This document shows, in pieces, positions 1 to 64,000 of a stretch of 64,000 nt of DNA. The notes under the pieces are model-generated. The model was given only the letters and a program-made list of their open reading frames with translations. It was not told the origin of the DNA and ran no database searches. Origin of the DNA: Agelas oroides (lineage: Eukaryota; Porifera; Demospongiae; Agelasida; Agelasidae); contig OX422192.1 in the NCBI GenBank assembly GCA_949130485.1, positions 3,976,085 to 4,040,084 on the forward strand, in the 5' to 3' direction. Position 1 is the stretch's first letter. Each line of letters begins with the position of its first letter. The position numbers and the translations under genes are program-made.

Positions 1-1418
1 GAGCTCCAGAGGGAACAGGGATCGTAGGGCTAGCTGCAACAGCTGTAAAATAAAATAAAACATTCAGAGAAAGACTTTGAAGTACCATGTACCTATGTGT
101 TTACCGGAAAGCCATCCTATGTTCGAAACTGATGCAGATGTTTTGGAGGAATTACTTGTTTTGATACTGTCTGACATACATTTAAACATTAATATCACAA
201 TTTTTTGGGCACACTCCTGGTTCTGATGGGTGGACATATTTTTGGGAGGTAAGCACCCTATACAACACCTTTGCTCAAAAAGTAGGTAGGCATATTTTCA
301 AGAGATTACAGTACCTTAGAGTTGAAACCTGTACCCACTCTCAATTGCACAGTTGGCAGATATGACTGCCATTGATACACAAAGCTGTGCTATGGCCTGA
401 GGATCGACAATGTGCCAATAACCCAGACTACGTGGCATTTCTACCTGATGTATACCTGTTTATAATTGTAGAAGTTTCCAGTTACATGAGTGTGAGGTAC
501 TGAGTCCTCTGCACCTCAATGACACTTTCAAAGTGTGTCCTGGATGATATTCTGGTAGTGCATTGTCCCATTCATTAGTTGCATGCTCTGAAATGCTAGT
601 CAGAGTCTTGCAACATGTTTTGCACATTTATGACCTATCATATTATGAGATTACATTAATTAGCTTGGATATGACACTTGAGACAATGAGAGTATTACAG
701 ATAGTAATGGAGTGAGTTCAGTGTTGAGATTTCAAGAAGCTCTTTATTTACTGTGTCACATAATCATGATTTCTTGAGTGTGCACTTGAGAGCACAGACC
801 AACATGTCTGGGGAACCCATACCTTGCTTGGTCGTTAATTATAATAGCCAAATCATTGTCACCTTGTTGGGTTGTGAATTTGCAGATCACTGCTTGCTAC
901 TCTGCTGGTCTAATATCCGAGTATCTTCCACTTGTTTGTTTAGAGGTGATCACTATATCAAAGGAATAGTCCTAATTTCACCATGAGAGAAGTTCTGTAG
1001 AACATGTGCTGATATGCATTGGGGATGATTATTAGGAGGCAGGCCATGGCCTTAGAATTTGATAGTTCTTTCAAAGTGTGTCCTGGATGACATTCTGGTA
1101 GGGCATTGTCCCATTCATTAGTTGCATGCTCTGAAATGCTAGTCAGAGTCTTGCAACATGTTTTGCACATTCATATAATGAGATTACATTGCCAGAATTA
1201 ATTAGCTTGGATATGGAACTTGAAACAATGAGAGTATTACAGATAGTAATGGAGTGAGTCCAGTGTTGAGATTTCAGTGAGTGCATTAGGAGGAACATTG
1301 ATCACTGTGTGTGCATGTTCATTGTTACAACCTTCCTTGTTGTTGGGACATGTCCTCATTGTGTCAGGTGACTTTACTGTCACTTCCATAATGACTGTTG
1401 TGTTGTGTCCTGCTACAG
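1..1418 (+). other. Intron of gene A (start of window)
   Basis: Non-coding repeat-unit DNA upstream of the first LRR exon. It is nearly identical to 30295-31710. It contains an unoccupied insertion site (CTTGTTTGT, 931-939) that holds a ~440-bp MITE in five other copies. Short open frames here end at different places in different copies and look fortuitous. Confidence 0.7.
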
Positions 1419-1586
1419 CATCTGCCCTGAGGGGGAACACTGTCCTCACTGAGCTGAGACTAAGGGAGTGTCATATTGATGCTGAGGGAACATCTCACCT
1501 AGTGCAGGCACTATGTGACATTACCACACTGAGGGTACTGGACTTGAGTTGGAACACTGTTGACTCACGGGGTGCTACACACCTTG
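1419..1586 (+). CDS. LRR exon A1 of NLR gene A (two leucine-rich repeats)
   Basis: Internal coding exon of 168 bp encoding 56 residues, i.e. two 28-residue ribonuclease-inhibitor-type LRRs. It follows a polypyrimidine/AG acceptor (CCTGCTACAG) and ends at a G/GTAAGT donor; both borders are phase 1, so the exon can be skipped or duplicated without a frameshift. The repeats read LTELRLRECHIDAEG and LRVLDLSWNTVDSRG, matching LxxLxLxxCxI and LxxLxLxxNxV. In NLRs these repeats form the sensing solenoid at the C-terminus. It differs from exon B1 (31711-31878) by only three bases, two of which change residues on the predicted beta-strand face (V/A, W/G). Assignment as LRR is firm; expression is inferred. 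Confidence 0.85.
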
Positions 1587-4500
1587 GTAAGTTGAGTGGT
1601 GGGGTCTGGGGTTATGGGCTCACTTGTAACATCAGTGTGTACTGTCCAAAATGTGTTCACAATATCTTGGTATCAGTAGGTGAACTAGTTGACTATCAAA
1701 CCCATTGTGTTAGCTAAGCAAACAGATGCAGGCTCAGAAATACCTGCCTACCATACATGTCACCATGGATACAGAAACTCAAATGACATTAAAACTGGAC
1801 TAGATCATGGCTGAGGTAGTAGTTTCATGATTAACATGGTATTCTTTATTGGATATACAACCTAGACGAGGAGTATAAACACAGACATACTCCGCTAGAT
1901 AGTTTACGTACCTGTAGTGTTGCAGAGGGCTCTAGCTGAGTTTATTGCAGTTTTACGTGGTCTTCTACTACAGTATAGTCTGACTAAAAACAAGGTTCTA
2001 TTAGTAACAATGGAATATTGTGTTGAATGAACATTGTGTATGGGAAGGATGACTGTTCACTGATTATTCTGCTTGTTCAGAACCCGAGAGCCTAAAGCTT
2101 TAGGGCCAAAACTGAAGTTGTACCATGTAGCTACGGTAAAGCTGTTTATTTACTGCGTCAGATAATCATGATTTCTAGAGTGTGATTGCACTTGAGAGCA
2201 CAGACCAACATGACTGGGAAGCCCATATCTTGCTGGGTCATTAATTATAATAGCAAAATCATTGTCACCTTGTTAGGTTGTGAATTTACTGATCACTGCT
2301 TGCTACTCTGTTGGTTTAATATCCGAGTATCTTCCACTTGTTTGTTAGCCTCATCACCAGGCTCTTTCTTGTAGATGGAAGAGCCTGGTAACATTGAGGG
2401 TGTTTACTTCCCTACGTCATGATTCATGTGATTTGCAGTGATTACACCCACTTTTTGACAATTTTCATGTGATTTTTGTGAGGCCATGTGCACAAGTTTT
2501 CAAAACGTTTGGGGAGGAAGACAGAGAAAAGCAGCACAAAGCGTTTCAACACATCAGGTGAATCGTATATAAGACTGAGACATTCATGACTTGCTAACCA
2601 TGCAATCGCAGCATGAAGTCTACAAGTAGGTAAAGTTACGATCTTAAGTTACGATACATAGATAAATGTCTAGCCTTACTAGCTGTCTTGGTCATCCTTT
2701 TCTCTGAGCCGCCAGAAGTCAACGGTTTGAACCCCCAATGTTACCAGGCTCTTTCCTCCAATGTGAGGAAGAGGAAATGAGCCTGGGGACGAGGCTGCTT
2801 GTTTGTTTAGAGGAGATCACTATATCAAAGGAGATAGTCCTAATTTCACCATGAGAGAAGTTCTGTAGAACATACACTGATGTATATTGGAGATGATTAT
2901 TAGGAGGCAGGCCATGACCTTAGAATTTGATGTATCCACAAACAGTACCACCTATTATCATTCCGTCAGCCATGCTTAGCATTTTTACCTCAATGTTTAG
3001 CCGAAGGTGGTCAGTCTAAAGTACAGCCCTGGCCTTGCAGGCATTGTTTTGCCATGGCATTGTTTTGCATGGCAAAACAATGCCTGATTACATGTCAGTA
3101 TTTAGCAATTCGTGACAGGTGATTAGGTAAGAAAGAGGATTGTCCTAACGTCACTGCGTTACATGTCCTAAATTTGTTCTGTAGAGCCTTCACTGATAAT
3201 ATACTGATAATAAAGAGGCTGGCCATGGCCTAAATACATTCACATGCAGTACTAATCAGTTATTCCTGTCGGAGAAGTAAATGTGATATGATTTCTTCAG
3301 CATTGAGTTTGACCCAAGTGTTCTGTTAACTTGGCGCAAGACCTAATTACATGTCAGAGTTTTTAGCTGGGTTTCTGTTCCTGACTAATCTCCCTCCACT
3401 GTTGTATAATGCTATGCCACCTGCCATTGGGGTGCTCCAGGGTTGGTTTCTGTCTGCATGCATGAAATAGAAAGACAAAGTAGCTAAAGAGGCAAATGTC
3501 TGCTACTATGACACACTGGTCAGGCTCACTATTGTGTAGTTTGTGTAGTTAGTCATGAACCCTGTAAAGTAAATCTTGATAACTGGCATGTTTTCAAAGC
3601 ACGCTATTATCCTGTCTGAATGAGATCAATAGGAACCACCTGCAAGTACCACTTGAGTCTGAGAGGCTAAAGTAACGCATTCTAAAGGTCCCTGCTACTG
3701 CTTAACACCTGTAAGAAATATGCTGGTGAAGTAGATGTGAAGAAATTGCTAATAGCTTGCCTGTAGTGACATGGGAATGTGATCATCAGTGTTTGGTTCA
3801 CACTATATAGGCTTGTCTCAATTAATATACGTGACCTTACTGGTTACACACACTAGCCTAGTGATGATGAGGTATTTGTGATTACACACTTTGTGTGTGT
3901 CCTGTTTAACCATTGTGTGTGATGATGAATGGAATATTCTGAGTCAGGTGACTGATGTGGCTTCCCTGAAGATTAGTAGTACACATTATAGCAGTGTTTG
4001 AATTGTGAACAACTGTCATTGTAGAAGATGAGTGTCAGAGATGTGTGTGTGTGTTCCACTGGTGTCTTCCATCTTACACATTTGTAAGGATACTCAGACC
4101 CCTGACAGAGATATTGCTCGAATAATCACTGAGTTGACTACAATAGCATATGTATTCAGGTGCCGTGTGACCACCAGGCTCAGTCTCTCTGAATCTCTCT
4201 GTGCTGGGGTGGTGATGTGCTGACCTTGACAGGTGTTGCTGGTGGTGGTTTGTTATAGCAGTGGTAGCAGATGCTGTGGTACTAAGTGTCAGGGCTGGTA
4301 ACTGTTCTGGTTAGTGGCATGTCATGTTGTCCAGTGTGAACATGGGGACATCACACAATGTAGAACATGCTTGTAAATGTATGACTGTGGTAGTGTGTGT
4401 TCCTAATAGCTACCTGTAACCCTAACCATTTGGCCTCCCACTATGCCACTGTATGCCAGAATGTGGGCTCTGACTATCCCCACCTGCATGAGTGTGTACT

Positions 4501-5988
4501 TAGTGCACTTTAATATATGTTTTCATCTGTGAGCCTGTAAATTAGCAGGAGAAAAAGCGGAAAAGACCAGTTGGTGCCATGTGCTTACTCAAGACCACAT
4601 TTGCTTGTAGACATATCTTGGGTATTAAATGTGTCTGCTACAAGTATCAGTCCTTGTAACTTAGAATGACCAATCAAAACGTTGGAATCCCAGATTTGTC
4701 TACTTGCCTTCATTGTAGGCTGTGACCTCTACATGACCTTCATTCTGTCAGTTTATGCTCAACAGTGAGCACCGTAATCTTTCGAAAATATGTCCATGGG
4801 CATGATCTTAAGTGGCTCCCAAAGAGGGGGCTTGGTCGTATTTTTGAGAGTTTGGATATTTCTCTCGAAAATGTGCCCACCGCAGACACCCTCCCTGTTG
4901 TAACCAGATGTGTAATGTAATATGTGCATCAAGAATAACCAGTAACAGCAATAGCAATCATGTCTACCAAACAGTGTGTACTCCTCATTTGGGAGAAGGA
5001 CTGGAGACTCGAAGAGAACTCAATAATGATCATAATCGGTTTGCTGTCGCCATTATTGAAGGAGAACAGACGGTGGGCACACATGCCTGTGGAGATTTCA
5101 AGAATTTAGTAGTGGTTTCTTGAGTGTAGGGCTAGCTGCAACAGCTGTAAAATAAAAGAAAGCATTCAGAGAAAGACTTTGAAGTACCATGTACCTAATA
5201 TGTGTTTACCGGAAAGCCAACCTATGTTCGAAACTGATACAGGTGTTTTGGAGGAATTACTTGTTTTGATACTGTCTGACATACATTTAAACATTAATAT
5301 CACAATTTTTTGGACACACTCCTGGTTCTGATGGGTGGACATATTTTTGGGAGGTAAGCACCTATACAACACCTTTGCTCAGAAAGTAGGTAGGCATATT
5401 TTCAAGAGATTACAGTACCTTAGAGTTGAAACCTGTACCCACTCTCAATTGCACAGTTGGCAGATATGACTGCCATTGATACACAAAGCTATGCTATGGC
5501 TTGAGGATCAACAATGTGCCAATAACCCAGACTACGTGGCATTTCTACCTGATGCATACTTGTTTATAATTGTATAAGTTTCCACCTACATGAGTGTGAG
5601 GTGCTGAGTCCCCTGCACCTCAATGATACTTCTTTCAAAGTGTGTCCTGGATGACATTCTGGTAGTGCATTGTCCCGTTCATTAGTTGCATGCTCTGAAA
5701 TGCTAGTCAGAGCCTTGCAACATGTTTTGCACATTTATGACCTATTATATTACACAGCTATGAGATTACATTAATCAGCTTGGATATGACACTTAAAACA
5801 ATGGGAGTATTACAGATAGTAATGGAGTGAGTTCATTGTTGAGATTTCACTGAGTGCATTAGGAGGAACATTGATCACTGTGTGTGCATGTTCATTGTTA
5901 CAACCTTCCTTGTTGGGACATGTCCTCGTTGTGTCAGGTGACTTTACTGTCACTTCCATAATGACTGTTGTGTTGTTTCCTGCTACAG
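1587..5988 (+). other. Intron between LRR exons A1 and A2
   Basis: About 4.4 kb of repeat-unit intron, paralogous to 31879-37112, 37281-41645 and to the intron after the NACHT exon. It holds the TAGCC-family MITE at 2346-2797. The conserved short open frames near 2186-2374 and 4908-5123 recur in the other units but lie in intron. I see no additional LRR exon. Confidence 0.6.
2346..2797. mobile_element. TAGCC-family MULE-like MITE, copy 1
   Basis: Element of about 450 bp with imperfect terminal inverted repeats beginning TAGCCTC and ending near GAGGCTG, plus internal GAGCCTGG hairpins. It is flanked by the 9-bp duplication CTTGTTTGT (2337-2345 and 2798-2806). The unoccupied site is preserved at 931-939 and 31223-31231, which proves insertion. 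No transposase is encoded. A 9-bp duplication is typical of Mutator-like elements; that family assignment is inference. Confidence 0.8.
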
Positions 5989-6156
5989 CATCTGCCCTGA
6001 GGGGGAACACTGTCCTCACTGAGCTGAGACTGACGTGCTGTGGTATTGATGCTGAGGGAACATCTCACCTGGTGCAGGCACTGCGAGAATTCACCACACT
6101 GAGGGTACTTAACTTGGGTGGGAACACTGTTGACTCACTGGGTGCTAGACACCTTG
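5989..6156 (+). CDS. LRR exon A2 of NLR gene A
   Basis: Second 168-bp, phase 1-1 LRR exon, preceded by TTTCCTGCTACAG and followed by G/GTATGT. It encodes two 28-residue LRRs containing LTELRLTCCGIDAEG and LRVLNLGGNTVDSLG. Compared with A1 the backbone leucines, the Cys/Asn and the IDAEG and NTVDS signatures are kept, while the x positions of LxLxx differ (RECH versus TCCG; SWN versus GGN). Downstream its donor region is duplicated at 6692 without the exon. Confidence 0.85.
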
Positions 6157-6567
6157 GTATGTTGAGTGGTAGGGTCTGGGGTTATGGGCTCACTTGTAAC
6201 ATCAGACTGTGTCAGTATGCTACAACCAACAGGGAGATGTCTATTGTCCAAAATGTGTCCACAATATCTTGGTATCAAACCCATTGTGTTAGCTAAGCAA
6301 ACATATGCAGACCCTGAAATACCATACCTACCGCAAAGCTTTGAACATGTCACTACGGATACAGATTTCCAAGTCCCTATAATTACATTCTAACTAGATT
6401 AGATCGTGGCCGAGGTGTTCTGTGGCTGTTCCTCTGGTTCATTGGCTCTTGCAGTCCACAAAACCAGAGGACTGCAAACACATTATTCATCATCTATTAC
6501 CTCATTCTGAGGTTCACCCACCAACTTGTGATGTGAGAAGCAGATGAAGGCCTCTATACATATATTG

Positions 6568-6645
6568 TATCCTGTTACCTAGGCAACACATAAGATTGTT
6601 GCTCATATCTCTTTTCTGCAGTGGTGGTGCCTAGGTAACAGGATA
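6568..6645. mobile_element. Short hairpin element, copy 1
   Basis: A 78-bp hairpin with near-perfect ends TATCCTGTTACCTAGGCA and TGCCTAGGTAACAGGATA. The second copy lies at 7115-7192 within the tandem duplication. It is non-coding and its family is unknown. Confidence 0.6.
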
Positions 6646-7114
6646 TATAATAGTTATATCCCTCTTGTAGCCTCGTTCGCAGGCTCTCCCTGGTAAGTTG
6701 AGTGGTGGGGTCTGGGGTTATGGGCTCACTTGTAACATCAGACTGTGTCAGTGTGCTACATACAACAGGGAGATGTCTACTGTCCAAAATGTGTCCACAA
6801 TATCTTGGTATCAGTAGGTGAACTAGTTGAGTATCAAACACATTGTGTTAGCTAGGCAAACAGATGCAGACCCTGAAATACCATACCTACTGCAAAGCTT
6901 TGAACATGTCACTACGGATACAGATACTCAAGTCTCTATAATTACATTCTAACTAGATTAGATCGTGGCCGAGGTGTTCTGTGGCTGTTCTTCTGGTTCA
7001 TTGGCTCTTGCAAGTCCACAAAACCAGAGGACTGCAAACACATTAGTCTCATTCTGAGGGTCACCCACCAACTTGTGATGTAAGAAGCAGATGAAGGCCT
7101 CTATACATATATTG

Positions 7115-7192
7115 TATCCTGTTACCTAGGCAACACATAAGATTGTTGCTCATATCTCTTTTCTACAGTGGTGGTGCCTAGGTAACAGGATA
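7115..7192. mobile_element. Short hairpin element, copy 2
   Basis: Second copy of the TATCCTGTTACCTAGGCA hairpin, carried along in the tandem duplication of 6156-6691 and differing from copy 1 by a few bases. Confidence 0.6.
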
Positions 7193-7205
7193 TATATCCC
7201 TCTTG

Positions 7206-7735
7206 TAGCCTCGTTCGCAGGCTCTCCCCGCTAAGAAAGGGGAGAGCCTGGTACATTTTATCACATGCGTGACGTCAAGGGTAGACGCGAGGTAGACACA
7301 ACTTAATTGCACATGGGCATGCACGCACGGAATCCCACCCACATAGCTTGGAGCTTGTGATCGGGGCAAGTACACACATGGCTACAGCAGCTGTAAATCG
7401 CTGAGTAGACTGGTGTAGTAGATTCTCAGAGTGTCGGACACGACATTGTGATTTGTAAGCTAGCATCGTTATTGTTCGAGTTGTCGCCACTGACTCAAGA
7501 AAAGGACTAGTTTTACGTGGACAACTATATATCGCTGACTGCAAAGACGAAGGTAACACACTAAACCGAAAAAGAAGACCATAGTAGTCTTGAAAACACT
7601 TGTGCTTTAACGTGCTTGGGTGCATAGCTTAGTCAACCCCCTGCATAATTACGTCATGTCTACCCTTGATATTACGCACGTGAAATGTACCATGCTTTCC
7701 CCCTTCTTAGTGGGGAGAGCCTGGGAATGAGGCTA
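7206..7735. mobile_element. TAGCC-family foldback element, 530 bp
   Basis: Terminal inverted repeats of about 80 bp: TAGCCTCGTTCGCAGGCTCT at the left, and the complement of GAGAGCCTGGGAATGAGGCTA at the right. Internally both arms contain a GTACATTT segment and an AAGGGTAGAC segment. The ~370-bp core is not recognised and looks unlike the surrounding introns. A related right-hand end sits at 46985-47010 in gene B, so the element predates the A/B duplication. I could not find a clean 9-bp duplication for this copy. Confidence 0.65.
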
Positions 7736-7749
7736 GTAGTCTTGCACAT

Positions 7750-8680
7750 TGGTGTCAGGTGTAATACTTCTGAATCACTTGTTTCCAGTTTTGCAGTTGG
7801 TAATATATATATTATATGCTGCACTAGATTGGTTTAAAGTTTACCTCTCACATAAAGGTAGTTGTATGTGAGCTCACAAGTCTGGAACCGGAATGTGGAG
7901 GTGTCCACCTCTAGGTAGTCGCTGAATAGCAATTATTTTGTTTTAAAATTTCACTGTCACTGTACAATTGGAGATTTCACTCTCTTCTGTTGTGGCAGCC
8001 ACTACCAACAATGTGCTGAATGGAAAATTTTACTTCAAAATTACATTGTAAGTGTAGAATTGGTGATTTTACTCTTTTCTGTTGCACCAATAATGCAACT
8101 TTTATTGGGTTAATTGTGAAGTGGCTTTTCGGAACCCTGGACGGAAGTGGTGGTCAGAAATTTAAAGGTAAGCTCAGATTGACTGTCAGTCAGTAGAGTG
8201 TATTTGCTGAGACAAGATTCTGTTTAGCTGGAGCAAAGAGGCCACCAGTGGTTAAGACTGTACTAGGTAGTCCCAGTCACAGTGGCCATATGTTGAAACT
8301 TACAGGCGACAGTGTGGTGTAGTCTGTAGATTGATCATGGCTTCCAGTAGAATGTTCTTTTGTGTACACATGAAGGAGCAGCCATTGTTGTGTGTTGCGA
8401 TGATTGTGAGTTGTTAGGCCTCCCCCCTCCCTATCCATAGAAAACTGCACATTTTACAAACTGTGTGCTCAGCTTTGTACAGTAAAATTTGTCTGTTTCA
8501 AGAGCAGTTGAAAAGCTTAGCCTAGCCTGGCACTGACAGTGGCTCTGGAAGCATGCATTCATCTGGAGGTTAGGACACTATGTAGAGTGGTAGTGTTGGA
8601 TGTTCACCAAGTGAGAACTGGGGTTCATGAATATCTACTAAAATTAAAACCAACCCTAACCCTGTATGATCACAGTGAGT
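7750..8680 (+). repeat. Diverged copy of the TTAA-element family in gene A intron
   Basis: This segment aligns in direct orientation with 47030-47925, and more distantly with the interior of the TTAA-flanked element at 42068-43099 (shared GAACCCT...GGTGGTCRGAA, then AAGCTYAGATYGACT, then AGGCCACAGTGG-like stretches). It is non-coding. Element ends are not clear here. Confidence 0.45.
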
Positions 8681-9280
8681 AGACAATGTGTTTATATCAA
8701 GTTTGGGCTGCATTACAAGTGAGTAGCAAAGGTGTACATACACAACGTTAACATCTTGACATCTGAAAGTTAAGAGGTCAGTCTCTGTTTGCCAGGCCAG
8801 GTATTGTCAAGACCATGGAACAGCCTATTTTGGCAATGGCTGCCTCCTCATAAAAATGAACAACCACAGCATTTTGACACAGGGTATGGTGAGGTAGTCT
8901 ATATCCCGGGTTCCCAGGCTCTTTCCCCATGACAATGATGTGCTCCATACATAGACAAGCAGTCTATCCTCTATAGTGTTTATGTGTCCTGCTGTGTCAA
9001 ATAGTAGCCTCTCCCTGCAGGGACACACTGTGTGGCACATTACCCGAGTCCTATTATTGATGAGCTCCAGCCAATGCATATACACTGTCATTTCTCCCAC
9101 CTAGACATCACCGAGACACACCAGGCATCCTCATTTATATAGAGCCTGTGTGAAAAGGCGTGGCTGAGAATTAGTAAACATTGTTTATGTTGCTATGGTG
9201 ATGCAAATTCATATACAAAATCTAATAATTACGGCCCAAGATTAGTCCGAGTGTCAGGGTTACGGTTCAGTTCAGGGTTA
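8680..9280. repeat. Inverted block relative to gene B
   Basis: The reverse complement of this stretch matches parts of 47925-50090, in order: 47925-48150, 48955-49195 and 49940-50070. Gene B carries extra insertions between those parts. Region 8805-8830 preserves the unoccupied target of the 735-bp element that sits at 49196-49930. No gene is seen. Confidence 0.65.
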
Positions 9281-9330
9281 ATAATAATTATTATGAGCCT
9301 GCTATAGGCCATCACATGTACATACAATAA

Positions 9331-9745
9331 TCATTGTATTCTTGTCCCCAGTCCCATCCATCTTCTCCTTTTGTCAGTCACCTTCCTTAGGTGGTTCTTC
9401 ACACTGCTGTCTATCCTCTCCCCTCCCTCCATATCTTGCCCTAGCAGCACTTTCACTTTCTCTTCTTCTTCCAGCCATCCCCATCCTTCGCCCAGTCCAC
9501 ACTCTGATTCCATCAACTCCCACAATTGTTCTCTTTCACTTCTATATGCTGTACATCTTTGCAAAACATGCTCTACGCTTTCTTCTTCTCCCTCGCTACA
9601 CATCACTACACGTCTAGCCTCTTCTTTGTTCTTCCATCCTCCCATCTCTGCCCTCAGACCTGCTGCTCTGGTTCTGAATCTAAACTTGAGCCTGGCCCCT
9701 CTCCTATCTCCAGGGTCGTTTACATACTTCTCTTCCTTCAGCTGC
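9331..9745 (-). mobile_element. LINE fragment: C-terminus of reverse-transcriptase ORF
   Basis: The minus-strand reading frame ending at 9331 encodes the C-terminal tail of a non-LTR retrotransposon polyprotein. Seen: a basic segment (DPGDRRGARLKFRFRTRA), then a zinc-knuckle-like C-x11-H-x4-C (MCSEGEEESVEHVLQRC), then a charged tail. This arrangement is typical of the region after the RT domain in several LINE clades. The open frame runs up to 9852, but similarity to paralogous DNA at 50190 starts at about 9745, so the first ~35 residues of the frame are flanking sequence. The element is strongly 5'-truncated, with no RT catalytic region. An AATAATAATTATTATT stretch near 9280 may be its tail. 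Confidence 0.7.
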
Positions 9746-9954
9746 TTCTGAAATGTTGAACTCTGCAGAAGACTATATAGTAGGTAGTTGCACTGAGTGC
9801 ATGGTGTTGTGATTATCAAGGTTCTCCATACTTGCAGTCGTCTGCATGCCATTCAAGTCTCTTGCCTGTAGGGAACATTCTCATTGAGTCAAATGACAGT
9901 TGCCCCAAATGCAATCAGAAGGCTTCAAATCTCCATTGAATCAGATGGCAGCCG

Positions 9955-10139
9955 ACATGAAACCCTATCAAGGTCCCAGTGCTAGCCTCATAGTCTGGAC
10001 TGCAAACATGTTACTGCAACCAGTATTGATATAATTGGACTTGAATATGTTCTTGGTCTCTCTCTGTACCTGTAACCAATTCAACAGTTTATACAGGGCC
10101 AATGTGTACCCAATGGTATACTGACATTTAATTGTGCAT
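9955..10139. repeat. Small inversion relative to gene B
   Basis: The reverse complement matches 50396-50557 (for example, GAAACCCTATCAAGGTCCCA here against TGGGACCTTGATAGGGTTTC there), while flanking DNA on both sides is collinear and in the same orientation. It is non-coding intron of gene A. Confidence 0.65.
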
Positions 10140-10254
10140 ATCATACATCCTTGGCAAACCAACTCCCCACCCTCTACAGTGAGCAGACACTCTAAGCGTG
10201 GTGTGATATGCATGTAGAGGGTGGGGAGGTAGTTTGCCAAGGATGTATGATATG
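10137..10254. mobile_element. 118-bp hairpin element
   Basis: Arms of about 41 bp: CATATCATACATCCTTGGCA at the left, and its complement TGCCAAGGATGTATGATATG at the right, around a ~35-bp loop. It is absent from the paralogous site near 50560 and sits at one edge of the small inversion. Confidence 0.65.
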
Positions 10255-10974
10255 TGACATGCATGTAGGACCCTTCCCCACTCTTCTGCTTTTCATACAG
10301 CAAGGCAATATGCTAACACTTGGTGGGAAGCCCTGGCTACTGACTACTGACCTTGAGCTGGAGCATTCTGGCTAGGAATGCAGTAGTTTGTGCATAATGT
10401 TATTGTTTCCTGTTAACTACAAATGGCCCATTTTATACACAGACTGATTGTGATATTGTTTACATACAATTTTGATAATTGTCCCTACTACATTCCACAG
10501 TGGTATACATCTGAATTTTGTATGGCCTGGTAGCCATCAGCATCCCTGTCTCCCAGTCTTGCATACATACAGTGGATTCAGTACATTCATTTAGTGCTTT
10601 CATGTCAATTCACATTCCAAACTCTATATCCAAGTTATTGTGCAGACACATTAATGTAGCTGGTTAGTATTGTGAAACAACCTCAGTACTAGTCTGGATG
10701 TATAGCAGGTGCTCTCATTAATATTGTTGTGATGAGAAACTCAAAGTGAAGGTGACAGAGGTAGTCTCTCATTTGCACCAATCAGATTCTTAGCCTCCTA
10801 CCCAGGCTCTTTCTCACCAGAGAGATTCCTATAGCACAAACTTTTATGTGTGCAATATTCCCAGACTGTCTAGGAGTGCCAACACTATTCCATGGGACTC
10901 CACTCCAGTACACACTAGTCATTTGTTGTTATTGTCTGGAGAGTGAGATAATATGTGCATGGTTCCCTCCACAG

Positions 10975-11261
10975 CACTGCTCCTGAGGAGGACACACAGC
11001 CTCACTGAGTTGCACCTGGTAGAATGCAGTATTGATGAGGATGGTTCATGTCAGCTGGCAGAGGCCCTCAGGGTCAACACCACACTGAGGGTGCTGTGGC
11101 TATGGGCCAATCCACTAGGAGTGAGAGGAGCCAAGGCACTGGTGGAGAGTCTAGCACACAACACCAGTGTGGAGACCCTAAGCCTACCACAACAGTACAG
11201 GCACATGATCAGCAACAGTGTAGTGTATGATGGAGTTAGGAACAGGGTTTGCTGGGATTGA
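10975..11261 (+). CDS. Terminal LRR exon of NLR gene A
   Basis: Last coding exon: acceptor TTCCCTCCACAG, phase 1 entry (two bases complete the split codon), stop TGA at 11259-11261. It encodes about 95 residues, with LRRs LTELHLVECSIDEDG and LRVLWLWANPLGVRG, then a capping segment with LAHNTSVETLSLPQQY and a C-terminal tail ending RNRVCWD. The same exon occurs at 51198 and 58689 with different LxLxx residues (HLVEC, WLGGC, WLGSC). Entry phase matches the phase 1 exit of the 168-bp LRR exons, so A1-A2-terminal splicing stays in frame. The C-terminal dozen residues differ among copies through small indels. Confidence 0.85.
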
Positions 11262-11551
11262 TTATAGCACTAAAATCAAAATTAATGTGTATTGTTCAGC
11301 ACAGTGTGTCATACATTAGTTTGTGTACCTTTTTATCATGGCTATAGTTCATTGGGTGTTGTTTGGGTTCAAATATTCTATTTTGTTTTGTTTAATTAGA
11401 GTCCAAAAGTTCAATCTTCCGAAATCGCTATCACATAAAAAGTATATAATATAATTATAAAGGCTAAAAGCCTGAGTGTGTAAGTATCTAATACTATATT
11501 ATATATAATGCAATTTTGAATTAATTGTTTGAACTAACATGACCACAACAA

Positions 11552-12454
11552 ATGCAGTCTTTATCCATCCCCATCATGCTCTATGGCTCAGAATTGTGGT
11601 CACTCACCAGTACCGAACTGAACATTCTTGAGCGCACCCACCGTAAGATCCTCCGTACCATCCAAGGCCTCCCTATCAGATGTCCAGCGGCAGCCCTCCA
11701 GAGCCTGATTGGCTCCCGTTCCATCTTATCCTACATCTCCCAACGACAGCTGGCTTTCATAAACTCCATCATCAACATGCAAGCCACTGACCTCCCCAAG
11801 CAGCTGCTCGAAGCCAGAGTTGTAAACCCCAGAGCTAAAGGAATCACTGTCACCTGGGGAAATCTCCTTGACGAGCTCAGCCTCCCCTCCATCAAACAAC
11901 TTCTTAGTACACCCCGCAACAAAGAGACCTGGAAACGATCAATCAAACGGCTCCTGAACATCCGAGCATACATCACCATGCTAGACCAATGCGAGGAATA
12001 TCCCCTAGGTGACTGTGATTTACCGATTGGAAGACCCGCCCCACACTGGACCGTCACCCTCCAGGACACCCACGCAAACCGTAGGAACAACTTTCGCATC
12101 CGCCTTCTAGTAGGGTGCGACGGGCTAGAAGCAGATGCCAGTCGCTTTCGATGGAGGAAAGATCGCAGCCAACCTAATAACCCCACCTGCAAACTCTGCC
12201 ACTCCGAGCCCGAAGACCCCCTCCACTACATAGCCAAATGCCCGGCCCTCTCACCTGTCCGATCTCGCCTTTTAAGTGCTACCCCCGAAATGATAAAACC
12301 GCACCTCCCAGACCTGGAAGCAGACCCACTGCGATTCGTCGAGGTCGTACTCGGTCTGGAATGGATTAAGGACACACCCACCCAAATGTTTATCATCGAT
12401 TTCCTGACCCAACTAAAGAGCGCCCGCAGCTCCCTGATTCTCCGTTCGGACTAG
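11552..12454 (+). CDS. LINE polyprotein, C-terminal part of reverse transcriptase
   Basis: A 300-residue open frame. Residues 7-16 (IPIMLYGSEL) match the LLYGSExW motif after the RT catalytic region of non-LTR retrotransposons. A basic thumb-like region follows, with a C-terminal zinc-knuckle C-x2-C-x8-H-x4-C (CKLCHSEPEDPLHYIAKC). The upstream endonuclease and the RT palm with YxDD are absent, so the fragment cannot move by itself. The ATG and next codon lie in flanking DNA (up to 11559), so this start is accidental. The frame is intact to its stop, implying a fairly recent insertion or slow decay. Confidence 0.75.
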   Translation: MQSLSIPIMLYGSELWSLTSTELNILERTHRKILRTIQGLPIRCPAAALQSLIGSRSILSYISQRQLAFINSIINMQATDLPKQLLEARVVNPRAKGITVTWGNLLDELSLPSIKQLLSTPRNKETWKRSIKRLLNIRAYITMLDQCEEYPLGDCDLPIGRPAPHWTVTLQDTHANRRNNFRIRLLVGCDGLEADASRFRWRKDRSQPNNPTCKLCHSEPEDPLHYIAKCPALSPVRSRLLSATPEMIKPHLPDLEADPLRFVEVVLGLEWIKDTPTQMFIIDFLTQLKSARSSLILRSD

Positions 12455-12528
12455 GCCCCCACAACTGACTGCAGAAGTTTGCCCAAACAGGGATACTCTC
12501 CTTAAGTGGAGGTTATAAAGAAGAAGAA
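11560..12528 (+). mobile_element. 5'-truncated LINE insertion
   Basis: The flank at 11523-11559 matches 51834-51868, then similarity stops, which places the 5' junction at about 11560. Flanking similarity resumes at about 12529 (to 52198 and 55720 on). The 3' end is a short (AAG)n run at 12516-12526, a simple-repeat tail as in some LINE clades. About 330 bp of target sequence present in the paralogue is missing here, suggesting a deletion on insertion. The element is visibly more GC-rich than the intergenic DNA around it, suggesting a later arrival. Confidence 0.75.
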
Positions 12529-14040
12529 GATGAATAGTGCATTGGATTTGGTTATAGGAAGTATAAATGTGAGAGCAATTGACCTTGCAATTTCTGAGAC
12601 ACAGTGCATTGAGCAATAGAAAATGAGCTGTAATTACTTTCACAAATCTCATAGGTTGCCATGGTATGCTCATTTAGTTTTCCTTAACATGTGTTTACTT
12701 GTAGTCAGCTGATTTCACATCTTGTTCACCAATGTGTCGTCATATAGAACTGATGGTGTGACCATGCATTTGATTAGGCAGTGCTGTTGACTGTGAAACT
12801 TCACCACCACAAATCTTGTTCCAGATGTGTGTATGAAGTGGATTGGGGCATTCAAAGGCATCAGCCATTCAAGCTCATGTGTGTGATCATTCAGTGTGTG
12901 ATCATTCAGTGTGTGAAAGCCAAGTTGTCGGCAAATCTGAAATGATTTCATTTACCGCACCTTTGCAAAAGTCACCAAGTTCTATATCAGACAAATAATA
13001 TTTCACCACTCCATGACACACAACCAACTAGTGTATAAAGTGGCCAATTGTGTCACATGTTCGGTTCCACAGCTTCAGAAGGGAATGGTGTACTAAGTTT
13101 GAACTTTCAACAATGATCATCATCTGTACTTCTGCACTTTTACTATTAGTTATCAGTTGTCTCACAGTTTGTGCAGAGTGCAAAACCTTTTCTGAGACAG
13201 ATTCTTTATGTAATAGATGATGCATGGTAGCCTGGGATTTATGGTCAATAACAAGCCGACTCCGAGGGCGACAAGGCTGGTTATTGTGAACCATAAATGC
13301 CAGACTAACATGCATTATGTGTTACATTTTCCAACCTGATTGATCCTTGTTGTTATTAGTAAATATACAAGGTAGTTTACACTGTCAACAAAGTACCTTA
13401 CGGAAAACATCATTTTACAACTTCCTGTAGTATAGAATCCACAACTTCCTGTCGGTATATAATACCCACTTGTTACCATAGAAACAAAGGTTAAGTGGAG
13501 AATATAATTTACTACATACAAACAAGTTCTTGGGAACAAGAGGATGTGATAATGTGATGCTTATGCTATTGCATAGCAATAGGTAATGCATGACAATTTG
13601 CCACATAGGCTATGGTTGACCACTGACTGCCAGTTCAACAGCCCCTCCTTCGAGTGGTAGTTTAACTCTCCCAAATTAAGCACACTGTACAATCACCTTG
13701 TGTGGCTTGTGCTGTCCTCCTTAGAAGTGGCTACACCAGCTAGAGAACACAAAAGGTTTACAGAGACTGAGGAGAAGGAGAAATGGAACCTACAGTTGCT
13801 TCTAGTCATGTGATCTTCAGGCAATGATGCTTCTCTATTTCAGTGTTCTAAGTAGCATACTTGCTACTTTCAAAAGCATGTAGCCAACTGTCTTGAAATG
13901 TACATTCCATACTCTGAAGCATTTCATGACTGCTTTCTGGAACTTGAACAAGAACGTGAATTTGTTTGCCAATGTCATTCAAAGGGATTGCAGTCATTTG
14001 ACACAAACTAGTGCTGTCAAGCACCTCACAGGGCAATCAT
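12529..14040. repeat. Intergenic block paralogous to 55700-57530
   Basis: Non-coding or dead DNA that follows the terminal exon in gene A and recurs downstream of gene B. On the minus strand, short conserved peptide-like stretches survive in both copies (for example around 12830-12930 and 55975-56070, reading ICRQLGFHPLNDHT-like, and around 13860-14030). Frameshifts and stops interrupt them, so an old minus-strand gene or transposon remnant is possible. I do not recognise it. Confidence 0.4.
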
Positions 14041-14045
14041 TAGAG

Positions 14046-14480
14046 AGTAGCTATTAGGCCTTGGTAGATTATGCTAGCATAATTTGGGGAATAATAGGTG
14101 CTCCTGAGCATCAAGAATTATGCTGGCATAATAGGCACACTTTCCTGATCAGGTAGCCAACATTGCAAACTTGCAATCTCTTTCGGCCAAGTGCACTGTA
14201 GCCTCATTCCCAGTAACAAGTTTCTTATGTTTTCAGCAAGAATCTTCTTTAGAGGACTACATACAGCTTTCAGTAATGCTAGAACGCAACCACTGAGAAA
14301 GGCGAGAATCCTAATTGTAACCACTTTCAAATTATTATATGCGTATATGTGTTAAATCCAGTTAGAATAATTGAGAATAATAGGTGCATTGAAAAGAATA
14401 ATAAGTGAAGTTTATGGGAATAAAAGAATAGAATAATGGGTAGAAATGTGAGCATAATCTACCAAGGCCTAGTAGCTATT
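14046..14480. mobile_element. Candidate MITE, 435 bp
   Basis: Imperfect ~30-bp terminal inverted repeats: AGTAGCTATTAGGCCTTGGT at the left, and the complement of ACCAAGGCCTAGTAGCTATT at the right. The interior has no convincing gene, and the target duplication is unclear. Confidence 0.5.
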
Positions 14481-14499
14481 CCTCATCTGCATTTGGAAT

Positions 14500-15914
14500 G
14501 GCTAACCGCAAAGGGCAAGCACCCTTTTTTATTGACTGTTGATAACCTGCATGAACCATTTCATAGTAACAGAATCTTCAAGAAGCAGGGCCTAAAATTA
14601 TGGGTCCACCATAATTTAAGTCAGTTGCTGCACCTAGGCTAAGCTACAGGTTACTTGAAAATGCAGTTAGCCTCATTCCCAGGCTCGTTCCCAGCTTTTG
14701 TTAGTACAGTATGTGACAAAAGTCAGTGAATTGTAACTACACTTTGGACTCTGCTGATTCTGTCGTCCAAGAAATTAATTTGAAAAACCGGGATTTGAGT
14801 GACCCTCCTCCCCTGCTACACAACACACACACACCATTCAGACCCGCCCCCTATTTTCTGCCAACACTGGATTACTTGCTCCACACACAAATTTTAGGTT
14901 CTGCAAGAGGACTGGAGATGGTCAGGTGCCTTCTGGCAGCCTGGCGTTGCTGTACAGCATCATCAGATCAAAGGAGGGTTGTGCGCCGACTGTTAATAAT
15001 GATCTACCAGTTTGTATCTGCTTATGCCTACAATTACTTACATGTAGCTAGCTAGATACGAGGTGTCTTACCTGTTGTGATGGCCGTAGAGCTACAGTGA
15101 GCCTGCACTGCCGCGAGTGTCCTTCGACGCGGGCTCGGACGTCGACGATGGTCTGTGGTGACGCAATGCGCAATCGGGCCAGTGATGACGTAATGTTTGT
15201 TCGCAAATAAATATAATACAGTGCCCCACCCACATTTCTAGATGTTTACGGTGTACATGGTACAGGGAGTACAGACAAGTTTGCAAACTTTCGAAGGTGA
15301 GTAGGATTACTTTGCGCGGGCTAAACTAACAAGCCACTCTCTCACCACAGTGCCGTTTCGCTAGGCTCATAAATCCAAGAATAAGCTCATAACTTTGTGA
15401 CTAGCTGTTTGACTGAGCTCAGAAATCCAAGGCTAGCTGTTTAATGAATGGCCTGGGTACGAGGCTATTTGACCCAAGGCTATAGCTGTTTGACTGGACT
15501 CATATTTTATAGGCTGTGATAATTTATGTTTTAGCTAGTACAGTTTAACAATCATGATTATTATAGATTTCCAGCCATTCTACACTTGCAGTTCACTGCA
15601 AAATGGTTACATGAGGCCTGGGAACAAGGGTACATTTTACCATTGATAAGAAATTAGACCAGGTAAAGCAGATTTATTTTTTTGCATCAGTGCCTGCTTC
15701 ATTCAAGACCTGCCACATCAACTGTCATTATCACCTTCCAAACAGTGAGTCAGACATGCCCACTTTTAATGACTATAGTGCCATAGATTTGCCAAGCGTA
15801 TATAGCGTTTTCTAATAACGAATAATGAATCATGACCACCTGCTTGCATGCAAATTGAGTAAGTAGCTGATGCGAAACAATAAATCTAGTTTGCCTGGCC
15901 TAATTAATTATCTG
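14500..15914. other. Intergenic region with MITE scraps
   Basis: No gene recognised. It holds several broken TAGCCTC/CCTGGGAACGAGGCT termini (about 14670, 15470, 15610) and the CpG-rich stretch described separately. Confidence 0.5.
15085..15200. promoter_or_regulatory. CpG-rich candidate promoter
   Basis: A GC- and CpG-rich island in otherwise AT-rich DNA. It contains a GACGTC palindrome near 15138 and a CRE/ATF-like TGACGTAA at 15186-15193. It lies about 2.7 kb upstream of the first candidate exon of gene B and could drive a 5' UTR exon of B or a divergent transcript. Inference from composition only. Confidence 0.3.
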
Positions 15915-15916
15915 TA

Positions 15917-16000
15917 TCCCTCCCTGGGGGGTGGTCGTTTTACACATTGGTGTAGGACGTAGCCTGACACCAATGTGCAAGACCACACCCCAGGGAGGGA
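15917..16000. mobile_element. 84-bp hairpin MITE with TA flanks
   Basis: Inverted ends TCCCTCCCTGGGGGGTGGTC and GACCACACCCCAGGGAGGGA, each also holding ACACATTGGTGT or its near-complement. TA dinucleotides flank both sides (15915-15916, 16001-16002), as for Tc1/mariner-type insertions. Confidence 0.6.
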
Positions 16001-16091
16001 TATAACTGGCACATGAAGGCTAAATCAGTATACATATTTATGTAAGCTTCATTCAAGGTTTCTAGTGTAATCTGGGCATTTACCATTTACA

Positions 16092-16258
16092 TAGCCTCGG
16101 TCCCAGGCCTCCCCCGTTTTACCTTCCGTTTGCGTTCACAATAATACACGGGAGCGGAAGGCCGGTGAAAAACCATTTTTTTGCTGGTCTTCCGCTCCCG
16201 TGTATTATTGTGAACGCAAACAGAAGGTAAAAACGGGGGAGGCCTGGGAACGAGGCTA
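16092..16258. mobile_element. TAGCC-family foldback MITE, 167 bp
   Basis: Nearly perfect hairpin with arms of about 75 bp: TAGCCTCGGTCCCAGGCCTC at the left, and the complement of GAGGCCTGGGAACGAGGCTA at the right. It is flanked by the 9-bp target duplication CCATTTACA (16083-16091 and 16259-16267). Non-coding. Confidence 0.85.
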
Positions 16259-16347
16259 CCATTTACATGTACACAGTTAAATTATATAATTATACAATAC
16301 TTGATTTTGTATTTGTAGAATTCTTACAGCAACAACACAACCACTTG

Positions 16348-16401
16348 TAGCCTCGTTCCCAGGCTCTTGTGCCCACGCACGAGAGCCTGGGAACGAGGCT
16401 A
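16348..16401. mobile_element. Minimal TAGCC-family hairpin, 54 bp
   Basis: Little more than two 24-bp ends (TAGCCTCGTTCCCAGGCTCT and its complement) joined by a few bases. It is flanked by the 9-bp duplication AACCACTTG (16339-16347, 16402-16410). This shows that the termini alone suffice for mobilisation. Confidence 0.85.
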
Positions 16402-16464
16402 AACCACTTGTAGGTAATGCTGATGACATTACCCACTTTCAAACTAGAAACACCTCTCATGAGC

Positions 16465-16708
16465 CAAGAGCACATAAGAACGGGCGGCTAGAGTAGTAAG
16501 AGCGTGTAACTCCAATAGAAGCCCACAGTCCGGTCAAAATTATTGAACCGTAGAACACCCGGCACGTGCTTAGCAACAATGGCTAATGTCTACACGCAGC
16601 TGCACAGTACGTGTTACTATTTTTAGTAACGGTTCAATAATTCCGACCGGTTTCAAATTTACTGAGTTACACGCTCTTACTCTAGCCACCCGTTCTTATG
16701 CGCTCTTG
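16465..16708. mobile_element. 244-bp hairpin MITE (CAAGAGC termini)
   Basis: Imperfect inverted repeats of more than 60 bp, starting CAAGAGCACATAAGAACGGG and ending with the complement, including matching GAGTTACACGCTCTTACT segments. A 6-bp repeat ATGAGC flanks it (16459-16464, 16709-16714). Family not identified. Confidence 0.65.
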
Positions 16709-16714
16709 ATGAGC

Positions 16715-17878
16715 TTATCCTCTACTCCTTTGCACTTCAAGCCATGAATATGCTTATAGGCCATATTGCTTTTTGGGTTTGCAGACCAGCAGTAGCCTCG
16801 AACCCAGGGTTTCTGTTTTTGGATTTTGTGTTGCAGCTTTGGAGAAAAATTGATGACTTGAGCAATATGAAGCAAAATTAGTTGACAAGCTTATTTTGAA
16901 AGTATTCTATAACTTTCCCTTGTGCGCTGCTGCCACGATTGTCAAGTTTGTAGCCAAAGATATGCACCCTTTGAGTGTTGTAGTGTCATTATCTGACGGA
17001 AATCTTAATGAAACTCCCTACAGCTGGTATCTTGATGTAGACCTTTTGGCCATGAAAATGTCAAGAATAGATTACTGGCTGTGCAATGTGTAAGGCAGCT
17101 ATATGTAGTCATCAACATGCCCCCTGGTAGTGCACCTTCCTCCTCCCATAGTAGTATCCTCCCATGCCAGTATCACAGGAATATTCTTCTTTCACACAAA
17201 CTCACCAGCTGCTTGAACCTGGTCATAACTAGGTCAGTTCTTATGAGCCTCATTGTTGAGTGTAGAAGGAGGTGAACCTGAGAACGAAGTTACTTCTGTT
17301 AGCAGTATCACATGTACTTGTCCCACTATTTTGTGTACTGTTCAAATTATTCTCATCCCCAGACCCCACCCTCTCACGAGGAGAAACTTTTTGGCAAACC
17401 AAATCAAGTTTCTTGGGCTAGCACACACTTTTGTGACAGTGTCGCCTACAAACGTTTGCACCAAACCTGCTCAAAAAAGGTACGAATACTCGAGCAGAGA
17501 TGCAAATTTTTATTTTGTAAGGGAGTGCAATGTGATAATTACCGATCTCGAAATCTCATTGGTCCTTACCACTTTCTGAGAATAAGCCCAGGAAATTTGA
17601 CTTAGTTCACCAGACCATTTCTCACCAGGAGGCGCGCAAGCTGGGCACAAGACTATGTTCAAATTAACACTGCACTGACTGCCATCTTGTATAGGATTCC
17701 ACTTTATGTGGATCCAATTACCATACAAATGTATGTCATGGCCTGAAGACACGGCAGTAGCATGTTCTGTATCATTCGTTTCCTGTAAGGCTTTTATACA
17801 TGCCATGAATATCAGTAGCTGTACTGACTCGCATCTATTAGGTTTCCTAGCTTGGACTGGTAACCTGGACCAATTACC
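16715..17878. other. Intergenic/upstream region of gene B
   Basis: I see no convincing exon or repeat of high confidence. Open frames up to about 125 codons occur but lack recognisable domains. It may contain 5' UTR exons or the promoter of gene B. Confidence 0.4.
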
Positions 17879-18133
17879 ATGGGTCACCACCTGGAGACAC
17901 GGCAGTACAGAATCACCGTGTTGTGTGCTCTTCGGAGGGTCTCTGTTTACTCTCGGTCATGCATTTTACAATGGGAGCTGCTTCAGCTTGGGCTGGCCAC
18001 TCTGGGAACTGCCCTAGCTCTCTACTACCTGATGGTGTGTCTCTCCCTGCTGGCGGTACAGGAGATCGTACTGTCTACATTAGTGCTGGTGATGGTGTGC
18101 ACCTGCCTGAGTGTGATACTAAGACCATGGAAG
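17879..18133 (+). CDS. Tentative first exon of gene B: hydrophobic leader module without 2A
   Basis: Begins at an ATG in good context (TTACCATGG) and runs 85 codons to a donor AAG/GTAGGT in phase 0, which joins in frame to the phase 0 entry of the 18441 exon. The peptide contains a long apolar stretch (LQLGLATLGTALALYYLMV, then CLSLLAVQEIVLSTLVLV), suggesting membrane segments. It is clearly homologous to the leader in the next exon (LQLGLATLG against LQLGLTTLG; LMVCLSLLAVQ against LLVYLSLLLLQ), but the DxExNPGP motif is absent. It may be a decayed duplicate and not a real exon; two other frames are also open in part of it. A fragment of the TTAA-element family starts directly downstream (18172). 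Confidence 0.35.
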
Positions 18134-18171
18134 GTAGGTGTTGGCTTGCTATTAGGTGTAACACCATATAG

Positions 18172-18312
18172 CCTGACTTTGAGAGTAGCTCTGAACAAAA
18201 GCTGACATCGATTGATTTGAGATACATTGGTGGATAGGACGCTACCTACAGTGAGCATGTAGATACGTCCATCGAGTGGCGATTTTGGGTTCATGAATAT
18301 ATTAATACGATA
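18172..18312 (+). repeat. Fragment of the TTAA-element family
   Basis: About 140 bp closely matching 42822-42965 inside the TTAA-flanked element (AGCCTGACTTTGAGAGTAGC through TTTTGGGT and CATGAATATATTAAT). It lies in the short intron between the two leader exons of gene B. Confidence 0.65.
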
Positions 18313-18440
18313 CTACTATAAAGTTTTGTACCCTAGTTATTCATGGAGTGATTCAAACTGTTTGCTCTGCACATCATGTACAATCAACAGATAATAATAA
18401 TGGACATGTTCATGAGCATACGTCTTACCTTCCTCTGCAG

Positions 18441-18654
18441 GATACCTTGTCACAAAGATCCAATGTGACATGCACCCTCCCCTCCTTCACCAAGTGTACT
18501 GACCAGGAGATGACTAGGAGCAAGCTCTGTACTGGAGGGTGGGACCACCTCCAGCTTGGGCTGACCACTCTGGGGAGAGTCTACCTGCTGGTGTATCTCT
18601 CCTTGCTGCTACTGCAGGCAGGGGATGTGGAAAGAAACCCTGGACCTACACCTG
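18441..18654 (+). CDS. Leader exon of gene B ending in a 2A ribosome-skipping sequence
   Basis: Acceptor CCTTCCTCTGCAG precedes 18441; donor G/GTAAAT follows 18654 (exit phase 1). A candidate start ATG lies in frame at 18510, giving a 45-residue leader; alternatively the frame is entered from the upstream exon. The leader holds an apolar helix (LLVYLSLLLLQ) directly followed by GDVERNPG/P, matching the 2A consensus D(V/I)ExNPG/P. At such motifs the ribosome fails to form the Gly-Pro bond, releasing the upstream peptide and continuing with Pro. The apolar leader could act as a secretory signal when skipping fails. The last base plus TA of the next exon forms GTA, so the downstream protein starts P-T-P-V-P-M-A-D. 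Confidence 0.8.
18585..18647 (+). other. 2A-like translational recoding site
   Basis: Codons for an apolar stretch followed by GDVERNPGP. The conserved core DVERNPGP is at 18624-18647 and the predicted skip lies between Gly (18642-18644) and Pro (18645-18647). All consensus positions (D, V, E, N, P, G, P) are present, so activity is expected from the known motif. Activity itself cannot be seen in DNA. Confidence 0.85.
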
Positions 18655-18832
18655 GTAAATGATTGTAAATTTTGAAGCCTATGCAGGATATCTACATGTA
18701 GTATGCAGAATTTCTAAGCTATAACATTACACACCTTTACTGTTGTGTGACTGCATCATTTTCTAGAAACTAACCTCCTAACTCAGTATATTCCCCATTA
18801 CCATATAATTCGTATAATTCTTCAATTTTAGC

Positions 18833-18911
18833 TGTACGATTTGATTAGAGTAAGAAAATTACCGAATATTCCAAGAAATTGGGGGGGTGTACAAATGAAT
18901 AGAGTATTTGT
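18833..18911. repeat. Direct repeat, left copy (right copy 19372-19447)
   Basis: Both copies contain GTACGA, then a TTAGAGTA-like segment, AAATTACC, and GGGGGTGTACAAAT, 539 bp apart. They may be two copies of a small element or the ends of one. Unresolved. Confidence 0.4.
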
Positions 18912-20997
18912 ACGAAGTGAGGAAACCGATCAGCAGGTACTTTTCTAGCTTCAGTTAGCTGCCATTATGTATAACAACTAGTAACAAGTAACTTTGGCTT
19001 CGATCTACGTGCATACATATGTATATGCCTACGCTGGGCGAGCATCTTGACAACTTACACTTCACATAAACATATCAGTCGCACTAAGAGTCTTAGGCAA
19101 CATCGCAGAATGAACTTACAACATTCGCTGAACATTAGTCTCGCGAGACTTTGCACGAATAAACCTGCGGGAACATGCGGACTGACCCCTACCCCGGCTT
19201 ACTTCGACATTGTCCCTGCCAGTACGATCAGAACCAAGAGCCAAAAGAATCTGTTTATTTGCATTTGTGGATGTTGGAAACGCTCTCATCATATTTGCGT
19301 CAACTCAGAGTGCTTGTGCTCAAACACGCTTCCGCTGTACGAACAATAGAATAATAATTTCATTTTTACGTGTACGAATAAATTAGAGTATGTAAATTAC
19401 CATTTTTCCCGGAAAAGGGGGTGTACAAATTAATAGGGTGTATGAATTATTACAAATTCTATGGTATGTGTCAAACTATTGTAATCTGTTGTAGTCCACA
19501 CACTTGAAGCTTGTATAAGTGTACACACTTTAATTATTACACTTCAATAGAATGTCGCTTTCGAGGAGGCTAGAGTGACGAATTTCCCAAACTTTGCTAT
19601 TCTGGGAGTCAGTGACTCTAGAATATATCAGCGTGGCTACCTGTTTAGCATACAGCACGTCTTTGATATTGACAGATCACTAGTTTATGTCGTAACCGTA
19701 CTAATCATTATTCTGAAGAGCCATGTCATCAATTGACAACAGACTGCATTTGTCAAACATACAATTAATTTTCATTGATACTTTACAGGTGCACTGTTTC
19801 CTTGTTGCTGTGACATAACACTTTTGTTTACAGAGTCCATTTTATTTCTGGAAGACTAATTGTTATAATGTCACAGCCTATTCTTACCATCTCATTGAGC
19901 ACAACATACACTAGTTGGCAAATGCCTTAGCGTGAGGCACATATAATCGTGCAGGTGTGGCGGGGGTGCGGGTGAGGTCTCAACCTAAGGTTGTGCTTGT
20001 ATATGTATGTATATATGTATATCTGTCCATAACAGCAGTGACTGGGATTACAGTGTGGTCATGAAGTCATCGAATATTATTTTTGGTGTGCATGGTCACA
20101 GGGTCACAAAGGCTTTATCATGACTGTCGTAAGGGTCACAGAGCAATGCAGAGTCAACTTCGTACACTATGGTCACAGGGTCAAATTTAGGCAACACAAA
20201 TTGTGAACCAGTCACGGCTATTAATATTGTGCTAATGGGAGTGACCACTCCTTGTACATTCTCGTAGCCATGTCTAGCAGCTGGAGGCTTGCATAACCAG
20301 ACCCAACCCAAGGTCTGGCCACACAGTGGTGGTGGAAGACACTTCAGAGTGGGAGGGCTGAATGGCCCCTGCATGCATAAGCATTCAGTAGCTAGGGAGG
20401 TCTGGGAGCATGTCCTGTCTTCCCTTCCCCCTCTTTCTTGGAAAGGTTTGAAATTATATGGTCTGAGATCGCTTCTGAGGCACTTTTGGGTCACAATTGC
20501 CACTAGGATCTTTCCTTCATAGTTCCTGACAAGTAGGACTCTGGTTTTATATGTAGCTACATGGATAAATGCATGCTGAGATGATTAGCTAGTCTGCATG
20601 ATATGGACATGAAATAATGTGAACATGCAAGATCTAAATAGAGACTGAAGCCTCTATGCTTCACTTTAACTTTAAGGATGGTACAGTTCAATGTGTGACA
20701 CCACAGACCTGCCCAACTGGAGGTGCTATCCCCCTCATCTCTGGAAAGTTGGGGAGGTGGGATCAAGCACCCTCTGACCCACCTCCACTCTCCCTGTCCA
20801 CCACCTGTTGTGTTCTGAACTAAATACCAATTCAGATAGAACAGGCTGATTCCAACAAGGAGATTGAGAGGCTTTTTCAGGGGAATCATGTAACCTTTGT
20901 GCTAAGACTATATGTTCATACCACAATAAGAGGGAGGTCTGCATTTTGTATTTATCAGCCTGTCATCCATTTGACTTTTTGTTGTTAACTGCCTGTA

Positions 20998-21070
20998 TTT
21001 TGTAGTTAACAGCCTGTTTGTGCACTGAATGACATTTTGTAGTTAACAGCCTGTTTGTGCACTGAATGAC
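20998..21070. repeat. 37-bp tandem repeat, two copies
   Basis: Two copies of a unit containing GTAGTTAACAGCCTGTTTGT and GCACTGAATGAC, with a partial degenerate copy just upstream (20990s). Intron of gene B. Confidence 0.7.
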
Positions 21071-21197
21071 AAAGTTACTTGATACCGAAAGGAGATTATT
21101 GGTAGGGCTTTGGTCACCATGTGTATCAGCAACTGGTTGGCTATGCACATCTTCTTTATTCACTCTGATGCTTTTGTTAACTGTTTTCCACATGCAG

Positions 21198-21464
21198 TAC
21201 CAATGGCAGATTTTGAAAAGCTAGCAAAGCTTCCAGTGACTGCCAAGTGGTGGAGTCTTGGTCTCCAACTGGGTGTGCCTCCTGACCAACTGGACACCAT
21301 TCAAAGCAACTGTGCTCAGTACCCTGACAGCTCCAATCGATGTCTGGCCAGCATGTTTGAGTGGTGGTTGAGAAACAGTTGTGATTCCACCTATGAGAGT
21401 CTTGCCACATCACTTAATGCTATAGGCAGGAGGGATCTTGCATCGAAAGTTTGTCAAGAAAACA
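21198..21464 (+). CDS. DEATH-domain exon of NLR gene B
   Basis: A 267-bp exon, acceptor TTTTCCACATGCAG and donor ACA/GTAAGT, phase 1 at both ends. It encodes about 88 residues matching the six-helix DEATH fold: an N-terminal helix (FEKLAKLP), the characteristic KWWSLGLQLGV, then QLDTIQSN, the CLASMFEWWL helix, and a final YESLATSLNAIGRRDLA. In NLRs this N-terminal domain binds DEATH-containing adaptors or kinases and determines signalling output. It is placed directly after the 2A skip site, so the released receptor would begin with only about eight residues before the domain. CARD is less likely given the W..LG.QLG signature. Confidence 0.85.
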
Positions 21465-24188
21465 GTAAGTGGGTATATGTATTTGGGATACCATAGAAAC
21501 TGTTTACTAGGCGTATACAGCTATTAAGTGCATAACTTCAAATTTTAAATGCCTTCTTCCTTCCTGTCATTATACATGTATATTACTTACCGTATTGTCC
21601 TGCTCAGAACAGCTAAGGCAGCCTTAACTTATTGTTCGTGACATGGAAGCTTTTTCAGTGTTATTCTGACCGTTTTCTGTATCGCTTTTTTTTAGTGCTG
21701 ATTGTGAAGTAGGTATGTCCGAATTTCAGAAGGGATATCACCGAGTCCGAGAGCTGTGTTTTTCTGAGAGCAGAGGACAAGTAAAGCTCATGTCATTTCG
21801 AGAGACGATGACTGATCGTCTTTGGTGGTTTATGCGGAACACTCGCCGGCCTTGAAACCAAGATCTGATTGCTTTTCTGTGTACAGGAGGAGTTGAAGTT
21901 GTCATAACTAGGTGGCATTTGTGCTGTTAATGCTGTGCTTAGAAAGCCTTAATGTTTAAGTTAAGGACCACCCGAGTAATCCCCAATTTTTACATTATAG
22001 CAACCCTAAAAAGGATTGATGTTTCATGCCACCTGGTTTCTGTTAGACCATGACCTATAGTTGGGGCGAGCCTGAACGAGCCCCACACTAGCGGGACTGC
22101 ATTGTGGAAGTGTGTTTGTAACGTATGTGCTTGTTTCCTTGCGGCCATATACCGTAAATTTTAAATGAGGGAATTTATTTTTATGAAGATCAAACTCGAG
22201 GGTGAAGGGCTATGGCCAGAGTGCAGCATCAGTGACCCGCAGCGGAGACGACTGAAGTTGAAGCATGCATGGCAACTTACTTCTCGTTTGTTCTGCTAAA
22301 GATCATCAATGGCAGGTTGCTCATAGGCAGTACAAATATGGATCGTCATGACGGTGGTTGGGCAGGTCGCTTCAGGTAAGGGCCATGCATATTCAAACGG
22401 AACTCATAAACATCAGGAATCCAGCTCATGATTTCAACGTGAAGCTTAGTCTATCCATGTGTAGCCATAGTAGCTGCCCTGGCTGGAGAAATGTCACTGC
22501 ATGCAATTTGTGATACCTACCTTCGGTGACGACTTAGCTAGCTATTTGTGTATCAAGTTTGGCTTATAACTGCAAACATGTAGACAGTGACAAACCTGCT
22601 GTGTGCCATGACAAAATAGAACATCAGCTGTGTGCTGCTTGCTCAGGCTCGCTCCACGATGATGAATCATCTGACTAGTAATAATTGCTACAGGGGCTTA
22701 GCTCTCAGGCTATGTCTTCAGTTCCACATTGTACTGCTGCAAATGGCTTCTTTACACGAGTGCAGCTGCTGTTAATTAGAAGCCATGATAACAAATTGTT
22801 TTCATTTACAGAATCGGGAAACATTGCTGTTGTCATTGTTACAAACCCCATATTCATACTAACAAGAGTTCATGAGAGTTAAATTCACCATGTCATGGGT
22901 GTACAATTCATATCTAGATAGCCTGCCTTAACTGTTCTGAGCAGACTAGCACCCATCCCCGCACAAGCACCCATCCCCCAATATTGTGGTTTTTTGAGAT
23001 TCTCCATGTAACCGCCCACCATGCAAAATTCTGAAGTCACATACATAGCAGCGATCATTGTGATGCATGGACCAGTTTGTTGATGCACTTCAGCCGCCAC
23101 AACATCCAGTAGCAAAGTTTTGCATACACTCGTCCGTAGCCTCGTTTGCAGCCTTCCTCACTTGTAGAACAAAATTCTCATACTGCAAGCGACGAACATT
23201 GCGGAAGCTTGGCAGTGAGGCTACGGGTCGGTCCATGTTTTAGCACAATACAGCTTTCTCCACTGTCGGGCTGGCCTCGACGATGCATGGGAGAAGCGAC
23301 AATGCAGGTCAATTCGGTACCCCCTGGCAGCTAACTTCTTATCTGGGGTAGGCGCTTGCACGGGGATAGTTGAACCATTCATGCACCTCCTCCGTGCAAG
23401 CACCCACCCTCAACTTTGGCGCTTGAGCTGCGAGTGCCTATGGGCACTTGCCCAGGACACTACAGTAATTGGTGCGTCTGCTTGTTGCATGTAGCAATAA
23501 AATGTGAGTGCAGCACAAAGTCAAAATTGTCAAAGAGTTGATGAAGGTGCCACGCTCACTAGCACCCCGCACTCCCAAGCTAGCCTTGATGCTAAATCTT
23601 GTATAACAGCTATCTCCCTTCACAAGACACACAGCGAAATGGTCATTATCATTTCTCAGGGTCCTCCTCACATTAAAAAAAAAAACACCAATGGTAATAA
23701 TAATACTATGGGACCATACTCTCTTGTGTATAGAGTTACCTTCACAATGCTCTCATAATACACAGCACTTTCTTTGGCTCAGGTACCTGCAATATCGTAA
23801 ATAAACAGGTAATGAGTGCATACTGATAATAAGTGCAGCTCCTTGCCACTGCATACAACAGATACAAGCATCTATAGTTTTTAAAAAAGTAGTGCTAATA
23901 TGCAAGTTTAGCCATATTTTTCAGTGACAGAATTTGGGGCTAAGTCACCAATCATCAAACTGTCAAATTAAATTTTCTGTCAATTCGTGTGATAAGGTAT
24001 TCTAGTTCCTAACTTTGCAAACATGATGCACTCAGCCTGCAGATACTTATAGGCTGAAGATCTCTTGAACATTTGTATTACACAGTCAATTTGCTGAATG
24101 CTCAACAGATACAGGACTCTCCTCTATTATTAATAGAGCTCTACTAACTTCACACGTTCCCTTCTCCCTACTACGTATATCTCTTTAG
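21465..24188 (+). other. Intron of gene B between DEATH and NACHT exons
   Basis: About 2.7 kb. A degraded TAGCC-type hairpin lies at 23136-23215 (TAGCCTCGTTTGCAGCCTTC, then GGCAGTGAGGCTA). No other domain or RNA gene recognised. Confidence 0.5.
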
Positions 24189-25940
24189 ATCTCAGCATGA
24201 TACCTGGAACAACTCCTTCAGCAAGCAACTGTGACCATCCTGTTAGTAGGTATGCAGAGTACCTCAAAACAAAGTACGCTTGTAAAACACTACCTGAGGA
24301 TGAAAAAAGGCACTATGCATCCAAGAAAGGAACAAAGTATATAAACCTGGCTGTTGTTAGAAAATACAATATAGACAAATCAGAAATGGACAAATTTACT
24401 GAGGCCACCATACATGGCAATGTTGACGATATACTGAAGAAGAAACAATCACTGGAACTGAGTGAGGTGGGTCGACTGGAAGGAGGCTCCCTGGCTAGGT
24501 GTGTCCTAGTGCAGGGAGCTCCCGGGGTTGGAAAGACAACAATGGCATGGGAGCTGTGCAGACAGTGGGGAGAAGGCAAGCTGCTCCAAGAATACTCTCT
24601 ACTAGTTCTACTGAAGCTACGAGACAGTTGTGTGCAAAAGGCTACAGCTGTCACTGATCTGTTCTTTAATTCTGATCGCTACCTCCAGTCAGAGACAGCC
24701 AGAGAGGTCAGCCAGTGTCACGGGAATGGAACTGCATTCCTGTTAGAAGGTTATGATGAGCTTCCACAAGAGATGCAAGAGAACTCCATATTTGTTCGAG
24801 TTATCGATGGAGAGATCCTTCCAAAGGCTGGTGTCATTATCACAAGCCGTCCTTCAGCAAGTGATATCCTATTTAAGCACTGTTGTCGGCAAAGCTACCA
24901 GCATGTAGAAGTGCTAGGGTTCACAGAGGAACAAATAAACATCTATGTGAAGGAGAGCTTCAGTGCTGATGAACAGTACCAGCGTCAGTTTGAATCATAT
25001 CTTGCCTGCTACCCACATATTCGTGCGTTAATGTACATCCCATTGAACTGTTCAATTGTCATTGATGTGTATCGATCCAGCAAGGCAAGGGACAGCATTG
25101 TACCCAGGACCCAGACAGAACTGTACACTGTTCTCACCAGGATCCTACTCAGCAGGTATCTAACAGCTCATAAAGTACATGGAAAGGAGAGGAGGTGGAA
25201 CTTACAGAGTCTAGCAGATGTTCCCTTGGAGGTGGAGCAAAACCTTCTGAAACTTAGTGAACTGGCGTATCAAGGCATTGCTCAGCAGCAGTTGATCTTT
25301 CACACCATTCCTTCAGATCTCGAGACACTGGGACTCATGGATATGGAATATGATGAATTGGAATCAGTTTCGTACAACTTTCTTCATTTGACCATACAGG
25401 AATTTCTTGCTGCCTACTATGTATCAAAGCTAACACCATCTCAGCAAGCTCAAATGATAGATAAATCGATAGGAAAAGAACATTTAGTTATCGTGTTGCG
25501 TTTTTTTGCTGGATTAACAAAGTTTAATATTCAACATAGTTCTGATAGTTCCTTTTCTTCCCGACTTTTTAAGTTCCTTAAGGAGCTAGTGACGAGAACA
25601 CCAGCAAAGTGTCTTCGAACGTACTATAGCCAAAGTAGCAGTAAACTAGAGAGCTTGCGGTGGATGTTTGAAGCCCAAGATAAGCAGCTCCTCAGACAAG
25701 CACTTGGCACTGGAACACAAGACCTTAATCTTTCTTATCAGACACTAGCTCCATTTGACTGCTATGTTCTAGGCCATTGCATTGCTTACAGTGACTGCCA
25801 GTGGAAACTTACTCTTCGTCATTGCAAACTGGGAGAAGAGGGCATGAGGATGCTGGCCAAAGGGAGTGGTGACTGTCTCCACAATGCTCAGGAGGTGAAC
25901 CTCAATTTCAGTGATGTGAAGAATGGAGTTACACACCTGG
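24189..25940 (+). CDS. NACHT exon of NLR gene B (NTPase domain plus first LRR)
   Basis: A 1752-bp exon, acceptor ATCTCTTTAG, donor G/GTAATT, phase 1 to 1. Counting from the Met at 24197: residues 19-60 form the linker typical before NACHT (YLKTKY, KYINLAVV); Walker A GAPGVGKTT at 107-115; Walker B region FLLEGYDELP at 181-190; sensor TSRP at 216-219; LGFTEEQ at 240-246; a helical/winged-helix region follows to about 480. From about 510 the first LRR-like turns appear (LNLSYQTL, LTLRHCKLGEEGM). The domain binds and hydrolyses ATP/dATP and drives oligomerisation in the family. The first acidic Walker B residue is Glu184 where Asp is usual. The exon end matches the ends of the LRR exons. Confidence 0.9.
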
Positions 25941-27086
25941 GTAATTGACATGTGCTATCTGTTTGTGTTGTAGTTATGGTATTGCACTACATACAGGTGG
26001 GATAGTCCCTTTGACAGAAATCGTTCAAAGCAAGATTTTTTGCCTTGAAACTCCACAAATATTCTGAATGGTATTAGAGAATGGCTGCAGAAACATGAAG
26101 GTTCATTTTTAGGTTACCATAAGCCAAGGATTTTTGTTGTTGTAGTTATTTACGTGCTGAACTTCACAGTAGACTTGCATCAGATGTGAACAATGCCTTG
26201 TGGCGGAAAATTAAAACCATGTGTATCATATACATGAAGCAGCACTGAGACAGAGTAGACACACTTGACAGACTGCTATGATTTAGGAACTCCAGTGTGG
26301 ATCATTTTGCAGCCTATAAAATTCCCTCTTTTATCATTTACGTAATTTAGGCTATCATGTGTTATCCACTTTGGAGAATGCCTTTGAAACTTTGTGTCAC
26401 TAAAGGTACAATCCAATCTCCATGGTAAACTGTACAGGTGCAGTTTTACGTGGTCATCTACTACAGTAGCCTGACTAAAACAAGGTTTTATTAGTAACAG
26501 TGGAATATTGTGTTGGAGGAACATTGGGGATGACTAAAACAAGCAATGGATTATTTTGTTGAATGAACATTATGTATCCCAAATTTTCATGTTTGAAGCT
26601 CCTTGATTATACTCTGTGTAAAGTGGTGTTTTTATATCATGTCAAGTAATGGACATTATGGGAAGGGTGACTAACCACTACATCTTTTCAGCCTTGAAAG
26701 CATCTCACTAGTTATTCTGCTTGTTCAGATCCTAAGAGCCTAATGCTTTGGGACCAGAACTGAAGTTGTGTGCTGTGTAGCTATGGCAAAGCTCTTTATT
26801 TACTGTGTTGTCTAGAGTGTGATTGCACTTGAGAGCCACATGTCTGGGGAAACTGAAGTTGTACCATGTAGCTATGGCAAAGGTCTTTATTTACTGTGTC
26901 AGACAATCATGATTTCTAGAGTGTGATTGCACTTGAGAGCACAGACCAACATGACTGGGAAGCCCATATCTTGCTGGGTCGTTAATTATAATAGCCAAAT
27001 CATTGTCACCTTGTTAGGTTGTAAATTTACTGATCACTGCTTGCTACTCTGTTGGTTTAATATCCGAGTATCTTCCACTTGTTTGT

Positions 27087-27531
27087 TAGCCTCATCCCCA
27101 GGCTCTTTCTTGTAGATGGAAGACCCTGGTAACATTGGGGGTGTTTACTTCCACTACGTCATGATTCATGTGATTTACAGTGATCACACCCACTTTTTGA
27201 CAATTTTCATGTGATTTTTGCGAGGCCATGTGCACAAGTTTTCAAAACGTTTGGGGAGAAAGACAGAGAAAAGCAGCACAAAGCGTTTCAACACATCAGG
27301 TAAATCGTATATAAGACTGAGACATTCATGACTTACTAACCACGCAATCGCAGCATGAAGTCTACAAGTAGGTAAAGTTACGATCTTACTTTAATAAATG
27401 TCTAGCCTTACTAGCTGTCTTGGTCATCCTTTTCTCTGACGCCAGAAGTCAACGGTTTGAACCCCCACCCAATGTTACCAGGCTCTTTCCTCCCATGTGA
27501 GGAAGAGGAAATGAGTCTGGGAATGAAGCTA
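27087..27531. mobile_element. TAGCC-family MITE, copy 2
   Basis: Orthologous in position to copy 1 within the repeat unit: starts TAGCCTCATCCCCAGGCTCT, ends near GGGAATGAAGCTA, flanked by CTTGTTTGT on both sides. Present before this unit was duplicated. Confidence 0.8.
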
Positions 27532-28360
27532 CTTGTTTGTTTAGAGGAGATCACTATATTAAAGGAGATAGTCCTAATTTCACCATGAGAGAAGTTCTGT
27601 AGAACATACACTGATGTGTATTGGAGATGATTATTAGGAGGCAGGCCATGACCTTATATGATGTATCCACAGACAGTACCACCTATTGTCATTCCGTCAG
27701 CCATGCTTAGCATTTTTACCTCAATGCATGTTTAGCCTCAGGTGGTCAGTCTAAAGTACAGCCCTGGCCTGGCAAGACAATGCCTGATTACATGTCAGTA
27801 TTTACCAATTTGTGACGGGTGATTATGTAAGAAAGAGGATTGTCCCTAACGTCACTGTGTTACATGTCCTAAATTTGTTCTGTAGAGCCTGCACTGATAA
27901 TATACTGATAATAAAGAGGCTGACGTTTGCCTAAATACATTCACAAACAATACTAATCAGTCATTCCTGTCAGAGAAGTAAATGTGATGTGATTTCTTCA
28001 GCATTGAGTTTGACCTGAGTGTTCTGTTAACTTGGGACAGGAGTGCCTAATTACATGTCAGAATCTTTAGCTGGGTTTCTGTTCCTGACTAATCTCCCTC
28101 CACTGTTGTATAATGCTATTCCACCTGCCATTGTGCTGCTCCAGGGTTGGTTTCTGTCTGCATGCATGAAATAGAAAGACAAAATAGCTAAAGAGACAAA
28201 TGTCTGCTAGTATGACACACTGGTCAGGCTCACTATTGTGTAGTTTGTGTAGTTAGTCATGAACCCAGTAAAGTAAATCTTGATAACTGGCATATTTTCA
28301 AACCACACTATTATCCTGTCTGAATGAGATCAATAGGAACCACCTGCAAGTACCACTTGA

Positions 28361-28956
28361 GTCTGAGAGGCTAAAGGAATCAGGGGGGCTATAACGGCCC
28401 CTGCTACTGCTTAACACCTGTAAGAAATATGCTCGTGAGGTAGATGTGAAGAAATTGCTAATAGCTTGCCTGTAGTGACATGGGAATGTGATCATCAGTG
28501 TTTGGTTCACACTATATAGGCCTGTCTCAATTAATATAGGTGACATTACTGATTAGACACTAGCCTAGTAATGATGTGGTATTTGTGATTACACACTTTG
28601 TCTGTGTCCTGTTTAACCATTGTGTGTGATGGTGGATGAAGTTTCATTAATATTCTGAGTCTGAGAGGCTAAAGGAATCAGGGGGGCTATAACGGCCCCT
28701 GCTACTGCTTAACACCTGTAAGAAATATGCTCGTGAGGTAGATGTGAAGAAATTGCTAATAGCTTGCCTGTGGTGACATGGGAATGTGATCATCAGTGTT
28801 TGGTTCACACTATATAGGCCTGTCTCAATTAATATAGGTGACATTACTGATTAGACACTAGCCTAGTAATGATGTGGTATTTGTGATTACACACTTTGTC
28901 TGTGTCCTGTTTAACCATTGTGTGTGATGGTGGATGAAGTTTCATTAATATTCTGA
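28361..28956. repeat. 298-bp tandem duplication
   Basis: Two almost identical copies (28361-28658, 28659-28956), each beginning GTCTGAGAGGCTAAAGGAAT. The other units have a single copy. The junction joins an ATTCTGAGTC and a TTGAGTCTGAG context, so a 5-6 bp microhomology (GAGTC) may have mediated it. Confidence 0.85.
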
Positions 28957-30294
28957 GTCAGGTTACTGATGTGGCTTCCCTGAAGACTAGTAGTACCCAC
29001 TATAGCAGTGTTTGAATTAGAACAATTGTCACTGTAGAAGATGAGTGTCAGAGATGTGTGTGTGTGTTCCACTGGAGTCTTCCATCTTACACATGTGTGT
29101 AAGGATGCTCAGAAACCTGACAGACGTATTGCCTAGCTTGAATAATAACTGAGTTGACTACAACAGCAGCTGTATTCAGGTGCCGTGTGGCCACCAGGCT
29201 TGGTCTGTCAGAGTCTCTCTCTATGCTGGGGTGGTGATGTGCTGACCTTGACGGGTGTTGCTGGTGGTGGTTTGTTATAGCAGTGGTAACAGATGCTGTG
29301 GTACTAAGTGTCAGAGCTGGTAACTGTTCTGGTTAGTGGCATGTCATGTTGTCCAGTGTGAACATGGAGACACCACACAATGTAGAACATGCTTGTAAAT
29401 GTATGACTGTGGTAGTGTGTGTTCCTAATAGCTACCTGTAACCCTAACCATTTGGCCTCCCACTATGCCACTGTATGCCAGAACGTGGGCTCTGACTATC
29501 CCCACCTGCATGAGTGTGTACTTAGTGCACTGTTTTATGTAAGGTCTTGTACGGTCTTCTACTGTCTTATCTTAATATCTATTCATCTGTGGTTCCCATA
29601 ATCAGCAGGAAGAAAAAAAGGAAAAGACCAGTTGGTGCCATGTGCTTACTCAAGACCACCTTTGCTTATGGACACTTCCTGGGTATTGAATGTGTCTGGT
29701 ACAAGTATCAGTCCTTGTAACTTAGAATGACCAACCAAAACGTTGGAATCCCAGATTTGTCTACTTGCCTTCATTGTAGGCTGTGACCTCTACATGACCT
29801 TCATTCTGTCAGTTTGTGCATGAACTGCCTCAACAGTGAGCACCGTAATCTCTCAAAAATACGTCCATGGGCATGAACTTAAGTGGCTTCCCAAAGAGGG
29901 GGCTTGGTCGTATTTTCGAGAGTTTGGACATTTCTCTCGAAAATGTGCCCATCGCAGACACCCTCCCAGCTGTAACCGGATGTGTAATGTAATATGTGCA
30001 TCAAGAATAACCAGTAACAGCAATAGTAATCATGTCTACAAAACAGTGTGTACTCCTCGTTTGGGAGAATTAAGAACTGAAGACTCGAAGAGAACTTGAT
30101 AATGATCATAATCGGTTTGCTGTCACTGTTATTAAACATGCCTGTGGAGATTTCAAGAATTTTGTGGTGCTTTCTTGAGTGTTTGGACTTGGGAAGGCAT
30201 ATGAGCTCCTCAAACCACAGGGAACAAGGACCATAGAGTAATTTCTCATGAGTTCGGGGTGGTTCAACCCTATCGAACCTCCTCGAACCACTGA

Positions 30295-32674
30295 GCTCCA
30301 GAGGGAACAGGGATCGTAGGGCTAGCTGCAACAGCTGTAAAATAAAATAAAACATTCAGGGAAAGACTTTGAAGTACCATGTACCTAAATGTTTACCGGA
30401 AAGCCATCCTATGTTCGAAACTGATGCAGATGTTTTGGAGGAATTACTTGTTTTGATACTGTCTGACATACATTTAAACATTAATATCACAATTTTTTGG
30501 GCACACTCCTGGTTCTGATGGGTGGACATATTTTTGGGAGGTAAGCACCCTATACAACACCTTTGCTCAAAAAGTAGGTAGGCATATTTTCAAGAGATTA
30601 CAGTACCTTAGAGTTGAAACCTGTACCCACTCTCAATTGCACAGTTGGCAGACATGACTGCCATTGATACACAAAGCTGTGCTATGGCCTGAGGATCGAC
30701 AATGTGCCAATAACCCAGACTACGTGGCATTTCTACCTGATGTATACCTGTTTATAATTGTAGAAGTTTCCAGTTACATGAGTGTGAGGTACTGAGTCCT
30801 CTGCACCTCAATGACACTTTCAAAGTGTGTCCTGGATGATATTCTGGTAGTGCATTGTCCCATTCATTAGTTGCATGCTCTGAAATGCTAGTCAGAGTCT
30901 TGCAACATGTTTTGCACATTTATGACCTATCATATTATGAGATTACATTAATTAGCTTGGATATGACACTTGAGACAATGAGAGTATTACAGATAGTAAT
31001 GGAGTGAGTTCAGTGTTGAGATTTCAAGAAGCTCTTTATTTACTGTGTCACATAATCATGATTTCTTGAGTGTGCACTTGAGAGCACAGACCAACATGTC
31101 TGGGGAACCCATACCTTGCTTGGTCGTTAATTATAATAGCCAAATCATTGTCACCTTGTTGGGTTGTGAATTTGCAGATCACTGCTTGCTACTCTGCTGG
31201 TCTAATATCTGAGTATCTTCCACTTGTTTGTTTAGAGGTGATCACTATATCAAAGGAATAGTCCTAATTTCACCATGAGAGAAGTTCTGTAGAACATGTG
31301 CTGATATGCATTGGGGATGATTATTAGGAGGCAGGCCATGGCCTTAGAATTTGATAGTTCTTTCAAAGTGTGTCCTGGATGACATTCTGGTAGGGCATTG
31401 TCCCATTCATTAGTTGCATGCTCTGAAATGCTAGTCAGAGTCTTGCAACATGTTTTGCACATTCATATAATGAGATTACATTGCCAGAATTAATTAGCTT
31501 GGATATGGAACTTGAAACAATGAGAGTATTACAGATAGTAATGGAGTGAGTCCAGTGTTGAGATTTCAGTGAGTGCATTAGGAGGAACATTGATCACTGT
31601 GTGTGCATGTTCATTGTTACAACCTTCCTTGTTGTTGGGACATGTCCTCATTGTGTCAGGTGACTTTACTGTCACTTCCATAATGACTGTTGTGTTGTGT
31701 CCTGCTACAGCATCTGCCCTGAGGGGGAACACTGTCCTCACTGAGCTGAGACTAAGGGAGTGTCATATTGATGCTGAGGGAACATCTCACCTGGTGCAGG
31801 CACTATGTGACATTACCACACTGAGGGCACTGGACTTGAGTGGGAACACTGTTGACTCACGGGGTGCTACACACCTTGGTAAGTTGAGTGGTGGGGTCTG
31901 GGGTTATGGGCTCACTTGTAACATCAGACGGTGTCAGTGTGCTACATCCAACAGAGAGGTGTGTACTGTCCAAAATGTGTTCACAATATCTTGGTATCAG
32001 TAGGTGAACTAGTTGAATGTCAAACCCAGTGTGTTAGTTAGGCAAACAGATGCAGGCTCAGAAATACCATACCTGCCTACCATACATGTCACCATGGATA
32101 CAGAAACTCAAATGACATTAAAACTGGACTAGATCATGGCTGAGGTAGTAGTTTCATGATTAACATGTGATTCTTTATTGGATATACAACCTAGACGAGG
32201 AGTATTAACACAGACATACTCCGCTAGATAGTTTACGTACCTGTAGTGTTGCAGAGGGCTCTAGCTGAGTTTATTGCAGTTTTACGTGGTCTTCTACTAC
32301 AGTATAGTCTGACTAAAAACAAGGTTCTATTAGTAACAATGGAATATTGTGTTGAATGAACATTGTGTATGGGAAGGGTGACTGTTCACTGATTATTCTG
32401 CTTGTTCAGAACCCAAGAGCCTAAAGCTTTAGGGCCAGAACTGAAGTTGTACCATGTAGCTATGGTAGAGCTGTTTATTTACTGTGTCAGATAATCATGA
32501 TTTCTAGAGTGTGATTGCACTTGAGAGCACAGACCAACATGACTGGGGAGCCCATATCTTGCTGGGTCGTTAATTATAATAGCCAAATCATTGTCACCTT
32601 GTTAGGTTGTGAATTTGCAGATTACTGCTTGATACTCTGTTGGTTTAATATCCGAGTATCTTCCACTTGTTTGT
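30295..32674 (+). repeat. Segment nearly identical to window positions 1-2345
   Basis: From GAGCTCCAGAGGGAACAGGG onward the two segments match base for base over long stretches, with few substitutions and one ~32-bp indel just after the LRR exon. This is far closer than the other units are to each other. It includes LRR exons A1 and B1. Confidence 0.85.
31711..31878 (+). CDS. LRR exon B1 of NLR gene B
   Basis: 168 bp, phase 1-1, CCTGCTACAG acceptor, G/GTAAGT donor. Two 28-residue LRRs with LTELRLRECHIDAEG and LRALDLSGNTVDSRG. Only three bases differ from A1; the V/A and W/G replacements fall on or beside the second beta-strand. It splices in frame after the NACHT exon (G plus CA gives an alanine codon). 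Confidence 0.85.
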
Positions 32675-33128
32675 TAGCCTCATCCCCAGGCTCTTTCATG
32701 TAGATGGAAGAGCCTGGTAACATTGGGGGTGTTTACTTCCACTACGTCATGATTCATGTGATTTACAGTGATCACACCCACTTTTTGACAATTTGCATGT
32801 GATTTTTGCGAGACCATGTGCACAAGTTTTCAAAACGTTTGGGGAGGAAGACAGAGAAAAGCAGCACAAAGCGTTTCAACACATCAGGTAAATCGTATAT
32901 AAGACTGAGACATTCATGACTTGCTAACCACGCAATCGCAGCATGAAGTCTACAAGTAGGTAAAGTTACGATCTTACTTTAATATATAGATAAATGTCTA
33001 GCCTTACTAGCTGTCTTGGTCATCTTTTCTCTGAGCCGCCGGAAGTCAACGGTTTGAACCCCCACCCAATGTTACCAGGCTCTTTCCTCTCATGTGAGGA
33101 AGAGGAAATGAGCCTGGGAATGAGGCTA
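32675..33128. mobile_element. TAGCC-family MITE, copy 3
   Basis: Same unit position and same CTTGTTTGT flanks (right copy 33129-33137) as copies 1, 2, 4 and 5; starts TAGCCTCATCCCCAGGCTCT and ends GGGAATGAGGCTA. Confidence 0.8.
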
Positions 33129-35238
33129 CTTGTTTGTTTAGAGGAGATCACTATATCAAAGGAGATACTCCTAATTTCACCATGAGAGAAGTTCTGTAGA
33201 ACATACACTGATGTATATTGGAGATGATTATTAGGAGGCAGCCCATGACCTTAACTTTGATGTGTCCACAAACAGTACCACCTGTTGTCATTCCGTCAGC
33301 CATGCTTAGCATTTTTACCTCAATGTTTAGCCTCAGGTGGTCAGTCTAAAGTACAGCCCTGGCCTGGCAAAACAATGCCCTATTACATGTCAGTATTTAC
33401 CAATTTGTGACAGGTGATTATGTAAGAAAGAGGATTGTCCTAACGTCACTGTTTTACATGTCCTAAATTTGTTCTGTAGAGCCTGCACTGATAATATACT
33501 GATAATAAAGAGGTTGGCCATGGCCTAAATGCATTCACATGCAGTACTAATCAGTCATTCCTGTCAGCGAAGTAAATGTGATGTGATTTCTTCAGCATTG
33601 AGTCTGGCCCAAGTGTTCTGTTAACTTGGGACAGGAGTGCCTAATTACATGTCAGAGTCAGTAGCTGGGTTTCTGTTCCTGACTAATCTCCCTCCATTGT
33701 TGTATAATGCTGTTCAACCTGCCATTAGGCTTCTCCAGGGTTGGTTTCTGTCTGCATGCATGAAATAGAAAGACAAAATAACTAAAGAGACAAATGTCTG
33801 CTACTATGACACACTGGTCAGGCCCGCTATTGTGTAGTTTGTGTAGGTAGTCATGAACCCAGTAAAGTAAATCTTGATAACTGGCATGTTTTCAAACCAC
33901 ACTATTATCCTGTCTGAATGAGATCAATAGGAACCACCTGCAAGTACCACTTGAGTCTGAGAGGCTAAAGGAAGTCATTCTAACGGCCACTGCTACTGCT
34001 TACCACCTGTAAGAAATATGCTCGTGAGGTAGATGTGAAGAAATTGCTAATAGCTTGCTTGTAGTGACACGGCAATGTGATCATCAGTGTTTGGTTCACA
34101 CTATATAGGCCTGTCTCAATTAATATAGGTGACCTTATTGATTACACACTAGCCTAGTAATGATGTGGTATTTGTGATTAAACACTTTGTGTGTGTCCTG
34201 TTTAACCATTGTGTGTGATGGTGGATGAAATTTCCTGAGTCAGGTGACTGATGTGGCTTCCCTGAAGATTAGTAGTACCCACTATAGCAGTGTTTGAATT
34301 AGAACAATTGTCATTGTATATAGAAGATGAGTGTCAGAGATGTGTGTGTGTTCCACTGGAGTCTTCCATCTTACACATGTGTAAGGATTCTCATAAACCT
34401 GACAGACGTATTGCCTAGCTGGAATAATCACTGAGTTGACTACAACAGCAGATATATTGTGCCGTGTGGCCACCAGGCTTGGTCTGTCAGAGTCTCTCTC
34501 TGCGCTGGGGTGGTGATGTGCTGACCTTGACAGGTGTTGCTAGTGGTGGTTTGTTATAGCAGTGGTAGCAGATGCTGTGGCACTAAGTGTCAAGGCTGGT
34601 AACTGTTCTGGTTAGTGGCATGTCATGTTGTCCATGGAGTGTGAACATGGGGACACCACACAATGTAGAACATGCTTAATTGGAAGTGTATGACTGTGGT
34701 AGTGTGTGTTCCTAATAGCTACATGTAACCCTAACCATTTGGCCTCCCACTATGCCACTGTATGCCAAGACTTGGGCTCTGACTATCCCCACCTGCATGA
34801 GTGTGTACTTAGTGCACTGTTTTATGTAAGGTCTTCTACTGTCTTAGCTTAATATATATTTTCATCTGACCTCCTGTAAATTAGCAGGAGAAAAAAAGGA
34901 AAAAGACCAGTTGGTGCCATGTGCTTACTCAAGACCACATTTGCTTGTAGACGTATCTTGAGTATTAAATGTGTCTGCTACAAGTATCAGTCCTTGTAAC
35001 TTAGACTGACCAACCAAAATGTTGGAATCCCAGATTTGTCTACTTACCTTCACTGTAGGCTGTGACCTCTACATGACCTTCATTCTGTCAGTTTGTGCAT
35101 GAACTGCCTCAACAGTGAGCACTGTAATCTCTCGAAAATACGTCCATGGGCATGAGCTTAAGTGGCTCCCCAAAGAGGGGGCTTGGTCGTATTTTTGAGA
35201 GTTTGGATATTTCTCTCAAAAATGTGCCCACTGCAGAC

Positions 35239-36023
35239 GGGTGTCTCTAATTGCTGGAATGGAATATGGAACGGAACGATGGAATGGAAAATGGAATGGA
35301 ACAGTGAACATACACAGTTATAGCTAACTCGTGTAACTGGCGCTGCTCAGTCTAGGTTGAACTACTTAGTGTATCTCTAGGGCTGTTAATAGTAGTGTTC
35401 TCGCAACACAGAAGCTTTATGAGCAAGTACGGCATTGCCCACAGTCATGCTTCTATATCCAAGCGCATGGTACCATTGCTGGCTCATCATCAGATGCTTT
35501 GTTACTGTAGACTACACAACTACAGTGTAGTCTTGCAAACCCAGACTCTCGAACGAAAAACAAGGGCCTGGCTTCGCAAGACTATAGTAGCTAGTATAGT
35601 TATAGTCTTCGTGGACGTGATGGCAGAAATTAGTGCTCGATCCTCAGTCTCTTCACTTCGGTCTTCGTCTGTGCAACTCGATCCTCGGTCACTCCTAGGT
35701 CTCACAACCTTAGTACCAGCCTTCCTTGACAGTAGTAAGCGTGGCTCCTATACATGATACTGTAGCTAGTCTCTGGGGACCCCGAGTTCTGCCGGGCCGT
35801 GACATCATGATACCAGACAAGGAAGAATGCTGGCAACATGCACTGGACTTGCTCATACAGCCTCTGTGGTGAGATAAGAGCCCTAGACACATAGTAGCTA
35901 GCTCAAACTTGAAGAACAGCGCCAGTTACACGAGTTAGCTGTAACTATATACATTCACTGTTCCATTCCATTTTCCATTCCACCGTTCCATTCCATATTC
36001 CATTCCAGCAATTAGAGACACCC
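35239..36023. mobile_element. 785-bp MULE-like element with long terminal inverted repeats
   Basis: Ends GGGTGTCTCTAATTGCTGGA and its complement. The inverted similarity continues inward for roughly 200 bp, through runs of GGAATGGAA and a shared CGTGTAACTGGCGCTG segment. It is flanked by ACTGCAGAC (35230-35238) and ACCGCAGAC (36024-36032), a 9-bp duplication with one mismatch. Other units have the uninterrupted site (for example 40532-40540). A nested TAGTCTTGC hairpin lies at 35527-35586. No transposase frame recognised, so non-autonomous. Confidence 0.85.
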
Positions 36024-37112
36024 ACCGCAGACACCCTCCCAGTTGTAACCGGATGTGTAATGTAATATGTGCATCAAGAATAACCAGTAACAGCAATAGC
36101 AATCATGTCTACAAAACAGTGTGTGCTCCTCATTTGGGAGAAGGACTGGAGACTCGAAGAGAACTCGATAATGATCGTAATCGGTTTGCTGTCGCCATTA
36201 TTGAAGGAGAACAGATGGTGGGCACACATGCCTGTGGAGATTTCAAGAATTTTGTGGTGCTTTCTTGAGTGTAGGGCTAGCTGCAACAGCTGTAAAATCA
36301 CTAATAAAAGAAAGCATTCAGAGAAAGACCTTGTTTACCGGAAAGCCATCCTATGTTCGAAAATGATACAGGTGTTTTGGAGGAATTACTTGTTTTGATA
36401 CTGTCTGACATACATTTAAACATTAATATCACAATTTTTTGGGCACACTCCTGGTTCTGATGGGTGGACATATTTTTGGGAGGTAAGCACCCTATACAAC
36501 ACCTTTGCTCAAAAAGTAGGTAGGCATATTTTCAAGAGATGACAGTACCTTAGAGTTGAAACCTGTACCCACTCTCAATTGCACAGTTGGCAGACATGAC
36601 TGCCATTGTTACACAAAGCTATGCTATGGCTTGAGGATCAACAATGTACCACTAACCCAGACTACGTGGCATTTCTACCTGATGCATACCTGTTTATAAT
36701 TGTATAAGTTTCCATTTCAATGATTGTGAAGTGCTGAGTCCCCTGCACCTCAACTTTCAAAGTGTGTCCTGGATGACATTCTGGTAGTGCATTGTCCCGT
36801 TCATTAGTTGCATGCTCTGAAATGCTAGTCAGAGTCTTGCAACATGTTTTGCACATTTATGAGCTATCATATAATGAGATTACATTAACTAGCTTGGATA
36901 TGACACTTGAGACAATGAGAGTATTACAGATAGTAATGGAGTGAGTTCAGTGTTGAGATTTCAGTGAGTGCATTATACATTAGGAGGAACATTGATCACT
37001 GTGTGTGCATGTTCATTTTTACCACCTTCCTTGTTGTTGGGACATGTCCTCATTGTGTCAGGTGACTTTACTGTCACTTACATAATGACTGTTGTGTTGT
37101 GTCCTGCTACAG

Positions 37113-37280
37113 CATCTGCTCTGAGGGGGAACACTGTCCTCACTGTGCTGAGTCTGGAGGACTGTGGTATTGATGCTGAGGGAACATCTCACCTGGTGCA
37201 GGCACTGTGTGACATCACCACACTGAAGGAACTGGACTTCAGTGGGAACATAGTTGACTCACAGGGTGCTAGACACCTTG
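37113..37280 (+). CDS. LRR exon B2 of NLR gene B
   Basis: 168 bp, phase 1-1, acceptor CCTGCTACAG, donor G/GTAAGT. LRRs read LTVLSLEDCGIDAEG and LKELDFSGNIVDSQG. It differs from the other cassettes mainly at LxLxx positions (SLEDC; DFSGN), with framework residues kept. Confidence 0.85.
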
Positions 37281-40200
37281 GTAAGTTGAGTGGTGGGGTC
37301 TGGGGTTATGGGCTCACTTGTAACATCAGACAGTGTCAGTGTGCTACAACCAACAGGGAGATGTCTATTGTCCAAAATTTGTCCAAAATATCTTGGTATC
37401 AGTAGGTGAACTAGTTGACTATCAAACCCATTGTGTTAGCTAGGCAAACAGATGCAGACTCAGAAATACCATACCTGCCTACCATACATGTCACCATGGA
37501 TACAGAAACTCAAGTCTCTAAAATGACATTAAAACTGGACTAGATCATGGCCGAGGTAGTAGTTTTATGATTAACATGGTATTCTTTATTGGATATACAA
37601 CCTAGATGAGGAGTATAAACACAGACATACTCCGCTAGATAGTTTACGTACCTGTAGTGTTGCAGAGGGCTCTAGCTGAGTTTATTGCAGTTTTACGTGG
37701 TCTTCTACTACAGTATAGCCTGACTAAAAACAAGGTTCTATTAGTAACAATGGAATATTGTGTTGAATGAACATTGTGTATCCCTAATTATGGGAAGGAT
37801 GACTGTTCACTAATTGTACTGATTGTTCAGAACCCGAGAACCTAAAGCTTTGGGGCCAAAACTGAAGTTGTACCATGTAGCTATGGCAAAGCTGTTTATT
37901 TACTGTGTCAGATAATCATGATTTCTAGAGTGTGATTGCACTTGAGAGCACAGACCAACATGACTGGGGAGCCCATACCTTGCTGGGTTGTTAATTATAT
38001 TAGCCCAATCATTGTCACCTTGTTAAGTTGTGAATTTACTGATCACTGCTTGCTACTCTGTTGGTTTAATATCCGAGTATCTTCCACTTGTTTGTTAGCC
38101 TCATCCCCAGGCTCTTTCTTGTAGAGGAAAGAGCCTGGTACCATTGGGGGTGTTTACTTCCACTACGTCATGATTCATGTGATTTACAGTGATACACCCA
38201 CTTTTTGACAATTTTCATGTGATTTTTGCGAGGCCATGTGCACAAGTTTTCAAAACGTTTGGGGAGAAAGACAGAGAAAAGCAGCACAAAGCGTTAGATC
38301 ACATCAGGTAAATCGTATAAGACTGAGACATTCATGACTTGCTAACCACGCAATCGCAGCATGAAGTCTACAAGTAGGTAAAGTTACGATCTTACTTTAA
38401 TATATAGATAAATGTCTAGCCTTACTAGCTGTCTTGGTCATCTTTTCTCTGAGCCGCCAGAAGTCAACGGTTTGAACCCCCACCCAATGTTACCAGGCTC
38501 TTTCCTCCCACGTGAGGAAGAGGAAATGAGCCTGGGAATGAGGCTACTTGTTTGTTTAGAGGAGATCACTATATCAAAGGAGATAGTCCTAATCTCACCA
38601 TGAGAGAAGTTCTGTAGAACATGCACTGATGTGTATTGGAGATGATTATTAGGAGGCAGCCCATGACCTTAACTTTGATGTGTCCACAAACAGTACCACC
38701 TATTGTCATTCCGTCAGCCATGCTTAGCATTTTTACCTCAATGTTTAGCCTCAGGTGGTCAGTCTAAAGTACAGCCCTGGCCTGGCAAAACAATGCCCTA
38801 TTACATGTCAGTATTTACCAATTTGTGACAGGTGATTATGTAAGAAAGAGGATTGTCCTAACGTCACTGTTTTACATGTCCTAAATTTGTTCTGTAGAGC
38901 CTGCACTGATAATATACTGATAATAAAGAGGTTGGCCATGGCCTAAATGCATTCACATGCAGTACTAATCAGTCATTCCTGTCAGCGAAGTAAATGTGAT
39001 GTGATTTCTTCAGCATTGAGTCTGGCCCAAGTGTTCTGTTAACTTGGGACAGGAGTGCCTAATTACATGTCAGAGTTTTTAGCTGGGTTTCTGTTCCTGA
39101 CTAATCTCCCTCCACTGGTGTATAATGCTATTTCACCTGCCATTGTGCTGCTCCGGGGTTGGTTTCTGTCTGCATGCATGAAATAGAAAGACAGAATAGC
39201 TAAAGAGACAAATGTCTGCTACTATGACACACTGGTCAGGCTCACTATTGTGTAGTTTGTGTAGTTAGTCATGAACCCTAAATCTTGATAACTGGCGTAT
39301 TTTCAAACCACACTATTATCCTGTCTGAATGAGATCAATAGGAACCACCTGCAAGTACCACTTGAGTCTGAGAGGCTAAAGGAACGCATTCTAAAGGCCC
39401 CTGCTATTGCTTAACACCTGTAAGAAATATGCTCGTGAGGTAGATGTGAAGAAATTGCCAATGGCATCGAAATGTGATCATCAGTGTTTGGTTCACACTA
39501 GGCTTGTCTCAATTAATATAGGTGACCTTACTGGTTACACACTAGCCTAGTGATGATGTGGTATTTGTGATTACACACTTTGTGTGTGTCCTGTTTAACT
39601 ATTGTGTGTGATGATGAATGGAATTTCCTGAGTCAGGTGACTGATGTGGCTTCCCTGAAGATTAGTAGTACACATTATAGCAGTGTTTGAATTGTGAACA
39701 ACTGTCATTGTAGAAGATGAGTGTCAGAGATGTGTGTGTGTGTTCCACTGGAGTCTTCCATCTTACACATGTGTGTAAGGATGCTCAGAAACCTGACAGA
39801 CGTATTGCCTAGCTTGAATAATAACTGAGTTGACTACAACAGCAGCTGTATTCAAGTGCCATGTGGCCACCAGGCTCAGTCTCTCTGAGTCTCTCTCTGC
39901 GCTGGGGTGGTGATATGCTGACCTTGACAGGTGTTGCTGGTGGTGGTTTGTTATAGCAGTGGTAGCAGATGCTGTGGCACTAAGTGTCAGAGCTGGTAAC
40001 TGTTCTGGTTAGTGGCATGTCATGTTGTCCAGTGTGAACATGGAGACACCACACAATGTAGAACATGCTTGGAAGTGTATGACTGTGGTAGTGTGTGTTC
40101 CTAATAGCTACCTGTAACCCTAACCATTTGGCCTCCCACTATGCCACTGTATGCCAGAACGTGGGCTCTGACTATCCCCACCTGCATGAGTGTGTACACA

Positions 40201-41645
40201 CTTAGTGCACTGTTTTATGTAAGGTCTTGTACGGTCTTCTACTGTCTTATCTTAATTCCTGGGTGTTAAATGTGTCTGGTACAAGTATAAGTCCTTGTAA
40301 CTTAGCATGACAAACCAAAACGTTGGAATCCCAGATTTGTCTACTTGCCTTCATTGTAGGCTGTGACTTCTACATGACCTTCATTCTGTCAGTTTATGCA
40401 TGAACTGCCTCAACAGTGAGCACCGTAATCTTTCGAAAATACGTCCATGGCCATGAACTTAACTGGCTCCCAAAGAGGGGGCTTGGTCGTATTTTCGAGA
40501 GTTTGGACATTTCTCTCGAAAATGTGCCCACCGCAGACACCCTCCCAGTTGTAACCGGATGTGTAATGTAATATGTGCATCAAGAATAACCAGTAACAGC
40601 AATAGCAATCATGTCTACAAAACAGTGTGTACTCCTCATTTGGGAGAAGGACTGGAGACTCGAAGAGAACTCAATAATGATCATAATCGGTTTGCTGTCG
40701 CCATTATTGAAGGAGAACAGATGGTGGGCACACATGCCTGTGGAGATTTCAAGAATTTTGTAGTGGTTTCTTGAGTGTAGGGCTAGCTGCAACAGCTGTA
40801 AAATCACTAATAAAAGAAAGCATTCAGAGAAAGACCTTGAAGTACAATGTACCTATGTGTTTACCAGAAAGCCATCCTATGTTCGAAACTGATACAGGTG
40901 TTTTGGAGGAATTACTTGTTTTGATACTGTCTGACATACATTTAAACATTAATATCACAATTTTTTGGGCACACTCCTGGTTCTGATGGGTGTACATATT
41001 TTTGGGAGGTAAGCACCTATACAACACCTTTGCTCAAAAAGGAGGTGGCATAATTTCAAGAGATTACAGTACCTTAGAGTTGAAACCTGTACCCACTCTC
41101 CATTGCACAGTTGACAGACATGACTGCCATTGATACACAAAGCTAGGATATGGCTTGAGGATCAACAATGTGCCAATAACCCAGACTACGTGGCATTTCT
41201 ACCTGATGCATACCTGTTTATAATTGTAGAAGTTTCCATTTCAATGAGTGTAAAGTGCTGAGTCCCCTGCACCTCAACTTTCAAAGTGTGTCCTGGATGA
41301 CATTCTGGCAGTGCATTGTCCCGTTCATTAGTTGCATGCTCTGAAATGCTAGTCAGAGTCTTGCAACATGTTTTGCACATTTATGAGCTATCATATAATG
41401 AGATTACATTAATTAGCTTGGATATGACACTTGAGACAATGAGAGTATTACAGATAGTAATGGAGTGAGTTCAGTGTTGAGATTTCAGTGAGTGCATTAG
41501 TGAGTATATACATTAGGAGGAACATTGATTACTGTGTGTGCATGTTCATTGTTACAACCTTCCTTGTTGTTGGGACATGTCCTCATTGTGTCAGGTGACT
41601 TTACTGTCACTTCCATAATGACTGTTGTGTTGTGTCCTGCTACAG
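37281..41645 (+). other. Intron between LRR exons B2 and B3
   Basis: Repeat-unit intron with MITE copy 4 (38096-38546) and an uninterrupted target for the 785-bp element near 40532. No further exon seen. Confidence 0.6.
38096..38546. mobile_element. TAGCC-family MITE, copy 4
   Basis: Unit-orthologous copy, TAGCCTCATCCCCAGGCTCT to GGGAATGAGGCTA, flanked by CTTGTTTGT. Confidence 0.8.
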
Positions 41646-41813
41646 CATCTGCCCTGAGGGGGAACACTGTCCTCACTGAGCTGAGACTGGCGTGCTGTGG
41701 TATTGATGCTGAGGGAACATCTCACCTGGTGCAGGCACTGCGAGACATCACCACACTGAGGGTACTGGACTTACATTTCAACACTGTTGACTCACAGGGT
41801 GCTAGACACCTTG
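41646..41813 (+). CDS. LRR exon B3 of NLR gene B
   Basis: 168 bp, phase 1-1, acceptor CCTGCTACAG, donor G/GTATGT. LRRs read LTELRLACCGIDAEG and LRVLDLHFNTVDSQG. The HF pair in the second strand is unique among the five cassettes. In the model it splices to the terminal exon at 51198 across a 9.4-kb intron in which a further LRR exon appears to have been lost. Confidence 0.85.
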
Positions 41814-42067
41814 GTATGTTGAGTGGTGGGGTCTGGGGTTATGGGCTCACTTGTAACATCAGACGGTGTCAGTGTGCTACAACCAACAGGGAGATGTCTG
41901 TTGTCCAAAATGTGTCCAAAATATCTTGGTATCAGTAGGTGAACTAGTTGGCTATCAAACCCATTGTGTTAGCTAGGCAAACAGATGCAGACTCAGAAAT
42001 ACCATACCTGCCTACCATACATGTCACCATGGATACAGAAACACAACTTTCTCTAAAATGACATTAA

Positions 42068-43099
42068 GGTGGCAGGGAACCCTGTGTTTTCAAGGTCAAC
42101 AAACCTGGAATCCAAGCTGATAGAATTCTTTGTCTTTGTAAACTTTTAGCGCACAGTCAGTTTTGGGAGTCTTCAACCGTTCACTGTCCGTAAAATTGGG
42201 GATTTTCCCCATTTCCTGTCGGCATTGGCATCCAATAATCAGTTTATAATTAAGTTAGTTAAGATGTGGCCTGGCGGAACCCCTCATGTGGTGGTCGGAA
42301 CTTTGAAGATAAGCTTAGATCGACTTTAAAAAAAAAAAATTTGAAAAAAATAAAAAAGAAGGAGTTTAGTAGAGTGCTATAGTGTCAGTAGCTGTGAGTA
42401 GTGCGTAATGCCTGCTTGTGAAAGCAAACTTGTGTAAGCAAACTTGTGTCTAGAAGCAGCAGAAAGACCACAGTGGCCAAGACTGTATTTGTTGAGTAGG
42501 CCCATGTCTCGCGGCCGTATGCCTAGCCTAGTTGGTGACCGTGGCCAGGTGCTTCGAGTGTTGGGCTGGGCTTTAACTAGAATACGCAATTTATCGTTGG
42601 TTCTACGCTCTGGTACCCAAGGGACCTGAACGGTGGTTGTGTGTGGAACAGAGCCGTGAGTTGTTTAGCGACATAAGGGGGAGAGGTGGGGCTAGTAATG
42701 CTTGCTTCCACTCGTGAATGAGCCCCTCCCGTAGACAAGCTGTGAATTTTTTGAAATGTGCACTCATTTTGGTGCAGTCAAAGTTGTCCATTCCAAGAGT
42801 AGCGACAAACATGAGTCTAGCCTGACTTTGAGAGTAGCTCTGAACAAAAGCTGGCACAGACTGATTTGAGATACATTGGTGGTTAGGACGCTACCTACAG
42901 TGAGCATGTAGATGCGTCCATCGAGTGGCAATTTTGGGTCATGAATATATTAATGAGCTACTAAAACCCTTTGTAAACTTAGGCAAAGCAAGATTGCCCT
43001 AAAGCAAGCCCTAACCCTGAAACTAGGAGTAACCCTGGTCCTGACTGTAACCCAAGTTTATGTTTTCATTAACCTCTGCCGAAAGACTTCACCGCCACC
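42068..43099. mobile_element. 1032-bp TTAA-type non-autonomous DNA transposon
   Basis: Short terminal inverted repeats GGTGGCAGGGAA and the complement of TTCACCGCCACC. Flanks are TTAA (42064-42067) and TTAG (43100-43103), where the unoccupied paralogue at 37527-37540 reads ATTAAAACTGG. TTAA targets are typical of piggyBac and Kolobok elements; GG-starting ends favour Kolobok-like (inference). No transposase frame. Diverged relatives: 7750-8680, 47030-47925, and a fragment at 18172-18312. Confidence 0.75.
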
Positions 43100-43656
43100 T
43101 TAGAACTGGACTAGATCATGGCCGAGGTAGTAGTTTCATGATTAACATGGTATTCTTTATTGGATATACAACCTAGACGAGGAGTATAAACACAGACATA
43201 CTCCGCTAGATAGTTTACGTACCTGTAGTGTTGCAGAGGGCTCTAGCTGAGTTTATTGCAGTCATCTACTACAGTATAGTCTGACTAAAAATAAGGTTTT
43301 ATTAGTAACAGTGGAATATTGTGTTGAATGAACATTGTGTATCCCTAATTATGGGAAGGGTGACTGTTCACTAATTGTTCTGCTTGTTCAGAACCCGAGA
43401 GCCTAAAGCTTTAGGGCCAAAACTGAAGTTGTACCATGTAGCTATGGTAAAGCTGTTTATTTACTGTGTCAGATAATCATGATTTCTAGAGTGTGATTGC
43501 ACTTGAGAGCACAGACCACCATGACTGGGGAGCCCATACCTTGCTGGGTCATTAATTATAATAGCCAAATCATTGTCACCTTGTTAGGTTGTAAATTTAC
43601 TGATCACTGCTTGCTACTCTGTTGGTTTAATATCCGAGTATCTTCCACTTGTTTGT

Positions 43657-44081
43657 TAGCCTCATCCCCAGGCTCTTTCATGTAGATGGAAGAGCCTGGT
43701 ACCATTGGGGGTGTTTACTTCCACTACGTCATGATTCATGACATTTTCATGTGATTTTTGCGAGGCCATGTGCACAAGTTTTCAAAACGTTTGGGGAGGA
43801 AGACAGAGAAAAGCAGCACAAAGCGTTAGAACACATCAGGTGAATCGTATATAAGACTGAGACATTCATGACTTGCTAACCACGCAATCGCAGCATGAAG
43901 TCTACAAGTAGGTAAAGTTACGATCTTACTTTAATATGTAGATAAATGTCTAGCCTTACTAGCTGTCTTGGTCATCCTTTTCTCTGAGCCACCAGAAGTC
44001 AACGGTTTGAACCCTCACCCAATGTTACCAGGATCTTTCCTCCCATGTGAGGAAGAGGAAATGAGCCTGGGAATGAGGCTA
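43657..44081. mobile_element. TAGCC-family MITE, copy 5
   Basis: Same unit position and flanks as copies 1-4, but shorter by about 25 bp through an internal deletion near 43740. Confidence 0.8.
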
Positions 44082-46345
44082 CTTGTTTGTTTAGAGGAGA
44101 TCACTATATCAAAGGAGATACTCCTAATCTCACCATGACAGAAGTTCTGTAGAACATGCACTGATGTATATTGGAGATGATTATTAGGAGGCAGGCCATG
44201 ACCTTATATTTGATGTATCCACAAACAGTACCACCTATTGTCATTCCGTCAGCCATGCTTAGCATTTTTACCTCAATGTTTAGCCTCAGATGGTCAGTCT
44301 AAAGTACAGGCCTGGCCTGGCAAAACAATGCCTGATTGCATGTCAGTATTTACCAATTTGTGACAGATGATTATGTAAGAAAGAGGATTGTCCTAACGTC
44401 ACTGTGTTACATGTCCTAAATTTGTTCTGTAGAGCCTGCACTGATAATATACTGATAATAAAGAGGCTGGCCATGGCCTAAATGCATTCACATGCAGTAC
44501 TGATCAGTCATTCCTGTCAGAGAAGTAAATGTGATGTGATTTCTTCAGCATTGAGTTTGGCCCAAGTGTTCTGTTAACTTGGCGCATGAGTGCCTAATTA
44601 GACATGAGAGTTTTTAGCAGGGTTTCTGTTCCTTGCTAATCTCCCTCCACTGTTGTATAATGCTATGCCACCTGCCATTGTGCTGCTCCAGGGTTGGTTT
44701 CTGTCTGCATGCATGAAATAGAAAGACAAAATAACTACAGAGACAAATGTCTGCTACTATGACACACTGGTCAGGCCCACTATTGTGTAGTTTTTTCCTG
44801 GGGTGGTGATGTGCTGACCTGGTGTTGCTGGTGGTGGTTTGTTATAGTAGTGGTAACAGATGCTGTGGCACTAAGTGTCAGGGCTGGTAACTGTTCTGGT
44901 TAGTGGCATGTCATGTTGTCCAGTGTGAACATGGGGACACCACACAATGTAGAACACACTTGGAAATGTATGACTGTGGTAGTGTGTGTTCCTAATAGCT
45001 ACCTATAACCCTAACCATTCGGCCTCCCACTATGCCACTGTATGCCAGAACGTGGGCTCTGACTATCCCCACCTGCATGAGTGTGTACTTAGTGCACTGT
45101 TTTATGTAAGGTCTTCTACTGTCTTAGCTTAATATATATTTTCATCTGTGAGCCTGTAAATTAGCAGGAGAAAAAAAGGAAAAAGACCAGTTGGTGCCAT
45201 GTGCTTACTCACGACCACATTTGCTTATGGACACTTCCTGGGTATTGAATGTGTCTGGTACAAGTATCAGTCCTTGTAACTTAGAGCAACCAAAAACGTT
45301 GGAACCCCAGATTTGTCTACACTTACCTACACTGTAGGCTGTGACCTCTACATGAGCTTCAGTTTGTGCATGAACTGCCTCAATAGTGAATACCGTAATC
45401 TCTCGAAAATTACACCCATGGGCGATGAAATTTATTGGTTCCCCAAAGACAGGGAGGTGGTCATATTCGACAGTTTTGGTACTTTTCTCGAAAATACACC
45501 CACCCACCGCAGACACCCTCCCAGTCGTAAGAGAATGTGTAATGTAATAAGTGCATGTAACAAGAATAACAGCAATAACAATGTAATAAAGGCATGTATG
45601 CTACTAGTATCAGCATAGCAATCACCGTCTACAAAACAGTGTGGACTCCTTGTGTGGGAGAAGAACTGGAGACTTGAAGAGAACTCGACAATGATCATTT
45701 TGCTGTCGCTCTTATTAAAGGAGAACAGAGAGTGGGGCACATTCCTGAGGAGATTTCAGTAGCTTTGTGGTCCTTTTTTGAATATAGGACCAGCCACATC
45801 AGCTGTAAAATCACCAATAGAGAAAGCTCTCAAAGAAAGGCCTTGAAGTACCATGTACCTATGTAAAGTCGTCCCATGTTCAAAACTGATAGAGTAACTG
45901 TTTGTTTCTGAGGAATTAATACTGTCTGACATACATTAATATCATAATTTGTAGCATGCTGCTGGTTCTGATGGGTGGCCATACTTTTGGGAGATAAGCA
46001 CCCTATACAACACCTTTGCTCAAAAAGTAGGTAGGCATATTTTCAAGAGATTACAGTACCTTAAGAGTTGAAACCTGTACCCACTCTCAATTGCACAGTT
46101 GGCAGACATGACTGCCATTGATACACAAAGCTGTGTTCTGGCCTGAGGATCAACAATGTGCCAATAACCCAGACTACATGGCATTTCTACCTGATGCATA
46201 CCTGTTTATAATTGTAGAAGTTTCCACCTACATGAGTGTGAGGTGCTGAGTCCTCTGCACCTCAATGATACTTTCAAAGTGTGTCCTGAATGACATTCTG
46301 GTAGTACATTGTCCAATTCATTAGTTGCATGCTCTGAAATGCTAG

Positions 46346-46873
46346 TCAGGGTCTTGCAACATGTTTTGCACATTTATGACCTAGATTCAAACACGGAACT
46401 TGTGAAACTGGGGAGGCAACAAGCTGGACAAAACCAGTCACCTGGAGAATTACCTGTAGTCTTTGATATTCCTCATCACTGACCCAGGCACACTTGGGAT
46501 GACACAATTTATGGCAAGCATTGCACCGGATGCCTTCACTAATGACTGGCTTGCAGCAAACAACACAAAAGGGCTCACTATACTTTGGGCCAGGGCATCG
46601 TTCAACATCACACGAAGCAAGTAACAGCCACAGGACAAACCATCGGGGTTTTCCATGATGGAACTTGGCCCGGTGAATTGAGAGTCCAACGCACGATCGT
46701 CTCCTAGTCAGTTCCACCTGTGCAATGCCACCACTAGGCAGGAATTCGGGACTAGGGCAGATTCTGGCGATGTGTGGCACTCCCACGAAGTTTTCGAGTG
46801 AAGCAGAGCATGGCACAGTTCGGCAGACTCCCAGAAAAAGCAGCATACATGGGAGTGAGAAATATGCTGCCAT
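46346..46873 (-). CDS. ORF with degenerate 2A-like motif and PHD/zinc-finger-like domain (retroelement ORF1-like, truncated)
   Basis: A 175-residue minus-strand frame. N-terminus: apolar signal-like stretch (YFSLPCMLLFLGVC). Residues ~78-95: an apolar run (WFVLWLLLAS) followed by CDVERCPGP, which has the 2A layout but Cys in place of the essential Asn, so it is probably inactive. Directly after comes a cysteine/histidine-rich segment (CVVCCKPV, then CNACHKLCHPKC) like the zinc finger following 2A in ORF1 of some metazoan LINEs. The last ~12 residues come from flanking DNA, so the frame is truncated. It could be a LINE 5' piece or a captured gene fragment. It lies antisense inside a gene B intron. 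Confidence 0.6.
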   Translation of the reverse strand: MAAYFSLPCMLLFLGVCRTVPCSASLENFVGVPHIARICPSPEFLPSGGIAQVELTRRRSCVGLSIHRAKFHHGKPRWFVLWLLLASCDVERCPGPKYSEPFCVVCCKPVISEGIRCNACHKLCHPKCAWVSDEEYQRLQVILQVTGFVQLVASPVSQVPCLNLGHKCAKHVARP

Positions 46874-46895
46874 CTTATCCCGATCATGTGATGCC
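46381..46895 (-). mobile_element. 515-bp insertion carrying a 2A-like/zinc-finger ORF
   Basis: It interrupts repeat-unit DNA that is continuous in the paralogue at 41375-41400. TTTATGAC occurs on both sides (46373-46380, 46896-46903), an 8-bp candidate target duplication. The inserted strand starts with a short leader and an ATG but has no poly-A or 3' ORF. A LINE would normally lose its 5' end instead, so the mechanism is unclear. Confidence 0.6.
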
Positions 46896-47029
46896 TTTAT
46901 GACACATTATAGTACGAGATTACATTAATTAGCTTGGATATGGCACTTGAGACAATGAGAGTATTACCAATGGTAATAGACAAGTCTTCTTAGCAGGGAG
47001 AGCCTGGGACCGAGGCTGGTAGTCTTGCA

Positions 47030-47925
47030 CACTGGTGTCAGGTGTAATACTTCTGTATCACTTGTTTCCAGTTTTGCAGCTGGTAATATATAATATTATG
47101 CTGCACTAGATTGGTTAAAAGTTTACCTCTCACATAAAGGTAGTTGTATGTGAGGTCACTAGTCTGGAACCAGAATATGGAGGTGCCACCTCTAGGTAGT
47201 CACTAAATAGCAATTATTGTGTTTCGAAATTACACCATGGTGTAATTTCATGCATGACTGTAGAATTAGAGATTTTACTCTCTTCTGTTGGCAGTCATGA
47301 CCAATAATGGAAAATTTTGCTTCAAAATTACACTGTGAGAGTAGAATTAGAGATTTCACTCTTTTCTGTTGCACCGATAATGAAGGTAAATTGTGAAGTG
47401 CCGCTTCAAAACCCTAGAAGTGGTGGTCAGAAATTTAAATGTAAGCTCAGATTGACTGTCAATCAGTAGAGTCTGTTTGCTGAGACAGGATTCTGTTTAG
47501 CAGGAGCAGAGAGGCCACAGTGAGTAAGGCTGTACTAGGTAGTCCCAGGTACAGTGGCCATATGTTGAGGCTTACAGGTGACAGTGTGGTGTAGTCTGTA
47601 GATTGATCGTGGCTTCCAGTACAATGTTCTTTTGTGTACACATGGAGTAGCAGCCATTGCTGTGTGTTGCGATGATTGTGAGTTGTTAGGCCTCCCCCTC
47701 CCTATCCAAAGAAAACTACAAATTTTATGAACTGTGTGCTCAGCTTTGTACAATCAAACTTGTCTGTTTCAAGAGTAGTTGAAAAGCTTAGCCCTGATAG
47801 TGGCTCGACTGGAAGCATGCATTCATCTGGAGGTTAGGACACTATGTAGAGTGGTAGGGTTGGATGTTCACCAAGTGAGAACTGCGGTTCATGAATATCT
47901 GCTAAAATGAAAACCCAACCCTGAA
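47030..47925 (+). repeat. Diverged copy of TTAA-element family in gene B intron
   Basis: Direct-orientation counterpart of 7750-8680. It includes a perfect 24-bp palindrome at 47226-47249 (GAAATTACAC, CATG, GTGTAATTTC) that is not present in the gene A copy. Non-coding. Confidence 0.5.
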
Positions 47926-48330
47926 CTGAACCGTAACCCTGACACTCGGACTGATCTTGGGCCATAATCATTAGATTAGTCTATAAATTTGCATCACCAT
48001 AGCAACATAAACAATGTTTACTAATTCTCAGCCACGCCTCATCACAAAGAGGCTCTATACAAATGGGGACACCTGGTATGTCTCAATGATGTCTAGGTGG
48101 CAGAAATGACATAGTGTATGTGGATTGGCTGGAGCTCATAAATAATAGGACTCAGGTAATGTGCCACACATGTGCCCATCCCCTAGTTATTATAAGTTAA
48201 TATGATAACTCCACCCATTGAGCCCCACCCTCAATTTGTTTAGTAATTTGAATATTTATAGCACTGTGAATGCCCATAGCACTATGTGCCAACCAAAAGC
48301 TGGGCTCCTCAAAGCAAACTTTAGGTGGGG

Positions 48331-48408
48331 AGTGGTCCCGCCCTTTCTGCAGTAGGCCACGGGTCGGGAGTGGTCCCGCCCTTTCTGCAGTAGGCCACGG
48401 GTCGGGAG
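48331..48408. repeat. 38-bp GC-rich tandem repeat, two copies
   Basis: Unit begins AGTGGTCCCGCCCTTTCTGC and ends GCCACGGGTCGGG; two copies plus a few bases. It is unusually GC-rich for the region. Confidence 0.8.
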
Positions 48409-48540
48409 TTCAAAGGGACCGAAACCCGTGGTCATGCGAGGACTGGAAAGGGTACTCCCCTGAAGACCAGTATTTTTTGAGCATAGCTCCCAAAAACAGT
48501 AACTATTAAACCACCCCATCCATTTGAGCCATAAATACCC

Positions 48541-48790
48541 CAGAGGAGGTCGGACACGGTTGAACTTTACTAATTAAAATGACTGGGGTCACACTAATTG
48601 ATTTTTCGTATATCAACAGACTAGCTCTCTCGACTTTTACTGAGGGGGGCCCCAGTTTTCAAATCAAGATTCAAGGCTGGGGCAAGTAATGGAAAAAGCT
48701 AAAAGCTTTCTACCTTGCAATATCCAAGATCAATTAGTGTGACCTCAGCCATTTTAATTAGTAAAGTTCAACCGTGTCCGACCTCCTCTG
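48541..48790. mobile_element. 250-bp MITE with ~60-bp terminal inverted repeats
   Basis: Starts CAGAGGAGGTCGGACACGGT and ends with the complement; about 60 bp per arm with few mismatches (GACTGGGGTC against GGCTGAGGTC). TAAATACCC is repeated at 48532-48540 and 48791-48799, a 9-bp duplication. That word resembles the local tandem repeat, so chance is possible. The interior has no gene. Confidence 0.75.
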
Positions 48791-48799
48791 TAAATACCC

Positions 48800-48900
48800 C
48801 ACCAATTTGTCATAAATGCCACACCCATTTAAGCCATAAATGCCCCACCCATTTAAGCCATAAAATGCCCCATCCATTTAAGCCATAAATGCCCCATCCC
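48800..48900. repeat. Degenerate tandem repeat (CCATTTAAGCCATAAATGCC type)
   Basis: About five imperfect copies of a 22-24-bp unit; related words also occur at 48515-48540, upstream of the 250-bp MITE that splits the array. Confidence 0.7.
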
Positions 48901-49195
48901 CATCTCCCTTTATGTTTTAACTTCACACTTTATGTATGTGTGAAATTTTGAACATCGATGTGCCAGCGGTGTTGGTGCTCCCCCACTCGACACACAACTC
49001 CCTGCTACTATTTGACACAGTAGGACACATGGCCACTAGAAGACAGAGTGCATCATTGTCATGGGGGAAGAGCCTGGAAGCCCGGGATCTAGACTACCTC
49101 ACCATACCCTGTCTCAGTTCATAGGTTAAACCACATTAGTGCTGTGGTGGTTCATTTTCATGAGGAAGAAGCCACTGCCAAAATTGACTGTTCCA

Positions 49196-49930
49196 TTGTC
49201 TCGGAGCCAGACCCTCGCACGCGGAGGAGGAGGAGGGTCTGGTAAACTTGCATACATACAAATTTGAAGTCCGTGGAATTTCGGCGGGATGAATCTGATT
49301 GGTTGATGACTGTGTAATTACATTTCTGCCCACGAAGGCACGTGTTCGTGTAATAACAACATGGCGAATTTGTTGACGGACCAGCGATTGATACAAGAAT
49401 CGAAGCGACCATCGCTCAACAAGCTTAGATATTCTCCAGCGAATCTCGAGCAGCTGGAAAGCTGTTATGAAAGGGATTGAAGTCTTCGGTTTCACTACCC
49501 GAGCAGTGGAACTGTGAAAGTCCCTCTGCTACGGTAGTCTACGTTCATCGGCGAATTTTGGCGCATGGAAGTCACGGAGGCAGACATAAGTCCGTCGTAG
49601 TTATTGTAGCCGAGGCATTCACGGCAATGGACACAAGTCACGCAAATTTCGTTAGCCAACAACACAGTTCTGGGCTGCCCTGCTATTCGCTGTTTAAATT
49701 GCCTGCCAAAAGTAGCAGTGGCGCTCTCCAAACGGTCGCTTCGTTACTAGTATCTTCACTGGCAGCGACAGTCTACAGTAGCTAATTGAGCACATGCATA
49801 TTTGCACCCAATCAACACCTTCAATTATTGCATAGGAAGCCTGTGAGGAGGCCATATCCCATAAAGAGTTTATGTATGCAAGTTTACCAGACCCTCCTTC
49901 TCCGTGTGCAAGGGTCTGGCTCCGAGACTA
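49196..49930. mobile_element. 735-bp MULE-like element with gene-like core
   Basis: Inverted ends (TTGTCTCGGAGCCAGACCCT at the left, complement of AGGGTCTGGCTCCGAGACTA at the right) of about 60 bp, each with an internal AGACCCT/AGGGTCT hairpin. The 9-bp duplication ACTGTTCCA lies at 49187-49195 and 49931-49939. The unoccupied site survives in inverted orientation at about 8805-8830. The core is CpG-rich and carries an ATG in CAACATGGCG context (49360) with a 40-codon frame, resembling a captured 5' gene end. No transposase. Confidence 0.8.
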
Positions 49931-51197
49931 ACTGTTCCATTGTCTTGACAATCTGCCAAACAGAGACTGACATCTTCACTTTCAGATGTCAAGATGTGCA
50001 TGTTGTGTATGTACACAATTGCTACTCACTGGACTCACAATGCAGCCCAAACATGCTGAATACACAATATTTTGATGTGTACATGTAAATGATTGTGTGT
50101 TCTCAAATGGAAATGAAGGGTGTGGTTTCAGATAACATGCACTAATTCCTATGACGTAGTTGTTTCACCAACCACAACCCAGGTAATTTTGAAATGTTGA
50201 ACTCAGCAGAAGACTAGTTGCACTTTGTAGTGTTGTGATCATCATACTTGCAGTCGTCTGCATGCCATTCAAGTCTCTTGTCTGTAGGGACCATTCTCAT
50301 TGAGTCAAATGACAGTTGCCCCAAATGCAATCGGAAGGCTACCCGTCTCCATTGAATCAGATAGCAGTTGCATGTCCTGATATGGACAATCAAATGTCAG
50401 TACACCATTGTGTACACATTGACCCAGTATAAACTGTTGAAATGATTACAGCACATTCAAGTCCAAAGTTATATCACCTGCCGCAGGTAGCAGTTGCAGT
50501 AACATGTTTGTGGTCCAGACTATGAGGCTAGACTGGGACCTTGATAGGGTTTCATATCTGGGACATTCTGGCTAGGAATATAGCTAGTAGTTTGTGCATA
50601 ATGTTACTGTTCCTGTAACTACCACATAATCATGGTATATTTTTATATACAGAGTGACTGTGACATTGTTTACATTCATTGTTGGTAATTGTCCATAGTG
50701 CATTCCATGTTAGTACCATGTCTGAATTTTGTATGGCTATGATATTCCTGGTAGACATCAGCATCCATTCTCTCAGTCTTGCATGCATGCAATGGATTCA
50801 GTACATTCATCTTTTGCTTTCATGTCAATTTATATTCCTCAACTCCATATCTAAGTTATTGTGCAGACACATTAATGTAGCTGATTAGTATTGTGAGACA
50901 ACCTCAGTACTAGTCTGGATGTATAGCAGGTGCTCTCATTAATATTGTTACAATGAGAAACTCAGAGTCAAGTTGACAGAGGTAGTTTCTCATCTGCACC
51001 AATCAGATTCCTAGCTCTTTCACACCAGAGATTTACATAGCAAAAAATGTATGTGTGCAGTATTCCCGGACTGTCTAGGAGTGCCAACACTATTCCAGTG
51101 ATTTACCAACACTATCTTCCATATAGTATTGGTATATTTATCATTATGTTGTTACTGTCTAGAGAGTGAGATAATGTGTGCATGCTTCCCTCCACAG

Positions 51198-51490
51198 CAC
51201 TGCTCCTGGGGAAGACACACAGCCTCACTGAGTTGTGGCTGGGCGGCTGCGACATTGGTGAAAATGGTGCATGTCTGTTGGCGGAGGCCCTCAGGGTCAA
51301 CTCAACACTGAGGTGGCTGTGGCTGTGGGGCAATCCACTAGGAGAGAGAGGAGCCAAGGCACTGGTGGAGAGTCTAGCACACAACACCAGTGTGAAGGAT
51401 CTGTACCTACCACAACAGTACAAGGACATGATCAGCAACAGTGTAGTGTATGGCAGAGTTAGCAACAGAATTTCCTGGCATCGATTCTAA
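51198..51490 (+). CDS. Terminal LRR exon of NLR gene B
   Basis: Acceptor TTCCCTCCACAG, phase 1 entry, stop TAA at 51488-51490. LRRs LTELWLGGCDIGENG and LRWLWLWGNPLGERG, capping segment HNTSVKDLYLPQQY, tail ending ISWHRF. With this exon the gene B model from the 2A proline to the stop is 942 codons. The variable LxLxx residues differ from gene A's terminal exon (HLVEC) and from 58689 (WLGSC). An AATAAA at 51933-51938 could be the polyadenylation signal. Confidence 0.85.
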
Positions 51491-52354
51491 GGCACTAAAA
51501 TCAAATGTGTATTGTTTGGCACAATCCCTCTTACATTAGTTTGTGTACCTACTCTTTCTTGACTATAATATAATTATATCGTCCATTGTGTGTTGTTTGG
51601 TTCAAATATTTTAACACTTGGTTCAGGTATTCTAAACACTTCTAAGTTTTAGTTTAATAGTTTTTTTTTTTGGTTCTGCCACAAGTTTAGTTTTAGTTAT
51701 TAATTACTTGTATGCTTGGTGCTTTGGTTTAGTGTACACCTTGCAACATATCAAATGAAAATTCTGGAAGCTAGTTGTATAGTATATACTAGTCTTTGTT
51801 AAACAATACCAGTCCACGGCATATAAGGCCACTTTGTTTGAACTAACATGACCACAAACAAATGCAGTCAGTCAGTAGGTTAAGATTTTATTCCCATGAT
51901 TGTAAAAAGTAATTCTGTGAACTTCCTGGACCAATAAAAGAATATTTAACGTTCTAAATAAGGCTGAAATGCCTGAGTATGCATGTACGTAGGAATAGCC
52001 ATGGCCATAATGGAGCACCTAAAAACAACTCAGAGTGGCCTAATGAGTGTTGAACAGAAATTCCTGCATACAATGTATAGTCTATGTCCGGGGATAACAC
52101 CACACATCAGGTTCAAAGGCAACACTGGTTGTCAATAATTATTAAATTATTATTGGTAGCAAAATCAAAGAGTTATACCATAGTAACCTATGAAATGTGA
52201 ACAGTGCATTGAATTTGGCTATTGGACTGCATCTCAATTGCTTACAACACTGTACAAGTGTTTACTTGTAGACAACAGAACTAAGTCTTGCTGCTGTTCA
52301 CATGAGCTGCTGGGAGTAAGATGTGTAACTATATATCTCATGACATATATGTAC
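51491..52354 (+). other. 3' flank of gene B
   Basis: Probable 3' UTR and downstream DNA. It includes a poly-T run near 51660 and the unoccupied counterpart (51834-51868) of the LINE insertion point in gene A. No coding sequence recognised. Confidence 0.4.
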
Positions 52355-52530
52355 TGTATTGGTGAGGATGGTGTATGTCACCTGGCAGACCTGGGCTCTC
52401 AGTCCCAACTCCCCAGAGGGTGCTGCAGACCACTTGTGAGAATATTCAAGGCACCATTGCATGGAGACACAACACCAGTGTAGCCCAACCACAACAGTAC
52501 AAGGACACTAGCAGTAACAATGAAGCGTGA
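52355..52530 (+). pseudogene. Decayed terminal LRR exon
   Basis: Words such as TATTGGTGAGGATGGTG, GTCACCTGGCAGA, ACAACACCAGTGTAG and CCACAACAGTACAAGGACA match the terminal exon in order, but with deletions, frameshifts and no intact acceptor. A relic of an extra 3' exon copy. Confidence 0.7.
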
Positions 52531-52567
52531 CAGACTTAATTTACACCTAACTATTATACTATATATA

Positions 52568-53318
52568 CAAGACTTAAAAACATTAAAAATGTAAAAAGAT
52601 GTAGGGATGGCATGCCAAAAAGTATACAAACAAGGTAGGGATGATAGCATAAAAGCAAAGGTCAACATAAAGGCAATGCCCCATCCCTACATCTTTTTCA
52701 CACTGCAGTTAGACAGCATGCTTGAAACCTAAACCTGCAACATCTGTGGAGTTAATATGCTGTAAATGAGCACCAACTACTTGAGTTTTTAAATACTACA
52801 GCACTTACTATATGACCATGCAGTCCTGCAGCTCACTTCAGCTCGGTGTCTAGGTTGTATAAGCGGTCCGTATACAATATTAAATGCCAACAAGGGTTCC
52901 ACTGTTACTACAAATAGCATGTCAGCATCAAAAGCTACCTGGTCGCTACATGCATAGCTTCCGACAAGGTACACATACACCACATATCCCATGCTGCTAG
53001 ACTACACTGCAATCTGGACCCCAGACCCTTCTTGCCCTTTCGAAGGGTTTGGAGTCCAGAACCCAGGCCATGTGGGAGGAGGAAAGTGGCCTGAGAACAA
53101 GGTTACAGCTATGCCCTTCAAGAACTGCCAGTAAGGTTGTTGTACATTTTATAGAGACCTCCAATACACTGTCATAACTGCAGTGTGAAAAAGATGTAGG
53201 GATGGGGCATTGCCTTTATGTTGACCTTTGCTTTTATGCTATCATCCCTACCTTGTTTGTATACTTTTTGGCATGCCATCCCTACATCTTTTTACATTTT
53301 TAATGTTTTTAAGTCTTG
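52568..53318. repeat. Perfect 141-bp inverted repeat with 469-bp spacer
   Basis: Arms 52568-52708 and 53178-53318 are reverse complements with no mismatch that I can find. Inside each arm CATCCCTACATCTTTTT-like words recur. The spacer has no recognised gene and includes a short CCAGACCC/GGGTTTGG-type hairpin near 53015-53060. It may be a foldback element; no clear target duplication. Confidence 0.85.
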
Positions 53319-53871
53319 TTTCTGTACTTTTTTGATGTTAATCTCAGTTACAGTTAGACCTAAGCCTAAGAAGAATATTTCAAGTATAACCACAACACCA
53401 GAACTTGAAACGGTGTTGACAGTTTAGTAGTAGTTCCAGGCATGTAATAATAATGAGTAATATAGCCAGCTAGAACCTGATAAAGGGCCAACCGCTCTCC
53501 CTACCAAACTTTGTGAAACCAATTTCATGATTCAGTTGTCATGACGACTGACCAGCTGCAGCACAGAAAACTATCATACTGACAACTGACCATCCTAGCT
53601 TCACTAAAGCGGTGAGTTGGCTGTTTTTAGTGTAGCTACAAGTAGGTAGCGCCTTACCTACGTGGTGTTCATAAGCCTTGCCCAATGCCGCGGGGGGAAA
53701 AGTCCGTGCTAGCCATGCGTACTGCCCGCTGGCCATTTCGCCTGTGTACTAGTCTCGCTTCCAGACCAATGACCGTGGTCTTTGGTCTGGGAACGAGACT
53801 TTGTGTGCGCATGCGTACAAAATTATAAAATGGCGTCCTAAGCAACGGACAGCAGCCTCAGAGTGTTGTGA

Positions 53872-53970
53872 ATGGCTTTTGTTGACCAGGGTGAATTTGA
53901 AGCTATGAAGACGCTTAGTGGTTGGGAAGCTGCACGCTGTGATGAGCATCAATTTCGTGCTAAAATCAAG
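53872..53970 (+). CDS. Candidate first coding exon of an unrecognised gene
   Basis: Downstream of a CpG-rich stretch (53640-53830, with CCGCGG and TGCGCATGCGT) and an AATTATAAAATGGCG context, an ATG opens 33 codons (MAFVDQGEFEAMKTL, then SGWEAARCDEHQFRAKIK) that end exactly at a strong donor AAG/GTGAGT in phase 0. The composition and placement look like a genuine promoter-proximal exon. No domain is recognised and no partner exon is found downstream. A TAGTCTCG...CGAGACT hairpin lies just upstream (53750-53801). Confidence 0.4.
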
Positions 53971-54022
53971 GTGAGTGCTTGAGCCGTTTTGGAGTTATCG
54001 TTGTTTTAAAAGTGGTCTGAAC

Positions 54023-54052
54023 AAAGAAAGAAAGAAAGAAAGAAAGAAAGAA
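54023..54052. repeat. (AAAG)n microsatellite
   Basis: About seven uninterrupted AAAG units. Confidence 0.9.
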
Positions 54053-54289
54053 TACGAAAAATGGCACTTTCATGACCGCACACTTTTGCGTTTAGCTGTC
54101 TTCCGCGTGGCTTTTGGCCACTTATATGAGTCTTGCTGATCACAAAGTCACTCAAAGAGGAAGCCTGGGCGCTTAAATAAGCTTTTAGCGTGTTTGTGGT
54201 GAAGTTATACGGCTTTTGCTTAAGTATTGCATATATTGCGCGTCGGCGCCATCCCTACATAGAGAGTCTACCGACTCTCTGACAATAAT

Positions 54290-55080
54290 GAGCTATCTAC
54301 CTAACTGCCTAATGTGAGACTGTGAACACACTCACAAGCATAAGGGTGACAGGGGGACGTACTTTTCATGAGGCTTCCACACATTCTCGATGTGTCTCAC
54401 TGATTAAGTTGACCAACCTAGCCCTAATTGCTTTAGTGCTGTTGCAAAACCAAGTAAGGAACAGAGGAATTGTCCACTAGCTGGGGATGCACATAGAGTA
54501 CCACAACAGCTTGTTTCACAAACACTGTATTACAAGGATAGAAACAAAGAAGCCAGTGGCTCACATCAGTCTGATCCATAGAACCCTTGCAGCTTGTCAG
54601 CTGGCATGATGATTGCTGTATGAGCCATTGGAGGCATGATAATTGGAGGGAGGAAAGTCAAGGGGTGCCATGTTTAACTTATTGATGAGAGGAAGCAAAT
54701 TCTTTTCACAATAATTGTTCAACAAAATGCTGTAATTGCACATTGTACACCTGTGTTATAGGAACCAAAGTAATTATACATAGGTGAATATACATTAGCA
54801 ACTCTGGTAATGTTACAGAGCTACATGAAAAAGTCGATATGCAAGTCAGCGAAAGAGGTATATTCACTGGAATTTTGGCAGGGAAAACATGCAATGATGA
54901 TATTCACAGTAGTTACCTTCATTTTTATACAGACCTTCAGTTTCACCAACTAGTCTTACTCCCACTCCAGCTTATCATCACTTGCAGTGTGGCAATACCA
55001 GGTGAGGCTGGAAGCATTACACATCATGCCTGCCACTGACATCAAGTTACTCTGTCTTAGAGAGGCCACAGAGATAATTG
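54290..55080 (+). repeat. Composite interspersed repeat, copy 1
   Basis: Matches 61950-62700 in order (GACCAACCTAGCCCTAATTG, GCAAAACCAAGTAAGGAACA, GATAATTGGAGG, then GGCTGGAAGCATTACACATC and GACATCAAGTTACTCTGTCT). Its first ~100 bp resemble 60650-60770. Part also occurs inverted at 60840-60890 fused to a tRNA-like end. Probably a SINE-like or composite element; no protein. Confidence 0.55.
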
Positions 55081-55223
55081 ACTGAATCTGCAAAACCCAC
55101 CAGTAATTACTGTAGGATCATAGAGAGATGCTGGTAAGTATTATAAAAGCCACTTACTAACAATTTCTGAGAAACAACGCATTGAGCACCGGTCTATTTT
55201 AGAAAAATCAAACTATGAAATGT

Positions 55224-55420
55224 GAATAGTGCAATAGAGCCAAGGTAGAATGTATTAGATTCCAGGAGAGCTAAGTAGAGCCACGGTAGAGAGTAGTAGA
55301 GTCCAGTATAGCTAAGTAGGGTAATGGTAGAGTGTAGTAGAGCCAAGTAGAGCCATGGTAGAGTGCAGTAGAGTCAAGTAGAGCCAAGTAGAGCCATGGT
55401 AGAATGTAGTAGAGTCCAGT
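55224..55420. repeat. Degenerate minisatellite (AGTAGAGCCAWGGTAGAGTG)
   Basis: Six or so imperfect copies of a ~35-bp unit with alternating AGAGCCATGGTAGA and AGTAGAGTCCAGT words. Confidence 0.75.
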
Positions 55421-55699
55421 CAATTGCTTACAACACCGCACAAGTGTTTACTTGTAGACAACAGATTTTGCATTTTGTTCAGCTTTCAATTATCATTAAA
55501 TATTTTATGTTGTCATGTAGAACATGTTCATGGTTCTATACAGTAGCATGGTTCTATACAGTAACAAAATGCAAGAATCAGCTGACTACATTTAAACACA
55601 TGGTAGAGAAAAACTAAATGAGCATATACCATGGCAACCGATGAAATTTGTGCAGCTAAATACAGCACATTTACATGATACTGAATTTGCATAGGAAAC

Positions 55700-57530
55700 A
55701 AAACCATAATTATAGGAAAGTATAAAATTAATGTGAAAGCAAGCGACCTTGCAATTTCTGAGACACAGTGCATCGAGCAATTGAAAATGTGCTGTATTTA
55801 GCTGCACAAATTTCATCGGTTGCCATGGTATATGCTCATTTAGTTTTTCTCTACCATGTGTTTAAATGTAGTCAGCTGATTCTTGCATTTTGTTCACCTT
55901 TGTGTTGTCCTATAGAAAACTTGTGTAAAACTTCACCACCATGTCAGCAAAATCTTGTTTCCAGGTGTGTGTATGAAGTGGATTGGGGCATTCAAAGGCA
56001 CCAGCCATTCAAGCTTATGTGTGTGATCATTCAGTGGATGAAAGCCAAGTTGTCGACAAATCTTAAGTGTGATGTCAAGTACTGCACCATGCAAAAGTAA
56101 CCAAGTTCCATACCAGACTAACAATATTTCACCTGTCCATGTATGGGGTGCCTGCCATATGTCAAAATACCTAAATATCACGTTATATAGCAAACAAATA
56201 ATTATCAAGATATATGTAAATAGGAAAGTTCCAGAGCAAATATCAAGATAGATAGGTAAATAGCACGATATATAGCTAAATATCAACAATTGGGACCACT
56301 TGGAATATACGGCACCAGAAACCAGAGCAAGTATCAAGATATATATAAGTAAATAGCATGATATATAGCTAAATATCATGATAATTATATAATAAATAGA
56401 ACAATTATTGTATTTGGGACCAGTTGGAATATACGGCACCGGAAACGGCACTGGAAACCCTGTTCACTTGCCCAACCCTAACACTTACCCTACCGGTGCA
56501 CTAACTAATCCAAATTCTTGGTGCCGTGTATCCCAGTTGAACATTTTGACATATGGCACCCCATATCCATGACACACAACGAACTAGCATATAAAGTTGC
56601 TGATTGTGTCACACATGGTTTGTAGTTGGCTCAACAGGTTAAGAAGGTGTACTGACTTTGAACTTTCAACAATGATCATCATCTGTACTTCTGTACTTTT
56701 ACTGTTTTAGAAGTTATCAATTGTCTCACAGTTTGTGCAGAGTGCAGAAACGTTTCTGAGATAGATTCTTTATGTAATAGATGATGCATGGTAGCCTGGG
56801 ATTTATGGTCAATAACCACCCGACTCCGATGGCGGAGCATGACGACAAGGATGGTTATGGTAAAACATAAATGCCAGACTGACATGCATTATGTGTTATA
56901 TATTCTTCAACCTGATTGGTCCTTGTTGTTATTGCAAGGTAGTTTACACTGTAAACAAAGTAGCTTAGAGAAAACATCATTTACCATTTCCTGTAGTATA
57001 ATACTCACCTGTTACTATAGAAACTAAGGCTAAGTGGAGAATAGAGTGTGCAAACAAGTTATTGGGGATGTGATATCTGATGCTTATGCTATTGCATGGC
57101 AATAGGTAATGCATGACAATTGGCCACATAGGCTATAGTTGGCCACTGACTGCCAGTTCAACAACACCTCCTTCAACTGATGGTAGTTTAACTCTCTCAA
57201 GTACACTGTACACTCACCAGTGTGTGGCTTGTGGCCACACCAGAGAACACAAGATATTTATGGAGACTGTCAGCAGACAGAAGGAGAAATGGAACCTACA
57301 GTTGTTTCTAGTCACGTGATGTTCAGCCAATGATGCTTCTCTATTTCTGATAGTGCTGTAAGTAGCCTATTGTATACTTGCTACTTCCAAAGCATGCAAC
57401 CCACTGTTTTGATATTTACATTCAATACCCTGTAGCATTCCATGTGCTTTCTGGAACAAGAAGGTAAATTTGTTTGCCACCATCATTCAAAGGGATTGCA
57501 GTCATTTGACAATGACACAATTGTAGGGAG
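55700..57530. repeat. Block paralogous to 12529-14040
   Basis: Downstream counterpart of the gene A 3' block. It contains a local cluster of GATATATAGCTAAATATC-type words (56160-56400). On the minus strand about 45 residues including ICRQLGFHPLNDHTHKLEW stay open near 55975-56095. No gene recognised. Confidence 0.4.
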
Positions 57531-57649
57531 TGTAAACGTGACTATGGAGTTAGAGTGCAGCTACAGATAAATTGTATGGGGAAAAAGAATACATATATTG
57601 ATTGGTGTGAGCAATTGGACAAACAAAGGAGAGATTATGTATGTGTCTA

Positions 57650-58290
57650 TAGATTGAAAGGTGGTACTCTGTAAATAAGATTAGCAATAGGAGCAATAGA
57701 CAACTGATTTACATAGCTGAAGGAGGTACACAATTTGAGTTGTTTTCTATGTGCAGCCAAAGTAGGAATGCTGAGAGCCCTGAGTATAGTTGGATAGCTT
57801 GAATCCCACCATTTCAAGTACACTCTACAAGCAAATTTTTGAGAGCTTGTTGGTCCTTCAGAAGATACGGATCCCAAATCTGGCTTGAATATTCCAAGTG
57901 AGGTCTTACGATAGCAATGTAGAGCTTACGAATGGTGTCCACATCTGCACGTCCATATAGAACTGCCGAAATAGCAGTCCAACAAGCTTTCAGGCTTTGG
58001 AGCTGATGATGTTTATATGCTTAGTCCAGAACAGATAGTGATGCCCAGGTACTTAAGACTGTCAACAATTTCCAGTCTAGACCCATTTAGTGAAAGTAGG
58101 AAGGGGCTGGAACAGAATGTCTCTGTCCTGAAAATATCAAGGTTTTGGATTTCGAAGGATTAAATGTCAGATAGTTATTGTTAGCCCATTTTCCAAGTCC
58201 TTCAACATCCTGCTGCAAAAGTTGATAGTCAGATGCTTGCCTAATAGGCCTGTACAACAGAATATCAGCAGCATACTGTTTACATGACCA
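57650..58290 (-). pseudogene. LINE reverse-transcriptase fragment, broken
   Basis: Minus-strand translation in pieces gives the RT catalytic neighbourhood (YAADILLYRPI, where YADD is expected, then a QLLQQDVEGLGKWANNN-like helix and LTFNPSKSK). Further on come AVLYGRADVDTIRKLY-like and LEYSSQIWDP motifs, and finally LKWWDSSYPTILRAL...LKLC near 57700-57800. Several in-frame stops and a frameshift separate the pieces. The second residue of the catalytic box is Ala where Asp is expected, so it is inactive. CR1/Jockey-like by motif order. Confidence 0.7.
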
Positions 58291-58688
58291 GTTAACTGGC
58301 TCTCAAGTGATAATGGTAAATAAATAAAAAATGTAGCTGGTTAGTGTTGTGAAACAACCTCAGTACTAGTCTGGATGTATAGCAGGTGCTCTCATTAATA
58401 TTGTTGTGATGAGAAACTCAGAGTGAAGGTGACAGAGGTAGTCTCTCATTTGCACCAATCAGATTCCTAGCCTCGTACCCAGGCTCTTTCTCACCAGAGA
58501 TTCACATAGCACAAACTTTATGTGTGTGATGTGTGCTCTTTCTTACCAGAGAGATAGCAAAAAATGTATATCACCAGACTGTCTAGGAGTGCCAACACTA
58601 TTCCATAGGATTCCACTCCAGTACACACTACACATTATGTTGTTGCTGTCTGGAGAGTGAGATAATGTGTGCATGGTTCCCTCCACAG

Positions 58689-58972
58689 CACTGCTCCTGA
58701 GGAGGACACACAGCCTCACTGTGTTGTGGCTGGGCAGCTGCAGTATTGGTGAGGATGGGGCATGTCAGCTGGCGGAGGCCCTCAGGGACAACTCCACACT
58801 GACGGTGCTGTGGCTGCAGTACAATCCACTAGGAGAGAGAGGAGCCAAGGCACTGGTGGAGAGTCTAGCACACAACACCAGTGTGAAGAGTCTGTACCTA
58901 CCACCACAGTACAAGGACCTGATCAGCAACAGTGTAGTGTATGGCAGAGTTAGTAACAGAAATAGTGATTAA
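58689..58972 (+). CDS. Third terminal LRR exon (downstream of gene B)
   Basis: Intact copy of the NLR terminal exon: acceptor TTCCCTCCACAG, phase 1 entry, stop at 58970-58972. LRRs LTVLWLGSCSIGEDG and LTVLWLQYNPLGERG, cap HNTSVKSLYLPPQY. About 350 bp upstream (58330 on) also match the upstream flank of the other two terminal exons. It could be an alternative 3' exon of gene B or an orphan duplicate. No other LRR exon lies between 51.5 and 58.7 kb. Confidence 0.75.
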
Positions 58973-59277
58973 TGTTACGTATTTACATGCATGCATGGTG
59001 CTAAAACTCAAAAATTATTGTTCTGCACAGTGTGTCCTACATCAGTTTGTGTACAAATTTTTTTCTTGAAATAGTCAATTTGCATAATACAATTATATTT
59101 AACACACTTTGTTGGATAGAAGTTCCTGTATGTGGCTAAGAAAAGACTATGTACACATCAGGTACAAAGGCAAAACTGGTTGAGATAAATCAAGCCTGTA
59201 TGTTGTTTATTCATGATCATGTGAACATAAGAGCAAGATGTGGGACTATCTCACGAGCTACATGTGTATAATGTACT

Positions 59278-60296
59278 AGAATTGGTGAACATGGTGTTTG
59301 TCAGCTGCGGGCAGGCCAGGACTCTCAATGCCAACTCCACAGAGAAAGTTGCAGTCCACTGAGGAAGCTATGGGATAGAGAGTCTACTTGGAGAGAGAAG
59401 AGCCAATTAAGGCACTGGTGCTTTAGAGGCCTGTAGGTATAGTAGACATTCTTTGACTTATTTATGCTTTGCACTAGCCTAAAAGTTTTCAGGAAACTTG
59501 CAAACGTTTCGACCACACTCCGGTGGTCTTCTTCAGTGGCAATAATACAACAATAGCAATATCAACAGACACTTATTGATACATAGATGAGAATTAAGCC
59601 ACGCATGACCTAACAGTCAGCTCGTGACCCGGAAGTCAATTTTGTGCCGTTGATGCTCCGTGAGTGTGTGGAGTGTCATCCCTGATGAGGGTGTCACATA
59701 CATGAGGTAGGATGCCTTCCTCCTGGTTGAGTGGGTGGGGCTGGCTTCTCATGTATATATACCAGGTCTCCAAGGTGCACCTCTGCCAAAATGGAGGCAT
59801 AACAGCCTTTATCTGAGTGTTGCTCCAGTCAATGGTGTGTCCTGTGTTGGCTGCATGTTCTGCAATAGCAGACCTTTCAGGATGGGCATTTGTCAGGGCT
59901 GACTTGTGCTCTTTCATTTGTTGAGCAAGTGATCTTCCTGTCTGTATAGGTGGCTGAACAATCCTGACATCCAATCTGGTATACCACATCAGTCATCATC
60001 TCCATGGGAACATGGTCCTTGACTAAGGCACTGGTGGCGACACAACATCAGTAACAACGTAGTGTGTGGCAGTGTTGTAACATTCAGTAGTTTAGTTTCA
60101 GTACAATATTGTGTTGCAGATTCAAAGTTTTTAGCTTAGTTTTAGCTTTAATTACTAAAGCTAAAAATGGTCAGTATCAGTACTTTAGTTTTAGTTGACT
60201 ACCACTTTTGGGTGATTTCAAATTGGTTTAGTTAACGGACTAAGGTCTAGTTTTAGTTTAGCTAAACAGTGTGGCAGAGTTAGCAACAGCGTTTAT
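59278..60296 (+). pseudogene. Decayed terminal LRR exon split by a Penelope insertion
   Basis: AGAATTGGTGAACATGGTG and the following TTTGTCAGCTG, then AGAGAGAAGAGCCAATTAAGG before the insertion, and AAGGCACTGGTG...GTAGTGTGTGGCAGTG after it, reproduce the terminal exon in order with frameshifts. A duplicate tail (GTGTGGCAGAGTTAGCAACA) appears at 60268-60290. Confidence 0.65.
59421..60023 (-). mobile_element. Penelope-like element fragment (GIY-YIG endonuclease end)
   Basis: The minus-strand frame 59989-59636 encodes the C-terminal half of the GIY-YIG endonuclease region of Penelope-like elements: QTGRSLAQQMKEHKSALTN, then SAIAEHAANTGHTIDW. The RT domain and the GIY-YIG catalytic start are missing (5' truncation). 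The insertion is framed by a 13-bp duplication TAAGGCACTGGTG (59408-59420, 60024-60036) inside a dead LRR exon. Near its 3' end (59506-59536, minus strand) lies a CTGAAGA...GAAAC arrangement with a 6-bp stem resembling a hammerhead core. Confidence 0.8.
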
Positions 60297-60814
60297 ATAA
60301 TACAGGCTGTTCATCTTCATTACTAACTTGAACACCTATTGTACTACATTATAGAGTGTGTACCTTGACTAGAAACTTACTGCATTGTTTGGGATAGTTT
60401 GTATTATTCCTGCAGTATGCAGAGCTGTACTCTCACCTGTCACACTAAACACGATTAACTGCGTAAGTGCCACATTAAGGCACTGTAGAAGAATTATGCA
60501 TTGTACAAAGGAATGTATTCATGCAAAGCTGCATGGTTGTGATAAAATTGAAGTTGCAAGCATGCTATCTTAAGAGTGATTGAATGCTTCACAGACAGTC
60601 GTATGATGTGAATTTCTCTATCTCTATATTTCTCTGTTAGTACCTAGCTGTCTAATTGTCAGACTGTGGACACACTCCTGCATGTAGCTATACATGTGCA
60701 GGTGACAGAGGGATGTGCTGTCACAAGGTTTCCATACATACCTCTGTTTTGATGCATCTGGCCCATTTGAAAGATGTATTTTATTTGCAGAGTTGAATGA
60801 TGGTGGCGAAAAAA

Positions 60815-60905
60815 GACATTGAGATCCAGCCAGGATTCGAACCTGACAAGGGTTGATGTCAGTGGCAGGCATGATGTGTAATACTTCCAGCCTGACCGAA
60901 TCGGT
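60815..60905 (-). repeat. tRNA-like SINE end (inverted copy)
   Basis: On the minus strand, CAGGTTCGAATCCTGGCTGG is a good T-arm/B-box, followed by ATCTCAATGTCTTTTTTCGC. The same 3' tail follows the plus-strand tRNA-like copy at 61001-61072, so this is a repeat family. Upstream (minus strand) it is fused to the GGCTGGAAGTATTACACATC segment of the composite repeat. Confidence 0.6.
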
Positions 60906-61000
60906 ACTAATCATGCAGAGTTAGCCTAAGAAAGATCCAGCCTGAGAAATCAAACAGTGTCTATGGATAAATGCCATCTATCCTCTGCTCCAATGCCAGA

Positions 61001-61072
61001 GCTCCAGTGGCTCAGTTGGTAAGAGCATCTGACCGGAATTCAGAGGACCCAGGTTCAAATCCTGGCTGGATC
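61001..61072 (+). tRNA. tRNA-like sequence (probable tRNA-derived SINE head)
   Basis: A 72-nt cloverleaf can be drawn. Acceptor GCTCCAG/CTGGATC has one mismatch. D-arm GCTC/GAGC contains AGTTGGTAA (A box). Anticodon stem TCTGA/TCAGA is perfect with loop CCGGAAT; T-arm CCAGG/CCTGG encloses TTCAAAT (B box). Position 33 is C where U is nearly universal, the acceptor mismatch is at the second pair, and a T-run follows (61080-61086). Together with the inverted related copy next to it, this favours a SINE or tRNA pseudogene over a working tRNA. The loop would give anticodon GGA, but the short variable loop does not suit tRNA-Ser, so I assign no amino acid. Confidence 0.5.
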
Positions 61073-61206
61073 TCAATGTCTTTTTTTGCCATATTTATTC
61101 TCTGTTCCAATCACAAATTCCAGTGGCAGATTAGTAAGACTTATAGAAGCGAATCCTGGCTGCATATCAATATCAACATACAATGCAGCCATGCTGATTA
61201 GTATAA

Positions 61207-61348
61207 TTAATAGCATGGTTTCGAGTGCAATTTGGGATTAATAGCACGAGTGAATGGCTATTAATTGCACGAGGCGAAGCCGAGTGCAATTATGCCAATC
61301 ACGAGTGCTATTAATCCCAAATTGCACAAGAAAACATGCTATTGATTG
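61207..61348. mobile_element. Foldback element, 142 bp
   Basis: Imperfect arms: TTAATAGCATGGTTTCGAGT through ATTAATAGCACGAGTG on the left, complement of CACGAGTGCTATTAATCCCA through CATGCTATTGATT on the right, with a CGAGGCGAAGCCGAG centre. Non-coding. Confidence 0.65.
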
Positions 61349-61399
61349 CTAATCATAAACTTTGCCAAGTTGACAGTACACTACAATAAGTATGAGCAT

Positions 61400-61530
61400 G
61401 TATGAGATAGTCAAGTTTATTGTATGCAAGTTTACAGTACACTGTATAGTTTACAGCAAATTGTTGATACTTACAAATTTACAAGTTTATAGTACATTAG
61501 ATAGTTTACAACAAATTGTTGTTACTTACA
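61400..61530. repeat. Tandem duplication (~70 bp, two imperfect copies)
   Basis: Two copies of a unit with CAAGTTTACAGTACA/CAAGTTTATAGTACA, then TAGTTTACARCAAATTGTTG and ACTTACAA. Confidence 0.65.
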
Positions 61531-61544
61531 AGTCACTGACCAAT

Positions 61545-61705
61545 CAGTGAGCTACTACACTCATGCACTGTTGACAGTTTGTTTTTCAACCAATCAGAGA
61601 GCTATTACACTTTTGCACTGTTGACAGTCTGTTCTTCAGCCAATCAGAGAGCTATTACACTTTCTGCACTGTTGCTTAGCCAATCAGTGAGCTATTACAC
61701 TTTTT
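61545..61705. repeat. CCAATCAG tandem repeat, four copies
   Basis: Four imperfect copies of a 40-52-bp unit with CCAATCAGAGAGCTATTACA then CTTTTGCACTGTT. Each holds a CCAAT box. It could be a minisatellite or a regulatory cluster; no adjacent gene is known. Confidence 0.8.
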
Positions 61706-61949
61706 GCACTGTTTACATGTACAAGAAAAACACTATTTGGCATTTATTGCACTGTTGTTAATGGAGCTTAAGTATGGACTGTGATATAGTCATATGATTA
61801 CATCATATATCACACTGTAGTTCAGATAGCTGCTATAGACCAGAGGTATTGCTACTCACTCTTAAGAGCTTGCAGAAGCAGTTAATATTTTCCCAATATA
61901 ACTTGACTTTTTACGCTGATGGTGTTGCAAAGCATGAAGTTCAACATCT

Positions 61950-62700
61950 TGCTGTCGACCAACCTAGCCCTAATTGTTCCTAAACTTTAGTGCTGTTGCA
62001 AAACCAAGTAAGGAACAGAGGAATCACTGATTGGGGATCCATGTAGAGTACCACCACAACAGCTTGTTCCACAAATGCTATATTACACAGATAGAAAGAA
62101 GAAGCCAGTGCCCATATCTGCCTGATCTATAGAACCCTTGTCAGCTGGCATGGTTATTATATGTACAAACCTTTGGAGACGTGATAATTGGAGGCAGGAA
62201 AGTCAAGAGATGCATAATGTGCCCCCCCCCCCCCCCCCCCAATCAAAGTCTTTCCTATGCCTCTGCAACATGTCACAAGAGGAAGCAACTTCCTTTCAGG
62301 TTTGTTCAACAGTAAACAAAACACCATAAATATACATTGTACACCTGCATTATGGGAAGCAAAGTATGACTACTCACTTAAGCCTTGCTAGGAGAACATA
62401 CATTGGCAGCTGTAGTACATAAATATCAATACGCAGGTCAAAGAAAAGAGGTAAACTCACTGGAATTTGGATTCTGCAATGATGATATTCTCAGTAGTTA
62501 CTTATACAGACCCTCAGTTCCACCAACTAGTCTTGCTCCCACTACAGCTCATCATCACTCGCAGTGTGGCAAAAGCAAGTCAGGCTGGAAGCATTACACA
62601 TCAAGCCTGCCACTGACATCAAGTTACTCTGTCTTAGAGAAGCTATGGAGATCAAACAAAACTCAGGCAGGTCCTAACCACTGACAGATACCTGAGCTAC
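61950..62700 (+). repeat. Composite interspersed repeat, copy 2
   Basis: Counterpart of 54290-55080 in the same orientation, interrupted by a 19-base poly-C run at 62222-62240 that is absent from copy 1. Confidence 0.55.
62222..62240. repeat. Poly-C run, 19 bases
   Basis: Uninterrupted run of C. Length may be uncertain in any assembly. Confidence 0.9.
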
Positions 62701-64000
62701 CAGGGAGAGAACTGGGAACTGTTCACTTACATTTATAAACGTCACTGACTGAATTTGAAGAACTTGCCATTCTCCCAGCAATTAGCATAGATACATAGAG
62801 AGAAAGCTTTTACTGGTAAGAATAAAAGCAACTTTGCCAGGTAATTTCTGAGAAACACTGCATTGAGCAAAGGACAAATTTAAATTTGACGGCAAAATTG
62901 AATAGCCAAATACCATAGCAACTCCTATTTTTTAACAGGTGTTTACTTGTAGTGCCTTCTTGGGCTAGCTGAGAACACAGCAGTTCCAATACTCTCCACC
63001 TAGCTCAGCTGCTTAGAACACAACGGTGACATTAATTCCTCTCTACCTTTGCTGCTCTCTTCCCCTCTCTTCTGTGGGTTAGCTGAGCGTATTTATGGGG
63101 CTCAGTTAATGTTGCTAAAATCCTGAATTTCACTACCAGCCTTGGTTATGACTACTATGACTGCTAGGAGGACTACATGTCATGACTGGGCCTTTAAAGG
63201 TAGCCAGTGTTCCAGTTCATTCCAGGTCTGAGAGCTAGAGTGAGAATCAGTTGGAATTCAGCTAAGGCCTTTAGGCAATGCTGCTTATGTAGCTTGTCTT
63301 CCGCTTCTCTGCCAGGGGTCCATGTGATTCAGTGGTAATATCTCAGCTGGATCCCAGAATTTTTTCCATGGATTTATTTCTCACTCTCTCAGCAAAAACA
63401 TCATTATTCATGAGTGCCTATTGTCGTCAACAGTAAATAACATCAAGCCTCTGAGCACAACAGTTACATTACTCTCCACTTCAGGTGCTCTCTTCTCTGG
63501 TGGTCAAGAATTGAGGTCATCCAAGATTTGTTGGTACATATACATGTAGCTTCACGCATGTCTAAGGCTTGAAGTACAGGAGTTCACACTAATACACCAT
63601 GTAGACATCAGATGGTCTTACCTGCTGGTACTCTGCCATTGCAGCAGAAACTAAATGGCCGCAGTTCTCACTACCACTCTGTAAATGCATTCAATGAATT
63701 TGAAGATATCATGCAAGTTTGACTAACTCAACCAATTTTCTATTACCCTTGGTAAGATGCCTCAGGCTGGGGCCCAATATTATCATGCAAACTTGCTTAC
63801 TTTTTCATGTCATCCATTCAAATTGAAATTTTACACCTTGGTTGTAAATTCTTCATTGGATGTGTACTCTTATCACCACATACAATATGGAGTACTTATG
63901 AAATAAAGCCTGTTGTTAAGATCCTGCTTTGCGTGAGGAAGGGGAATACCTTAGGACAACAAATCCACACTAATGAACTCTCCCCAAAAAGATTGCATAA
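62701..64000. other. Right end of window, nothing recognised
   Basis: No exon, RNA gene or bounded element could be supported. Confidence 0.4.

What the first reader, a model, noticed from the sequence alone, without database searches (positions are those of the whole stretch)
18441..18654. Complete 2A ribosome-skipping motif encoded directly before an NLR DEATH domain
Seen: an apolar leader followed by GDVERNPGP, with an exon donor eight bases after the core and perfect phase to the DEATH exon. Known: D(V/I)ExNPG/P causes ribosome skipping, and 2A-type N-terminal leaders on NLRs have been described in sea urchin, where failed skipping sends the protein to the secretory route. Inference: gene B makes two receptor pools, a cytosolic receptor starting with Pro and a full-length membrane/secretory form, with skipping efficiency as a switch. 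That would be a translational layer on an immune sensor.
Basis: partly seen in the sequence, partly recalled or inferred. Interest (0 to 1): 0.88.

Follow-up and report, generated by a model that had tools for sequence, protein, structure and literature searches.

The report
Sponge immune receptors with 2A leaders
In a sponge genome, many immune-sensor genes begin with a membrane-anchoring leader that ends in a ribosome-skipping signal, so one gene may make both a free sensor and a membrane-attached one; this was known in sea urchins, but here the leaders are longer and the signal appears to be kept by selection.

Summary
The motif is real: 18621-18647 encodes GDVERNPGP, seven exonic bases before a donor that joins in frame to a DEATH exon and then a NACHT exon. 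The start is an upstream exon (17879-18133, ACCATGG) found five times in the genome, each time before one of five paralogous 2A exons. The spliced leader is 153 aa with three hydrophobic segments, not a short signal peptide.

The gene is not alone. Leaders found by their N-terminal parts, without using the core, have an exact D(V/I)ExNPGP behind them in 138 of 149 cases across three leader types. In 28 such leaders, G, D, N, P, G, P are invariant with changing codons while 'x' varies freely, as expected of selection for 2A activity. Donors after the core are phase 1 in 89 of 93. Silicatein-type exons suggest a siliceous demosponge host.

Best reading: functional StopGo leaders on DEATH-NLRs, a new variant of the sea-urchin system (Roulston 2016), with long, probably membrane-spanning leaders exposed before skipping. 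Skipping efficiency, splicing and membrane insertion are inferred, not shown. The literature searches listed no paper on sponge NLR 2As, but key papers were not held.

The parts
17879..18133 (+). Exon A: start codon in ACCATGG context, 85 codons, R-rich N-terminus and two hydrophobic segments; ends AAG|GTAGGT in phase 0; tandem homologue (by eye) of exon B without the 2A core
   Evidence: intact in 5 of 5 C10 paralogs, 95.0% mean identity without gaps while the following intron is 40.7% gapped; 5 hits in the genome, all upstream of the five C10 2A exons. Splicing inferred.
18134..18440 (+). Intron 1 (GT...AG), 148-307 bp in the five paralogs
   Evidence: inferred from conservation and splice signals
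18441..18654 (+). Exon B: loop, third hydrophobic segment and 2A; phase 0 in, phase 1 out
   Evidence: pN/pS 0.16 over its last 23 codons (but 1.51 over its first 24) against 0.65 for the DEATH exon
18621..18647 (+). 2A (StopGo) core GDVERNPGP; predicted break between Gly (residue 153) and Pro (residue 154)
21198..21464 (+). DEATH-domain exon, phase 1 in and out
   Evidence: Pfam PF00531 5.8e-08; present in 5 of 5 C10 paralogs; frame
24189..25948 (+). NACHT exon, with an NLRC4_HD2 match just below Pfam's cut-off; 3' splice site not determined, 25948 is the in-frame stop
   Evidence: Pfam PF05729 1.6e-20; the genome search finds the same NACHT
31542..32003 (+). Leucine-rich repeat ORF downstream, probably an LRR exon of this gene
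   Evidence: Pfam LRR_6 1.5e-07; membership of this gene inferred from order and strand

Best explanation
The gene encodes a DEATH-NACHT-LRR receptor whose first 153 residues are a hydrophobic, probably membrane-spanning leader ending in a working 2A (StopGo) peptide. When the ribosome reaches NPG|P it usually omits the Gly-Pro bond: the leader is released as its own polypeptide, likely into the ER membrane, and the receptor is made from Pro154 on as a free cytosolic protein. When the bond is made, the receptor stays fused to the leader and is held at, or sent into, the ER/secretory membrane. Shown here: the motif, its exon context, its recurrence before NLR domains in the loci examined, and constraint on the residues 2A needs. 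Inferred: splicing, skipping efficiency, membrane insertion and the two receptor pools.
For: (1) Core exact and in frame with DEATH and NACHT. (2) Leaders retrieved without the core have it behind them: 5 of 5 C10-type, 71 of 79 C1/C3-type, 62 of 65 type-3. (3) In 28 type-3 leaders found by their N-terminus, and fetched because their cores were not in my printed lists, G, D, N, P, G, P are invariant with synonymous codon changes; x is T12 M11 L2 V1 I1 R1; V/I alternate (one L), E is K once. (4) Upstream Leu at -4 and -5 in 91 and 92 of 93 cores. By the numbering of PMC4981915 these are L13 and L14, whose mutation cut skipping of the sea-urchin leader. (5) Best donor after the core is phase 1 in 89 of 93; a pyrimidine-rich acceptor conserved among the loci, chosen by eye, precedes the first DEATH in phase 1 in 15 of 15 type-3 loci. 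(6) NACHT on the same strand within 10 kb in 18 of 20 ten-kb loci, at 11.6 kb in a 19th. (7) A homologous arrangement skips at about 80% and, unskipped, is sent to the exocytic route (PMC4981915 abstract).
Against: No transcript, proteome or translation assay was available. Most of the 138 were judged by position and codons only; a single open frame from N-terminus to core was seen in 22 of 25 C1-type loci fetched at full length and from the fetched 3' part to the core in 28 of 28 type-3 pieces, one of which (C21, L111) has a stop further upstream, as does the listed C1:3173070. One leader without the exact core (L081) keeps an open frame with DVARNPGP, and two type-3 leaders have DLETNPGP and DIKTNPGP. 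The Arg at position 11 that mattered in the sea-urchin leader is not kept here (M, I or L in 83 of 93 at -2). A second DEATH in L019 has its acceptor in another phase. Of the 105 best-scored NACHT exons, 13 have a listed same-strand 2A within 16 kb upstream; on contigs C1-C4, which the lists cover best, 5 of 45, so the feature marks a subset of NLRs. Hydrophobic segments rest on a Kyte-Doolittle window. A translocating upstream protein can inhibit 2A (PMC2978324).
Confidence: 0.72

Rival explanations
1. The 2A works at near-complete efficiency and serves only to make two separate proteins from one mRNA: a conserved membrane leader polypeptide with its own job and a cytosolic NLR. There is no dual targeting of the receptor.
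For: The N-terminus MGIDLATWRARIGLN of C1-type leaders, far from the 2A, has pN/pS 0.04, more constraint than targeting alone would explain. The leaders scored are 129-169 aa. Canonical 2As can reach 90-99% (PMC4981915 passage).
Against: Other stretches of the leaders evolve freely (pN/pS 0.83 and 1.05 in two C1-type windows; 0.78-0.81 in type-3). Exon A of the C10 type shows only moderate constraint (0.44).
Confidence: 0.3
2. The leader is an ordinary signal sequence or membrane anchor and the NPGP motif is inherited but inactive in this animal.
For: No assay here; 2A activity depends on upstream context.
Against: Pattern at the core: six invariant residues with changing codons beside a freely varying x; exact core behind 138 of 149 leaders found without using it; a retrotransposon-type 2A in this window reads DVERCPGP.
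Confidence: 0.08
3. Leader and receptor are mostly uncoupled by alternative promoters or splicing; the cytosolic receptor starts at a Met in the DEATH exon.
For: An in-frame Met lies near the start of this DEATH exon (VPMADF; VPMAD in 4 of 5 C10 paralogs). Two of the three type-3 DEATH subtypes have an in-frame Met some 10-15 residues into the exon (VVMEE/VVMEV, QVMEEV).
Against: The C10 Met is absent in L012 (VPTSDL), and the type-3 subtype with DLKSLH has none between the acceptor and the matched domain. Leader donors and DEATH acceptors share phase 1, which a leader unrelated to the receptor would not need.
Confidence: 0.1
4. The motif is a fragment of a 2A-bearing non-LTR retrotransposon that happens to lie before the DEATH exon.
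For: 2As followed by a PHD-like finger, a retrotransposon layout as I recall it, exist in this genome (L046) and in this window at 46346-46906.
Against: Those continue into a zinc-finger ORF; the L046 core has no donor scoring above zero, whereas the leader exons end in a phase-1 donor, have a conserved upstream exon in the C10 family, and precede DEATH and NACHT.
Confidence: 0.02

Closest known systems
Sea-urchin SpNLR2A leaders (Roulston et al. 2016, PMC4981915)
   Same: D(V/I)ExNPGP at the end of an N-terminal hydrophobic leader on DEATH-NACHT-LRR receptors; Leu at two positions that matter for skipping there; many members of the NLR repertoire (about 35%, 85/241, by that paper).
   Different: The leaders in that paper's table are 26 aa and would lie within the ribosome tunnel at the time of skipping. 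Here the leaders scored are 129-169 aa, nearly all with two or three hydrophobic segments and, in the C10 type, two exons. Three leader types resemble each other only at the 2A end. The host is, by silicatein-type exons, a siliceous demosponge. The Arg that mattered there is not kept here. The paper also mentions 2As within the N-terminal region, so longer sea-urchin leaders may exist.
2A in APE-type non-LTR retrotransposons (Odon et al. 2013; known to me from citation only, not held)
   Same: Same core; 2As followed by a PHD-like finger occur in this genome (L046) and, decayed, in this window.
   Different: There the core is followed by a zinc finger in the same ORF, with no donor scoring above zero in L046.
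Picornavirus-type 2A/StopGo (PMC12846837, PMC11512398; passages seen)
   Same: Same octapeptide and break point.
   Different: Viral 2As separate polyprotein parts; here a host gene separates a hydrophobic leader from an immune receptor.
Demosponge NLRs, e.g. Dysidea avara NLRD (PMC12909245; passages seen)
   Same: DEATH-NACHT-LRR architecture in an expanded repertoire.
   Different: The passages I saw describe N-terminal DEATH or CARD domains and no 2A leader (no hits for 'signal peptide' or 'ribosom'; 12 of 17 places shown).

Membership tests
2A/StopGo recoding peptide | D(V/I)ExNPGP core | tested here: met
   GDVERNPGP at 18621-18647
2A/StopGo recoding peptide | Suitable upstream context (hydrophobic Leu tract before the core) | tested here: met
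   LLVYLSLLLLQAG here; Leu at -4 in 91 and -5 in 92 of 93 cores
2A/StopGo recoding peptide | Constraint on the core residues but not on x | tested here: met
   28 type-3 leaders found without using the core
2A/StopGo recoding peptide | Measured absence of the Gly-Pro bond | not testable with these tools
   Needs a translation assay
SpNLR2A-type dual-targeting leader | 2A at or near the N-terminus of a DEATH-NACHT-LRR protein | tested here: met
   Exons A-D in one open frame, 2A break at residue 153/154; PF00531 and PF05729; LRR ORF downstream
SpNLR2A-type dual-targeting leader | 26-aa leader that is the whole N-terminus | tested here: not met
   Leader 153 aa in two exons; other types 129-169 aa
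SpNLR2A-type dual-targeting leader | Leader predicted as a co-translational signal | tested here: inconclusive
   Hydrophobic segments by Kyte-Doolittle; no SignalP or topology predictor on hand
SpNLR2A-type dual-targeting leader | Partition of the product between cytosol and secretory route | not testable with these tools
   Needs expression and imaging
NLR (DEATH-NACHT-LRR) | DEATH, NACHT and LRR in one gene | tested here: met
   Domains in order on one strand; LRR exon linkage inferred
Non-LTR retrotransposon ORF1 with 2A | Retroelement ORF continuing after the 2A | tested here: not met
   Splice donor 7 exonic bases after the core, then DEATH

The most novel reading that the evidence does not exclude
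The leader is a conserved small membrane protein that turns ER engagement into a decision about receptor fate. Because hydrophobic segments lie well upstream of the break (72 and 93 aa before it in this gene, about 90-108 aa in ten type-3 leaders), they would leave the ribosome and meet SRP or the translocon before NPG is decoded, unlike the 26-aa sea-urchin leaders. Docked ribosomes, where contact with the translocon can inhibit 2A, would make a membrane-fused NLR; undocked ribosomes would skip and release a cytosolic one. The receptor ratio would then report SRP/translocon status, that is ER stress or infection, across well over 100 leader-bearing genes of this sponge, while the freed leader may have a function of its own.
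Probability: 0.25. Interest if true: 0.88.

Novelty: new variant of a known kind. Interest (0 to 1): 0.7.

Why it matters
In the papers I could see, ribosome-skipping leaders on innate immune sensors are described from one sea urchin. Finding them in what appears to be a demosponge, on well over a hundred leaders of at least three types that resemble each other only at the 2A end, means the arrangement is either very old in animals or has been reached repeatedly. The sponge family is also a natural series of more than 100 leaders with varying x and context residues, which makes 'does skipping efficiency set receptor location?' directly testable. The long leaders add a feature the 26-aa sea-urchin leaders lack: membrane engagement could precede, and therefore control, the skip.

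Tried and rejected
Rejected: the Met in exon B as the start (Thr in the other 4 of 5 paralogs; L009 has no in-frame Met in that exon before the core). Rejected: chance (0 matches for the reversed patterns). Rejected: retrotransposon fragment. Not pursued: structure prediction, since a spliced protein is not a letter-for-letter product of the window. Pfam gave no family for the C1-type leader and only a sub-cut-off fn3_2 match for exon A. The genome's name was not given; four of thirteen cathepsin-family fragments have Ser at the catalytic Cys (L116, L117, L120, L123), and the best PDB match of L120 is silicatein alpha, which points to a siliceous demosponge; species not determined. NACHT counts are lower bounds (105 scored of 314 candidates). 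The 2A lists are incomplete: only the first 100 places of each pattern search are printed, ending at C4, C8 and C11 (which also left out two of the four codons for the first Pro). The association test used those places plus approximate places for fetched leaders, so NACHT exons on later contigs were hardly tested. Not determined: how many 2A sites in the genome belong to retrotransposons. pN/pS values are uncorrected averages over related, partly near-identical paralogs, without error bars.

Papers: PMC4981915 abstract, sections 4, 6 and 9 in full and passages; PMC2978324 passages including most of the abstract; PMC12846837, PMC11512398, PMC12909245 and PMC5890393 passages only. Not held: PMC12338488 (Rao 2025), PMC3708506 (Odon 2013), PMC3879445 (Yuen 2014), so a prior report of sponge NLR 2As cannot be excluded. 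Literature searches whose listed rows (capped lists of up to 20) showed no sponge NLR 2A paper by title and abstract start.

Full report
What was claimed and what is there. All three are correct at the sequence level. The core is 18621-18647; seven exonic bases follow; the donor is 18655. The DEATH exon scores 33.2 bits against PF00531 and the next exon 74.1 bits against NACHT. An LRR ORF lies downstream.

The leader is longer than reported. I fetched the five C10 loci that carry the motif (window gene = L011) and aligned them. Mean pairwise identity is 95.0% with no gaps in exon A and 93.4% with 1.1% gaps in exon B, against 81.1% with 40.7% gaps in the intron between them. The Met in exon B is Thr in the other 4 of 5 paralogs, and L009 has no in-frame Met in exon B before the core. 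A genome search with exon A gave five hits, each upstream of one of these five 2A exons. Exons A-B-C-D form one frame of 831 codons with the break at 153/154. Exon A resembles exon B (LQLGLATLG and LQLGLTTLG) but lacks the core; this homology was seen by eye. The leader has hydrophobic segments at residues 42-60, 63-81 and 124-142 (L013 has two of the three above the threshold).

It is one of many. The GDVExNPGP codon pattern occurs 177 times in the 259-Mb genome and 0 times reversed; wider D(V/I/M)E patterns give 157 and 110, reversed 0. Of twenty 10-kb loci, 18 have a NACHT match on the leader's strand; L009's lies 11.6 kb away; none was found for L018, which has DEATH. Of the 105 best-scored NACHT exons (of 314 candidates), 13 have a listed same-strand 2A within 16 kb upstream, against 0 on the opposite strand and 1 downstream. 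The printed 2A lists end at C4, C8 and C11, so later contigs were hardly tested; on C1-C4 it is 5 of 45. The feature therefore marks a subset of NLRs, and linkage to NACHT or DEATH was examined for a sample of the leaders only.

Test of the core without using the core. Counting motifs found by the motif is circular, so I searched with N-terminal leader parts that exclude it. C1/C3-type: 82 pieces, 79 distinct leaders, 71 with an exact core within 450 nt on the same strand. The eight others: one open-frame substitution (DVARNPGP, L081), one core with a frame shift (L084), one with the core replaced (L076), one truncated (L083), one interrupted (L080), and three with frame shifts or stops (L075, L077, L078). 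Type-3: 66 pieces, 65 distinct, 62 exact (36 by listed place, 26 of 28 fetched), two near variants (DLETNPGP, DIKTNPGP) and one 26-aa fragment. C10-type: 5 of 5. Together 138 of 149. For most of these only position and codons were checked; a single open frame from N-terminus to core was confirmed in 22 of 25 C1-type loci fetched at length (L053, L056 and L066 are broken and were dropped), and continuity of the fetched 3' part in 28 of 28 type-3 pieces. Stops further upstream lie in C21:6925531 (L111) and C1:3173070. The three queries returned disjoint places, and the three leader types show no BLASTP similarity outside the 2A end (best E 0.7, one example each).

Selection. The 28 type-3 leaders were fetched because their cores were not in the printed lists, so the choice does not favour intact cores. 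G, D, N, P, G and P are invariant while their codons vary; x is T/M/L/V/I/R; V/I alternate with one L; E is K once. Over the core pN/pS is 0.17, over the seven residues before it 0.30, and 0.51-0.81 further upstream. In 22 C1-type leaders the N-terminal MGIDLATWRARIGLN has 0.04, suggesting that the leader does more than carry the 2A; the 0.13 for the core of that set is biased by how it was chosen. In the C10 family the last 23 codons of exon B have 0.16, the first 24 have 1.51, exon A 0.44 and DEATH 0.65 (five sequences only). These are uncorrected averages over related paralogs. Across 93 non-redundant cores, Leu stands at -4 in 91 and at -5 in 92. By the numbering of PMC4981915 (P3 is the Pro of NPG), these are L13 and L14, whose mutation substantially reduced skipping there. 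R11, which also mattered there, corresponds to -2 and is not kept here (M37, I30, L16 of 93).

Exon logic. The best-scoring donor within 27 nt of the core is phase 1 in 89 of 93 (binomial p about 2e-37 against one third, which treats related genes as independent and so overstates). The four exceptions are L046 (retrotransposon-type, no donor scoring above zero), L052, L062 and L098; by eye L052 has a lower-scoring phase-1 donor and L062 a GC donor in phase 1. The sample of loci was chosen by me, not at random. An acceptor conserved among the loci, picked by eye from several AGs, lies in phase 1 before the first DEATH in 15 of 15 type-3 loci; a second DEATH in L019 has it in another phase.

Host. 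Four of thirteen cathepsin-family fragments fetched carry Ser at the catalytic Cys (L116, L117, L120, L123), and L120's best PDB match is silicatein alpha. Silicateins are, from general knowledge, a demosponge family.

Mechanism. Established elsewhere: the SpNLR2A6 leader skips about 80% in vitro, and the unskipped form goes to the exocytic route (PMC4981915 abstract). A protein being translocated can inhibit the 2A that follows it, so the fusion goes to the ER (PMC2978324); that paper puts 30-40 aa in the ribosome tunnel. In this sponge hydrophobic segments end far upstream of the break: residues 60 and 81 against 153 in this gene, and about 90-108 aa in ten of the 15 type-3 loci, taking MPI/MPS as the start. 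In the C1-type the distances range from 9 to 64 aa; 19 of 22 leaders have two segments, 2 have three and 1 has one, and the short extreme probably comes from a leader in which only the last segment passed the threshold. So in most leaders scored a segment would be outside the ribosome before skipping, which a 26-aa leader cannot achieve. I therefore expect a membrane leader plus a cytosolic NLR as the usual outcome and a membrane-fused NLR when skipping fails; whether translocon engagement sets the ratio is the open and most interesting question. Topology of the fused form is not settled by these data.

Relation to known systems. It works like, and is closest to, sea-urchin SpNLR2A. It meets the sequence-level tests for a 2A and for position before DEATH-NACHT-LRR; it fails the '26-aa whole N-terminus' description; activity and dual localisation could not be tested. 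I call it a new variant of a known kind. The listed rows of eight literature searches showed no report of 2A in sponge NLRs, but the lists are capped and three obviously relevant papers were not held.

Noticed in passing
window 46346-46906 (-): ORF with CDVERCPGP followed by a PHD/C1-like zinc finger: looks like a decayed 2A of the retrotransposon ORF1 layout, same order as in L046.
   Followed up: partly
window 17879-18133 and 18441-18654: Exons A and B look like tandem homologues; A lacks the 2A core, so the leader may have grown by exon duplication.
   Followed up: partly
L004-L008, L049-L068 (C1); related leaders on C2, C3, C9: Leader N-terminus MGIDLATWRARIGLN under extreme purifying selection (pN/pS 0.04 in 22 C1 leaders) with no Pfam match for the leader.
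   Followed up: partly
L043 (C2:935342), L045 (C3:5898310), L048 (C7:2989302): Further 2A leaders, unlike the three main types by eye, also ending in a phase-1 donor; a NACHT lies 2.9 kb downstream of the C2 one.
   Followed up: no
L046 (C1:12658760) and identical 23-nt cores on C1, C2, C3 and C6: Repeated GDVEANPGP core; in L046 it is followed by a PHD-like finger, likely a non-LTR retrotransposon.
   Followed up: no
C4:288-302 kb and C11:396-435 kb of the host genome: Clusters of cathepsin-family exons; of six sampled there, four have Ser in place of the catalytic Cys (silicatein-like).
   Followed up: partly
L109 (C10:8409704), L112 (C1:3098263), L081 (C3:504403): Natural core variants DLETNPGP, DIKTNPGP and DVARNPGP in open frames: candidates for receptors with altered skipping.
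   Followed up: no
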